This document shows, piece by piece, positions 1 to 53,933 of a stretch of 53,933 nucleotides of DNA. Every line of letters begins with the position of its first letter. Within the stretch, counting starts at the first letter, position 1. A program made the translations under genes and the position numbers. This DNA is from Burkholderiales bacterium (GTDB taxonomy: Bacteria; Pseudomonadota; Gammaproteobacteria; Burkholderiales; Burkholderiaceae_C): positions 1 through 53,933 of the forward strand of contig JACPOI010000059.1 of assembly GCA_016185015.1 (NCBI GenBank), read 5' to 3'. The notes beneath the pieces are model-generated. The model saw nothing but the letters and a program-made list of their open reading frames with translations. It had not been told where the DNA came from and searched no databases.

Positions 1-98
1 TGTCCGCGGCGCCGGCCGAGCCCGACTTAGCTGCGGCGAAAGATACCGAATCGGGTGGCAGGAAAGTGGCAAAGAAACCAGCCACGACAGCCACTTAG
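1..98 (+). CDS. C-terminal tail of an unrecognised protein (partial)
   Basis: An open frame enters from the left edge (codons start at base 3) and stops with TAG at 96-98. The 31 visible residues are rich in Ala, Lys, Pro and Thr and end with KKPATTAT. Such lysine/alanine/proline tails are common at the ends of DNA- or RNA-binding proteins in Burkholderiales, but too little is visible to name the gene. The frame could also be chance, because GC-rich DNA has few stops. The next gene follows on the same strand. Confidence 0.35.
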   Translation, partial: SAAPAEPDLAAAKDTESGGRKVAKKPATTAT

Positions 99-211
99 GG
101 CTCTTTTTGCGGAAATTTACATGAATCCCTGCCGCCCCTCTGCAAGGGGCCGACCAGCCCTATCTCGACGCCGACATCAACATCGTCATTGATGTCATTC
201 GCGCGTTCACA

Positions 212-844
212 GTGGCGCACATCGCCTTTTTGCGCGGAGTTCGGGAAATCTTGCTGGTCAACACGGTCGAGGAGGCCATGGCCCTCCGAGCGCGCGACCC
301 CGACCTGCTACTGGCGGGAGAAATCAAGGGGCTCGGCATCCCCGGCTTCGACCTCGACAACTCGCCTTACCGCGTGGCCCAGGCCGAATTGGAGGGCCGC
401 TGTCTGGTCCAGAAGACCACCAACGGCGTCAAGGCCACTTTGGCAGCCCTGGAAGCCCGCCAAGTCTTCGTCACGGGCTATTCCAATGCCGTGAATACGG
501 CCGTACACGTGCGCCATCTCTTGGTCAGGAAGGGGCTGCGGACCGTCAATGTGATTGCGTCGCATGCCCGGGATGACGACGATCTGGCCTGTGCCGAATA
601 CATCCGTGACCAGATCCTGGGCCTGGACCAGCTGCGGGCGGAGGATGTGGTGGAGCGCATCAGGCGCTCCAGGCCGGCCGCGAAATTCCTGGCTGAGCCG
701 GCCGGTGACTTCGAACCCAGGGACCTTGATGTCTGTGTCCGCGTGGTCCCGTCGGGTTTTGTCATGGAGGTCGATCGTCTGGGCAAGGTGCCGTCCATCC
801 GCAGGGAAGTTTCGATGCAAATCGAAGCTCTTAAATTACTTTAG
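212..844 (+). CDS. ComB-like 2-phosphosulfolactate phosphatase family protein, unusual or damaged start
   Basis: The 210 residues from a GTG codon match the 2-phosphosulfolactate phosphatase (ComB, PF04029) family. Recognisable parts are a DLLLAGEIKGL segment, then GFDLDNSPY, then TTNGVKATLAAL, and a later acidic ARDDDDLACAEYI segment. In archaea ComB removes phosphate in coenzyme M synthesis; the role in betaproteobacteria is unknown. The homologous frame clearly begins earlier: in-frame codons from 125 encode LDADINIVIDVIRAF, the usual conserved N-terminal strand. However, a TGA at 122-124 blocks it and no ATG, GTG or TTG exists between 125 and 212. An ATG at 121 lies one frame away. The gene is therefore either frameshifted near 121-140, started at a rare CTG (140) or ATC codon, or truncated to the GTG. 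Function assignment is moderate; the start is uncertain. Confidence 0.7.
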   Translation: MAHIAFLRGVREILLVNTVEEAMALRARDPDLLLAGEIKGLGIPGFDLDNSPYRVAQAELEGRCLVQKTTNGVKATLAALEARQVFVTGYSNAVNTAVHVRHLLVRKGLRTVNVIASHARDDDDLACAEYIRDQILGLDQLRAEDVVERIRRSRPAAKFLAEPAGDFEPRDLDVCVRVVPSGFVMEVDRLGKVPSIRREVSMQIEALKLL

Positions 845-913
845 ATTTTTCTGAAAGACCATTGATTTATAAGGATATTACTTTTCTGACTCCTGTTTAT
901 TGAAATTTCTTTA

Positions 914-941
914 ACTTTATACGATGTATATCTTCTGTCTT
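914..941 (+). other. Left dif-like/att site of the element
   Basis: The site reads ACTTTATACGA (914-924, XerC-arm position), TGTATA (925-930, central hexamer identical to the E. coli dif centre), and TCTTCTGTCTT (931-941), which poorly matches the XerD-arm consensus TTATGTTAAAT. It sits in the AT-rich gap 845-978, which holds no gene. A good XerC-side half with a degenerate XerD side is the pattern expected for the non-functional junction left after TLC-type integration. Confidence 0.65.
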
Positions 942-978
942 ATGGATCATCGCTGCAATCCTTTCATCGGCTGATAAA

Positions 979-1149
979 TCAAGACGGCTTTTCAGGGCGC
1001 GCAGCTACCACCTGGGCAGGGGGAGCAGGGCGCACGCGGGAAGGCTGGCCAGCAGGCATAGGCCGAGGCTTACCGTCAGGGTCTACGACCCCGACACCCC
1101 GGTTTTGAGCCAACCATTGGCGGTAAAGACGATCGGTCAAAGCGCTCAT
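979..1149 (-). CDS. Small hypothetical protein of the dif element (56 aa)
   Basis: The predicted 56-residue protein begins MSALTDRLYRQWLAQNRG and ends in a Pro/Ala/Arg-rich tail. Its ATG overlaps the TGA of the preceding 80-aa gene by four bases (ATGA, 1146-1149), a translational-coupling arrangement that argues it is real. A longer version of the same frame, opening at 1233, would overlap the 80-aa gene extensively and is less likely. No family is recognised. It is the last gene of the element, ending about 40 bp inside the left Xer site. Confidence 0.5.
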   Translation of the reverse strand: MSALTDRLYRQWLAQNRGVGVVDPDGKPRPMPAGQPSRVRPAPPAQVVAARPEKPS

Positions 1150-1388
1150 GACTCGACGTCTCCCGACGCTGGGGCCTGAGGCAACAAGGGAGGACAGCCG
1201 TGCGCATAGAGGGCAGAGCTGAGCGTCTGCCATGTCTCGACGTAGCGCTCGAGGATGCCGACAGCCAGGGTTGAAACACTGGCATCGCAGCTAGCAGTAC
1301 GGCACAACTCTAAAAGGGCCTGCGCCTCAGCAGTAGGACCCCACATGGCCTTTTCGGCCTCCTCAACAGTAGAATGGACACTAGCCAT
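1146..1388 (-). CDS. Small hypothetical protein of the dif element (80 aa)
   Basis: An 80-residue, mostly helical-looking protein with an acidic N-terminus (STVEEAEKAMWG) and a central run AQALLELCRTASCDASVSTL. It has no signal peptide or membrane segment. The start is supported by an AGGAG Shine-Dalgarno sequence (complement of 1395-1399), six bases before the ATG. It follows the 91-aa gene on the same strand and overlaps the 56-aa gene by ATGA. No family is recognised; by context it is a small cargo or phage-type regulatory protein. Confidence 0.6.
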   Translation of the reverse strand: MASVHSTVEEAEKAMWGPTAEAQALLELCRTASCDASVSTLAVGILERYVETWQTLSSALYAHGCPPLLPQAPASGDVES

Positions 1389-1418
1389 TTCATGCTCCTA
1401 ACGTGACTCTGGTTAGAG

Positions 1419-1449
1419 ATGCCCGGTAGCGCTTCACACGCCCGGGCAT
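1419..1449. other. Inverted repeat between element genes
   Basis: ATGCCCGG (1419-1426) and CCGGGCAT (1442-1449) form an 8-bp stem with a 15-nt loop, in the gap between the 91-aa gene (ending at 1485) and the 80-aa gene (starting at 1388). No clear U-run follows on the minus strand, so it may be an mRNA processing or stability hairpin, or a phage operator, rather than a strong terminator. Confidence 0.35.
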
Positions 1450-1484
1450 TTCGCTTTTCTGGGCCAAAAAGACCCGTGACGCCC

Positions 1485-1760
1485 TCAAGAGGCGGCAGAT
1501 ACCCCCTTTGCCTGCCGTGCAAGCTGCTTGATCAATTTGCGACGCTCAGAGCGTTTTTCCGGAGCGTCTGGGGGTAGGACCACCCCGGGACCATCCGAAC
1601 GCGCCCTGGGCTTGGGATAGAGCTTGGCAAGAGCCTTGCGACGCTCACCAATCTCCCGGGGAGTCTCAGGAGCAGGTTTGAGCTGCTCCCGCTCCTTGTT
1701 GCTGGCACCGCTTTTGCCGTTAGACCGCAAAGCAGCCCCGATAGAACCGAACCTAGCCAC
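1485..1760 (-). CDS. Small basic hypothetical protein of the dif element (91 aa)
   Basis: A 91-residue Lys/Arg-rich protein with two copies of a similar charged motif, EIGERRKALAKL and EKRSERRKLIKQL, separated by a Pro/Gly-rich linker. This suggests a duplicated nucleic-acid-binding helix. The chosen start is a GTG at 1758-1760, preceded by AAAGGGGG as a strong ribosome-binding site and overlapping the stop region of the XafT-like gene (its TAG is at 1753-1755). An upstream in-frame ATG exists at 1835 but would overlap that gene further and lacks this signal. No family is recognised. Confidence 0.6.
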   Translation of the reverse strand: MARFGSIGAALRSNGKSGASNKEREQLKPAPETPREIGERRKALAKLYPKPRARSDGPGVVLPPDAPEKRSERRKLIKQLARQAKGVSAAS

Positions 1761-2310
1761 GTGGACCCCCTTTGTTAGCCGACACTGACATATCCAACCC
1801 CTCCGGAACCCGCATGTTTGCTCGATGTGCGCCAAAGTGTCTTAGGAATAAATTTAGGCCGGTCGCCTGCGGCGACCGCCCGGCGTCGCCGGTCGGGTAG
1901 CTCGCCATGCGGCCGGCGCCCGATCCCGGGGGGATCGGATCGCCTACCGCAGGCGCCCTCCCGGCCATCGCCATGAGGACGGAAAATTGCCGGTCCCGGT
2001 CGTACATCTCCCCAAACAGGCGGGCTTTCCTGACCAGCAGGCCCCACCAATTCGAATCGTGGGGATTGAACCCGTGGCCCTCAGGGCTCCAGAGCTTGCC
2101 GGAGTGCATATGCCAGCCGTCCCAGCCTGGACTGGGTAGCTCAGCACCGGCCATGATCCGCAACAGCCGATAGGCCGCATAGGGCACAAGCGTCTTGCCG
2201 GAAATCCAGTACCTGACGGTCCGGGGGGTCACATGCAAAGCTTGCGCAGCCGTGTCCGGGGTAAGACCCAGATCGGCCAACATCACCTTGAGCCTGGAGG
2301 CAAGCAGCAT
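1753..2310 (-). CDS. VC1465/XafT-like Xer recombination activation factor (DUF3653 family)
   Basis: A 185-residue protein with a helix-turn-helix near residues 15-45 (TAAQALHVTPRTVRYWISG), followed by the tryptophan-rich segment WDGWHMHSGKLWSPEGHGF typical of the DUF3653 phage family. The best-known member, VC1465 (XafT) of the Vibrio TLC satellite phage, activates host XerC/XerD recombination between the phage att site and dif. The residues after about 110 are Gly/Pro-rich and not recognised. The gene starts 45 bp inside the right-hand dif-like site, exactly where an Xer-exploiting element would place it, and is followed by three small co-oriented genes. No clear Shine-Dalgarno precedes the ATG. 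Family assignment is from memory of motifs, without a search. Confidence 0.7.
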   Translation of the reverse strand: MLLASRLKVMLADLGLTPDTAAQALHVTPRTVRYWISGKTLVPYAAYRLLRIMAGAELPSPGWDGWHMHSGKLWSPEGHGFNPHDSNWWGLLVRKARLFGEMYDRDRQFSVLMAMAGRAPAVGDPIPPGSGAGRMASYPTGDAGRSPQATGLNLFLRHFGAHRANMRVPEGLDMSVSANKGGPRG

Positions 2311-2354
2311 GCGGGTTTGACGAGAGTTGCGGGGTTGCTTTCTCCGTCTATCGT

Positions 2355-2382
2355 ACTTGATACGATGTATATTATGTTAAAT
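2355..2382 (+). other. dif site (candidate chromosome dimer resolution site), right end of the element
   Basis: The 28-bp site consists of ACTTGATACGA (2355-2365, XerC arm), TGTATA (2366-2371, central hexamer) and TTATGTTAAAT (2372-2382, XerD arm). The last 17 bases are identical to the corresponding part of E. coli dif. The XerC arm is less canonical (consensus RNTKCGCATAA), consistent with it having been supplied by the inserted element. The surrounding stretch 2311-2407 contains no gene. As dif is normally single-copy at the terminus, this marks the probable replication terminus of the chromosome. Confidence 0.8.
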
Positions 2383-2407
2383 AATAAATACAGACCAAAA
2401 AACAGCT

Positions 2408-3322
2408 TCAGGTCACCTCAAAGTTCAGCATGGGTGCACTGGCATCCGTGAACGACGCGCCCAGAGCGATCTGGCCTCGTCCGTGCAAGACGCACTCTTC
2501 TCTGCGCAGCAGCAGCTCTGATCGGGCCCCCACAAACCGTATCCAGGTGCCGTAGCTGCTCATGTCGATGAGCATGATGCGGCCATGGCGCCATTCAAGG
2601 CGTGCATGCGTACGTGACACACGCGGGTCGGCGACGACAAATTCACAATGACGGATGCGCCCGATGTGCGCGGGCAGCTCAAAGGCCCGAAAGACGCGTT
2701 TCTGGTCCCCCCAGCTCAGGTGGACCTCCTGGCCCAGGGCGTCGGCCTTCGCGGCCTTACTCATGGGGTCGATGTCCCCCTGCATGGTGATGAAGTCGGT
2801 GGACTGGTCCTCATGCCACTCCACCTGGTACACATTGCAGGGCTCGACGCGGCCACGCACGCTGATGGGACCCAGGGGCCGGTAGCGTATGCCGTTGGCC
2901 CGGCTGGAATAGTCCAGATCGGGGCTTTCCACCCATATTTCATGAGGGCCCGCCAGGTCGCTGAGCCTGGAGGCAATGTTCACGGCATCGCCGTAGCAAT
3001 CGCCGTTCACGATTTCCACCTCGCCGGTGGCCACCCCTACACGTATCGGCAGGTGCTCGGCCAGGGGCTGCTGCAGGAGGTTCATCTGGTGCTGGCGTTG
3101 CAGATCCACGACGGCATTGACAGCCACGGTGGCATCCTGGAACACGGTCAGGACGCCGTCGCCCAGCGTCTTGATGACCTGCCCGCCCTGGGCCTGCAGC
3201 ACTTCACAAATCCAGCGCGTCAACTGCGTGACGGCTCGGGTGGCCCTGATATTGCCTAGTGACTCGAAAACGGAGGTGCTGCCGGTCAGATCAGTGAAAA
3301 CGACGGTGGTGTTGACACCCAT
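2408..3322 (-). CDS. Class III adenylate/guanylate cyclase with C-terminal FHA domain
   Basis: The 304-residue protein has a class III cyclase homology domain at residues 1-170. Asp11 in VVFTDLTGST and Asp55 in KTLGDGVL are the two metal-binding aspartates, and the transition-state pair Asn115/Arg119 sits in YGDAVNIASRL. From about residue 205 an FHA phosphothreonine-binding domain follows, with the signature IGR at the start of its core and RVSRTHARLEW. The expected activity is cyclic nucleotide synthesis coupled to a phosphorylated partner protein; the substrate is not obvious. No membrane segment or signal peptide is present. The ATG immediately precedes the catalytic strand, and no strong ribosome-binding site is seen. 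It lies 25 bp to the right of dif with no kinase in view. Confidence 0.9.
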   Translation of the reverse strand: MGVNTTVVFTDLTGSTSVFESLGNIRATRAVTQLTRWICEVLQAQGGQVIKTLGDGVLTVFQDATVAVNAVVDLQRQHQMNLLQQPLAEHLPIRVGVATGEVEIVNGDCYGDAVNIASRLSDLAGPHEIWVESPDLDYSSRANGIRYRPLGPISVRGRVEPCNVYQVEWHEDQSTDFITMQGDIDPMSKAAKADALGQEVHLSWGDQKRVFRAFELPAHIGRIRHCEFVVADPRVSRTHARLEWRHGRIMLIDMSSYGTWIRFVGARSELLLRREECVLHGRGQIALGASFTDASAPMLNFEVT

Positions 3323-3576
3323 GCGCGAACTTGATTGATTTCTTCTGTTGACAGTTTAGGGCATCCCCGAACGCTTGGATACCGCGGCTCAACCCTCAGT
3401 CCAAGTGGCTGGACAAGCATACAGCCCTGCGGTGTTGCTTGATGTATCTTGGGTAAATTATTGATTTGTATGTTGTTTTACTCTGACATTCAGCGCATAA
3501 ACCGATTGTGGGAAATCCGCGGTGAAATTACCCTGCGGAAGTCGTTGAGTCTGTCGATAAATACATACAAGAGCAT

Positions 3577-3918
3577 ATGAACAAATTGGCCAGCCAATTC
3601 TTCAGCAGCATGCAAGGACTGCTGGGCCGCCCCTTGGCGGAGGATGCTCACGCCACGGTCCGCATCGAGGACATCCGCCAGGCGATGCTGGACTCTCTGG
3701 GTGACGAGGGTTGCAGCAGCTACCCCCATATTGAGCGGCGCGTGCTTTTTGCGCCGGATCTGCACGGCCTGTGGTACCTCCGCGCCGACATCATGGTGGC
3801 CATTTCCTCCCTGCAGGGCGAAGGCGTGGCCAATCAGAAAATCCGCCTGATCACCGGCATGTTCGAGGGTTTGCTGCCTCGGGGCATGATTTCGCGTCCA
3901 GGCGCACTGGGCCGCTGA
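3577..3918 (+). CDS. Conserved hypothetical protein (113 aa)
   Basis: This cytosolic-looking 113-residue protein begins MNKLASQFFSSMQGLLGR and ends LPRGMISRPGALGR, with a central IERRVLFAPDLHGLWYLRAD segment. It has no signal peptide, transmembrane stretch or recognised domain. An AAGAG ribosome-binding site lies just upstream of the ATG, and the 250-bp upstream region is AT-rich, as expected for a promoter. It is divergent from the cyclase and convergent with ldcA. The composition and codon pattern match the host core genes; function unknown. Confidence 0.6.
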   Translation: MNKLASQFFSSMQGLLGRPLAEDAHATVRIEDIRQAMLDSLGDEGCSSYPHIERRVLFAPDLHGLWYLRADIMVAISSLQGEGVANQKIRLITGMFEGLLPRGMISRPGALGR

Positions 3919-3942
3919 ACCGAAAGACCGGTCTCTCGGGCT

Positions 3943-4953
3943 TCAATCTGCGTGGGCATGGCCCCACAGCAGCAGTACGTCGCGTCCCTGCACCACCAGA
4001 TCGCAGGCCTGGCCGACGGGCAACAACACCTTGGTCGGTACGTGCCCAAAAGGCAGGTTGCTCAAGACCGGCACCTTGAGCTGGCTGCGCAGCCAGTTGA
4101 CCACGGACTGCAGCTTGAACCCCTTGTCATGCGGTACCAGCTTGTAGCCAGTGAACTGCCCGAGGATGATGGCTTTCTGCTGAGCCAGGACACCCGCATG
4201 CAGGAGCTGGGTCAGCATGCGCTCGATGCGGTAGGGGTGCTCGGCCACGTCTTCCAGAAACAGGATGCCATCCTTCACGGCCGGAAAATACGGTGTGCCC
4301 AGCAAGGAGCACAGCACGGCCAGATTGCCACCCCACAGCACGCCGTCATCCACCTTGAAGTGGGCCGCATCACCCAGATGCCGGGCGTGAAATGCACTGG
4401 CCTGAGCCAGATCGGATGCACGCTCCTTGGCCTGGCGCCAGCCGGCGCCCTCCCCCTGCCCCTGGATCATGTCCTCGAAACAGGCCTCCATGATCTCGTC
4501 CGGCCCACCTTGACCACCGGCGCCATGCCCATCGGCCACGTCCGCACGGTCACTCACCCCGAAGCCTTCGCACAGCGAGGGACCGGCCCAGGTCACCGAA
4601 CCTGAGCGGGCCAGGACGGCCAGCTGGAAGGCCGTGAAGTCGCTCAGGCCGACGAACTGCGTGCCGTTTTCAATCGCCTTGGCCACGCGCTTGTAGTGAA
4701 TCCCGGGAAGGATGCGGGTCAGGCCGTAGCCTCCACGCGAAATCATCGCCACATCGGCTCCGCTGGCGGCTGCCCGCTCGATGGCAGCGAGCCGCGTGGC
4801 GTCATCACCGGCAAAGCGCTGGTGGCTGGCCAGGGCGGCTTCGTCGATCTCGACCTCGTGGCCCAGGACCTGCAGGCGCTTGACGCCGCGCCGGAAGGCG
4901 GCCTTGTCGCGCACGGCGCCCGATGGGGAAAAGATGTAGATGTGTTTCTTCAT
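3943..4953 (-). CDS. ldcA: LD-carboxypeptidase (muramoyltetrapeptide carboxypeptidase, peptidase S66)
   Basis: The 336-residue protein belongs to family S66, which removes the terminal D-Ala from cytoplasmic murein tetrapeptides during peptidoglycan recycling. Visible signatures are SRGGYG (residues 72-77) and the nucleophile elbow FVGLSDFTA with Ser104. Further on come GGNLAVLCSLLGTPYF, the LFLEDVAEHPYR segment with the catalytic Glu, and NLPFGHV with the His. An insert rich in Gly and Asp around residues 140-160 (DGHGAGGQGG) is longer than usual for the family. There is no signal peptide, as expected for a cytosolic enzyme. It is the last gene of a three-gene operon, starting 10 bp after the TadA-hydrolase fusion stops. 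Confidence 0.9.
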   Translation of the reverse strand: MKKHIYIFSPSGAVRDKAAFRRGVKRLQVLGHEVEIDEAALASHQRFAGDDATRLAAIERAAASGADVAMISRGGYGLTRILPGIHYKRVAKAIENGTQFVGLSDFTAFQLAVLARSGSVTWAGPSLCEGFGVSDRADVADGHGAGGQGGPDEIMEACFEDMIQGQGEGAGWRQAKERASDLAQASAFHARHLGDAAHFKVDDGVLWGGNLAVLCSLLGTPYFPAVKDGILFLEDVAEHPYRIERMLTQLLHAGVLAQQKAIILGQFTGYKLVPHDKGFKLQSVVNWLRSQLKVPVLSNLPFGHVPTKVLLPVGQACDLVVQGRDVLLLWGHAHAD

Positions 4954-4963
4954 GAAGCGCTGA

Positions 4964-6953
<1,990 letters not shown>

Positions 6954-7071
6954 GTTGCGGCTAGTTTAGCCTCGCACCTGAGCCGACGGCAGCGGCGCAA
7001 GCCACACGAAGGGTGTTTTCTGATACCTTTGCCAGGAACCGAGTCAAATTCAGGACACGACGGGCACAGGC

Positions 7072-8910
7072 ATGAGCGGCGCGCTGGTGGGATTCAGGAT
7101 AAATGGCGAGAAAAAGCTGCACCGGCTGCATGGCGAGCGCAGCTGTGAAAGCGTGCTCACCGAGTTGCTGGCCTACCTGCACCGGGTCAGCGATGCCCGC
7201 CTGGACAGCTATGCGCGCACGCTCAAGCTGGTCGGACCGGAGCACGGCCCCTTTCCGGGGGAAACCGACCAGACCGTGATCCAGGCTTTCTTCGAGGACC
7301 ATTTCGGCGAAACCTGCCCGTTTCACACCTGGGCGGAGACCTTCGATGCCTTGCCCGAACTGGAGGGCTGGCATGCTGGCTTTCCTTTCATGCCGGCAGC
7401 GGCCATCAAGAGTTGCGGTGACGTGTCCTGGGGTTTTCTGATCGACCTCGACACCGGCACGCTGCAGATCTTTGTCAACCGCCACGCACGCTTCCAATGG
7501 AGCGACATGGCCGACACCCAGCCCGCCTACTGCACCCTGCCCCTGGCCCATGCACGTCAGTTGACTGCGCAGGATCTCTCGGCCCTGCATGGCTTGCTGC
7601 ACCAGCACTCCTATTCCGATGGCATCGATCCGGTCCTGCCTCTGCAGGATGCCGTGTCGGCACCTTTTCCCGGGCCGGGACCGTGGCAGACCAGGCTCAA
7701 GCTGACCCACGGCCGTGCCCGGCTGTTGCTGGAGCGCGGCCCCCTCAGGGCCAAGCTCAGGCAGGTCGGCGAGCTGAGGCTAGACGATGCCCACTGCGGA
7801 GCGCTGCTGCGCGAAGCGCTGGCCCCGCCCGTGCTGGCGATGGCACAGGCCATTTACGGGCCGGACGCGAATCTCGGGCAGGTTGCCCACGTGGCGGCGC
7901 ATCTGCCGGCCCTGCCCTACGCGCCGGATGACGGCGGCCTGCCCCTGCTCGACCTCGGCCTGAGCGCGGCCTCCGGGCTGAAGCTGGCCTTGGGGCCCGG
8001 CTTCTTCGACGACGTGCGCTCGCGCTTTCTGGCCGCCGGCATGAGCACGCAAGGCTGGCGTTTCCTGATCAAGCAGGACAACGCCGTGCTGCGCTTCGTG
8101 CTGCAGTTCTTCCCGCCTTCGGCCCGTATCCTGGGCTCCTTCACCCACTTCATCAACCTGCTGGCGAGCGCCTTGCAAAGCGAACCGCTGCGGATCGAGC
8201 GCTGCCAGCCGGCCTTGCGCGGCGTCGAACGCATCCTCGACCGTACGCGCGGTCGTCCTGGCCCGCTGCGCGAAGACAATGCGCGCATTTTCCTGCGCGC
8301 CATCATGCGGGCCCGACTGTCCATGGAAGAAGAGGCCAATCTGGCCCATGAGGCCCAGGACGTGTCCGATTTCGTCTACGCCCACACGGCGGTGCTCAAG
8401 GGGGTGACCTGGCGCTCGCTGTGCCGGCGCTCGGACGAGTGGCACCGGGCGCTGTTGATCACGGTCGATCCCGACAAGGATGTGCGCTGGCCTGCCCTGC
8501 TTCCGGTGTTTGCCACGGGGCCCTTCCTCGCCGTGGAACTCGATTCAGGCTTTTTGCTGGCCGAGGAAGGCCTGGAACAGCGCCACTGCATCGGCACCTA
8601 TGCCAATGCCTGCGCCAGCGGCGCCACCCGGGTTTTCTCCCTGCGCCACAACGGCCGGCGCGCCGCAACCATCGAACTGCAGCGCGGCCATGACGGCGCC
8701 TGGCACATGGTCCAGATCCGTGGCAAGGCCAACACGGTGATACAAGATCCGGCCCTCCTGAACGCGGCGGGCCAGTTGACACAGGCCTATTCGCAGGCGG
8801 CGCAGGCGCGCGAGCGCGTGGAATTCGCCAGGGTCCGCGAACGGCAGCCGTCGAGCGGCTCGCTGTCGCCCTCGCTGCTCGTGCCGCAACAGGAGTACTG
8901 GACTGGCTAG
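7072..8910 (+). CDS. PcfJ-like domain protein (612 aa)
   Basis: A large soluble protein. Its C-terminal part carries a PcfJ-like signature: EQRHCIGTYANAC around residue 505, then VFSLRHNGRRAATIEL and a VQIRGKANT segment, in the order usual for that domain. PcfJ was named from an enterococcal conjugative plasmid; chromosomal relatives in proteobacteria have no established function. The first 480 residues are not recognised; they contain several Trp/Phe-rich stretches and no signal peptide or membrane segment. No conjugation genes are nearby. The start at ATG 7072 lacks a strong ribosome-binding site, so an alternative start a few codons away is possible. It ends 30 bp from convergent guaA. Confidence 0.72.
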   Translation: MSGALVGFRINGEKKLHRLHGERSCESVLTELLAYLHRVSDARLDSYARTLKLVGPEHGPFPGETDQTVIQAFFEDHFGETCPFHTWAETFDALPELEGWHAGFPFMPAAAIKSCGDVSWGFLIDLDTGTLQIFVNRHARFQWSDMADTQPAYCTLPLAHARQLTAQDLSALHGLLHQHSYSDGIDPVLPLQDAVSAPFPGPGPWQTRLKLTHGRARLLLERGPLRAKLRQVGELRLDDAHCGALLREALAPPVLAMAQAIYGPDANLGQVAHVAAHLPALPYAPDDGGLPLLDLGLSAASGLKLALGPGFFDDVRSRFLAAGMSTQGWRFLIKQDNAVLRFVLQFFPPSARILGSFTHFINLLASALQSEPLRIERCQPALRGVERILDRTRGRPGPLREDNARIFLRAIMRARLSMEEEANLAHEAQDVSDFVYAHTAVLKGVTWRSLCRRSDEWHRALLITVDPDKDVRWPALLPVFATGPFLAVELDSGFLLAEEGLEQRHCIGTYANACASGATRVFSLRHNGRRAATIELQRGHDGAWHMVQIRGKANTVIQDPALLNAAGQLTQAYSQAAQARERVEFARVRERQPSSGSLSPSLLVPQQEYWTG

Positions 8911-8940
8911 GGCCGGTTCACAGCGCGGACCGGCGGGAGA

Positions 8941-10554
8941 TCACTCCCACTCGATGGTGGCCGGCGGCTTGGAGCTGACGTCGTAGGTGACGCGGTTGAT
9001 GCCACGCACCTCGTTGATGATGCGGCTCGAGACCTTCTTGAGCAGCGCGTAGGGCAGCTCGGCCCAGTCGGCGGTCATGAAGTCGCTGGTCTGTACGGCA
9101 CGCAGGGCCACCACGTAGTCGTAGGTGCGGCCGTCGCCCATCACGCCCACGCTCTTGACCGGCAGGAAGACCGTGAAAGCCTGGCTGGTCAGCTCGTACC
9201 AGGTCTTGCCGGAATTCGGGTCGATGGTCGAGCGCAGTTCCTCGATGAAGATGGCATCCGCCCGGCGCAGCAGGTCGGCGTAATCCTTCTTCACTTCACC
9301 CAGGATGCGCACGCCCAGGCCCGGGCCCGGGAAGGGATGGCGATAGACCATGTCATGCGGCAGGCCCAGGGCCACGCCGAGTTCGCGCACCTCGTCCTTG
9401 AACAGGTCGCGCAGCGGCTCCAGCAGCTTGAGGCCCAACTGTTCCGGCAAGCCGCCCACGTTGTGGTGGCTCTTGATGGTGACGGCCTTCTTGCTCTTGG
9501 CACCACCGGACTCGATGACGTCGGGGTAGATGGTTCCTTGCGCCAGCCATTTGGCACCCTTGGCGCCCTCGCCCTTGAGCTTGGCCGCTTCGGCCTTGAA
9601 AACGTCCACGAAGAGGCCGCCGATGATCTTGCGCTTCTGCTCGGGTTCGCTGACACCGGCCAGCTTGCCCAGGAAGAGCTCGCTGGCATCGACGCGGATT
9701 ACCTTGGCGTGGAGCTTGCCGGCGAACATGTCCATGACCATGTCACCCTCGTTCAGACGCAACAGGCCGTGATCGACGAACACGCAGGTCAGCTGGTCGC
9801 CGATGGCACGGTGGATCAGCGCCGCAGCCACGGAGGAGTCGACCCCGCCCGACAGGCCCAGAATGACCTCCTCGTCACCCACCTGCTGGCGGATGGACTC
9901 CACGGCTTCCTTGACGTGGTCACGCATGACCCAGTCGGCGCGGGTGGCGCAGATCTCCAGCACGAAGCGCTCCAGCATGGCGCGGCCCTGCACGGTGTGC
10001 GTGACTTCCGGGTGGAACTGCACGGCGTAGAAGCGGCGCTGCTCGTCGGCCATGCCGGCGATGGGGCAGCTGGGCGTGGAAGCCATGAGCTTGAAGCCGG
10101 GCGGGAAGGCCGTGACCTTGTCGCCATGGCTCATCCAGACCTTGAGCATGCCGTGGCCTTCGGGCGTCGTGAAATCGGCGATGTCCTTCAGCAGGGCCGT
10201 GTGGCCATGTGCGCGCACCTCGGCGTAACCGAACTCGCGCTGGTGGCCGCTTTCCACCTTGCCACCCAGCTGCTGAGCCATGGTCTGCATGCCGTAGCAG
10301 ATGCCCAGCACCGGCACACCCAGTTCAAACACGGCCTGGGGCGCCTTGTCGGTCGTTTCCTCGTAGACGCTGGCGTGGCTGCCGGAAAGGATCACGCCCT
10401 TGAGCTGGCCATCGGCCGCGAACTGTCGCACCCAGTCATCCGTGACATCACAGGGATGGACCTCGCAGTACACATGGGCTTCGCGCACGCGGCGCGCGAT
10501 CAGCTGGGTGACCTGGGAGCCGAAATCGAGGATGAGGATCTTCTGGTGTTGCAT
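8941..10554 (-). CDS. guaA: GMP synthase (glutamine-hydrolysing)
   Basis: The 537-residue enzyme converts XMP, glutamine and ATP to GMP. The N-terminal class I glutamine amidotransferase has Cys86 in LGICYGMQ and His/Glu in FHPEVTHT. The ATP-pyrophosphatase domain has the P-loop SGGVDSS, and the C-terminal dimerisation domain ends in PPATIEWE, the normal terminus. The length is normal. It lies downstream of guaB on the same strand, with an 84-bp gap that holds a hairpin, giving a guaB-guaA operon for the two steps from IMP to GMP. Confidence 0.98.
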
Positions 10555-10591
10555 GGCGGTACAGAAACGGTGCGGTCCATCTGAAAGGCAA

Positions 10592-10624
10592 AGGCCCGAA
10601 CGCCTTGGATGGGGGTTCGGGCCT
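10592..10624 (-). terminator. Intercistronic hairpin between guaB and guaA
   Basis: AGGCCCGAAC (10592-10601) and GTTCGGGCCT (10615-10624) are perfect 10-bp inverted complements with a 13-nt loop. On the minus strand the stem is followed by a T-rich stretch (TTTGCCTTTC), so it could act as a partial terminator or as an mRNA-stability hairpin lowering guaA expression relative to guaB. No second promoter for guaA is obvious in the gap. Confidence 0.55.
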
Positions 10625-10638
10625 GGGCTGCGGTTTTC

Positions 10639-12183
<1,545 letters not shown>

Positions 12184-12196
12184 CTACACTGCTGTC

Positions 12197-12679
12197 ATGA
12201 AACCGATCCGCCCCCTGATCTGCTTGGCCCTGTGCCTTTATGCGCTCACGGCCAGCGCCCAATGGCAATGGATGGACAAGGACGGCCGCAAGGTCTTCAG
12301 CGACCGGGCGCCGCCGTCCGATATCCCCGAAAAAAATATCCTAAAGCGCCCAGGCAGCCGCGGCAGCTCTGCGCCCGTGGCGGCGCCGGCAGCGGCGGCA
12401 CCCATGGCGGCCCCGGTTGCGGGCGTGGACAAATCCCTGCAAGAAAAGAAGAAGCAGGTCGAGGATGCCGAAGCTGCCAAACGCAAGGCCGATGAGGAGC
12501 GCAACGCCCGCGCCATGGCCGACACCTGCAGCCGGGCCCAGCAAGCCAAATCCGGGCTGGATTCCGGCGCACGCATGGCGCGCACGAACGAAAAAGGCGA
12601 ACGCGAGTTCATGGACGAAGCCGCCCGCGCCGCCGAAGGCGAACGCCTGCAGGGCATCATCAACGAGAACTGCAAGTAG
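12197..12679 (+). CDS. Exported DUF4124 domain protein
   Basis: The 160-residue protein starts with a Sec signal peptide ([22 protein letters not shown]), so the mature protein is periplasmic. It is followed immediately by the DUF4124 core [18 protein letters not shown], a short beta-rich module common in betaproteobacteria. A low-complexity Ala/Pro linker (about residues 58-76) leads to a charged coiled-coil region ([19 protein letters not shown]). The function of the family is unknown. The start at 12197 is chosen because it begins the signal peptide; the frame remains open far upstream but inside guaB. It abuts rnfH, convergent, with no gap. Confidence 0.85.
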
Positions 12680-13015
12680 TCAGTAGCCCGACTTGGCCCC
12701 GGCCCGTTTGTTGGCAAACAGGCCGGCCCGGCCGGCGCCCTGCTTGGCAAAACGCTCGCGTCGCGCCACCTTGGGGTCGATGCGCAGGGGACGATAGACC
12801 TCGACCCGGTCCTGTGCGCGCAGCACCTGCTCACGCGTCGCCTTGCGACCCCAGACCCCCACCGGTGCATGCAAGAGGTCGAGCTCCGGATACTTGCCGG
12901 CCAGGCCGCTGGCCTGCAGAGCCTGTGCCAAGGTGCTCCCGGCCGGCAGGCGCAGGGGAATCTCGCACACCTGGCGCGCAAGCGGCGCATAGGCGACCAC
13001 GATCTCGATGTCCAT
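12680..13015 (-). CDS. rnfH: RnfH family protein (UPF0125)
   Basis: The 111-residue protein has a ubiquitin-like beta-grasp RnfH core, recognisable from MDIEIVVAYAP, LPAGSTLAQALQASGL, VGVWGRKATREQVLRAQDRVEVYRPL and the closing DPKVARRERF. The family pairs with RatA (the older ratB name) and is of uncertain function. The start at 13015 lies one base after the ratA stop, indicating translational coupling; an in-frame ATG four codons upstream overlaps ratA and is less likely. The C-terminal tail is basic. Confidence 0.9.
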   Translation of the reverse strand: MDIEIVVAYAPLARQVCEIPLRLPAGSTLAQALQASGLAGKYPELDLLHAPVGVWGRKATREQVLRAQDRVEVYRPLRIDPKVARRERFAKQGAGRAGLFANKRAGAKSGY

Positions 13016-13016
13016 C

Positions 13017-13460
13017 TCAGACCCCATAGACCTTTTCGGCCCGCTTGACGAAGGCATCGACCAGGCTGGCGGCAATCTTGTCGAACACCGGGCCGACCAG
13101 CCTGCCCAGCAGCGCATTGGAAAAACCGTAGTTCAAGGTCAGCTCGACCTTGCAGGCGCGCTGATCGCCCTCACCCACTGGCAGGAAATTCCATCGGCCT
13201 TCAAGCTGCGAAAACGGCCCCTTGACGAGTTCCATCCGCACTTCGCTGCCCGGCACGTGGGTATTGCGCGTGGTGAAGCTCTGGTGGATGCCGCTGAACG
13301 CAATGCCGACCTCAGCCGTCGCACCGCCCTCATGGGCCTCGATGATGCGAGCGTGATCGCACCAGGGCAGGAACGCCGGATAGTCGGCCACGCCGACGAC
13401 CAGCGCGTACATTTCCTGTGGGCTGTACCAGATCAGAACGGACTTGTGGACGGTTTTCAT
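13017..13460 (-). CDS. ratA: RatA, START-like coenzyme Q-binding / ribosome association toxin family protein
   Basis: The 147-residue protein, read from MKTVHKSVLIWYSP, belongs to the COQ10/RatA branch of the START fold: MYALVVGVADYPAFLPWC near the N-terminus, then GIHQSFTTRN, GPFSQLEGRW and LVGPVFDKIAASLVDAFVKRA. In E. coli RatA was reported to block 70S assembly, while other members are ubiquinone-binding chaperones; sequence alone cannot decide. An upstream ATG at 13484 would add eight residues. The gene is divergent from smpB, the arrangement seen across beta- and gammaproteobacteria. Confidence 0.92.
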   Translation of the reverse strand: MKTVHKSVLIWYSPQEMYALVVGVADYPAFLPWCDHARIIEAHEGGATAEVGIAFSGIHQSFTTRNTHVPGSEVRMELVKGPFSQLEGRWNFLPVGEGDQRACKVELTLNYGFSNALLGRLVGPVFDKIAASLVDAFVKRAEKVYGV

Positions 13461-13525
13461 AGAATGCTGGACTCGCAGGCCCAAACTGAATTGTAAGTTT
13501 GCTGCCCGCCCCCATTTGAGACTCC

Positions 13526-13999
13526 ATGGCCAAAAAACCCGAAACGCCCGCCCGCATTGCCGACAACAAGAAGGCCATCTTCAATTATTTCATCGAGGAA
13601 CGCTTCGAGGCCGGCATGGTGCTGGAGGGCTGGGAGGTCAAGGCCGTGCGTGAAGGCAAGGTGCAGCTGACCGACGGCTACGTGGTGATCCGCGATGGCG
13701 AGATGTACATCATCGGCTGCCAGATCAATGCGCTCAAGACCGCCTCCACCCACGTACGACCGGATGCCGTTCGCACCAAGAAGCTGCTGCTCAAGAAGGA
13801 CGAGATCCGTCGCCTGATCGGCAAGGTCGAGCAGAAGGGCTACACCCTGGTGCCGCTGAACCTGCACTGGAAAAACAACAAGATCAAATGCGAGATCGGC
13901 CTGGCCAAAGGCAAGGCCGAACACGACAAGCGCGACACCATTAAGGACCGCGAAGGCAAACGCGAGGTGGAGCGGGCCATGAAAAGCCGAAGTCGCTGA
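13526..13999 (+). CDS. smpB: SsrA-binding protein SmpB
   Basis: The 157-residue trans-translation factor binds tmRNA and delivers it to stalled ribosomes. Conserved segments are [34 protein letters not shown], the [12 protein letters not shown] loop and the basic C-terminal helix [20 protein letters not shown] that enters the decoding site. The length is normal. It is divergent from ratA across 65 bp. No tmRNA gene was found in the window. Confidence 0.97.
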
Positions 14000-14016
14000 T
14001 TTATTTTCGGCCGCAT

Positions 14017-14045
14017 GGAATAAACCGGGGGGCGCAGGCGTTTAT
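14017..14045 (+). promoter_or_regulatory. Candidate ECF-type promoter upstream of the COG4315 lipoprotein
   Basis: GGAATAAA (14017-14024) and CGTTTAT (14039-14045) are separated by 14 bp and sit about 44 bp before the lipoprotein ATG. The layout resembles promoters read by ECF sigma factors, and an ECF sigma gene lies just downstream. A related GGTATAAA occurs at 14504-14511 before that sigma gene. The link is inferred; no consensus for this sigma group is known to me. Confidence 0.3.
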
Positions 14046-14088
14046 CCGGTTGAGCACGCTTTTGTGCCGCAACCCGTCGGAGATGACC

Positions 14089-14484
14089 ATGGCATTGACC
14101 GCCCCCCGCGCCAAGCGCGCCTTCCTGCTTCTGACCCTGTCCACAGCCCTTTTCGCCGGCTGTGCCTCCATGGCCGCCGGCCCGGCCAAGGTGGCCGATG
14201 GCGTGCTGACCGGCCCCAACGGCATGACGCTCTACACCTTCGACCGCGACACCGCCGGCAGCGGCAAATCCGTCTGCAACGGTCCCTGCGCCACCAACTG
14301 GCCCCCTCTGATGGCTGGCGACATGGACCAGGCCAGCGGCGACTACAGCGTCATCACGCGCGATGACGGCAAGAAGCAGTGGGCCTTCAAGGGCAAGCCG
14401 CTGTACTTCTGGGCCAAGGACATGAAGCCCGGCGACCGCACCGGTGACGGTTTCAACAAGGTCTGGCAACTGGCCCGCCCCTGA
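14089..14484 (+). CDS. COG4315-type secreted-repeat lipoprotein
   Basis: The 131-residue protein has a lipoprotein signal peptide ending in the lipobox LFAGC (Cys25). The mature part carries two copies of the COG4315 secreted repeat, one around GMTLYTFDRDTAGSGKSVC and one around GKPLYFWAKDMKPGD, with a CNGPCATNWPP cysteine motif between. The family is of unknown function and commonly lies beside ECF sigma / anti-sigma genes, as here. The ATG at 14089 is preferred over 14083 because GGAG lies six bases upstream. Probably anchored in the outer or inner membrane facing the periplasm. Confidence 0.87.
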   Translation: MALTAPRAKRAFLLLTLSTALFAGCASMAAGPAKVADGVLTGPNGMTLYTFDRDTAGSGKSVCNGPCATNWPPLMAGDMDQASGDYSVITRDDGKKQWAFKGKPLYFWAKDMKPGDRTGDGFNKVWQLARP

Positions 14485-14523
14485 GCCCGATCGGGCGGTG
14501 AGCGGTATAAAGTTCGTCCATCG

Positions 14524-15069
14524 ATGAACCGCCAACCCCTGATCGCGCACATCCCCGCCTTGCGCCGCTACGCCCGCGCGCTGAGCGGGGACGCCTGGGC
14601 CGCCGACGACCTGGTGCAGGACACGCTGGAGCGCGCCTGCACCAAATGGCGGTTGTGGCTGGTGGGCTCGGATCTGCGAGCCTGGCTGTTCACCATCATG
14701 CACAACCTGTATGTGAGCCAGGTCCGCCAACGGGTGCGCCAGGGTGACCTGGCCCATCCGGTGGACCTGGCTGAACTCAACCAGGAACCCGCGGCGCCCG
14801 CGTCCTACGCGGACAGCGCCATCGACCTGCAACGCTGCCTGCTGCGCCTGCCCGATGAACAGCGCGTGGTGTTGCTGCTGGTCACCCTGGAAGACCTGTC
14901 CTATGCCGAAGTCGCGAAGATCACGGGCGTGCCGGTGGGCACGGTGATGTCGCGCCTGTCGCGGGCGCGCAGCCGGCTGCAGGAACTGATGGACGCATCG
15001 GCACCCCCATCGGTCCGCAGCGTTGCAGTCACCGAATCCGAAGTGCCGCCTTTGCGGCGCCTGAAATGA
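14524..15069 (+). CDS. ECF-family RNA polymerase sigma factor
   Basis: The 181-residue sigma factor has region 2 (DDLVQDTLERAC and LRAWLFTIMHNLYVSQVR) and region 4 (LRLPDEQRVVLLLVTLEDLSYAEVAKITGVPVGTVMSRLSRAR) joined by a short linker with no region 3, the ECF layout. It lies 39 bp after the lipoprotein and 15 bp before the predicted anti-sigma factor, so all three are likely co-regulated. The inducing signal is unknown, but the periplasmic proteins on either side suggest an envelope or oxidative cue. Confidence 0.93.
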   Translation: MNRQPLIAHIPALRRYARALSGDAWAADDLVQDTLERACTKWRLWLVGSDLRAWLFTIMHNLYVSQVRQRVRQGDLAHPVDLAELNQEPAAPASYADSAIDLQRCLLRLPDEQRVVLLLVTLEDLSYAEVAKITGVPVGTVMSRLSRARSRLQELMDASAPPSVRSVAVTESEVPPLRRLK

Positions 15070-15084
15070 AAACCGAAGACCGCC

Positions 15085-15894
15085 ATGGATAAGCGCCCCG
15101 GCCACCCTGTTCCCGAAACCGAACTGCATGCCCTGCTCGACGGCCGGCTCGATGCCGACGAGCGGGCCGATCTCCAACGCCGGTTGGCGCTGGATCCGCA
15201 GGCCAGCGCCACGCTGCAAGCCTGGCAGCGCCAGCGCGACGCCTTGCGCGGCCTGCATGGGGACGTGCTGGCCGAACCCGTCCCGGCCTCCTTGCTGGCC
15301 GCTGCTGGCCAGGCGCAGCAAGCCCGCCAGCAGATGCAGCAGTGGTGGCGCTGGGGCGGCATGGCGGCCAGCGTGGCCCTGGCGTTTGGCCTGGGCTGGT
15401 TCACGCATGGGCAGCAGCAGGGATCGGCGGCCGCGTTGCTGGCCCGCCAGCAGCCGGCACCCGAGTTCGTGCACCAGGCAGCGTTGGCGCATGCGGTCTA
15501 TGTGCCTGAAGTCCGCCATCCGGTCGAGGTGAGCTCAGCGCAGGAAGAGCATCTGGTGCAGTGGTTGTCCAAACGCCTGGGCCGTCCGCTCAAGCTGCCC
15601 CGGCTGAACGAGCATGGCTACGAGCTGGTCGGCGGCCGCCTGCTGCCAGGCGACGAAGGCGCCCGCGCCCAGTTCATGTACCAGAATGCGCGCGGCGAGC
15701 GTGTGACGCTTTATCTGGGCAGCACGCCTGCAAAGGTCAGCGGGGGCGGTGCCAGCGCGGAATTCCGTTACAGCGCGGATGGCCCGGTCCCGGGCTTCTA
15801 CTGGGTGGAAGAAGGTTTTGCCTACGCTCTGTCAGGCACGCTGACGCGTCCGCAATTGCTGCAACTGGCGCAGGCGGTCTACCACCAGCTCTGA
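15085..15894 (+). CDS. Membrane-anchored anti-sigma factor
   Basis: The 269-residue protein begins with a cytosolic sigma-binding region (ELHALLDGRLDADERADLQRRL) of the COG5662 type. A single transmembrane helix lies near residues 92-110 (WRWGGMAASVALAFGLGWF), followed by a periplasmic domain of about 150 residues (HPVEVSSAQEEHLVQWLSKRLG ... GFYWVEEGFAYALSG) found in this anti-sigma group. It follows the ECF sigma gene by 15 bp. It has no zinc-binding HxxxCxxC motif, so it would not be a ZAS-type redox sensor. Confidence 0.88.
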   Translation: MDKRPGHPVPETELHALLDGRLDADERADLQRRLALDPQASATLQAWQRQRDALRGLHGDVLAEPVPASLLAAAGQAQQARQQMQQWWRWGGMAASVALAFGLGWFTHGQQQGSAAALLARQQPAPEFVHQAALAHAVYVPEVRHPVEVSSAQEEHLVQWLSKRLGRPLKLPRLNEHGYELVGGRLLPGDEGARAQFMYQNARGERVTLYLGSTPAKVSGGGASAEFRYSADGPVPGFYWVEEGFAYALSGTLTRPQLLQLAQAVYHQL

Positions 15895-15916
15895 GAGCCT
15901 GTTCACGGTCTCTGAG

Positions 15917-17032
15917 TCAGGCCAGTTCGCGCAGCGGATGCGCGTGCGCCGGCCAGGGCGAGGCGAAGAAGCCGTCCACCATGACAGGCGTGACCTCTTC
16001 CAGGCGCGATGGGCTCCATTTCGGCGCGCGGTCCTTGTCGATCACCAGGGCGCGTATGCCTTCCATGGTGTCGGTCGCCGTCATGTAGCGATCCTGGTGG
16101 CGCATGTTGAAACAGTGGCGCACCATGTCGCGTTCCAGGCGCAACTCGTCGGCCAGGCTCATCTCGGCCCCGCGGCGGATCTGCTGCAGGGTGACCTCCA
16201 GCATCAGCGGTGAATGCGTGCGCAGGGCCTTGACCGTGCCGGCCGCCCACTCGCCGCTTTCCTTTTCCAGCGCCTGCACGATATGCAGTACGTCGGGTTG
16301 CTCGAAGCAGCGGCTTATGGTGTCCAACGGCAGCTCAGCTGCCGGCGCGGCGGCGCCATAACCTTGTTGCCAGGCCTGCAGGCTGGCCGCGTCAAAACTC
16401 GCCAGACCGGCCAGTGCATCCCAGGCCTCACCGATGCGGGCCGCATCGAAGCAGACATCGGCCAGTTGCAGCGCCAGTGCGTCGCCGGCACCAATGACCT
16501 CACTGGTCAGGGCCAGCCACTCGCCTCCATGGCGCGGGCAACGCGCCAGGAACCAGCCGCCGCCGACATCGGGGAACAGGCCGATATTGGTCTCGGGCAT
16601 GGCCATCTTGGTCCTGGGCGTGACGATGCGCAGCTTCGCCCCCTGCGAAATGCCCATGCCGCCGCCCATGACCACCCCGTCCATGAAGGCGATGTAGGGC
16701 TTGGGATAGTGGTGGATCAGGTGGTTGAGGGCATATTCCTCGGTGAAGAAGTCTTCCAGCTCAGCGTCGCCACGCAGCACGGCCTGATGGAAGAAACGGA
16801 TGTCGCCACCGGCGCAGAAAGCACCAAAAGCGCCCTCCTTGCCCATACCGCGAATCGCCACCGCCTGCACCTGTGGGTCCTCGCGCCAGGCCAGCAGCGC
16901 CGCGGCCAGGGCCCGGATCATGGGCAGGGACAAGGCGTTGAACGCACGTGGGCGGTTCAAGGTGATGCAGCCGAGATGGCCGCGAACTTCGGTTTGCACC
17001 TCGGGACAGGTGTAGGCAATGGGGAATGTCAT
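15917..17032 (-). CDS. Enoyl-CoA hydratase/isomerase family protein, probable 3-hydroxyisobutyryl-CoA hydrolase
   Basis: The 371-residue crotonase-fold protein matches the HIBCH subgroup by length and motifs: GAFCAGGDIRFF (oxyanion hole), GVVMGGGMGISQGA, and PETNIGLFPDVGGGWFL with the catalytic Glu and Asp. It continues with the extended C-terminal part of that group, including SRCFEQPDVLHIV. HIBCH releases 3-hydroxyisobutyrate in valine breakdown. Its ATG overlaps the stop of the DMT transporter by four bases. No other valine-pathway genes are visible, so the substrate is inferred from subgroup only. Confidence 0.87.
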   Translation of the reverse strand: MTFPIAYTCPEVQTEVRGHLGCITLNRPRAFNALSLPMIRALAAALLAWREDPQVQAVAIRGMGKEGAFGAFCAGGDIRFFHQAVLRGDAELEDFFTEEYALNHLIHHYPKPYIAFMDGVVMGGGMGISQGAKLRIVTPRTKMAMPETNIGLFPDVGGGWFLARCPRHGGEWLALTSEVIGAGDALALQLADVCFDAARIGEAWDALAGLASFDAASLQAWQQGYGAAAPAAELPLDTISRCFEQPDVLHIVQALEKESGEWAAGTVKALRTHSPLMLEVTLQQIRRGAEMSLADELRLERDMVRHCFNMRHQDRYMTATDTMEGIRALVIDKDRAPKWSPSRLEEVTPVMVDGFFASPWPAHAHPLRELA

Positions 17033-17904
17033 CGTTTTTTCTTCCAGACCATCAACTCATTGGCGACCAGGGCAAACAGCACCAAGGCGCCGCCTTGCAG
17101 CACGGTTGCAGCCGGCTGCTCACCGGCACCGAGCCAGACCAGCAGGATGCCGAAAATGATTTCCAGCTGCGCCAACAGGGAAATTTCGGGTGCCTTGAGC
17201 ACACGTGCACAGATCACCAGCAGCGTGCAAGGGATGGCCAACTGGACCAGGCCCAGGAGGGCCAGCAGGCCGATGTCGTGCCCGGTGGCTTGCAGGGGCA
17301 GCGCCAGCGGCAAGGTGACCAGCGCCGACAGGATGCCGCCGACCAGCACCGAAGGCACCAGATCCACGTCCTCGCCTTTGGCGTGGGCGTGCTGCACCAC
17401 GATCCAGTTGATGGCCGCACTCAGCGGTACAAACAGCGCAACGAACAGACCCAGGCCACTGTCGCTGCCCAGCTGCCCGCCAAACATCCAGGCCATGCCT
17501 GCGCCAGCCAGCGTGATGGCCGCCCAGGTGAACCAGGCAATACGCTGACGCAGGAAGAGCCAGGCCAGCAGCGCGGTGAACAGGGGGTTGAGCGAGGAGA
17601 TGACCAGCACCCCGGCCACGCTGGTCATGGTCAGGGCCAGCATGAAGGAGGTGAACATGGCGCTCCAGCACAGGCCGGACCACCAGAGTGCTGCCGGCGC
17701 GCTGCGCAGCTGACGCCAGACGGCGTGCGGACCACGCCACAGCGGCAGGATCACAAGCAGCGAGAGTGCCGTGAAGAAACTGCGCCAGAAGGTGACTTCA
17801 AAGCTGCGTGCCGCCTCCAGCTGCCGCGTGACGACACCGGCGATGGACCACATCAGGGTCACCGCCACCATCACCCACACGGCACGCTGATGCGTGAGCT
17901 TCAT
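17029..17904 (-). CDS. EamA/DMT-family inner-membrane transporter
   Basis: The 291-residue protein has ten predicted hydrophobic helices arranged as two EamA repeats. The first includes WSIAGVVTRQLEAARSFEVTFWRSFFTAL and SSLNPLFTALLAWLFLRQRI, and the second ends with LEIIFGILLVWLGAGEQP. Members export metabolites and amino acids; the substrate cannot be read from sequence. It sits 23 bp after typA on the same strand and is coupled to the HIBCH-like gene by an ATGA overlap. Confidence 0.9.
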   Translation of the reverse strand: MKLTHQRAVWVMVAVTLMWSIAGVVTRQLEAARSFEVTFWRSFFTALSLLVILPLWRGPHAVWRQLRSAPAALWWSGLCWSAMFTSFMLALTMTSVAGVLVISSLNPLFTALLAWLFLRQRIAWFTWAAITLAGAGMAWMFGGQLGSDSGLGLFVALFVPLSAAINWIVVQHAHAKGEDVDLVPSVLVGGILSALVTLPLALPLQATGHDIGLLALLGLVQLAIPCTLLVICARVLKAPEISLLAQLEIIFGILLVWLGAGEQPAATVLQGGALVLFALVANELMVWKKKR

Positions 17905-17927
17905 CGCCCTTCAGGCCAGGCTGGCGC

Positions 17928-19753
<1,826 letters not shown>

Positions 19754-19757
<4 letters not shown>

Positions 19758-20704
19758 GGTTGGCTTTCCAGGATTTGTTGGATTTCGATCGGGCTCAACA
19801 GACGCCCGGGTATGAGTTCCCCCGCCTTGACATGGGCAGTGCCCAGCAAGGCATGGGGTTGGCTGCCGTAGACAGCCACTTGTTCGGTATCGGGCCAGCC
19901 GCCGCGTCGGCGCAGACCGCTGAGGAAACGACCGGCATTCTCCGTGTCCAGGGTGACGGCGGTATGACCGTCCAGCAGCGCATCGACCGGCTTGAGCTGC
20001 ACGGGGCGTTCGGCCTCGTCCATGCGCTCCAGTCCTTCCAGGGTCACGCACTGGGTCTGGTCAAAAGCGCCGGTCGCGATGCGACGCAACGCCACCAGAT
20101 GGCCGCCGCAGCCCAGGGCCTCGCCGATGTCTTCACCCAGGGTGCGGATATAGGTGCCCTTGCTGCACTTCACATGCAGGCGCAGAAACGGCGCCTCGCC
20201 CTGCAACTGGACCTCCAGCAGTTCCAGCTCATGGATCACCACGTCGCGCGGCTCGCGCTCGACGGTCTCGCCCTCGCGGGCATATTCGTACAGCGCCTTG
20301 CCGTCTTTCTTGAGCGCGCTGTGCATGGGCGGCACCTGGCGGATCGGCCCCATGAACTGGTCCAGCACCTCGACCACCTGGCCCAGGGTGCAGGTCACCG
20401 GACGGGTTTCGACGACCTCACCCTCGGCGTCGGCCGTGCTGGTGCGCACGCCCAGTCGCACCGTGGTCTCGTAGGTCTTGTCGGCATCCAGGTGCAGCTG
20501 GCTGAACTTGGTAGCGGCGCCGAAGCAGATGGGCAGCACCCCGGTGGCCAGCGGGTCGAGCGTCCCGGTGTGGCCAGCCTTTTCGGCACGCAGGAGCCAC
20601 TTGGCTTTCTGCAAAGCGTTGTTGCTCGAAATTCCGAGCGGTTTGTCCAGCAAGAGCACCCCATGCACAGGGCGCCGTTGCACCCTGGTGCGTGGCGCTT
20701 GCAT
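19754..20704 (-). CDS. truB: tRNA pseudouridine(55) synthase
   Basis: The 316-residue enzyme makes pseudouridine-55 in the T-loop of tRNAs. The catalytic Asp50 is in [12 protein letters not shown], with supporting motifs [33 protein letters not shown] and [13 protein letters not shown]. The C-terminal part (residues 230-316) includes the PUA-like region. It starts two bases after the rbfA stop and overlaps typA, in the standard infB-rbfA-truB order. Confidence 0.96.
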
Positions 20705-20706
20705 GC

Positions 20707-21081
20707 TTACCCCTCGTCTTTGGAACGCGATGCGACCGCCTGCGCGATCAGCGCATTCATGTCGGCAGCCCGCTCGGTGGTGCGGTCGAAGAGGAAGTGC
20801 AGGGTCGGCACGGTGTGGATGTGCAGGCGCTTGAACAGGCCGTTACGCAGGAAGCCGGCCGCCTGGTTCAGCGCGTCCTGCGTTTCCTGCGGGTCACCGA
20901 TCAGCACGCTGAAATACACCTTGGCGTGCGCGTAGTCGGGCGTGACTTCGACGCTTTGCAGCGTCACCATGCCCACGCGCGGGTCTTTCAACTCGCGCGC
21001 GATCAACTCCGTCAGATCACGCTGGATCTGATCGGCGACCTTGAAGCCGCGGTTCGGAGTGGATGACTTCTTGGCCGGCAT
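20707..21081 (-). CDS. rbfA: Ribosome-binding factor A
   Basis: This 124-residue KH-like protein assists 30S maturation and 16S 5'-end processing. Recognisable segments are [44 protein letters not shown] (in part) and [21 protein letters not shown]. The N-terminus is short and basic. It starts three bases after the infB stop, giving tight translational coupling within the operon. Confidence 0.96.
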
Positions 21082-21084
21082 GGT

Positions 21085-22785
21085 TTACAGCGTACGGGCG
21101 ATCTCTTTGACCTCGAAGAACTCCAGCTGATCACCTTCCTTGATGTCGTTGTAGTTCTTGAGCTTGATACCGCACTCGAAGCCTTCCTTGACCTCGCGCA
21201 CATCGTCCTTCATGCGCTTGAGGGAGTCCAGCTCGCCGGTGTAGATGACCACGTTGTCGCGCAGCAGGCGGAAATGCGCGCTGCGGGTGACGAAGCCGGC
21301 GGTGACCATACAGCCGGCCACCGTGCCGATCTTGGAGGCCACGAACACAGTACGGATCTCGGCCATGCCGATGACCTCTTCGCGCTTCTCGGGCGCCAGC
21401 ATGCCCGACATGGCCGCTTTCAACTCGTCGACGGCGTCGTAGATGATGTTGTAGTAGCGGATCTCGACGTCGTTGCCTTCAGCCAGCTTGCGCGCACCGG
21501 CATCGGCCCGGGTGTTGAAACCGATGATGATGGCCTTGGAGGCGATTGCCAGGTTGACGTCGGACTCGCTGATGCCGCCCACGGCAGCGTAGACCAGCTG
21601 TACCTTGACCTCTTCGGTCGAGAGCTTAAGCAGCGAGGCGGCCAGCGCTTCCTGCGAACCCTGCACGTCGGCCTTGACGATGATGGGCAGCATCTTGACT
21701 TCGCCGGCGGAGATGTCGGTGAACATGTTCTCCAGCTTGGCGGCCTGCTGCTTGGCCAGCTTGGTGTTGCGGAACTTGCCGGCACGGTAGGTCGCGATCT
21801 CGCGCGCACGGCGCTCGTCGGACAGCACCATGAACTCGTCGCCCGCTTGCGGCACCTCGGTCAGGCCCTGGATTTCCACCGGAATGGACGGCCCGGCCGA
21901 CTTGATCGGCTTGCCGTTCTCGTCCAGCATGGCGCGCACGCGGCCATAGGTCTGACCGGCCAGCACCACGTCGCCGGTCTTGAGCGTGCCGGTCTGCACC
22001 AGCACGGTCGCCACCGGGCCGCGGCCCTTGTCCAGCTTGGCTTCGATGACCAGGCCCTTGGCCATGGCGTCGATCGGGGCCTTGAGTTCCAGCACTTCGG
22101 CCTGCAAGAGCACCTGCTCCAGCAGCGCATCGATGCCCTGGCCGGTCTTGGCCGACACCGGCACAAAGGGCGAGTCGCCGCCGAATTCCTCGGGGACCAC
22201 CTCTTCCACCACCAGTTCCTGCTTCACGCGGTCGGGGTTGGCATCGGGCTTGTCGATCTTGTTGATGGCCACGACGATCGGAACCCCAGCCGCCTTGGCG
22301 TGCTTGATGGCTTCCTTGGTCTGCGGCATGACGCCGTCGTCGGCAGCCACCACCAGGATCACGATGTCGGTCGCCTGGGCGCCACGGGCACGCATGGCCG
22401 TGAAGGCCTCGTGACCCGGGGGGTCCAGGACGGAGATCATGCCGCGCGGCGTTTCCACGTGGTATGCGCCGATGTGCTGCGTGATGCCGCCGGCTTCGCC
22501 TGCGGCCACCTTGGCGCGGCGGATGTAGTCCAGCAGCGAGGTCTTGCCGTGGTCGACGTGGCCCATGACGGTCACGACCGGAGCGCGCGGCAGCGATTCG
22601 CCGTGCTGCTCCGACACTTCCTCGTCGGTGAAGGCTTCCGGGTCATCCAGGGCAGCAACGATGGCCTTGTGGCCCATTTCCTCGACCACGATCATGGCCG
22701 TGTCCTGGTCCAGCGGCTGGTTGATGGTGACCATCTGGCCCAGCTTCATCAGGTGCTTGATCACCTCGGAGGCCTTGACGGCCAT
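21085..22785 (-). CDS. infB: IF-2 C-terminal fragment with complete GTPase and tRNA-binding domains
   Basis: If the duplication is real, this 566-residue frame from the ATG in [11 protein letters not shown] could supply the essential part of IF-2. It keeps an intact IF2_N module, G1 at residues 75-82 (GHVDHGKT), G3 DPPGHEAF, G4 NKID and domains II-IV to the normal end [13 protein letters not shown]. coli makes shortened IF-2 forms by internal initiation, so a shortened factor is plausible. However, no good Shine-Dalgarno sequence precedes this ATG; a GAGG lies about 25 bases upstream. It is listed separately because its expression depends on the status of the repeat. Confidence 0.5.
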
Positions 22786-22849
22786 CTTGTGCGCCAGCTC
22801 GGCTGATCACCTCGGAGGCCTTGACGGCCATCTTGTGCGCCAGCTCGGC
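22758..22849. repeat. Perfect 46-bp tandem direct duplication inside infB
   Basis: Bases 22758-22803 and 22804-22849 are identical over 46 positions and directly adjacent; the flanking bases differ (T at 22757 against C at 22803, T at 22804 against C at 22850). The unit starts TGATCACCTCGG and ends CCAGCTCGGC. Because 46 is not a multiple of three, it shifts the infB frame by one. Confidence 0.97.
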
Positions 22850-24064
22850 CACGGTGATGGTTTCGGGCACGTGCACCTCGATGACGCGCGCCTCGACCGG
22901 TGCGGCCTGGGCATGCTGGTCATCACGGTCGTGACCACGCTTGCCGCGCGGGCCGCCACGCCAGCTGCTGCGGCCGACGCCGCCACTGGTGTCGCCACGG
23001 GTGGGAATGGCCTTCTTCTTGGCCGGATCGCCGGCCCAGCTGCTCGAAAGCTTGGCCGACTTGACTTCCTTGCCGGCGCCAGCAGGCGCAGCGGCACCGG
23101 AACCTGCCGGCTTGGCCGGTCTGGCCACCGTGCTGCCGGCTGCCGGCTTGTGCAGGGTGCCCTTCATGGCCGTCTTCGGCTCTTCCTTCTTGGGCGGCGG
23201 CGGCGGTGGCAGGGCCTTCTTGGCCGGCGTTGCCATCATGGAGCGGATGGCCGCAGCTTCCGCTTCAGCCTTGCGGCGGCGGTCGTTCAAGTCCAGTGCA
23301 CGCGCGGCCTCTTCGTCGGCACGGGCCTTGGATTCGGCGGCCGCCTTTTCGCGCAGTTCGGCTTGCGCTGCAGCACGCGCTGCAGCGGCGTCCGCGGCCT
23401 CGGCCGTGGCTTCAGCCTTGCTGGTCGATGCCTGGACCTTTTTCTCGTCCTCGGTCGCTGCGTAGCTGGCGGCACGCTCCTCGGCTTCACGCTCGCGCTT
23501 TTCGCTTTCCTCGCGCTGGCGACGTTTCTCGGCCAGGTCTTCTTCCTGACGGCGGATCAGCTCGGCCTGACGGCGGGCTTCTTCCTCGCGGCGCATGAGT
23601 TCTACATTGTCGACCGCAGGGGCCGCCGGGCTTGCGACCGGCGCTTCTTCAACCGGCTCGGCTGCACCGCCCTCGACCACATCACTGCCATCATCGCGAC
23701 GGATGAAGGTGCGCTTCTTGCGGACTTCCACCTGGATGGTGCGGGCCTTGCCACTGGCGTCAGCCTGCTTGATTTCGGTGGTCGACTTCTTGGTCAGGGT
23801 GATCTTCTTGCGCTCAGCCGTGGCTGTGCCATGGCTGGCTTGCAGGAAACCCAGCAAGCGCTGCTTGTCGGCATCGGTCAGGGTGTCGGCGGCGGAGGAC
23901 TTAGCCACGCCTGCGGCCTTGAGCTGCTCAAGCAGGGTATCGGTTGACTTCTTGAGTTCGGTTGCAAACTCGGCGACGGTCGTACTGGACATTTGTGATG
24001 GGGCCTTTAGCTAGGGCATGACCAGCCCGGAGGGCAATGGCCAGCCTTGACTGAACTTATTTTT

Positions 24065-25570
24065 TCATGACGATGACTCTTGAGCAGCGGCTTCATTGGT
24101 GAACCAATGTTCGCGCGCCTTCATGATCAGGGCTTTGGCTTCGTCCTCGGACTGGCCGGTGATTTCGGTGAGCTCGTCGACCGCGAGGTCGGCCAGGTCA
24201 TCCAGCGTATGCACGCCGCCGTCGGCCAGCTTGGCGATCAGCTCGGGCGTTAGGCCTTCGAGGTCGCGCAGGTCCTGCGACACTTCCTCGACGCTCTCCT
24301 CGCGCGCGATCTCCATCGTCAGCAGGGCATCCTTGGCACGGGCACGCAGCTCGTTGACGGTGTCCTCGTCGAAGGACTCGATCTCCAGCATCTCCTGCAG
24401 CGGCACGTAAGCCACTTCTTCCAGGCTGGTGAAGCCCTCGGCGATCAGGATGTCGGCGATTTCCTCGTCCACGTCGAGCTTGGCCATGAACAAGGAGCGC
24501 AGCGAACCGGTTTCGGTGGCCTGCTTCTCGGCCGATTCGGCCGCGTCCATGATGTTGATCTTCCAGCCGGTCAGGTCGGACGCCAGGCGCACGTTCTGGC
24601 CGCCGCGACCGATGGCGATGGCGAGGTTTTCCTCGTCGACCACCACGTCCATGGCGTGCTTCTCTTCGTCCACCACGATGGACTGCACATTGGCCGGGGC
24701 CAGCGCGCCGATCACGAACTGGGCCGGGTCCTCGCTCCACAGCACGATGTCCACGCGCTCGCCAGCGAGCTCGTTGGTCACGGCGTTGACGCGGGTGCCT
24801 CGCACGCCGACGCAGGTACCGATGGGGTCGACGCGCTTGTCGTGCGAGAGCACGGCGATCTTGGCGCGCGAGCCGGCATCACGGGCGCAGGACTTGATCT
24901 CCAGCAGGCCCTGTTCGATCTCGGGCACTTCCTGGCGGAACAGCTCGATCATGAATTCGGGCGCCGAGCGCGACAGGATGATGGGGGCGCCACGCAGCGT
25001 CAGGTCCACATCCATGATCATGGCGCGCACGCGGTCGCCGGTGCGCAGGTTTTCCTTGGGGATCATCTCGCCGCGGCGCAGACGACCTTCGACCCGGCCG
25101 GACTCCACGATGATGTCGCCCTTGTCCATGCGCTTGACGGTGCCCACGAAGATCTTCTCGCCACGCGACATGAAGTCGTTGAGCAGCATCTCGCGCTCGG
25201 CATCACGGATCTTCTGCAGGATCACCTGCTTGGCGGCCATGGCACCGATGCGGCCGATCGGCACGGACTCGACGGATTCCTCGATGTACTCGTCGACTTC
25301 GATGTCGGGGATCTGCTCCTTGGCTTCGAACAGCAGGATTTCCTGGTCGGGCAGTTGCAGGCCGGCCTCGTCGGGCACCACGTGCCAGCGACGGAACGTC
25401 TCGTAGACACCGCTATCGCGGTCGATTGCCACGCGGATATCCACGTCGCCTTCGTACAGTTTCTTGGTGGCTTGCGCCAGGGCGGATTCCACCGCGCCAA
25501 AGACCACGTCGCGCTCGACGTTCTTTTCGCGGGAAATGGCTTCCACCAGCATCAACAGTTCGCGATTCAT
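24065..25570 (-). CDS. nusA: Transcription termination/antitermination protein NusA
   Basis: The 501-residue protein begins [21 protein letters not shown]. It has the N-terminal RNA polymerase-binding domain, an S1 domain ([16 protein letters not shown]), two KH domains ([23 protein letters not shown] and [21 protein letters not shown]) and two C-terminal acidic repeats. The frame is open eight codons further upstream but this ATG matches the family start. NusA modulates pausing, termination and antitermination. It lies between rimP and infB with a 20-bp gap to rimP. Confidence 0.97.
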
Positions 25571-25590
25571 GCCTCTAACCTCCAATACCC

Positions 25591-26178
25591 TCAAAGACCC
25601 GTGGCCCCAGCGTGCGTATCGCTGCGGCCCTTGAAACTCACGATCGGCGCCAGACGCGCCTCGCGCAATTCGTCCAGCGTGAACCCCAGCGCCTGCATCG
25701 GCGCCGGCTCACGCTTCTTGCTCACCTTCTGTCCCGGCTTGGGCGCTGGCGCATCGCTCCAGACGATCTGCCAGCCCGTGCTGCCGTCGGCAGCGCTCAC
25801 ACGTTCGAGCGTGCCGCGGAATTTCTTGCGGTTGGCGCTGACCTGGCCGGCCGCAGCCGCACCCATCGGCGCCTTGAGCGTGATGTCGACCACCTGGCCG
25901 ACGAAACGCTCGAAATCCTTTTCATGTCGCAGCGGGCGATCGATGCCCGGCGAGGACACCTCGAGCCGCTTGTACTCGATGCCGTCGACTTCCAGCGCAT
26001 ACTGCAGCTGGCGCGTGACCTTCTCGCAGTCCTCGACGTTGATGAAACGCTCACCGAGTTGCGGATCCCAGGGCAGGTCGATTGTCACGCGCAGCAAGCC
26101 ACCGGCGGAGCGGTCGATCTCCACCAGGTCGTAACCGAATCCGGTCACGGTTTGTTCGACGATCTGCTGCAGTGTCAA
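25591..26178 (-). CDS. rimP: Ribosome maturation factor RimP
   Basis: The 195-residue 30S maturation factor begins [21 protein letters not shown], followed by [22 protein letters not shown] and the C-terminal SH3-like half. The start codon is TTG, supported by GGAAGG (complement of 26185-26190) about seven bases upstream; no ATG fits. The length is somewhat above the usual 150-170 residues because of a C-terminal extension. It is the first gene of the rimP-nusA-infB-rbfA-truB-typA operon and has a hairpin in its leader. Confidence 0.94.
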
Positions 26179-26208
26179 CGTTGCCCTTCCCTGGCCATCA
26201 AAAAGCGT

Positions 26209-26253
26209 TCGACCATAAAAAAAGGGCGGTTGGTAATCCGCCCGTTTGGTCGA
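26209..26253 (-). terminator. Terminator-like hairpin in the rimP leader
   Basis: On the minus strand a GGGCGG/CCGCCC stem (26238-26243 with 26224-26229, 8-nt loop) is followed by seven T residues (26217-26223), a classic intrinsic terminator. An outer inverted pair TCGACCA (26209-26215) and TGGTCGA (26247-26253) encloses stem and T-run. It lies downstream of a candidate -10 and upstream of the rimP start, so it could be a transcriptional attenuator for the operon. Alternatively it simply ends yej transcription. Confidence 0.75.
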
Positions 26254-26263
26254 GAATTGCCGA

Positions 26264-26269
26264 ATTGTA
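26264..26269 (-). promoter_or_regulatory. Candidate -10 element for the rimP operon
   Basis: The minus strand reads TACAAT, predicting a transcript start near 26257, almost exactly where the outer stem of the leader hairpin begins. A palindrome CCTTGA/TCAAGG (about 26290-26304), containing TTGAAA on the minus strand, lies upstream but at 27 bp is too far to be a standard -35 box; it might be an operator. Confidence 0.4.
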
Positions 26270-26366
26270 CTCGAAAATCGGGACTAGAGCCTTGATTTTC
26301 AAGGAAATTCCAGCCCGTGTGGGCCGATTTTTTTGAAACCGCGGGTCTTGTCGAAACCCGCTGTTT

Positions 26367-27971
26367 TCAGCTGGCTGCCTGCACCAGGGTCCGGGTGTAG
26401 GGATGGGCCGGCGCGTCCAGCAGGGCCGCCACCGGGCCGGACTCGACGATGTCCCCGCCTTTCATGACCAGCACCTCGTGCGCCATGGCCCGGATCACGT
26501 CCACGTCGTGGGTGATCAGCAAATAGCTCAGGGCCCGTTCGCGCTGCAGACGCTGCAGCAACTGCAGCACCTGTTTCTGGATGGTCACGTCCAGGGCACT
26601 GGTGGGTTCGTCCAGCACGATCAGTCGGGGCTCGACGATCAGCGCCCGGGCGATGGCCAGGCGCTGGCGCTGCCCGCCGGAAAACTCATGGGGGTAGCGC
26701 TGGAGCAGGCCGGGGAACTGGGCCTCGGTCAGGCCCACCTCCTCCAGCGCTCTCTGAACCTTGGTCATGCGCTCCTCTTTTGATAGCTCCCGCGCATGGA
26801 TCGTCAAGCCCTCCCCCACGATCTCCTCCACCGTCAGGCGCGGCGAGAGCGAGGAAAACGGGTCCTGGAACACCACCTGAACCACCCGGCGCAGCGCCTT
26901 GTTGCGCACCTGGTCGCGGCTCCAGGCCCGGCCGTCCACCTGCAATTCCCCGGTGAAGGGCAGCAGGCCCAGGGCGGCCAGCGCGAGGGTGGACTTGCCC
27001 GAACCCGATTCGCCGATCACCCCCAGGGTGTGGCCGGGCGGAATGCTGAAGTCTGCGCCCTGCACCGCCACGAACTCGCCGCGACGGAACCAGCCGCGCA
27101 GGCCGGGCAGCGGCACGGGGTAGCCCACGCGCAGGCCCCGGGCCTGCAGCAGCGCCGGCGCGCCGACCTGTTGGGGCAGCTCCTGCACGTCGCGCACCGG
27201 TCGGCTGTCGATCAGGCTGCGGGTATAGGGGTGTTGCGGCTGCGCAAACACTTGGGCCACCGGCCCCTGCTCGACGATGCAACCGTTTTCCATCACGACT
27301 ACGCGGCTGGCAAAACGCCGCACCAGGTTCAGGTCGTGGGTGATCATCAGCACGGCCATGCCGTGTTTTTGCTGCAGCCCGTCCAGCAGGTCCAGGATCT
27401 GGCCGCGCAGGGCCACGTCCAGCGCGGTGGTCGGCTCGTCGGCCAGCAGCAAGCGGGGCTGGCAGGCCAGGGCCATGGCGATCATGGCGCGCTGGCGCTG
27501 GCCGCCGCTGAGCTGGTGCGGATAGGCCTGGACACGCTTTTCAGGCTGGGGGATGCCGGTGTCGGCCAGCAACTCGATGGCGCGCGCCAGGGCGGCACGC
27601 CGATCCAGGCCCAGCTTGAGCTGCAGCACTTCGACAATCTGGTCGCCAATGGTGAACAGCGGGTTCAGGGCCGTCATCGGCTCCTGGAAGATCATGGCAA
27701 TGTCGCGGCCGCGGATGCCGCGCAACTCGCGCTCGGACAGGGACAGCAGGTCGGCCTGGCCATCGCTGCCGGCAAAGCCGGCGGTCCCGCTGACGGCAGC
27801 CTCGGGCAGCAGGCGCAGCAGGCTCAGGGCCGTGACGGTCTTGCCCGAGCCGGACTCGCCCACCAGGGCCACCTTCTCGCCCGGGGCGATCTGGAAATCG
27901 AGGCCACGCACCACTTCCTTGCCGCCAAAGGCGACGCGCAAGTCTTTCACGTCCAGCAGGAGCCCGCTCAT
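26367..27971 (-). CDS. yejF: Peptide ABC importer, duplicated ATP-binding subunit (YejF-type)
   Basis: The 534-residue protein contains two complete ABC ATPase domains: Walker [10 protein letters not shown] with signature [17 protein letters not shown], and Walker [10 protein letters not shown] with signature [16 protein letters not shown]. Each is followed by the C-terminal oligopeptide-type extension. Such fused subunits are typical of Yej (microcin C / oligopeptide) importers. The start ATG overlaps the yejE stop by four bases. A longer open frame upstream lies inside yejE and is discounted. It powers import of peptides delivered by the YejA-like binding protein. Confidence 0.92.
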
Positions 27972-29002
27972 TTTTCGGCCTTTCGCGGGTCCAGCGCGTC
28001 GCGCAGCGCGTCGCCCATGAAGGTCAGCAGCAAGAGGGTGATGACCAGCACGCCGAAGGTGGACAGCGAGATCCACCAAGCGTCGATATTGTTCTTGCCC
28101 TGGGCCAGCAGCTCGCCCAGCGAGGGTGTGCCCGGCGGCACACCCAGGCCCAGGAAGTCCAGCGAGGTCAGCGCCAGGATAGCCGCGCTCATGCGGAAAG
28201 GCAGGAAGGTCACCACGGGCGTGAGACTGTTGGGCAGGATATGGCGCCAGATGATCTGGCCGTTGGACAGGCCCATGGCGCGCGCCGCGCGCACATAGTC
28301 GAGCTGGCGGTTACGCAGGAATTCGGCCCGCACGTAATCCGACAGGCCCATCCAGCCGAACAGGCTGAGCAGGATCAGCAGCAACGCCACGCTGGGGTCG
28401 AACATGGCCGAGAAAATGATCAGCAGGTAGAGCTCGGGCATGGAGCCCCAGATCTCGATGAAACGCTGGAACCCCAGGTCGATCTTGCCGCCGAAGTAGC
28501 CCTGCACAGCACCGGTGAGTACCCCCAACAGCACACCGATGAAGGTCAGCGCCAGGGCGAACAGCACCGAAATGCGGAAACCGTAGAGCAGGCGCGCCAC
28601 CACGTCGCGCCCACGGTCGTCCGTGCCCAGCCAATTGTCGCGGGAGGGGCCTGAAGGGTTGGGCTCCTTCGCGAAGTAGTTGATGGTGCTGTGGTGGTAG
28701 GGGTTGGGCGGGTACAGCGCGAAGTTGCCGGGCTGAGCAAACTGCTGCTGGATGAAGGGGTCCAGGTAGTCGGTCGGCGTCGCGAAATCCCCACCGAAGG
28801 CCGTCTCCGGCACGTTGTGCAGGATGGGCACATACCACTGGCCGTGGTGGCGGGCCAGCAGCGGCTTGTCGTTGGAGATGAGTTCGGCCCCCAGGCTCAG
28901 CACGAAAAGCGTGCAAAAGATCAGCAGGCTCCAGTAGCCCAGGCGGTTGCGCCGGAAACGCAGCCAGGCACGCTTTGAAGGAGAAAGGGAAACGCCAGCC
29001 AT
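27968..29002 (-). CDS. yejE: Peptide ABC importer permease (YejE-type)
   Basis: The 344-residue inner-membrane permease has an N-terminal helix (YWSLLIFCTLFVLSLGAEL), then a roughly 120-residue periplasmic loop (SNDKPLLARHHGQWYVPI ...) and five further helices. The family loop is recognisable as VRAARAMGLSNGQIIWRHILPN. The long first loop is characteristic of YejE. It overlaps yejB by one base (TGATG) and yejF by four, so the subunits are translationally coupled. Confidence 0.92.
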   Translation of the reverse strand: MAGVSLSPSKRAWLRFRRNRLGYWSLLIFCTLFVLSLGAELISNDKPLLARHHGQWYVPILHNVPETAFGGDFATPTDYLDPFIQQQFAQPGNFALYPPNPYHHSTINYFAKEPNPSGPSRDNWLGTDDRGRDVVARLLYGFRISVLFALALTFIGVLLGVLTGAVQGYFGGKIDLGFQRFIEIWGSMPELYLLIIFSAMFDPSVALLLILLSLFGWMGLSDYVRAEFLRNRQLDYVRAARAMGLSNGQIIWRHILPNSLTPVVTFLPFRMSAAILALTSLDFLGLGVPPGTPSLGELLAQGKNNIDAWWISLSTFGVLVITLLLLTFMGDALRDALDPRKAEK

Positions 29003-30036
29003 CAGTCGAACTTCACTCTCGGATCGACCCAGACGTAGCAGAGGTCGGATACCAGCTTGGTCACCAGGCCAATCAGCGTGAACAGGTAGAGCGTGCCCAG
29101 CACGACGGGATAGTCGCGCCGCATCACCGATTCATAGGACAACAGGCCCAGGCCGTCGAGCGAGAACAGGGTCTCGATCAACAGGGAACCCGCGAAAAAG
29201 GCACCGATGAAAGCCGCCGGGAAACCGGTGACGATGGGGATCAGCGCATTGCGGAACACGTGCGTCCACAGCACGCGGTTCTCGCCCAGGCCCTTGGCGC
29301 GGGCCGTCAACACGTATTGCTTGCGGATCTCCTCCAGAAAGGCATTCTTGGTCAGCATGGTGGTCACGGCAAAGGCGCCCAGCACGCTGGCGGTCACAGG
29401 TAGCGTGATGTGCCAGAGATAGTCCACGATCTTCGCGCCCCAGCTCAGCGTCTCCCAGTTGCTGGAAGTCAGGCCGCGCAGCGGAAACCACTGCAGTTGG
29501 CCTCCGAAGATCACAAGCAGGGCCACGCCCAGCACGAAACCGGGGATGGCGTAACCGATGAGCACGATCAGGCTGGTCAGCGTGTCGAAACGCGTGCCGG
29601 CGCGCACGGCCTTGGCGATGCCCAGCGGAATGGAGATGAGATAGCTCAGGAAGAAGGTCCACAGCCCCAGGCTGATTGACACCGGCAGCTTGTCCTTGAC
29701 CAGTTCCCAGACGCTCTTGGGATAAAAGAAGCTCTTGCCCAGGTCGAAGCGTGCGTATTGCCCCAGCATCTGCCAGAAACGCTCGTGGGCCGGCTTGTCG
29801 AAGCCGTAGAAGCTGCGGATCTCGGCGATGCGCGCGGCGTCCACGCCCTGGCGGCCGCGGTAACCCGCGCCGCTGGCGGCCGCCCCCTCGCCTCCTGTAT
29901 CGCGCCCTTGCAACTGCGCCACCATCTGCTCCACCGGGCCGCCCGGCACGAACTGGATGACGACAAAGGTCAGCAGCAGGATGCCGAACAGCGTCGGGAT
30001 CATGAGCAACAGGCGTTTGAGGATGTAGGCAAGCAC
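29002..30036 (-). CDS. yejB: Peptide ABC importer permease (YejB-type)
   Basis: The 344-residue permease begins MLAYILKRLLLMIPTLFGILLLTFVVIQFVPG in the usual DppB/YejB style, has six hydrophobic helices and the coupling motif LTARAKGLGENRVLWTHVFRN. A Gly/Arg-rich periplasmic insert (residues about 45-65) follows the first helix, as in YejB. It lies three bases after yejA and overlaps yejE. Confidence 0.92.
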   Translation of the reverse strand: MLAYILKRLLLMIPTLFGILLLTFVVIQFVPGGPVEQMVAQLQGRDTGGEGAAASGAGYRGRQGVDAARIAEIRSFYGFDKPAHERFWQMLGQYARFDLGKSFFYPKSVWELVKDKLPVSISLGLWTFFLSYLISIPLGIAKAVRAGTRFDTLTSLIVLIGYAIPGFVLGVALLVIFGGQLQWFPLRGLTSSNWETLSWGAKIVDYLWHITLPVTASVLGAFAVTTMLTKNAFLEEIRKQYVLTARAKGLGENRVLWTHVFRNALIPIVTGFPAAFIGAFFAGSLLIETLFSLDGLGLLSYESVMRRDYPVVLGTLYLFTLIGLVTKLVSDLCYVWVDPRVKFD

Positions 30037-30039
30037 GGC

Positions 30040-31905
30040 TTACTTCCCTCCCCCGCCTGCGGCCTGGCTGGCCGCGAGGTTGGCCGGCGTTGCCCACCAG
30101 ACCGAGGTAACCCAGGCCTCGGGCTGGTAATAACGCGGCGTCACGGAAGGCTGCTCAAAACGGCCGGCGCGCCAGGCCACGCGGTGCACGCCGCTGTACC
30201 AGTGCGGCACGGCGTAGTGGCCATGCCGCAGCACGCGGTCCAGCGCACGCACCCGTGCCACCAGCTGCGGCCGGGTTTGGGCCGAGATCACCTGGTCCAG
30301 CAGGGCATCGACCGCCGGGTCCTTGAGGCCGATGACGTTGCTCGAACCCTCGATATCGGCGGCCTTGGAGCCGTAGCGCTCCAGCAGCTCGGTGCCCGGC
30401 GCCTCGCTGCCGATCAGGCGGTTGCTGATGACCTCGAAATCAAACACGTCCATGCGCTTTTGCAGGATGGCGAAGTCGATCACCTTGTAGTTCACCTGCA
30501 TGCCCAGCTTTTCCAGGTTGCGCGCATAGGGCGTGACCACGCGGCCCATGGACCCTGAGTTATCGAGGAACTCGATGCTGAAGGGCTCGCCTTTCGCGTT
30601 GCGCAGCGCGCCATCGCGGTAGGTCCAGCCGGCGGCGGCCAGCAGGTCGCGTGCGTGGCGCAGGTTGTCGCGCAGGGTGTGGCCGGAGGCCGGGTCCAGG
30701 CTGGCCACCGGTGGCAGCGGCACCTCGTCGGTGAAGACTTCGGTCGGCAGCAGGCGACGCAGCGGCGCCAGCACGGCCAGTTCCTCGGGCGTGGGCCTGC
30801 CCTTGGCCTCGAAGTCGCTGCCGACGAAATAGCCCCGGACCCGCGTGTAGGCGTTGTAGAAAAGCTGGCGGTTCATCCACTCGTAGTCCATGGCCAGGGC
30901 GATGGCCTGGCGCACGCGCACGTCCTTGAACTTGTCGCGCCGCATATTGAAGAGGAATCCCTGGAAGTCGCCGGCATTGCCATGCTGCAGCTCCTTCTTG
31001 ATGAGCTGGCCGCGCTCGAATTGCTTGCCGGTGTAGGCCCGTGCCCATTCACGCGCAATGAAGGCCTGGATGTAGTCGAACTCGCCGGCCTTGAAGGCCT
31101 CGAGCTGGGCGGTGTTGTCCTTGTAGATCTTGTAGGTGATGCGATCGAAGTTGAACAGGCCGCGGCGCACATTGAGATCACGGGCCCAGTAGGCCGGATC
31201 GCGCTCGTAACTGATGTCCTTGCCGAAGTTGACCTTGCCGATGCGGTAGGGCCCGCTGCCGATGGGCACATCGGTGACGATCTGGTCCAGGGGTTTGAGC
31301 TTGCCGTTCTCCATGCCCCATTGGCGGCTGAACACGGGCAGGCTGCCGGCGATCAAAGGCAGCTCGGCGTTGACGCGCTTGAAGTCGAAGCGTACCGCCC
31401 GCTCTGCCACCACGGTCACGCCCCGGATCTCGCCGAAGATGGTGCGGAACTGGGGCGCCGCCTCCTTGGACGTCAACCGGTCAAAGGAATGCTTGACGTC
31501 GGCCGCGAGCACCGGGTCCCCATTGTGAAAACGTGCATCGGGGTGCAGCGTGAAGGTGGCCGAAAGCTTGTCCTGCGCCACCGTCACGTCCTGGGCCAGC
31601 AGGCCGTAGGCCGTGGTCGGCTCGTCCAGGGTGCCGATCAACAGGCTTTCGAACACCAGGCCATTGAGACCGGGCGGCGCACTGCCCTTGAGGGTGTAGG
31701 GGTTGTACTTGTCGAAGTTGGACAGGCGCGTGGGTGGCACCAGCGTGATCTCGCCGCCCTTGGGCGCGGCCGGGTTCACGTAGTCGAAATGGGTAAAGCC
31801 GGGCGCATACTTGATATCGCCGAACTGGGCATAAGCGTGCGCAGCCCAGACTGGCAGGCAGAAGACCAGCGAAATCAGGGCAAGCAGAAAATGGCGCATC
31901 CGCAT
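30040..31905 (-). CDS. yejA: Peptide ABC importer periplasmic binding protein (YejA-type)
   Basis: The 621-residue extracellular solute-binding protein family 5 member has a signal peptide ([24 protein letters not shown]). The mature part has [16 protein letters not shown], typical of YejA, and the family 5 signatures [25 protein letters not shown] and GSGPYRI. In E. coli and relatives Yej takes up peptides including microcin C. The chosen start begins the signal peptide; the frame is open upstream but runs across fabI on the other strand. First gene of yejABEF, divergent from fabI by 51 bp. Confidence 0.93.
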
Positions 31906-31956
31906 GCGACAATTCTGCACACAAATCTTTCCTTCCTTGGTAAACCGAGAAAAAAT

Positions 31957-32754
31957 ATGGGCTTCCTGACCGGCAAGAAATTTCTGATCACTGGCGTACT
32001 GAGCAACCGCTCCATCGCGTATGGCATCGCCAAGGCCTGCCATGACCAGGGGGCCGAACTGGCCTTCAGTTACGTGGGCGAGCGCTTCAAGGACCGCATC
32101 ACCGAGTTCGCCGCCGACTTCAACTCCAAGCTGATCTTCGACTGCGACGTCGGTGACGACGCCCAGATCGACAATCTCTTCAAGGACCTGTCGGCCCACT
32201 GGCCCCAGTTCGACGGCTTCGTGCACAGCATCGGCTTCGCCCCGCGCGAAGCGATCACCGGCAACTTCCTCGACGGCCTGACTCGGGAAAACTTCCGCAT
32301 CGCGCACGACATCAGCGCCTACAGTTTCCCGGCCATGGCCAAGGCGGCCCTGCCCTTCCTCAAGGACAAATCGGCCCTGCTGACGCTGAGCTACCTGGGC
32401 GCCCTGCGCGCCATCCCGAACTACAACACCATGGGCCTGGCCAAGGCCAGCCTGGAAGCCTCGGTGCGCTACCTGGCCGAGGCCGTGGGCCACCTGCCGG
32501 ACGGTCGCAGCATCCGCGTCAACGGCATCAGCGCCGGCCCCATCAAGACCCTGGCCGCCAGCGGCATCAAGGACTTCGGCAAACTGCTTGGCATCGCGGC
32601 CAACGGTTCACCGCTGCGACGCAATGTGACCATCGAGGATGTCGGCAACGTGGCCGCCTTCCTGATGAGCGATCTGGCCAGCGGCATGACCTCTGAAATC
32701 AGCTACGTGGATGGCGGGTTCAGCCAGTCCGCCGTGGCGGTATTGGAATCCTGA
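31957..32754 (+). CDS. fabI: Enoyl-[acyl-carrier-protein] reductase (NADH), FabI
   Basis: The 265-residue short-chain dehydrogenase-type enzyme carries out the last reduction of fatty acid elongation. It has the FabI-type nucleotide motif [15 protein letters not shown] in place of TGxxxGxG, the HSIGFAP segment, and the active site LSYLGA with [12 protein letters not shown] (Tyr and Lys spaced by six). FabI is the target of triclosan and diazaborines. The ATG precedes [13 protein letters not shown], the standard N-terminus. It is followed by a strong terminator. Confidence 0.97.
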
Positions 32755-32783
32755 GCCTCGCACCTCCGCGGTCCGCCATGAAA

Positions 32784-32806
32784 AACGCCCCGCACTGCGG
32801 GGCGTT
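32784..32806. terminator. Bidirectional intrinsic terminator between fabI and the arginine decarboxylase gene
   Basis: AACGCCCCGC (32784-32793) and GCGGGGCGTT (32797-32806) pair perfectly over 10 bp with a 3-nt loop; A and T runs on the two sides give U-runs for both strands. It sits between convergent genes and ends both transcripts. Confidence 0.92.
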
Positions 32807-32836
32807 TTCTTTGGGCCGTGAAACTCCTGCGCTGGC

Positions 32837-35113
32837 TCAGGCCTTCACGCAATCCGCGTAATAGTGCTGCTTGCCGTCCGGGCCGGTTTCTTCCACCAGG
32901 CCGTGGATGTCGGTCTCGAAGCCCGGGCACTGGCCGTTGAACTCGCGCGCGAACTTGAGGTAGTCCACGATCTTCTTGTTGAAGACCTCGCCCGGGATCA
33001 GCAGCGGGATGCCCGGCGGGTAAGGCGTCACCAGGCCCACGGTGATGCGGCCTTCGAGCTGGTCGATCTCCACCCGCTCGGTCTTGCGGTGCGCAATATG
33101 GGAATAGGCGTCGCTGGGGTTCATGGCCGGCGTCAGGTCGCTCAAGTACATCTCGGTGGTCAGGCGCGCGATGTCGTACTTGGCGTACATCTCGTGGATG
33201 AACTGGCAGAGGTCGCGCAGGCCCATGCGCTCGTATTTGGGCTGCTTCTTGCAGAAGTCCGGCATGACACGCCACATGGGCTGGTTCTTGTCGTAGTCGT
33301 CCTTGAACTGCTGCAGCGCGGTCAGCAGCGTGTTCCAGCGGCCCTTGGTGATGCCGATGGTGAACATGATGAAGAAGCTGTACAGGCCGGTCTTCTCCAC
33401 CACCACACCGTGCTCGGCCAGGTACTTGGTCACGATGGACGCCGGCAGGCCGGTCTTGTCGAACTTGCCGTCCAGGTTCAGGCCGGGCGTGACGATGGTG
33501 GACTTGATCGGGTCCAGCATGTTGAAGCCGTCGGCCAGCTGGCCGAAGCCGTGCCACTTGCTGCCGTTCTTGGTGCTGCGGCCGTCACTGCGGATGATCC
33601 AGTCCTCGGCGCTGCCGATGCCCTCTTCCGTCAGCTTCTCCGGGCCCCAGACCTTGAACCACCAGTCCTTGCCGTATTCCTCGTCCACCTTGCGCATGGC
33701 ACGGCGGAAGTTGAGCGACTCGAGAATGCTTTCCTCGACCAGCGCGGTGCCGCCGGGCGGCTCCATCATGGCTGCCGCCACATCGCAGCTGGCGATGATG
33801 CTGTACTGCGGGCTGGTGCTGGTGTGCATCAGGTAGGCCTCGTTGAAGAGGTGGTGGTCCAGCTTGGTGTTCTCGGCGTCCTGCACCAGCACGTGGCTGG
33901 CCTGGCTGATGCCGGCCAGCAGCTTGTGGATGGACTGGGTGGCGTAGACCATGGAGTTCTTCGGCCGCCCGCGCTTCTTGCCCATGGCGTGGTAACGGCC
34001 ATAGAAGGGGTGGAAGGCCGCATGCGGCAGCCAGGCCTCGTCGAAATGCAGGTTGTCGACGTAGCCGTCGAGCAGGCTCTTGATGGTCTCGGTGTTGTAG
34101 AGCACGCCGTCGTAGGTGGACTGCGTGAGCGTCAGCACGCGCGGCTTGACCTTCTTCGGGTCCACGCCCTTGAGCAGGGGGTTGGCCTTGATCTTGGCCT
34201 GGATGGTGGCCGGCTCGAACTCGCTTTGCGGGATCGGGCCGATGATGCCGAAGTGGTTGCGCGTGGGCTTGAGGAAGACCGGAATCGCCCCCGTCATGAT
34301 GATGGCGTGCAGGATGGACTTGTGGCAGTTGCGGTCCACCACCACCACGTCGCCCGGCGCCACCGTGTGGTGCCACACGATCTTGTTGGAGGTGCTGGTG
34401 CCGTTGGTGACGAAATAGCAATGGTCGGCGTTGAAGATGCGCGCGGCGTTGCGCTCGCTCTCGCCGATGGCGCCGTCGTGGTCCAGCAGCTGGCCCAGTT
34501 CTTCCACCGCGTTGCAGACGTCGGCGCGCAGCATGTTCTCGCCGTAGAACTGGTGATACATCTGGCCCACCGGGCTCTTGAGGAAGGCCACGCCGCCCGA
34601 GTGCCCCGGGCAGTGCCAGGAGTAGGAGCCATCCTCGGCATAGTCCAGCAGCGCTTTGAAGAACGGCGGCTGGATGCCTTCCAGATAACTCTTGGCCTCG
34701 CGGATGATGTGGCGCGCCATGAACTCGGGTGTGTCCTCGTACATGTGGATGAAGCCATGCAGCTCGCGCAGGATGTCGTTGGGCAGGTGGCGGCTGGTCT
34801 TGGTCTCGCCATAGACGTAGATCGGCACGTCGGCGTTCTTGCGGCGCACTTCCTCGATGAAGGTGCGCAGGTTCAGCACCGCCGGGTCCAGGTCCGGGCC
34901 GGGGGTGAACTCCTCGTCGTCGATCGAAAGGATGAAGGCACTGGCGCGCGACTGCTGCTGGGCAAACTGTGAGAGATCACCGTAGCTGGTGACACCCAGC
35001 ACCTCGAAACCCTCGGCCTCGATGGCCTGCGCCATGGCCCGGATGCCCAGACCCGAGGTGTTCTCGGAACGGAAGTCTTCGTCGATGATGACGATGGGAA
35101 AGCGGAATTTCAT
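32837..35113 (-). CDS. Orn/Lys/Arg decarboxylase, probable biodegradative-type arginine decarboxylase
   Basis: The 758-residue fold-type I PLP enzyme has the three expected parts: an N-terminal wing domain (VIIDEDFRSENTSGLGIRAM), the PLP domain with SWHCPGHSGGVAFLKSP, HFDEAWLPHAAFHP (Asp358 and nearby His) and the Schiff-base Lys397 in ATQSIHKLLAG, and the C-terminal domain. Length and overall pattern fit the AdiA-like arginine decarboxylase group better than lysine or ornithine enzymes, but substrate is inferred. The product would be agmatine and CO2, used for acid resistance or polyamine synthesis. No AdiC-like antiporter is adjacent. Confidence 0.9.
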   Translation of the reverse strand: MKFRFPIVIIDEDFRSENTSGLGIRAMAQAIEAEGFEVLGVTSYGDLSQFAQQQSRASAFILSIDDEEFTPGPDLDPAVLNLRTFIEEVRRKNADVPIYVYGETKTSRHLPNDILRELHGFIHMYEDTPEFMARHIIREAKSYLEGIQPPFFKALLDYAEDGSYSWHCPGHSGGVAFLKSPVGQMYHQFYGENMLRADVCNAVEELGQLLDHDGAIGESERNAARIFNADHCYFVTNGTSTSNKIVWHHTVAPGDVVVVDRNCHKSILHAIIMTGAIPVFLKPTRNHFGIIGPIPQSEFEPATIQAKIKANPLLKGVDPKKVKPRVLTLTQSTYDGVLYNTETIKSLLDGYVDNLHFDEAWLPHAAFHPFYGRYHAMGKKRGRPKNSMVYATQSIHKLLAGISQASHVLVQDAENTKLDHHLFNEAYLMHTSTSPQYSIIASCDVAAAMMEPPGGTALVEESILESLNFRRAMRKVDEEYGKDWWFKVWGPEKLTEEGIGSAEDWIIRSDGRSTKNGSKWHGFGQLADGFNMLDPIKSTIVTPGLNLDGKFDKTGLPASIVTKYLAEHGVVVEKTGLYSFFIMFTIGITKGRWNTLLTALQQFKDDYDKNQPMWRVMPDFCKKQPKYERMGLRDLCQFIHEMYAKYDIARLTTEMYLSDLTPAMNPSDAYSHIAHRKTERVEIDQLEGRITVGLVTPYPPGIPLLIPGEVFNKKIVDYLKFAREFNGQCPGFETDIHGLVEETGPDGKQHYYADCVKA

Positions 35114-35257
35114 TGAGACGGACTCCAGCCGGGCACGGAAAAAAGAAAAACGAGCGCGAAGTGTAAGGATTAATTGGCGGCTGCCCCGAATCTGTCACGG
35201 GATTTGCCGCAGAATGTCGCAATTGAATCACAAGCACCGATAGGAGCAAAGCAAGTC

Positions 35258-35689
35258 ATGGCTGATTCGACCCTCTGGTGGCTGGCGGCCGGCGTCCTGG
35301 TGGCCGCCGAGTTGACGACCGGCACCTTCTACCTGCTCATGCTGGCCGGGGGCCTGGCGGCAGGCGCGGTGGCAGCCCACACCGGGCTGGCGGCCACGCC
35401 CCAGGTGGTGATCGCCGCCGGAGTCGGCGGTGGCGCCGTGCTGGCCTGGCACTTCTGGCGCCCGCGCGCGGCTGCCGGCCGGGACGCCGGGACCAATCCG
35501 GACGTCAACCTGGACATCGGCGAGACCGTACAGGTCGAGTCTTGGCTGCCTGACGGCAGCACCCATATCAAATACCGCGGCGCCCAGTGGCTGGCCGTGC
35601 CGCGCGAAGGCAGCCCCCGCGCCACCGGTGCGCACCGCATCGTCGAGGTGCGTGGCAGCCAGCTGATCCTCGAAAAAATCGCAAGCTGA
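35258..35689 (+). CDS. NfeD-family membrane protein
   Basis: The 143-residue protein has two to three N-terminal helices (LWWLAAGVLVAAELTTGTFYLLMLAGGLAAGAVAA) and a C-terminal OB-fold-like beta domain (NLDIGETVQVESWLPDGSTHIKYRGAQW). This is the short NfeD (YbbK/QmcA-partner) form without a ClpP-type protease domain. It lies 15 bp before an SPFH gene, the conserved pairing in which NfeD associates with a stomatin-like protein in membrane microdomains. ATG 35258 is preceded by AGGAG at a rather long spacing. Confidence 0.9.
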   Translation: MADSTLWWLAAGVLVAAELTTGTFYLLMLAGGLAAGAVAAHTGLAATPQVVIAAGVGGGAVLAWHFWRPRAAAGRDAGTNPDVNLDIGETVQVESWLPDGSTHIKYRGAQWLAVPREGSPRATGAHRIVEVRGSQLILEKIAS

Positions 35690-35704
35690 ACCAGGGAGAC
35701 CCTC

Positions 35705-36613
35705 ATGGAAATCGCCATCCTCATCTTCGTCATCGCCGTCATCTTCATCAGCCGCTCGGTCAAGATCGTCCCCCAGCAGAACGCCTGGGTGGTCGAGCGC
35801 CTGGGCAAGTACCACGGCGCGCTCACCCCCGGCCTGAACTTCATCTTTCCGTTCATCGACAAGGTGGCCTACAAGCACAGCCTGAAGGAAGTGCCGCTGG
35901 ACGTGCCCAGCCAGGTCTGCATCACACGCGACAACACCCAGCTGCAGGTCGACGGCATCCTGTACTTTCAGGTCACCGACCCCATGCGCGCCAGCTACGG
36001 CTCGTCCAACTACATCGTGGCCGTCACCCAGCTGGCCCAGACCTCGCTGCGCAGCGTGATCGGCAAGCTGGAGCTGGACAAGACCTTTGAGGAGCGCGAC
36101 ATCATCAACGCCCAGGTGGTCCAGGCCATCGATGAGGCGGCGCTGAACTGGGGCGTCAAGGTGCTGCGTTACGAGATCAAGGACCTGACACCGCCGAAGG
36201 AAATCCTGCACGCCATGCAGGCGCAGATCACGGCCGAACGCGAGAAGCGCGCCCTGATCGCCGCCTCCGAAGGCCGCCGCCAGGAGCAGATCAACATCGC
36301 CACCGGCGAGCGTGAGGCCTTCATCGCCCGCTCCGAAGGCGAGAAGCAGGCCGCCATCAACAAGGCCCAGGGTGAGGCAGCTTCGATCACCGCCGTGGCC
36401 GACGCCACCGCCGGCGCCATCGAGCGCGTGTCTGCGGCCATCCGCCAGCCCGGCGGCGAACTGGCCGTTCAGCTCAAGGTCGCCGAGAAGGCCGTCGAGG
36501 CGTATGGCAAGGTGGCATCGGACGCGACGACCACGCTGATCGTGCCGAGCAACATGACCGAGGTCTCGGCCCTGATCACCTCGGCCATGGCCATGGTGCG
36601 CCAGCAGAAATAG
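35705..36613 (+). CDS. SPFH/band 7 stomatin-like protein (QmcA-type)
   Basis: The 302-residue protein has an N-terminal membrane anchor (MEIAILIFVIAVIFISRSV). The SPFH domain follows (VPQQNAWVVERLGKYHGALTPGLNFIFPFID ... LDKTFEERDIINAQVV), then a coiled coil rich in Ala/Glu (AEREKRALIAASEGRRQEQINIATGEREAF) and the C-terminal hydrophobic stretch. Such proteins form large oligomers in the inner membrane and influence protease access. It is translated from AGGGAG and an ATG right after the NfeD-family gene. Confidence 0.94.
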   Translation: MEIAILIFVIAVIFISRSVKIVPQQNAWVVERLGKYHGALTPGLNFIFPFIDKVAYKHSLKEVPLDVPSQVCITRDNTQLQVDGILYFQVTDPMRASYGSSNYIVAVTQLAQTSLRSVIGKLELDKTFEERDIINAQVVQAIDEAALNWGVKVLRYEIKDLTPPKEILHAMQAQITAEREKRALIAASEGRRQEQINIATGEREAFIARSEGEKQAAINKAQGEAASITAVADATAGAIERVSAAIRQPGGELAVQLKVAEKAVEAYGKVASDATTTLIVPSNMTEVSALITSAMAMVRQQK

Positions 36614-36624
36614 CGCGTTCGCGC

Positions 36625-36643
36625 GGCCCTTTGCAAACGGGCC
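36625..36643. terminator. Weak hairpin between convergent genes
   Basis: GGCCC (36625-36629) and GGGCC (36639-36643) enclose TTTG/CAAA, forming a short stem just after the SPFH stop and before the end of the convergent secreted-protein gene. There is no U-run, so terminator function is doubtful. Confidence 0.3.
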
Positions 36644-36658
36644 TAAGCCGGCCGGCCG

Positions 36659-37450
36659 TCACTGCGCCAGGAAGACGTCGGCCGAGTCGACGAAGTTGAA
36701 CCGCAGGCGCGGCGCGAAAAACCCGCTGCCGGGGCGCAGGACACGCGGCGAAAACTCATTGAACTGGAGTTCGACCCGGTAGTCCTTCGGGAAGGTGCGG
36801 TCCCAGCGCGGCAGGATCTTCTCAAGGAACAGCAGGTCATTGGCGGGCTTCTTGATGATGCCGGTCATCTCGAGAAGATTGAGCTTGGGCCAGGTCTCCC
36901 CGCCGGGCCGGCCATAGGTGATGATGCCCATGAACCAGTTGAAATCGCGGTAGTACGGGTCCGACGGCTCCACCGATTTGCCATTGGAGTAGATCGCGTC
37001 CAGCAGGAGCGTCACTGTCAGGTCCCGCGCGGGCTTGCGCGACCACTGGTACAGGATGTCGTGCAGGGAACGCGAAAGGCACAGCTCCATATGCCCCCCG
37101 GCCACATAGACATGTGTCGGGGCGACCTCGAACTCCACCTCGCCATCCCGGGACGCCACCCAGTGGTCGGGATCGCAATCTTCCATGTAGTAGTAACGGA
37201 TGGGAGAGTCGTCAGCGAGGTAGACCACCGGGATCTTCTTGCTCTTGGCAAAACGGACCTCTTCGTCGACACCGTACTTGGCCGAGAACCGGGCATCGAA
37301 GGTCGCCGACGGGTGCGTCACGATCATGACGGAATCGCCTTCGAGGTGGACCTCTTTCGCCGGCCGGAACTGGGGCGGCGGGCACGAGGCATGCGCCGCG
37401 CCCGCAAAAGCCGTCAGACAGGCCATCAGGCCTAAGAAAAACCCGCGCAT
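36659..37450 (-). CDS. Hypothetical secreted protein (263 aa)
   Basis: The 263-residue protein has a clear Sec signal peptide (MRGFFLGLMACLTAFAGAAHA), and the mature form starts near SCPPPQFRPAKEVHLEGDSV. Seven cysteines or fewer are scattered; features include YYYMEDCDPDHWVASRDG and WSRKPARDLTVTLLLDAIYSN. No family is recognised. The start at 37450 is chosen because GGGGAGG lies six bases upstream and the signal peptide begins there; the frame stays open upstream to 37705. It is convergent with the SPFH gene and divergent from a Bug-type binding protein. Confidence 0.7.
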   Translation of the reverse strand: MRGFFLGLMACLTAFAGAAHASCPPPQFRPAKEVHLEGDSVMIVTHPSATFDARFSAKYGVDEEVRFAKSKKIPVVYLADDSPIRYYYMEDCDPDHWVASRDGEVEFEVAPTHVYVAGGHMELCLSRSLHDILYQWSRKPARDLTVTLLLDAIYSNGKSVEPSDPYYRDFNWFMGIITYGRPGGETWPKLNLLEMTGIIKKPANDLLFLEKILPRWDRTFPKDYRVELQFNEFSPRVLRPGSGFFAPRLRFNFVDSADVFLAQ

Positions 37451-37680
37451 CAAGCCCTCCCCGGCTAGCGACAACCCTACTTTTATCGGCAGTATACGTA
37501 GCGCCAGGAAAACGCGCTGGGCATGGCTCAGCCCGCGGGCGTCGATGCCCCATAAAGCGTCATTCCGTGTACCATGAAAATGGCCCAGGCACCAATCGCC
37601 TCGGCCATGCCCATCGGACGACAACAGCGGATCGGCCTGAGCAGAGTGCCAGGATCGAGACCCTGAACACTGGAGACGAC

Positions 37681-38673
37681 ATGCAAGACATCCATCGGCT
37701 TTCACGGCGCCAACTGCTCGCCACCGGCTCGGCCTCGGCCCTGCTCTGGTCGGCTCCGGCCTTTTCGCAGGCAGAGGCCTATCCGCGCCGCCCCATCACG
37801 CTGATCCTGCCCAATGCCCCCGGCAGCTCGCTCGATACCGTGGGCCGGCTCGTCGCCAATGAGATGGGGCCCCTGCTGGGCCAGTCCCTGGTGGTCGACA
37901 ACAAGGCCGGCGCGGCGGGCGCCATTGGTGTCCAGATGGGCCGCAATGCGGCGCCTGATGGGTACACCCTGATTGTTGCGTCCAGCAGCGCCATCACGGG
38001 CGCGCCCCTGCTGCAAAAAGCCGTGACCTACCGGCCGCTGGAAGACTTCGATTTCGTCTCGCTGATCGCCCTCTTGCCCAACGTCCTGGTGTGCAACATG
38101 AACCTGCCCGTGCGCAGCACCGCAGACCTGATCGCCTATGCCAGGTCCAAGGGCGAGTCGAGCAATATGGCCTCTGCAGGCATCGGCTCGGCCAGCCACC
38201 TGGCTGGCGTCGCGCTGCAAGCCTCAGCGGGTTTCAAATCCCTCCACGTACCCTACAAGGGCGGCAGCCAGGGTGTGGCCTCCGTTGTTTCCGGCGAGAC
38301 TGACTGGGTCTTGACGCCCGCCCCCGCTGCGATGGGCCTGGTCAACGCAGGCCGTTTGCGGCTGCTGGGTCACAGCATGGGCCTGGCGGGCAAGCCGGTG
38401 GGCGATACGCCCTCCCTGGCGGCCACCGTGCCGGGATTCGAATTCTCCGGCTGGATCGGCCTCATGGCACCCAAAGGGCTGCCGCCACAGGTCACGGAGA
38501 AGCTGAACCGCGCGCTGGCGGCCGCGCTGCAGCAGCCGCGCCTGCGCACCGCGTTCGAGGCCAACGGCGCCGTTGCCTCCGCCACGACGCCCCAGGAGTT
38601 CCGCAGCTACCTGGAGCGCGATATCGAACTCAGCCGCAAGGCCATCCAGATCGCAGGCCTGCAGGCCGAATAG
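37681..38673 (+). CDS. Tripartite tricarboxylate transporter periplasmic binding protein (Bug/TctC family)
   Basis: The 330-residue protein has a twin-arginine-like signal (LSRRQLLATGSASALLWSAPAFSQA). The Bug fold is recognisable from YPRRPITLILPNAPGSSLDTVGRLVANEM, VVDNKAGAAGAIG, PDGYTLI and VPYKGGSQGVASVVSG. These proteins bind small carboxylates; Burkholderiales encode dozens, most without adjacent TctA/TctB membrane partners, as here. The ATG at 37681 is preceded by GGAG. The ligand is unknown. It is followed by a tRNA-derived repeat. Confidence 0.92.
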   Translation: MQDIHRLSRRQLLATGSASALLWSAPAFSQAEAYPRRPITLILPNAPGSSLDTVGRLVANEMGPLLGQSLVVDNKAGAAGAIGVQMGRNAAPDGYTLIVASSSAITGAPLLQKAVTYRPLEDFDFVSLIALLPNVLVCNMNLPVRSTADLIAYARSKGESSNMASAGIGSASHLAGVALQASAGFKSLHVPYKGGSQGVASVVSGETDWVLTPAPAAMGLVNAGRLRLLGHSMGLAGKPVGDTPSLAATVPGFEFSGWIGLMAPKGLPPQVTEKLNRALAAALQQPRLRTAFEANGAVASATTPQEFRSYLERDIELSRKAIQIAGLQAE

Positions 38674-38681
38674 CCCTGTTT

Positions 38682-38700
38682 TGGCGGAGAGGGCGGGATT
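38682..38700 (+). repeat. Copy of the 3' end of tRNA-Ser (putative att scar)
   Basis: Nineteen bases beginning TGGCGGAGAGG are identical to 38861-38879, which is the last 19 bases (including CCA) of the tRNA-Ser gene, in the same orientation and 179 bp apart. A duplicated tRNA 3' end is the usual footprint of site-specific integration. The 160 bp between the copies hold hairpins only, so any element has been lost. Confidence 0.7.
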
Positions 38701-38704
38701 GCTC

Positions 38705-38784
38705 GAAATTCGTCTGGCGCGAATTTCTCGGGGCTACGCCCCCGCGCTACGCGCGTCCAGAAACAGTCCCCCGGACTGTTTCTG
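38705..38784. other. Two palindromes between the tRNA-Ser repeats
   Basis: GAAATTCG (38705-38712) pairs with CGAATTTC (38720-38727), and CAGAAACAGTCC (38758-38769) pairs with GGACTGTTTCTG (38773-38784) over 12 perfect bases with a CCC loop. No coding frame is apparent in 38674-38860. They may be REP-like elements or remains of an integrated element. Confidence 0.6.
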
Positions 38785-38830
38785 AGCGAACCCGGGCGCG
38801 GCCTCTCACCTACCCACGTCCGCAAAAAAT

Positions 38831-38854
38831 AAAACCCCGCCGAAGCGGGGTTTT
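38831..38854. terminator. Intrinsic terminator of tRNA-Ser (bidirectional)
   Basis: AAAACCCCGC (38831-38840) and GCGGGGTTTT (38845-38854) form a 10-bp stem with a CGAA loop (UUCG on the minus-strand transcript) and a T-run on each strand. It lies immediately downstream of tRNA-Ser on the minus strand. Confidence 0.92.
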
Positions 38855-38860
38855 CTTTTC

Positions 38861-38950
<90 letters not shown>

Positions 38951-39014
38951 GAAGCCCGCTATTGTAGCCGAGCTTGGCACGTCCCCCAGGCTGCCCGGGT
39001 CGGGTCGGACAAAG

Positions 39015-39038
39015 AAAAAGCGCCCGCGGGCGCTTTTT
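39015..39038. terminator. Intrinsic terminator after the branched-chain amino acid binding protein gene
   Basis: A perfect 24-bp palindrome, AAAAAGCGCCCG followed by CGGGCGCTTTTT, gives a GC-rich stem flanked by A and T runs. It lies 16 bp past the stop of the minus-strand gene at 39055 and faces tRNA-Ser upstream sequence on the other side. Confidence 0.88.
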
Positions 39039-39054
39039 CGCAGGAGCGGTGTGA

Positions 39055-40230
39055 TCAGCGGATCACGGCCAGTTGCTCGCGTTTGCCCATCTTGTAGGTG
39101 AACAGCGTCAGGGCGCCGTTCTTGATGTCGCCCTTCTCGTCGAAGGTGATCGGGCCGGTCACGCCCTTGTAGTCGGTCGTGGCGGCGAGCACCGGCAGGT
39201 ACTTGGCGGGGTCGGACGAGCCGGCCTTGACCATGGCCGCCACCATCACCTTGGTGGCATCGTAGACATAGGGCGAATAGAGGTTGACCTCGACGTTGAA
39301 CTTGGTCTTGAAGTCGGCGCGGAACTTGTCCATGCCGGCCTTGGCCTCGCCCTCGACACCGCCGGCTTCGGCGCAGAACACCTGCTCCTCGCCGATCGCG
39401 TCGCCGGCCAGCTTGATGAGCTCGCCCGTGCAGATGCCGTCACCGCCCATGAACTTGGCCGTGATGCCCAGGGACTTCATCTGCTTGAGCATGGGGCCGC
39501 CGACGGCGTCCATGCCGCCGAAGAAGACCACGTCGGGCTTCTTGCCCTTGATGCTGGTCAGGATGGCGTTGAAGTCGGTGGCCTTGTCGGTGGTGAACTC
39601 CTTGGCGACGATCTTGGCGCCAGCGGCCTCGGCCGCCTTGGTGAACTCCTCGGCCACGCCCTGGCCGTAGGCCGTGCGGTCGTCGATCACGGCCACGTTC
39701 TTGGCCTTGAGGGTGCCCACGGCGTACTTGCCCAGGGTGCTGCCCAGGTGCACGTCGTCGGCCACCACACGGAAGGTCGTCTTGAAGCCCTGGCGGGTGT
39801 ACTTGGGGTTGGTCGCCGACGGGGAAATCTGCGGGATGCCCGCGTCGCTGTAGATCTTGGAGGCGGGGATGGTGGTGCCCGAATTCAGGTGGCCAATCAC
39901 GCCGGCCACCTTGGCATCGGCCAGCTTCTGCGCCACGGCCGGGCCCTGCTTGGGATCGGCGCCGTCGTCCTCGGCCATGAGTTCGAGTTTGACCTGCTTG
40001 CCGTCGATGGTGACACCGGCCGCGTTGAGTTCGTCGATCGCCATGCGGGCGCCGTATTCATTGTCCCGGCCCAGGTGGGCGATGGCACCGCTGACCGGGC
40101 CGACATGGCCAATCTTCACCACGGGCAGCGCAGAGGCGCCGGAAGCCGCCTCCTCCTTCTTGCCGCAGGCGACCAGCAGGGCCGCGGCGGCAACAACGAG
40201 CAGTACACGATTCACTTGATTCACGGGCAT
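39055..40230 (-). CDS. Branched-chain amino acid ABC transporter substrate-binding lipoprotein (LivK-like)
   Basis: The 391-residue protein starts with a lipoprotein signal (lipobox LLVACG, Cys near residue 22). The type I periplasmic binding fold follows: VVKIGHVGPVSGAIAHLGRDNEYGARMAIDELN, GVIGHLNSGTTIPASKIY, GIPQISPSATNPKYT and LYSPYVYDATKV. ATG 40230 is preferred because GGAG lies six bases upstream; a TTG at 40242 is the alternative. The usual LivFGHM partners are absent nearby. Lipid anchoring of a LIV-type binding protein is less common in Gram-negatives but occurs. Confidence 0.93.
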   Translation of the reverse strand: MPVNQVNRVLLVVAAAALLVACGKKEEAASGASALPVVKIGHVGPVSGAIAHLGRDNEYGARMAIDELNAAGVTIDGKQVKLELMAEDDGADPKQGPAVAQKLADAKVAGVIGHLNSGTTIPASKIYSDAGIPQISPSATNPKYTRQGFKTTFRVVADDVHLGSTLGKYAVGTLKAKNVAVIDDRTAYGQGVAEEFTKAAEAAGAKIVAKEFTTDKATDFNAILTSIKGKKPDVVFFGGMDAVGGPMLKQMKSLGITAKFMGGDGICTGELIKLAGDAIGEEQVFCAEAGGVEGEAKAGMDKFRADFKTKFNVEVNLYSPYVYDATKVMVAAMVKAGSSDPAKYLPVLAATTDYKGVTGPITFDEKGDIKNGALTLFTYKMGKREQLAVIR

Positions 40231-40334
40231 GACGATCTCCAATATAGAAACGGGCTGGTGAAAAAAACTGACGAACGCAAGACTACCTCAAATTCTGCAG
40301 CGCGGTGGCATATCCCCATGCCGCTGGTGACAAC

Positions 40335-40637
40335 TCAAGCGGCGCGACTGGCCGGCGGCTTGGTTTCCGTGGCCAGGGCCTGGGTGACGGCCTTGCGCAC
40401 GGCGTTGTCCACACGCTGACGGATGCGCGGGGCCAGATCCTTCATCTGTTCCTGCAGGGCATCGGCGACCACCTTCTGCACCTGGGCATCAAGTGTCAGC
40501 TCCAGCCGCATGAGCACGCGCTCGATCAGCGCTTCCTCATCAAGATCGCCGGTGGCGGGCGTCGGCTGTGCCGGCACATCCACCACCTCGGTGAGGGTCG
40601 GCAGGGTGCGCAGCAGCTTCTTGGAGAGCGCGGCCAT
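40335..40637 (-). CDS. Small hypothetical protein downstream of holC (100 aa)
   Basis: A 100-residue, probably helical protein with a central acidic stretch (TPATGDLDEEALIERVLMRLELTL) and an amphipathic helix (DAQVQKVVADALQEQMKDLAPRIRQRVDNAVRKAVTQAL). It has no signal peptide or membrane helix. Its ATG overlaps the holC stop by one base (TGATG), so it is co-translated. No family name is known to me; it appears to be a lineage-specific companion of holC. The 104 bp between it and the LivK-like gene show no further gene. Confidence 0.7.
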   Translation of the reverse strand: MAALSKKLLRTLPTLTEVVDVPAQPTPATGDLDEEALIERVLMRLELTLDAQVQKVVADALQEQMKDLAPRIRQRVDNAVRKAVTQALATETKPPASRAA

Positions 40638-41074
40638 CAGCTGGCGCCTTTCAGCTTCAGGTCATGCCGCACGATCTCGTAGCCGAGCTCGGTGTACTGT
40701 TTCCAGCGTCCGCGCGCCAGTTGCCGGTCCTCGTCGTCCAGGCTGACAACCTCGATCAGGCGCTCATAGCGCTCGAAGCCCGCGGGCAGCTGCGTGCCCA
40801 GGTTGAGCAGCACCTGGCGGTGCGGCAGTTCCTGCGCAGGTGTCTCGGTCAGCACCACCGGAGAAACCGCCAGTTGCTCGGGCGCGGCCGGCTGGCGCAC
40901 ATGGGCGATGAAGTCGGTCTGGGAAAAGGTCCACAGCAGGGTGTCGAGCCGGGCCAGCGCATCGGCCGGCGCCGTGACCACCACGCGCGAGCCGGCAGCC
41001 ACCGCCTTGCGCAACAGGCGGCAGGCGTAGGCCAGCTTGTCCGGCGCGTTGAAATGAAAGGCCACTTCGGTCAT
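40637..41074 (-). CDS. holC: DNA polymerase III chi subunit
   Basis: The 145-residue clamp-loader accessory protein binds single-stranded DNA-binding protein and psi. Visible family features are FHFNAPDKLAYACRLLRKAVAAGSRVVV, the LDTLLWTFSQTDFIAHV segment (with Phe/Asp conserved) and the closing RGRWKQYTELGYEIVRHDL. It lies 21 bp after pepA, the standard pepA-holC arrangement, and overlaps the next small gene. Confidence 0.93.
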   Translation of the reverse strand: MTEVAFHFNAPDKLAYACRLLRKAVAAGSRVVVTAPADALARLDTLLWTFSQTDFIAHVRQPAAPEQLAVSPVVLTETPAQELPHRQVLLNLGTQLPAGFERYERLIEVVSLDDEDRQLARGRWKQYTELGYEIVRHDLKLKGAS

Positions 41075-41095
41075 GCTGCTGCGCCCCCCGGCGTG

Positions 41096-42568
41096 TCAGG
41101 CCTTGCGGCGCGCGGATTTCACGGGCGCCTGCTGGGCCAGCAGGAACTCCAGCAGCAGCCCCACAGGCCGTCCGGTCGAGCCCTTGGCCGCACCGCTCTT
41201 CCAGGCTGTGCCGGCGATGTCCAGGTGCGCCCAGGGGAACTTGGCCGTAAAACGCTGCAGGAACTTGGCTGCCGTGATGGCACCGCCCGCACGGCCAGCC
41301 ACATTGCCCACGTCTGCAAAGTTGCTCTTCAGCCCCTCGGCGTAATCGTCGTCCAGCGGCATGCGCCAGCACAGGTCCTGCGCGGCCTCGCCGGCCTTCA
41401 ACAGCTTGTGTGCCAGCTCATCGCTGGGGCTGAACAGGCCGCTGCGCACTGCGCCCAGCGCGATCACGCACGCGCCGGTCAGGGTGGCGATGTCCACCAC
41501 GGCCTGGGGCTGGAAACGCTCGGCATACGTCAGCGCGTCGCACAGGATCAGGCGCCCCTCGGCGTCGGTGTTGAGGATCTCGATGGTCTGCCCGCTCATG
41601 CTGGTCACCACGTCGCCGGGCTTGATCGCGCGGCCGTCGGGCATGTTCTCGCAGCTCGGGATCAGCCCGACCACATTGATGGCCGGCTTGAGCTCGCCCA
41701 GGGCACGGAACACCCCCAGCACACTGGCCGCGCCCCCCATGTCGAACTTCATCTCGTCCATCTCGGCCGCCGGCTTGATGGAGATGCCGCCGGTGTCGAA
41801 GGAAATGCCCTTGCCCACCAGCACCGTGGGGGCCTGCGCCGCGGGCGCGCCCTTGTACTGCAGGACGATGAAACGCAGCGGCTGCTCCGAACCCTGGGCC
41901 ACGGCCATGAAGGCGCCCATCTTCAGCTTGGCCACTTCGCGCGGCCCCAGCACCTGGCAGCTGATCTTGGGGAACTTGGCCAGCGCACGTGCGGCCTGGG
42001 CCAGGTCGGTCGGCGTGGCGTGATTGGCCGGGCGGTTGGCCCACTCCTTGGCCAGCTCGATGCCGGCTACGGCGGCGGCGGCCTGGGCGAATTCGGCCTT
42101 GGCCTCGGCCAGCTTGGGCACGCCCAGGGTCACGCGCACCAGGCTGCGACCTTCGGCCTTGGACTTGGTCGTGGTGTAGACATAGCTGTTCTCGGCCACG
42201 GTCTGCACGGCCGCCCGGACGGCACCGGGTTGCGGTGCAACCGCAAAGCCCAGCACCAGCTTCTTCACGGCCGGGGTGCCGGAACGCAGGGCGCCGAGCG
42301 CGGCATGGACGGCCAGCCTGACCTGGCGCGGTGTCCCGTCGCCGGCCCCCACCAGCAGCACGCGGCCGGCCTTGGCCTGGGCCGGGCGGTACAGGGCCAG
42401 CAGCTTGCCGGCCTTGGTATCGAGGTCGCCGGCCTTGAGGGCCTGGCCCACGAGGGCGCCAAAGGGGTCCCGGCCCGGCTTGAAAGCAGCGGGAACCAGG
42501 AGGATAAGGGCATCGCAGACCTGCGCGGATGAGCCGGCGAGGTCCAGGGACTTGAGTTCGAAGTTCAT
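41096..42568 (-). CDS. pepA: Leucyl (cytosol) aminopeptidase PepA
   Basis: The 490-residue M17 metallopeptidase has an N-terminal regulatory domain and a C-terminal catalytic domain. In the catalytic domain, VLVGKGISFDTGGISIKP holds the conserved Lys and Asp metal ligands, and NTDAEGRLILCDALTYAE is the family signature with Asp/Glu ligands and Arg. In E. coli PepA also binds DNA at cer/Xer sites and carAB, notable as this window carries a dif. The ATG at 42568 matches MNFELKSLDLAG; the frame is open upstream inside lptF. Only 22 bp separate it from divergent lptF. Confidence 0.96.
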   Translation of the reverse strand: MNFELKSLDLAGSSAQVCDALILLVPAAFKPGRDPFGALVGQALKAGDLDTKAGKLLALYRPAQAKAGRVLLVGAGDGTPRQVRLAVHAALGALRSGTPAVKKLVLGFAVAPQPGAVRAAVQTVAENSYVYTTTKSKAEGRSLVRVTLGVPKLAEAKAEFAQAAAAVAGIELAKEWANRPANHATPTDLAQAARALAKFPKISCQVLGPREVAKLKMGAFMAVAQGSEQPLRFIVLQYKGAPAAQAPTVLVGKGISFDTGGISIKPAAEMDEMKFDMGGAASVLGVFRALGELKPAINVVGLIPSCENMPDGRAIKPGDVVTSMSGQTIEILNTDAEGRLILCDALTYAERFQPQAVVDIATLTGACVIALGAVRSGLFSPSDELAHKLLKAGEAAQDLCWRMPLDDDYAEGLKSNFADVGNVAGRAGGAITAAKFLQRFTAKFPWAHLDIAGTAWKSGAAKGSTGRPVGLLLEFLLAQQAPVKSARRKA

Positions 42569-42590
42569 AATGGCGTTTTCCTGACGAGCA

Positions 42591-43700
42591 ATGTTATTCG
42601 ATTCCTCCATCCGCAAGGAGCTGGCCCGCAGCTTTGGCGCCACGCTGATCGTTCTGGTCACCGTCGTGATGACCATGACCTTGATCCGCACACTGGGCAT
42701 GGCCTCGCGCGGCAGCTTCAATCCGTCGGACGTGATGCTGGTCATGGGCTACACGCTGCTGTCCTTCCTGCCCAACATCATGACCATGGGCCTGTTCGTG
42801 GCCATCGTCATGACACTCTCGCGCCTGTACACCGACAGCGAGATGGTCATCTGGTTCTCCAGCGGCATGGGCCTGTTCAACCTGCTGCGCCCGCTGCTGC
42901 GTTTCGCCTGGCCCATCCTGCTGGCCATCGCCACCCTGGCCATGTTCGTGCTGCCCTGGTCCAACCAGCAGGTCGAGAAGATGCGCGCCCAGTACGAAAG
43001 CCGCGGCGACCTCGAACGTGTGCAGCCCGGCCAGTTCCAGGAATCGGCGGGGGGCACCCGCGTCTTCTTCGTCGAGAAGAGCCTGCTGAACGAGTACAGC
43101 GCCAGGAACGTCTTTGTTGCCACCACTGAAAACGGCAAGGAGACGGTGACCTCAGCACGCAGCGGCTACACCGAACTGATCGGCAACGACCGTTTCCTGG
43201 TGCTGGAAAACGGCCAGCGCCTGGAGAGCACGCAGGGCAAGGCCGAGGTAAAGATCGGCGAATTCGAGCGCTACAAACTGCGTGTGGCGCAGGACCCGCT
43301 GGGCGGCAAGATCGATGTCCCGCTGGGCAACATCTCCACGCTGGAGCTGATCCGCCACCCGAACTCCCTGCCCTACCTGGGCGAGATCTCCATGCGCCTG
43401 GGTTTCGTGCTGGCCGCGCTCAACCTGTCCGTGCTCGCGCTGGCCGCCACGCGCGTGAACCCGCGCGTGGGGCGCTCAGGCAACCTGATGTTTTCGCTGC
43501 TGTTGTTTCAGGTCTATCTGAACCTGCTCAGCCTGGGCCAGACCTGGATCGCCTCCGGCAAGATCGGCTTCCTGGCCTACAACGTGCTGTTGCACGGCGG
43601 CATGCTGGCCGCCGGCCTGCTCTGGCTGGCGAAACGCCAGTACAACTGGGGCTGGCGCCTGCGCCTGCCGCTACCTCTGCGCAAGGCGGCGACGCCATGA
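42591..43700 (+). CDS. lptF: LPS export ABC transporter permease LptF
   Basis: The 369-residue inner-membrane protein begins with MLFDSSIRKELARSFGATLIVLVTVVMTMTLIR. It has three N-terminal helices, a periplasmic beta-jellyroll (residues about 130-265, GGTRVFFVEKSLLNEYSARNVFV) and three C-terminal helices. With LptG and LptB it extracts LPS from the inner membrane towards the LptC-A-D bridge. Divergent from pepA and coupled to lptG by an ATGA overlap. Confidence 0.95.
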   Translation: MLFDSSIRKELARSFGATLIVLVTVVMTMTLIRTLGMASRGSFNPSDVMLVMGYTLLSFLPNIMTMGLFVAIVMTLSRLYTDSEMVIWFSSGMGLFNLLRPLLRFAWPILLAIATLAMFVLPWSNQQVEKMRAQYESRGDLERVQPGQFQESAGGTRVFFVEKSLLNEYSARNVFVATTENGKETVTSARSGYTELIGNDRFLVLENGQRLESTQGKAEVKIGEFERYKLRVAQDPLGGKIDVPLGNISTLELIRHPNSLPYLGEISMRLGFVLAALNLSVLALAATRVNPRVGRSGNLMFSLLLFQVYLNLLSLGQTWIASGKIGFLAYNVLLHGGMLAAGLLWLAKRQYNWGWRLRLPLPLRKAATP

Positions 43701-44806
43701 AGACCATCCGCCGCCTGATCCACACCGAGATGTTCACGGCCGTGATCTTCGTCACGCTGGGCTTCCTGGCGCTCTTCGCCTTCTTCGACTTCGTCGACCA
43801 ACTGCCTACCATCGGTCGCCCCGGCCTGGCCGCCGGCTACCAGGTGCCGCAGGCCGCCAGCTACGTGGCCCTGCTGGTGCCCAACCACCTCTACGAGCTG
43901 CTGCCCATCACCGTGCTGATCGGCACCATCTACGTCATGACGCGCCTGGCGCAGAGCTCCGAGTTCACCATCCTGCGCACCAGCGGTCTGGGGCCCTGGC
44001 GCGCGCTGCGCATGCTGCTCGTCGCCGGCTTCACCTTTGCCCTGCTCACCTTCGTCATCGGCGACTACCTGGCCCCCTGGGCCGACCGCACGGCCCAGTT
44101 GCTCAAGGCGCGCTACGAAGGCAAGCTCAGCGTGGGCCAGACCGGCGCCTGGCTGCGCGAGCGCGAGCCCTACGCCCAGTTCGCCGTCAACGTCGGCGCA
44201 CTGAACTCCGACGGCGACATGCGCGACGTGCGCATCTTCGAATTCGACAACCAGAGCGCCCTGGTCTCGATGACACACGCGCCGCTGGCGCGTTTCATGT
44301 CCGATGACGCCTGGCAGCTTGAAAATGCCGAGCGCACCGAGTTCAATGCGCCCGGACTGGCCCTCAGCCGGGTCGAACGCACCCGCTTGCCGGTGTTTCG
44401 CTGGCCCACGGGCATCTCGGCCGAGATGGTCTCCGCCGCCGTGTTGCGCCCCGAGCGCATGAGCACCATCGACCTCTTCCAGTACATCCGCCACCTCAAG
44501 GAAAACGCCCAGACCGCCGAGCGCTACGAGATCGAGTTCTGGAAAAAGGTGTTCTACCCGCTGAGCTGCCTCGTGATGGTCATGCTGGCCCTGCCCTTTG
44601 CCTACCTGCACTTCCGCAACGAGGGCATCTCGCTCTACGTCTTCGGCGGCGTGATGGCCGGCATCAGCTTCTTCTTCCTCAACAACGTGTTCGGCTACAT
44701 CGGCGAACTGCAGCACTGGATCCCCTGGCTCACGGCCGCCGCGCCCGGCATGATCTACATGCTGATCTCCCTCACCGCCTTCGGCTGGCTGGTGCTCAGA
44801 AGGTGA
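43697..44806 (+). CDS. lptG: LPS export ABC transporter permease LptG
   Basis: The 369-residue partner of LptF starts MKTIRRLIHTEMFTAVIFVTLGFLALFAFFDFVDQL. It continues with LLVPNHLYELLPITVLIGTIYVM, a periplasmic jellyroll (AQFAVNVGALNSDGDMRDVRIFEF) and C-terminal helices ending in GWLVLRR. The topology and length fit LptG. It overlaps lptF by four bases and is followed by cbiX. Confidence 0.95.
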   Translation: MKTIRRLIHTEMFTAVIFVTLGFLALFAFFDFVDQLPTIGRPGLAAGYQVPQAASYVALLVPNHLYELLPITVLIGTIYVMTRLAQSSEFTILRTSGLGPWRALRMLLVAGFTFALLTFVIGDYLAPWADRTAQLLKARYEGKLSVGQTGAWLREREPYAQFAVNVGALNSDGDMRDVRIFEFDNQSALVSMTHAPLARFMSDDAWQLENAERTEFNAPGLALSRVERTRLPVFRWPTGISAEMVSAAVLRPERMSTIDLFQYIRHLKENAQTAERYEIEFWKKVFYPLSCLVMVMLALPFAYLHFRNEGISLYVFGGVMAGISFFFLNNVFGYIGELQHWIPWLTAAAPGMIYMLISLTAFGWLVLRR

Positions 44807-44811
44807 CCTCC

Positions 44812-45192
44812 ATGCAAGACCCGGCGCCGACGCGCGGCCTCATCCTCTTCGCGCACGGCTCGCGCGACCCGCAGTGGCGCGCGCCCATGGAAGCCGTGGC
44901 CGCACGCGCCGCGGCGCTCGAAGCCGCCGCCATCGTGCGCTGCGCCTACCTGGAGCTCATGGAGCCCGACCTGCCCGCCTGCGCCGCCGAGATGGTGGCG
45001 CAGGGCCTCCAGGCCATCACCATCGTTCCCATGTTCCTCGGCGTGGGCCGTCATGCCCGCGAAGACCTGCCCCTGCTGGTGGCCGAACTGCGGCGCCTGC
45101 ACCCGCAGGTGAGCTTCGCACTGCGCCCGGCCATCGGCGAGGACGAGCGCGTGGTCGACATGCTCGCACGCATCGCACTGGCCGACCGCTAA
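44812..45192 (+). CDS. cbiX: Sirohydrochlorin chelatase, short CbiX type
   Basis: The roughly 126-residue protein is a single CbiX(S)-type chelatase domain that inserts cobalt, iron or nickel into sirohydrochlorin and related tetrapyrroles. The metal ligands are the histidine in ILFAHGSRDPQW and the one in GVGRHAREDLP. The ATG at 44812 is preferred because AAGG lies eight bases upstream; a GTG at 44803, overlapping the lptG stop, would add three residues. A similar lptG-cbiX adjacency occurs in related genomes, though the reason is unclear. No siroheme or cobalamin genes are near. Confidence 0.9.
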   Translation: MQDPAPTRGLILFAHGSRDPQWRAPMEAVAARAAALEAAAIVRCAYLELMEPDLPACAAEMVAQGLQAITIVPMFLGVGRHAREDLPLLVAELRRLHPQVSFALRPAIGEDERVVDMLARIALADR

Positions 45193-45199
45193 GAGCCTG

Positions 45200-45228
45200 T
45201 TCACGGGCCTGTCGGCCCTACGTACAAT
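45200..45228 (+). promoter_or_regulatory. Candidate sigma-70 promoter for the PAP2-UbiA-GT39 cluster
   Basis: TTCACG (45200-45205) and TACAAT (45223-45228) are separated by exactly 17 bp, 24 bp before the PAP2 gene. The -35 matches four of six consensus bases and the -10 five of six. This would give the five downstream genes expression independent of lptFG. Confidence 0.5.
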
Positions 45229-45251
45229 CGGCCCGGACTCAAGCGCCGCCC

Positions 45252-45944
45252 ATGACCCGACCTCCTCTTCGCAACCGCACCGTCTTCCTGCTCGTCCTGG
45301 GCGCCTCCCTGGCCGTGGCCCTGCTGCCCGTGCTCTGGCCACAGCTCGACATCGCCGTCGCCGCCTATTTCCTGCAGCCCGCGCCGCCGGTCAACCCGGC
45401 CCAGTGGCTGTGGGTTGAACTGGTCAACGAATACGTCCCGGACCTCTTCCGCAGCCTGGCCCTGCTGAGCCTCGCAGGCTGGATCGTCATCAGCCTGCTG
45501 CGACGCTGGCGCCGCGCCGGCATCGCCCTGGCCTTCGTGGGCATCGGCCTGACGCTGGGCCCCGGCCTCTCCACCTGGGCGGTCAAGGAGCACACCCTGC
45601 GCGCACGTCCCTTTGATGTGGTCCAGTTCGGCGGCGACCGCCAGTTCACCCCGGCCCTGGCGCAGGCCCAGCAGTGCAGCGACAACTGCGCCTTCACCAG
45701 CGGCCACGTGGCCTGCGGCTTCTTTTTCGTCTCGCTCATGCTGCTCGACCCGCGCCGTCGCTGGCGCTGGATCGCCACCGGCCTGGTCGCCGGCTCGCTG
45801 GTGAGCGTGGCGCGCATGTCGGTCGGGGCGCACTGGCTCAGTGATGCGCTCTGGGCCCTGCCCATCACGCTGCTGGCCAGCGGGCTGGTCTGGATGGTGC
45901 TGAGTTACGTCTACAAATACGGGCAGCCGCCCGGAAAGGTGTGA
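45252..45944 (+). CDS. PAP2-family membrane phosphatase
   Basis: The 230-residue protein has about six transmembrane helices and the complete PAP2 phosphatase signature: KEHTLRARP (Lys112 to Pro120), SGH (150-152), and SVARMSVGAHWLSD with Arg188 and His194. Such enzymes dephosphorylate lipid or isoprenoid phosphates on membrane surfaces. In the cluster it could remove the 5-phosphate from a polyprenyl-phosphoryl-5-phosphoribose made by the UbiA-family neighbour, as proposed for the mycobacterial PAP2 gene next to its DPPR synthase. Alternatives are undecaprenyl pyrophosphate recycling or lipid A phosphatase activity. Confidence 0.9.
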   Translation: MTRPPLRNRTVFLLVLGASLAVALLPVLWPQLDIAVAAYFLQPAPPVNPAQWLWVELVNEYVPDLFRSLALLSLAGWIVISLLRRWRRAGIALAFVGIGLTLGPGLSTWAVKEHTLRARPFDVVQFGGDRQFTPALAQAQQCSDNCAFTSGHVACGFFFVSLMLLDPRRRWRWIATGLVAGSLVSVARMSVGAHWLSDALWALPITLLASGLVWMVLSYVYKYGQPPGKV

Positions 45945-45948
45945 ACCC

Positions 45949-46809
45949 ATGGCTGCCCTGCCCCCCCTGATCCGCCTGATGCGCCCGCACCAGTGGCTCA
46001 AGAACGTCTTCGTCTTCGCCGGCCTGCTGTTCAGCCAGGCCTGGAGCAACGGCCCGCTGGTCTCGCGCGTGATGTACGCCTTCCTGGCCTTCTGCTGCTT
46101 CTCCAGCCTGGTCTACATCCTCAACGACTGGCGCGACCGCGCCGCCGATGCCCAGCACCCCTCCAAGCGCCTGCGCCCGCTGGCCAGCGGTGTCGTCAGC
46201 CCGCGCCAGGCGTTGATCCTCGCCGCCCTGCTGCTGCTCGCCGGCCTGGGCCTGGCCTGGGGCAGCCGTGCGCTGCTGCTCATCCTGACGCTCTACGTCG
46301 TGCTCAACCTGGCCTACAGCTGGCGCCTCAAGCACGTGCCGGTGGTGGATGTCTCCATCATCGCCAGCGGCTTCATGCTGCGCCTGCTGGCCGGCACCGT
46401 GGCGGTGGGCATTCCGCCTTCGCGCTGGCTGCTGCTCACCGGCCTGTTCATCGCGCTCTTCCTGGGTTTCTCCAAGCGCAAGGCCGAGACCTTCCACGAG
46501 CCCGAGCAGCAGCGTGCCGTGCTGGAGCACTACCCGCCCGCCCTGCTGGACACCTATATCGCTGCCACCATGACGGCCACCGTCATCACCTACGGCCTTT
46601 ACGCCACCAGCATCGAGGCCATGCAGCAGCACGGCGAGCGTCTGGTCTACACCGTCCCGGTGGTGGTCTTCGGCCTGCTGCGTTATGCCTACCAGGTGCA
46701 CCGCGGCCGCGGTGAGGACGTCTCGCGCGACCTGCTGCGCGACCCCTGGATCCTGGCCGCGGGCATCGCCTGGCTGCTGCTGTTTCTGGGCTCGCGGTTC
46801 TGGCGCTAG
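45949..46809 (+). CDS. UbiA-family transferase, decaprenyl-phosphate phosphoribosyltransferase-like
   Basis: The 286-residue membrane protein has nine or so helices and the first aspartate motif NDWRDRAADAQHPSKRLRP (residues 59-77), with the HPxKxxRP form characteristic of DPPR synthases (mycobacterial Rv3806c group) rather than of ubiquinone UbiA. A second motif, YSWRLKHVPVVDV, has Asp134. DPPR synthase transfers phosphoribosyl from PRPP to decaprenyl phosphate. Four bases separate it from the PAP2 gene. The substrate assignment is from the motif only. Confidence 0.88.
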   Translation: MAALPPLIRLMRPHQWLKNVFVFAGLLFSQAWSNGPLVSRVMYAFLAFCCFSSLVYILNDWRDRAADAQHPSKRLRPLASGVVSPRQALILAALLLLAGLGLAWGSRALLLILTLYVVLNLAYSWRLKHVPVVDVSIIASGFMLRLLAGTVAVGIPPSRWLLLTGLFIALFLGFSKRKAETFHEPEQQRAVLEHYPPALLDTYIAATMTATVITYGLYATSIEAMQQHGERLVYTVPVVVFGLLRYAYQVHRGRGEDVSRDLLRDPWILAAGIAWLLLFLGSRFWR

Positions 46810-46817
46810 GGTCTGGC

Positions 46818-47726
46818 TTGAAGCTGCCGCTCAAATCTCTTCTCCTGATCATCGGTGGCGCCGCCACCGTCTACGCGCTGGTCCTGCTGCTCAGTGGTGA
46901 CGCCACCGGCAGCGCCCGGCTCTCCGTGCTGTGGTCGCCGGCCGGCGCCCTGGCGGCGGCCCTGTGCATCCTCAACTACCTCCTGCGTGGCCAGCGCTGG
47001 CGCCTGTGGATGGCGCACTACGGCCGCCCGCTGCCGCCGCTCCAGGGCCTGCGCCTGTATCTGGCTGGCTACACCTTCACCCCCACGCCCGGCAATGTGG
47101 GTGAGGCCACGCGCGGCCTGCTGCTGCGCCAGCCGCTGGGTGCGGCCGACAGCCTGGCCGTCTTCGGTGCCGAGCGCCTGGCCGACCTGCTGGCCCTGCT
47201 GCTGCTCACGCTACCGGGCCTGTGGTGGCTCTCGCAACTGCCCGGCGCGGCTGCCTGGCAACTGCAGCTCGTGGCCGTCGTTGCCACGGCAGGTCTGTTC
47301 GTGCTGATCCTGCTCTTCAAGTTCAGGCAGGTCCTGTTCACCCGACGGCCCTGGTTGCACGCCGCCTGGCGCTGCCTGGCCACGCGTCCCTGGACCTGGC
47401 TGGGCCTCACGCTCGTGGCCTGGGCCGCGCAGGGCCTGGCCACCTGGCTGGTCTGCCGCGAACTCGGGCTGGCCATCGCCCCGCTGCTGGCCACCGGCTT
47501 CTACGCCCTGGCCATGGTGGGCGGCGCGCTGTCCCTGCTGCCCGCTGGCCTGGGCGGTACCGAAGCCCTGCTGACCGGCCTGCTGGTGCTGCAGGGCAGC
47601 GCACTGTCCGCGGCCATCGCCATCACCGTGCTGGTGCGCCTGCTCACGCTTTGGCTGGCGGTGGCCATCGGCGCGCTGGCCCTCCTATATAGTGCGACCG
47701 TCTCCCGCGATATTTCCCTGCGTTGA
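46818..47726 (+). CDS. LPG synthase-like / UPF0104 membrane protein
   Basis: The 302-residue protein, starting at TTG 46818 eight bases after the UbiA-family gene, has seven to eight transmembrane helices. It carries the family segments NYLLRGQRWRLWM, GYTFTPTPGNVGEATRG and GALSLLPAGLGGTEALL. The family includes the flippase-like membrane part of MprF (lysyl-phosphatidylglycerol synthase) without its catalytic domain. In this cluster it may move a polyprenyl-linked sugar across the inner membrane; this is inference. It overlaps the next gene by TGATG. No ATG fits the N-terminus. Confidence 0.87.
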   Translation: MKLPLKSLLLIIGGAATVYALVLLLSGDATGSARLSVLWSPAGALAAALCILNYLLRGQRWRLWMAHYGRPLPPLQGLRLYLAGYTFTPTPGNVGEATRGLLLRQPLGAADSLAVFGAERLADLLALLLLTLPGLWWLSQLPGAAAWQLQLVAVVATAGLFVLILLFKFRQVLFTRRPWLHAAWRCLATRPWTWLGLTLVAWAAQGLATWLVCRELGLAIAPLLATGFYALAMVGGALSLLPAGLGGTEALLTGLLVLQGSALSAAIAITVLVRLLTLWLAVAIGALALLYSATVSRDISLR

Positions 47727-49261
47727 TGTCCTCCTCTTCCTCCGATTCCTCCTTCAACCTGCCGCGCTGGCTGCTCGTCACCGCGCTGGCGGCACTGGCC
47801 GTGCGCCTGTGGATCGCCGCCGCCCTGCCCATCACGGGCGACGAAGCCTTCTTCTACTGGTGGGGCGTCTACCCCGACTGGGGCTATTCCGACCACCCGC
47901 CCATGGTGGGCTGGCTGATCTGGCTGATGCGCACGCTCTTCGGCGAAGCCACCTGGGCCATCCGGCTGCCGGTGGTGCTCCTGCCCCTGGCCCTGGGCGG
48001 CCTGCTCTGGTGGGCCTTCAAGCCGCTGAACCGCGAGCGCGCCGCCTGGGGCGTGCTGCTGTTCTGGCTAGCGCCGATCAACTGGCTCAACGCGCTGATC
48101 ACCACCGACACCCCCTTGCTGTTCTGGTCGGTGCTCTCGGTGGCCATGCTGCTGCGCGCCGAGCGGCGCGCGCAGATGGACGGCCGCGCCTGGGCGCTGT
48201 ATGCGCTCTCGGGGCTTTTCATCGGCTGCGCCTTCCTCTCCAAGTATTTCTCGGTGGTGCTGGGCCTGTCCTACCTGGTCTATTTCACGGCCTTCCGCCG
48301 TGACCGCTGGCCCGCCCTGCTGCTGCTGGTGTTGTGTGCGCTGCCCGGCCCCCTCATCAATCTCCTGTGGAACATGAGCCATGGCTGGCCCAACATCATG
48401 TTCAACGCCATCAACCGCAACGAAGACGCCGTCTTCGAACTGCGCAAGCCGCTGACCTACCTGGGCATGCTGGCCTACCTGCTCACGCCGGCCGTGCTGT
48501 GGCTGGGTCTCAAGCACCGTGGCCTGCTCGCGGCCACGGCGCGCCAGTTGCCCCTGGTCAGCATGCTCATCGTGGTGCCGCTGCTGTTTTTCGCGCTGCT
48601 CTCGCTCAAGAAAGTGGTGGGCCTGCACTGGGTGATGTCCTTCTACCCCTTCGTTTTCGTGCTGCTGGCCTTTGCGCTGCCGCAGGCCGCGCTGCGCCGC
48701 TGCGCCCTGGGCCTGGCCGCCTTCACAGCCTTGCACGTGCTGCCCCTGGGCGGCATCGCGCTGACCCATGTGGAGCAATGGGAAGGCAAACCACGCTACT
48801 TCGCCATGGTGCGCGCCCTCAAGACCCCCGAGCTGCTGGCCCAGGTCCGCACGCCGGACTCCGTGCTCATGGCCGACGGTTATTCGCCCGCTGCCGTCTA
48901 CGGCTACGTCAGCGGCCAGTACGTGCCCGTCTTCGGCCCCGGCAAGTTCCACGCACGCCAGGACGATCTGCTGGTGGACTATTCGATCTACCAGGGCAAG
49001 ACCATCCGCGTGCTGCTGTCGGACCCGCCGGTGATGGGCGACTTCACCCCTTATTTCGACAGCGTGCAGGCCTTTACGGCGGTGCAAAGCGGCATCACCT
49101 TCCACTACGTCGAAGGCCGCAACTTCAACTACGAGGCCTACCGCCAGGGCGTGCTGGGCGAGGTCTTCAGGCGCTACTACCAGATCCCCACCTGGCTGCC
49201 CATGACAGGCTGCCCCTACTGCGTGCGCTACTGCGGCCAGGTGTCATGTCCGAAGCCGTGA
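47726..49261 (+). CDS. GT39/ArnT-like membrane glycosyltransferase
   Basis: The 511-residue GT-C protein has about eleven helices and the hallmark first periplasmic loop ITGDEAFFYWWGVYPDWGY followed by SDHPPMVGWLIWLM. Asp/Glu here and the DHPP element match the PMT_2/ArnT group, which uses polyprenyl-phosphate sugars as donors. The C-terminal periplasmic part (residues 350-511) ends with an unusual cysteine cluster, CPYCVRYCGQVSC. The acceptor is unknown; lipid A, LPS core or proteins are possible. The ATG overlaps the preceding stop (TGATG), and its end overlaps the HAD gene by 16 bp. Confidence 0.88.
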   Translation: MSSSSSDSSFNLPRWLLVTALAALAVRLWIAAALPITGDEAFFYWWGVYPDWGYSDHPPMVGWLIWLMRTLFGEATWAIRLPVVLLPLALGGLLWWAFKPLNRERAAWGVLLFWLAPINWLNALITTDTPLLFWSVLSVAMLLRAERRAQMDGRAWALYALSGLFIGCAFLSKYFSVVLGLSYLVYFTAFRRDRWPALLLLVLCALPGPLINLLWNMSHGWPNIMFNAINRNEDAVFELRKPLTYLGMLAYLLTPAVLWLGLKHRGLLAATARQLPLVSMLIVVPLLFFALLSLKKVVGLHWVMSFYPFVFVLLAFALPQAALRRCALGLAAFTALHVLPLGGIALTHVEQWEGKPRYFAMVRALKTPELLAQVRTPDSVLMADGYSPAAVYGYVSGQYVPVFGPGKFHARQDDLLVDYSIYQGKTIRVLLSDPPVMGDFTPYFDSVQAFTAVQSGITFHYVEGRNFNYEAYRQGVLGEVFRRYYQIPTWLPMTGCPYCVRYCGQVSCPKP

Positions 49262-49887
49262 ACGAGCTGCCGCCCGTGGTGGTCGCGGCCTTCGACTTCG
49301 ACGGCACCCTGACCTGGCGCGACACCCTGCGGCCCTTTCTGCACCGCCTGCTGGGCACCCCCACCCTGCTGTGGGTGCTCTTCATCTGCAGCCCCTGGCT
49401 GATCGCTTACGCCCTGCGCCTCACCAGCAACCATCGCGCCAAGGCGGTGCTGCTGCAGGCCAGCCTGGCCGGCCGCACGCACGCCGAGGTGCAGCGCTGC
49501 GCCCAGGCTTTCGTGCGGGAGTATCTGCCCCTGCAGTGGCGCCCCTGGGCCATGCACCAGCTGATGCAGCACCAGCAGTCGGGCCACCGCTGCATCATCG
49601 TCAGTGCCTCCACCAGCCTTTACATGCATCTGGCCGGCACCAGCCTGGGGGTGGACGCCGTGCTGTGCACCGAGATGGAAGTGGCTGACGGCCGCTACAC
49701 CGGCCGCATGAGCACGGCCAACTGCCATGGCGAGGAAAAGGTGCGCCGGCTGCAGGCCTGGCTGGCGACCGAGTTCGGCGCGGCGCAGCCCATGCTGCAC
49801 GCCTATGGCGACACCTCGGGCGACCGGCCCATGCTGCGGCTGGCCAGCGTGGCCTGGTACCGCGAAAAACCCTGGCAGCACGGCTGA
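49246..49887 (+). CDS. HAD-IB family phosphatase (PgpC-like)
   Basis: The 213-residue protein has the four HAD motifs: DFDGTLT (motif I), IIVSASTS (II), a Lys in EEKVRRLQAW (III) and GDTSGDRPML (IV). A hydrophobic cap helix (LLWVLFICSPWLIAYALRL) resembles the membrane-associated PgpC group. It could dephosphorylate phosphatidylglycerophosphate or a polyprenyl-phospho-sugar phosphate. In some bacteria an HAD domain is fused to a UbiA-type DPPR synthase, supporting a role in this cluster. The start overlaps the GT39 gene by 16 bp. Confidence 0.88.
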   Translation: MSEAVNELPPVVVAAFDFDGTLTWRDTLRPFLHRLLGTPTLLWVLFICSPWLIAYALRLTSNHRAKAVLLQASLAGRTHAEVQRCAQAFVREYLPLQWRPWAMHQLMQHQQSGHRCIIVSASTSLYMHLAGTSLGVDAVLCTEMEVADGRYTGRMSTANCHGEEKVRRLQAWLATEFGAAQPMLHAYGDTSGDRPMLRLASVAWYREKPWQHG

Positions 49888-50016
49888 ACCCATAAGCTCA
49901 GCGCAGGCATCCCATCAGCGAAAGAATCGCCTGTCTCCCTAGAATGGTGCGAGTTGGGAGCCGCCCGCCAGAGGCAGCCTCACGAATCCCCGCGTTCACA
50001 TAACGAAGGAGACAAG

Positions 50017-51129
50017 ATGAGTAAGCTGCTTGCTACGGCCCTGCTGACCCTGGCCATGGCCCCGGTCGCCTGGAGCCAGGACATCGTGATCGGCCAGTCC
50101 GTGCCGCTCAGCGGCTCCAATGCCGACATCGGGCGCGACATGCGCGACGGCGCCCAGGCCATTTTTGCCAAGGTCAACGCCGGCAACCAGCTGGGGGGCC
50201 GCAAGATCCAGCTCGTGACGCTGGACAACGCCAACAACCGCCAGCGCGCCGCCGAAAACACCCAGCAGCTGCTGGGCCAGCACAACGCCATGGTGCTCTT
50301 CGGCTACAACTCGGCCACCAACAGCGTGGACGCCCTGCCCCTGGTGACGCAGAACAACATGTTGTTCTTCGCCCCCTTCAGCGGCTCGCTCAGCCTGCGC
50401 GGCCACCCCAACGTCTACACCATCCGCGCCTCCTACAAGGACGAAACGCTCAAGATCATGGAGTCCAAGCGCGGCGTCGGGGCGACCCGCACGGTGGTGC
50501 TCTACTACGACGACGAGGTCGGCCGCAGCAACTACGAAGCCGTGGCCAGTGTCTTTGCCGACGCCGGCGCGGAAAAACCGCGGGGCGTGGCCGTCAAGCG
50601 CGGCGCCGCGCTTGATGCGGCCACCGTCGACGAGCTCACCAAGGACGGGCCCCACTACGTGCTGGCCACCACGCAGTTCAGCGTGGTCGGCGATTACCTG
50701 AAGATCGCCAACGACAAGGGCATCCCGGTCCCGGTGGCGGCGCTGTCCTTCGTCAACCCCGACGAGCTGGTCGAATCGGTGGGCAACCTGGCACGCGGCA
50801 CCGTGGTCTCGCAGATCATTCCCTCGCCACGCGCCTCCAACCAGATCTCCATGCCGCTGGTGAAGGAATGCGCCGACGCGCTCAAGGCGCTCAACGGCGC
50901 CCGGCTCAACTACACCTCGCTGGAATCCTGCATCGCCGCCAAAGTGCTGGTGACGGCCCTCAAGAAGGCCGGCCCCCAGCCCACACGTGAAAGCGTGCTG
51001 CAGGCCATGGGCACGCTGGGCCGGCAGGACCTGCACGGCTACACGCTCACCTTCGGCCCCAACCAGCGCCACGGCAGCACCTGGGTGGAGCTGACCATCC
51101 TCTCGCGCGGCAACCGCTTCGTGCAGTAG
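50017..51129 (+). CDS. ABC transporter substrate-binding protein, amino acid (LIV) type
   Basis: The 370-residue protein has a Sec signal (MSKLLATALLTLAMAPVAWSQ) and a type I periplasmic binding fold: DIVIGQSVPLSGSNADIGRDMRDGAQAIFAKVN, NQLGGRKIQLVTLDNANNRQRA, and QNNMLFFAPFSGSLSLR. It ends with the C-terminal FGPNQRHGSTWVELTIL. AAGGAG precedes the ATG. Permease and ATPase genes are absent nearby, so it is an orphan binding protein; it might instead serve a sensor. The ligand is unknown. It is divergent in sequence from the lipoprotein at 39055. Confidence 0.92.
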   Translation: MSKLLATALLTLAMAPVAWSQDIVIGQSVPLSGSNADIGRDMRDGAQAIFAKVNAGNQLGGRKIQLVTLDNANNRQRAAENTQQLLGQHNAMVLFGYNSATNSVDALPLVTQNNMLFFAPFSGSLSLRGHPNVYTIRASYKDETLKIMESKRGVGATRTVVLYYDDEVGRSNYEAVASVFADAGAEKPRGVAVKRGAALDAATVDELTKDGPHYVLATTQFSVVGDYLKIANDKGIPVPVAALSFVNPDELVESVGNLARGTVVSQIIPSPRASNQISMPLVKECADALKALNGARLNYTSLESCIAAKVLVTALKKAGPQPTRESVLQAMGTLGRQDLHGYTLTFGPNQRHGSTWVELTILSRGNRFVQ

Positions 51130-51203
51130 ACCGGCAGCAGGACCCAGGGCATCCGGCTGGATGCGGACCTGATCCACATCAAGCCCGCTCCAGCCGCGCT
51201 ACC

Positions 51204-51209
51204 TATAAT
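51204..51209 (+). promoter_or_regulatory. Perfect -10 box upstream of the metal-efflux operon
   Basis: TATAAT lies seven bases before the GTG at 51216 and 18 before the ATG at 51228. No TTGACA-like -35 is present at 16-19 bp, as in activator-dependent metal-response promoters. If used, the transcript would start at about 51216, favouring the ATG at 51228 as start codon. Confidence 0.45.
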
Positions 51210-51215
51210 TGATGG

Positions 51216-51629
51216 GTGCGAGCCTTGATGAAATTCCAGATGCTGAACCGGGGTGTGATGGCGGTCCTGATCGGACTGCTGGCCCTGGCGCCGTTCCTGC
51301 ACGGCCATCTCGGAGCGTCCCATGTCTCCGGCTTCCACCTGGATGGCGTGCGCGCCGTCACCCACAGCAACGAAGCCGGCTCGGCCCTTGGCATGCGTGC
51401 CGTGGACGATGAGTCCCCCGCACTGGGCGTGGCAACGTCTCTGCCCAAACCCGACGACGACAGCAAGCTGCTGCTGCAGGCCGCCTTGTTGCTGGCCGCC
51501 GTACTGGGCCTGCTGCCGCGCCTGGTCCTCCTGCGCATCCGGCCCTCGGCCGCCGAACCGCGCGCCGTCCATGCCTACCATGACGGCTGGCCACCTCCGG
51601 CCCTGGCACCTCCCCTCCTGACCGCCTGA
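51216..51629 (+). CDS. Small exported/membrane protein preceding an RND metal-efflux operon
   Basis: The 137-residue protein (133 from the ATG at 51228) has an N-terminal hydrophobic segment (GVMAVLIGLLALAPFLHG), a His-containing periplasmic-type stretch (HGHLGASHVSGFHLDGVRAVTHSNEAG), an acidic linker and a second helix (LLLQAALLLAAVLGLLPRLVLL). No family is recognised, but small exported proteins with histidines commonly open czc/cus-type operons. It precedes the adaptor gene by 76 bp and is probably co-transcribed. Metal binding is an inference from the His spacing. Confidence 0.65.
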   Translation: MRALMKFQMLNRGVMAVLIGLLALAPFLHGHLGASHVSGFHLDGVRAVTHSNEAGSALGMRAVDDESPALGVATSLPKPDDDSKLLLQAALLLAAVLGLLPRLVLLRIRPSAAEPRAVHAYHDGWPPPALAPPLLTA

Positions 51630-51705
51630 TCCCAGGCAGGCTGCGCCCTGCCCGGCCCACCGCCCCGCTGCGGTGCTCTTCCTTTTTTGATTCCAGGAGG
51701 CGGTC

Positions 51706-52785
51706 ATGTCCCGACTGCTCATCGCTTTGCTTTTCATGACCGGCGCGGGCCTTGCGGCTGCCCAGGTCCCACCGGCTTTCAAGGAACTGCAGGTCGACGC
51801 CCGCCAGCAGGCCGCGCTCGGCATCCGCACCGTCGCGGTCAAGCCCGCCACCACCGGGCTCCTGCTGGCCTCAGCCACCGTCACCGTGCCACCCGGCCAG
51901 GACGTCACGGTGACCGCCCCCTTTGCCGGCGTGATCACGCGCATAGCCGTCGGCCTGGGCGATACGGTGCGCCAGGGCGCGCCGCTGCTGACCATCAGCA
52001 GCCCCATGCTCGCCGACGCCCGGCGCCAGGCACGCGAAGCCCAGCTCGAAGCCCTGAATGCACAAGCCGCCTGGCAGCGCGACCAAGCCATGTACGACGA
52101 AGGCCTGATCCCCGCCGCGCGCCTGCAGCTCAGCCAGAACCGCTACCGCGCCGCCGACGCGGCCCGCCAGGCCCAGGAGGCCATGCTGCGCTCCACCGGC
52201 CAGGCGGGCGACGCCGGTGACGGCGACTACGCCAGCGGCACGGTGCGCGCGCCGCGCCAGGGCAGCGTGATCGAAGCGCTCCCCGGCGTGGGCCAGCGCG
52301 TGGAAGCCGGTACCGTGCTGTTCAGGATCGCCGACCTGCGGCAACTGCAGCTCGACATCGTGCTCTCCGGCGACAAGGCGGGCCTGCTGCACGTGGGCGA
52401 CAGCGTCACCGTGCCGACGCGTGAAGCCCGCGCCTCCCTCATCGGCGTCAGCCGCGCCCTGGACGCCTCGAACCAGGCCCGCGCACGGGCCCGCGTGAGC
52501 ACCCCTGGGCGCCTGCAGGTCGGCGAGGTCCTGTCCGTGCAGATCCAGCCCACGCGTGACAAGGGCGCCGCCCCCGCCTGGCTGGTGCCCTCGCGCGCCA
52601 TCGTGCTGTACCGCGGACAGTCCTGGGTGCTGCTGGCCTCGCCCCAGGGGTTCATGCCCACCCGCGTCCAGCTGCTGTCGGGCAACGACGAGCTGGCCGT
52701 CGTGGAAGGCGAACTCGGTCCGGACCGGCAGGTCGCCCACACCGGTATCGCCTCGCTGCGCGCCCTGATGGAAAAAGGCGAGTGA
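51706..52785 (+). CDS. Efflux RND transporter periplasmic adaptor (membrane fusion protein, CusB/CzcB-like)
   Basis: The 359-residue adaptor has a signal peptide (MSRLLIALLFMTGAGLAAAQ) and a lipoyl-like half (VTVTAPFAGVITRIAVGLGDTVRQGAPLLTI). An alpha-helical hairpin (ADARRQAREAQLEALNAQAAWQRD) leads to the second lipoyl half (GTVRAPRQGSVIEALPGVGQRVEAG) and beta-barrel / membrane-proximal domains. It links the inner-membrane pump to an outer-membrane channel. The length is normal for short adaptors; N-terminal metal-binding Met/His motifs are not evident. It lies one base before the pump gene. Confidence 0.93.
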   Translation: MSRLLIALLFMTGAGLAAAQVPPAFKELQVDARQQAALGIRTVAVKPATTGLLLASATVTVPPGQDVTVTAPFAGVITRIAVGLGDTVRQGAPLLTISSPMLADARRQAREAQLEALNAQAAWQRDQAMYDEGLIPAARLQLSQNRYRAADAARQAQEAMLRSTGQAGDAGDGDYASGTVRAPRQGSVIEALPGVGQRVEAGTVLFRIADLRQLQLDIVLSGDKAGLLHVGDSVTVPTREARASLIGVSRALDASNQARARARVSTPGRLQVGEVLSVQIQPTRDKGAAPAWLVPSRAIVLYRGQSWVLLASPQGFMPTRVQLLSGNDELAVVEGELGPDRQVAHTGIASLRALMEKGE

Positions 52786-52786
52786 C

Positions 52787-53933
52787 ATGATCGATGCCCT
52801 CATACGCCTGAGCCTGCGGCACCGCGTGCTGGTGCTGCTGCTGGCCGTGGTCCTCATGGCCGTGGGACTGCGCGCCTGGATGCAGCTGCCCATCGACGCC
52901 TTTCCCGACATCTCGCCTACGCAGGCCAAGATCATCCTCAAGATCCCGGGCATGACCCCCGAGGAAGTGGAACTGCGGGTCGTCAAGCCCGTCGAGCAGG
53001 AACTGCTGAGCATCCCGCGCAAGCGCATGGTGCGCTCGGTCTCCAAATACGGCATCGCCGACATCACGCTGGACTTCGACGAAGGCGTGGACATCTACTG
53101 GGCGCGCCAGCAGGTCAACGAACGGCTCACCGGCGTGATGGCCGAACTGCCCGCCGGTGTCAGCGGCGGCCTGGCGCCCATCACCACCCCACTGAGCGAG
53201 CTCTACATGTTCACCGTGGAAGGCGAAGGCTACAGCCTGGCCGAACGCCGCCGCGTGCTGGACTGGGTGCTGCGCCCCGAGCTGCGCACCATCGCCGGTG
53301 TGGCCGAGGTCAACTCGCTGGGTGGCGAAGTCCAGACCTACGAAGTGGTGCCCGACACGGCCCGCATGGCGGCACTGGGCCTCTCGATGGCCGATCTCCG
53401 GGCGGCCCTGGGCAGCAACAACAGCAACGACGGCGCCGGCCGCCTGAAGACCGGCGAAGAGTCGCTGGTGGTGCGCGTCGAGGGTGCCATCCGCTCGCTG
53501 GAAGACCTGCGGGCGATCCGGCTGCCGCTGACCAAACGCCAGCAAACGGTGCTGCTCGAAGACGTGGCCACCGTGCGCCTGGGCGCGCTCACGCGCTACG
53601 GCGCCGTCACGCAGGACGGGCGCGGCGAGGCCGTGCAGGGCCTGGTGCTGGGCCTGCGCGGTGCCGATGCGCGCCAGCTGGTCGACGCCATTGCCCTGAA
53701 GCTGGAGGAGCTGAAAACTCGGCTGCCCGAAGGCATGAGCATCCGGACCTTCTACAACCGCGGTGAACTCGTCACGCGGGCGGCCGACACCGTGATCAAG
53801 GCCCTGGCCGAAGCGGCGGTGCTGGTCTGCGTCGTGCTCTACCTCTTCCTGGGCGGCTTGCGCGCCGCGCTGGTCGTGGCCCTGTCGCTGCCACTGACCT
53901 TGCTGACCACCTTCCAGCTCATGCAATTCGCCG
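52787..53933 (+). CDS. Heavy-metal efflux RND pump (CzcA/CusA family), N-terminal part, runs off the window
   Basis: The 382 visible residues begin MIDALIRLSLRHRVLVLLLAVVLMAVGLRAWMQLPIDAFPDISP, as in HME-RND pumps. The family motif DFDEGVDIYWARQQVNERL (positions about 97-115) distinguishes metal pumps from drug pumps. The porter domains follow, and the window ends in TM helices 2-3 (ALVVALSLPLTLLTTFQLM). The full protein should be about 1030-1060 residues. Metal specificity needs the missing TM4 motif. No outer-membrane factor gene lies upstream, so it is probably downstream or elsewhere. Confidence 0.93.
   Translation, partial: MIDALIRLSLRHRVLVLLLAVVLMAVGLRAWMQLPIDAFPDISPTQAKIILKIPGMTPEEVELRVVKPVEQELLSIPRKRMVRSVSKYGIADITLDFDEGVDIYWARQQVNERLTGVMAELPAGVSGGLAPITTPLSELYMFTVEGEGYSLAERRRVLDWVLRPELRTIAGVAEVNSLGGEVQTYEVVPDTARMAALGLSMADLRAALGSNNSNDGAGRLKTGEESLVVRVEGAIRSLEDLRAIRLPLTKRQQTVLLEDVATVRLGALTRYGAVTQDGRGEAVQGLVLGLRGADARQLVDAIALKLEELKTRLPEGMSIRTFYNRGELVTRAADTVIKALAEAAVLVCVVLYLFLGGLRAALVVALSLPLTLLTTFQLMQFA

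What the first reader, a model, noticed from the sequence alone, without database searches (positions are those of the whole stretch)
914..2382. A 1.4-kb satellite-like element inserted at the chromosomal dif site with its own XafT-like factor
Two direct Xer-type sites (17 of 18 bases shared, identical TGTATA centres) bracket four small minus-strand genes, the first of which resembles the TLC-phage Xer activation factor VC1465/XafT. The right site has a perfect XerD arm and the left a degenerate one, the asymmetric outcome expected of TLC-type integration. Known XafT-type elements usually carry phage replication or morphogenesis genes; here only three unknown genes of 91, 80 and 56 residues accompany it, so this could be a minimal Xer-exploiting parasite or a satellite needing a helper phage.
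Basis: partly seen in the sequence, partly recalled or inferred. Interest (0 to 1): 0.85.

Follow-up and report, generated by a model that had tools for sequence, protein, structure and literature searches.

The report
Tiny Xer-integrating filamentous-phage satellite at dif
A 1.4-kilobase stretch of foreign DNA sits in the site a bacterium uses to separate its chromosomes; it carries its own switch for the host enzymes that insert it and a DNA hairpin typical of filamentous phages, so it is probably a very small parasite of such phages.

Summary
The window carries a 1441-bp element inside the chromosomal dif site. The right site is a full dif, the only dif-like match in the genome. The left site keeps the XerC arm and TGTATA but has lost the XerD arm. 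A same-genus genome (G015) has an empty dif with matching flanks. The 185-aa protein belongs to the VC1465/XafT family (NF040522, 91.6 bits, cut-off 70).

It is not isolated. All 29 loci found in two scans encode XafT beside a Xer-type site. 27 elements have both ends and measure 900-2728 bp. A Rep was seen in 1 of 25 compared.

New here: 16 of 25 elements carry a hairpin (GGGGT plus stem-loop; shuffles 0.2). In IMG/VR it marks zot-encoding inoviruses (36 of 48 and 22 of 28 hairpin records tested, 0 of 5 controls).

Best reading: a Rep-less, coat-less TLC-type satellite of filamentous phages that activates XerD itself and uses a helper for replication and export. Integration is well supported; helper dependence is inferred. 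The window's genome shows no zot.

The parts
914..941 (+). Left junction: host XerC arm + TGTATA centre + element-derived, degenerate XerD arm
   Evidence: XerC arm and centre identical to the empty dif of G015
2355..2382 (+). Right junction = full dif: element XerC arm + TGTATA + host XerD arm
   Evidence: only match at up to 3 mismatches in the assembly
1753..2310 (-). xafT-like gene (VC1465 family Xer recombination activation factor, HTH + DUF3653), 185 aa
   Evidence: NF040522 91.6 bits, cut-off 70; PF12375 37.2 bits, cut-off 22.4
1485..1760 (-). Small basic protein, 91 aa (GTG start, overlaps the end of xafT)
   Evidence: no significant family for the 91-aa form; weak phrog_20309 E 8.7e-4 for a longer TTG-start form
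1146..1388 (-). 80-aa protein, no significant family
   Evidence: lies where relatives have another small protein, homology not shown
979..1149 (-). 56-aa protein with the start motif M-S-x-[LF]-T-D-x-[LI]-Y-x-x-W-[LI], last gene of the element
   Evidence: overlaps the 80-aa gene by 4 nt; signature in 9 of 25 elements, 0 of 126 viral contigs scanned; 40.6% identity to its counterpart in the 900-bp G005 element
1074..1100 (-). Inovirus-type hairpin: GGGGT + 9-bp stem with GTA loop
   Evidence: covariation; zot-inovirus association
952..966 (-). Fixed-distance block (TGAAAGGATTGCAGC; family form GAAA-A-TTTC) beside the degenerate XerD arm: candidate accessory site of attP
   Evidence: positions -53 to -39, 24 elements; coordinates
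976..982 (-). Fixed-distance T-rich block of the extended attP (TTGATTT here)
   Evidence: positions -69 to -63; coordinates

Best explanation
The 1441-bp element is a minimal TLC-type IMEX (integrative mobile element exploiting Xer) and most likely a satellite of filamentous phages (inoviruses). Shown by sequence: it lies inside dif; its attP has a XerC arm and centre but no proper XerD arm; it encodes a XafT-family protein; none of its four genes matches a recombinase, Rep or virion family; and it carries a hairpin that in public viral contigs marks zot-encoding inoviruses. Inferred mechanism: XafT activates host XerD (possibly through the fixed-distance blocks beside the degenerate arm), XerD then XerC exchange strands between attP and dif without FtsK, and the reaction rebuilds a full dif on one side, so the host should keep chromosome dimer resolution and further copies can stack. 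The same proteins would reverse the step. When a helper inovirus is present, its initiator protein and its Zot/coat export machinery would act on the excised circle or the tandem array; the hairpin would be the packaging signal or part of the (+) origin, and the satellite would leave in short filaments. The 56-, 80- and 91-aa proteins are probably small regulators or helper-interaction factors (guess).
For: Empty dif with matching flanks in G015; unique dif. XafT family. In 60 related genomes, all 5 over-cut-off VC1465 hits (4 genomes) lie within about 150 bp of the genome's dif or of a Xer-type junction. 29 of 29 loci from two collection scans have a Xer-type site 48-85 bp before the XafT match; in 23 it has a XerD arm with at most two differences, in 6 it is XerD-less (tandem or abutting elements; L088 unresolved). 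Tandem junction in G005 with a second copy 93% identical on another contig. Hairpin in 16 of 25 elements, shuffle mean 0.195, maximum 2 in 200 shuffles; in four distinct sequences of the window's subtype 3 of 9 pairs covary, 100% paired, slid controls 33-58%. Zot at E up to 0.001 in 36 of 48 common-subtype records tested (35 over cut-off; the first 45 of the 120 listed, 33 positive, plus 3 picked for context, all positive), in 22 of 28 window-subtype records and 0 of 5 control records. Hairpin on the zot strand in 34 of 35 pairings, within -60 to 600 nt of the zot stop in 20 of 35. Hairpin contigs with the same attP core 80-128 nt after the hairpin. A XafT element on the other side of a Xer site from an inovirus (L094). 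XafT under constraint (dN below dS in all 28 pairs). XerD present in the host.
Against: No zot in the window's genome, and none over cut-off in the other three satellite genomes of the 60; zot in 6 of 22 satellite-bearing genomes of the scan against 6 of 60 relatives, a weak excess. 9 of 25 elements lack the strict hairpin. Three loci (L083, L084, L088) show no second site although 1.7-4.0 kb follow the start of XafT. 12 of 48 and 6 of 28 hairpin records show no zot, and the Zot profile also passes its cut-off in 4 of 14 control cellular genomes, so it is not fully specific. In 15 of 35 pairings the hairpin is not within 600 nt after zot. No circle, transcript or virion was observed. Whether the hairpin is packaging signal, origin or terminator is not resolved. 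The fold of the window's hairpin alone is only moderately better than shuffles (z -2.2; 10 of 200 as good).
Confidence: 0.72

Rival explanations
1. Decayed remnant: a larger TLC-like or inoviral prophage that lost its replication and structural genes and is now immobile.
For: No replication or structural gene recognised in the window element; one 2.7-kb relative, L077, has a rolling-circle Rep; no zot in the genome.
Against: The same compact layout recurs in 27 complete elements across several genera; open frames and constraint on XafT; divergent copies in tandem and an empty site in a close relative; conserved cis blocks.
Confidence: 0.12
2. A Xer-integrating small element without phage link: it moves by transformation or conjugation of host DNA, and the hairpin is a terminator or regulatory element.
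For: No capsid or Rep genes recognised; XafT and attP alone could suffice for integration; no zot over cut-off in the four satellite genomes of the 60; 9 of 25 elements lack the strict hairpin.
Against: The hairpin is concentrated in zot-inoviruses and these elements and in the window it lies inside the frame of the last gene rather than after it. An inovirus lies on the other side of the Xer site from a XafT element in L094.
Confidence: 0.12
3. A host-domesticated dif-side locus in which XafT tunes chromosome dimer resolution for the cell.
For: Next to a Xer-type site in 29 of 29 scan loci; XafT is constrained.
Against: Only 3 of 26 genus genomes have it; uninterrupted dif in a close relative; divergent copies.
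Confidence: 0.03

Closest known systems
TLC-phi satellite phage of Vibrio cholerae (TLC-type IMEX with XafT/VC1465)
   Same: attP with XerC arm and centre but degenerate XerD arm; satellite without morphogenesis genes; integrates at dif with host Xer recombinases (passages of PMC4246890, and PMC5357621); XafT-family gene.
   Different: TLC-phi has an autonomous replication module (PMC4246890 passage); the window element has none recognised and is 1.44 kb. No sequence of TLC-phi was fetched here.
IMEXs encoding XafT-like proteins in gamma- and betaproteobacteria (Midonet et al. 2019, PNAS; not held, recalled)
   Same: XafT-like gene beside dif in betaproteobacteria.
   Different: That paper could not be read, so whether such small Rep-less elements are among its examples is unknown.
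Inoviruses with Xer attP (e.g. IMG/VR contig L194)
   Same: Same hairpin family followed by the same attP core on the same strand.
   Different: L194 has a G2P-type Rep, Zot and, by eye, coat genes; the element has only XafT and three small genes.
M13 mini phage, 221 nt, packaged with a helper (PMC10480500, passages)
   Same: Shows that a helper can package a tiny circle with origins and packaging signal only.
   Different: Engineered, not natural; Ff-type signal.

Membership tests
TLC-type IMEX | Integrated at dif between two Xer sites in direct repeat | tested here: met
TLC-type IMEX | attP keeps XerC arm and centre, XerD arm degenerate; full dif on one side | tested here: met
   definition from passages of PMC5357621 and PMC4246890
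TLC-type IMEX | Encodes XafT/VC1465-family Xer activation factor | tested here: met
   NF040522 91.6 bits over cut-off 70
TLC-type IMEX | XerD-first, FtsK-independent recombination | not testable with these tools
   host XerD gene present; no assay
TLC-phi proper | Own replication module | tested here: not met
   no Rep family among the four genes; among 25 elements compared a Rep was recognised only in L077
Filamentous-phage satellite | Lacks morphogenesis genes | tested here: met
Filamentous-phage satellite | Cis-acting inovirus replication or packaging sequence | tested here: inconclusive
   inovirus-type hairpin present; its function is inferred
Filamentous-phage satellite | Helper phage in the same cell or array | tested here: inconclusive
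   no zot in the window's genome; zot on the same contig as XafT in 4 of 4 viral records and in 6 of 22 genomes, e.g. L094 and Comamonas granuli
Filamentous-phage satellite | Packaged in filaments | not testable with these tools
   no reads or virions

The most novel reading that the evidence does not exclude
These are a widespread natural family of minimal filamentous-phage satellites (down to 900 bp), mobilised in trans for replication and export through one shared inovirus hairpin, and in cis only by XafT acting on an extended attP (T-tract plus GAAA-A-TTTC block at fixed distance). They would be among the smallest satellites that direct their own integration, and the hairpin would be a general packaging signal read by Zot-type machinery across inoviruses with different Rep proteins.
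Probability: 0.5. Interest if true: 0.85.

Novelty: new variant of a known kind. Interest (0 to 1): 0.72.

Why it matters
If right, dif sites of Comamonadaceae/Burkholderiaceae host a set of satellites reduced to a Xer activator, a hairpin and a few tiny genes. That gives a minimal system for studying how XafT replaces FtsK, offers a candidate packaging or origin hairpin shared by many inoviruses (such signals are, as I recall, hardly known outside a few models), and provides a sequence tag to pair satellites with helpers.

Tried and rejected
Single-protein scan of viral contigs found nothing; the alignment reached relatives. tblastn in phages and plasmids gave only Vibrio records (8 and 4) at 34-41% identity over 36-39% of the protein. 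A text search that included the hairpin letters was swamped by rhinovirus papers, so whether those letters are in print is not settled. Solved structures: two HTH regulators at E 5e-4 and 4e-3. A strict GAAAGAATTTCC count found 9 of 25 and was replaced by a gapless column profile. Homology of the 80-aa protein to the small middle protein of relatives was not shown (20% identity to the first row). Fold prediction was not tried. I considered a Rep-specific origin for the hairpin; three Rep queries hit 20 hairpin contigs each, two of them the same 20 and the third another 20 without overlap, which makes a role independent of one Rep family, such as packaging, somewhat more likely.

Literature: searches (XafT; five wordings of inovirus/filamentous satellite: 0 papers; VC1465, DUF3653, Xer activation factor) listed no paper whose title or shown abstract describes Rep-less XafT elements; the listed papers were not read beyond the passages named here. 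The two PNAS papers on TLC-phi are not held. Only passages were read of PMC9765430, PMC4439123, PMC4863604, PMC7307601, PMC5357621, PMC4246890 and PMC10480500.

Full report
1. Observation. The two direct sites at 914-931 and 2355-2372 share 17 of 18 bases. Read as 28-mers they are ACTTTATACGA|TGTATA|TCTTCTGTCTT (left) and ACTTGATACGA|TGTATA|TTATGTTAAAT (right). With up to three mismatches the right site is the only match in the 66-contig, 4.02-Mb assembly. A 24-base dif pattern finds exactly one site in each of 25 of 60 genomes (the window's included) and none in the other 35, 24 of which are from other families.

2. Empty site. G015 (same genus) has the flanking FHA/cyclase gene at 98.7% and the 2-phosphosulfolactate-phosphatase-like gene at 82% protein identity, and an uninterrupted dif between them. 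Its sequence matches the window's left flank through the XerC arm and TGTATA, and the window's right flank from TGTATA onward: 343 of 413 and 378 of 417 aligned bases over about 400 bp, each side compared separately. So the left junction has the host XerC arm and the element's degenerate XerD arm; the right one has the element's XerC arm and the host XerD arm. This is the anatomy described for TLC-phi, whose attP keeps the XerC side and centre and diverges at the XerD side (passages, PMC5357621; PMC4246890).

3. Genes. Four minus-strand ORFs fill the element: 185, 91, 80 and 56 aa; the first two and the last two overlap at their ends. The first is a VC1465-family Xer recombination activation factor (91.6 bits, cut-off 70) with a DUF3653 match. 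The other three have no significant family (best E 0.16), except a weak phrog_20309 match of a longer form of the second. No recombinase, Rep or virion gene was recognised. The host has a XerD over cut-off and a second XerD-like tyrosine recombinase at 266 bits.

4. Relatives. In 60 related genomes the VC1465 family passes its cut-off in 4 (5 hits: G000, G018, G005 twice, G031), each beside dif or a Xer-type junction; weaker matches, mostly to the HTH half, occur in 25 more genomes and were not followed. In the genus, 3 of 26 genomes have it. Viral contigs gave 4. All 29 have a Xer-type site 48-85 bp upstream of the XafT match; 23 of these have a XerD arm with at most two differences. In 20 of the 29 loci a second, XerD-less site follows. 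With the window and G018 this makes 27 complete elements of 900-2728 bp. In 9 of 29 no second site was seen: most are cut by a contig end, but L083, L084 and L088 are not obviously so. Two complete elements lie in tandem in L073, L074, L085, L086 and L093. In G005 one contig shows a complete 900-bp copy followed by the start of another and a second contig holds a 93%-identical copy next to dif; strain mixture in this draft genome is possible. In Polaromonas, where the dif XerC arm differs, the element arms differ alike.

5. Gene content of the family. XafT is in all 25 elements compared (L072 was added later and L085 counted as one); 12 of 25 also have a ribbon-helix-helix-like protein (13 ORFs; sub-threshold HicB in Pfam, Arc-like repressor in PHROGs). 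A last small gene with the signature of the window's 56-aa protein is strict in 9 of 25. The 900-bp G005 element has little beyond XafT and a 78-aa counterpart of it. L077 (2728 bp) encodes a rolling-circle Rep (phrog_3419); by tblastn against 126 held viral contigs no other element ORF matched a Rep, which is not a full search for one. XafT is constrained: dN is below dS in all 28 pairs of eight sequences.

6. The hairpin. Near the left end of most elements lies GGGGT followed by a stem-loop. A strict rule finds it in 16 of 25 elements and in none on the other strand; block shuffles give a mean of 0.195 elements and at most 2 in 200 rounds. In the window it is at 1074-1100, a 9-bp stem with a GTA loop. 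In four distinct sequences of this subtype every cell is paired and 3 of 9 pairs change on both sides (only four rows). In 60 relatives the window's subtype occurs once (in the window) and the common subtype once (in the G018 element).

7. Link to inoviruses. The common subtype hit the limit of 120 listed stretches in IMG/VR while the control with the right arm reversed gave 4; the window's subtype gave 28 against 1. Zot (PF05707, E up to 0.001) was found in 36 of 48 common-subtype records tested, of 120 listed: the first 45 in the list (33 positive) and 3 that I picked for their context (all positive); 35 of the 48 passed the cut-off. It was found in 22 of 28 window-subtype records, against 0 of 5 control records (one of the 28 is the contig of L095, which also holds XafT). 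The Zot profile passes its cut-off in 4 of 14 control cellular genomes, so it is not specific by itself. Where Zot coordinates were usable (33 records, 35 pairings; three partial loci and one sub-threshold hit left out) the hairpin was on the zot strand in 34 and began within -60 to 600 nt of the zot stop in 20. Of three Rep queries, two hit the same 20 hairpin contigs and the third another 20 without overlap, so the hairpin does not follow one Rep family. Six hairpin contigs have the Xer attP core 80-128 nt after the hairpin, in the same orientation as the satellites (L123, L147, L173, L194, L197, L200); L173/L194 and L123/L200 look like near-duplicates, and of the six only L123, L173 and L194 were tested for Zot (L173 below cut-off). 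L194 has a G2P-type Rep and Zot. In L094 an inovirus (Rep phrog_2969, Zot) lies on one side of a Xer site and a XafT element on the other. The genome of L079 (Comamonas granuli) has a satellite and, outside the 16-kb satellite locus, a zot locus with the hairpin.

8. Extended attP. Aligned without gaps on their left ends, 24 elements (L093b dropped as a duplicate) share two further blocks: T-rich at -69 to -63 and GAAA-A-TTTC at -53 to -39, up to 1.55 bits per column, against a maximum of 0.38 in a control stretch of the same elements (the rows are related, which raises all columns). The window's versions are at 976-982 and 952-966. These are candidates for XafT or a host DNA-bending protein; that is inference.

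9. Mechanism and status. Integration by Xer at dif is shown by anatomy and by the empty site. XafT-driven XerD activation follows from family membership (a passage of PMC9765430 calls XafT a XerD-activating factor of a Vibrio cholerae IMEX; details recalled from Midonet et al. 2019). Replication and export by a helper inovirus are inferred from the hairpin, the lack of Rep and coat genes, the neighbouring inovirus in L094 and the precedent of a 221-nt M13 mini phage produced with a helper (passage, PMC10480500). Against: no zot in the window's genome, zot in only 6 of 22 satellite genomes of the scan, and hairpin absent by the strict rule in 9 of 25.

10. Novelty. TLC-type IMEXs, and XafT-like IMEXs in betaproteobacteria, are known (the latter from recall). 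A Rep-less, 0.9-2 kb family carrying an inovirus hairpin did not appear in the listings. I rate it a new variant of a known kind.

Noticed in passing
window 4964-6343 (-): A 459-aa ORF reads by eye as a TadA-like deaminase fused to an alpha/beta hydrolase (haloalkane-dehalogenase-like) half.
   Followed up: no
L077 element (locus 5856-8611): A 2.7-kb XafT element that also carries a rolling-circle Rep: a possible intermediate between TLC-phi and the Rep-less satellites.
   Followed up: partly
L095 5157-6578 (-): A 473-aa protein that reads by eye as SIR2-like lies between an inovirus zot gene and a XafT element, possibly defence cargo.
   Followed up: no
L072, L076, L080, L082, L085 versus L069-L075: The XerC arm of the elements follows the XerC arm of the host dif (TTCCACGA/TTCTACGA against TTATACGA/TGATACGA), suggesting adaptation to host lineage.
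   Followed up: partly
G029:C1:1811170-1813399: A zot gene lies about 1.7 kb from the dif match of a same-family genome, possibly an inovirus integrated at dif.
   Followed up: no
window 2408-3322 (-): The gene next to dif encodes a guanylate-cyclase-domain plus FHA protein; a homologue lies beside dif in 6 of the 24 other genomes with a dif match.
   Followed up: partly
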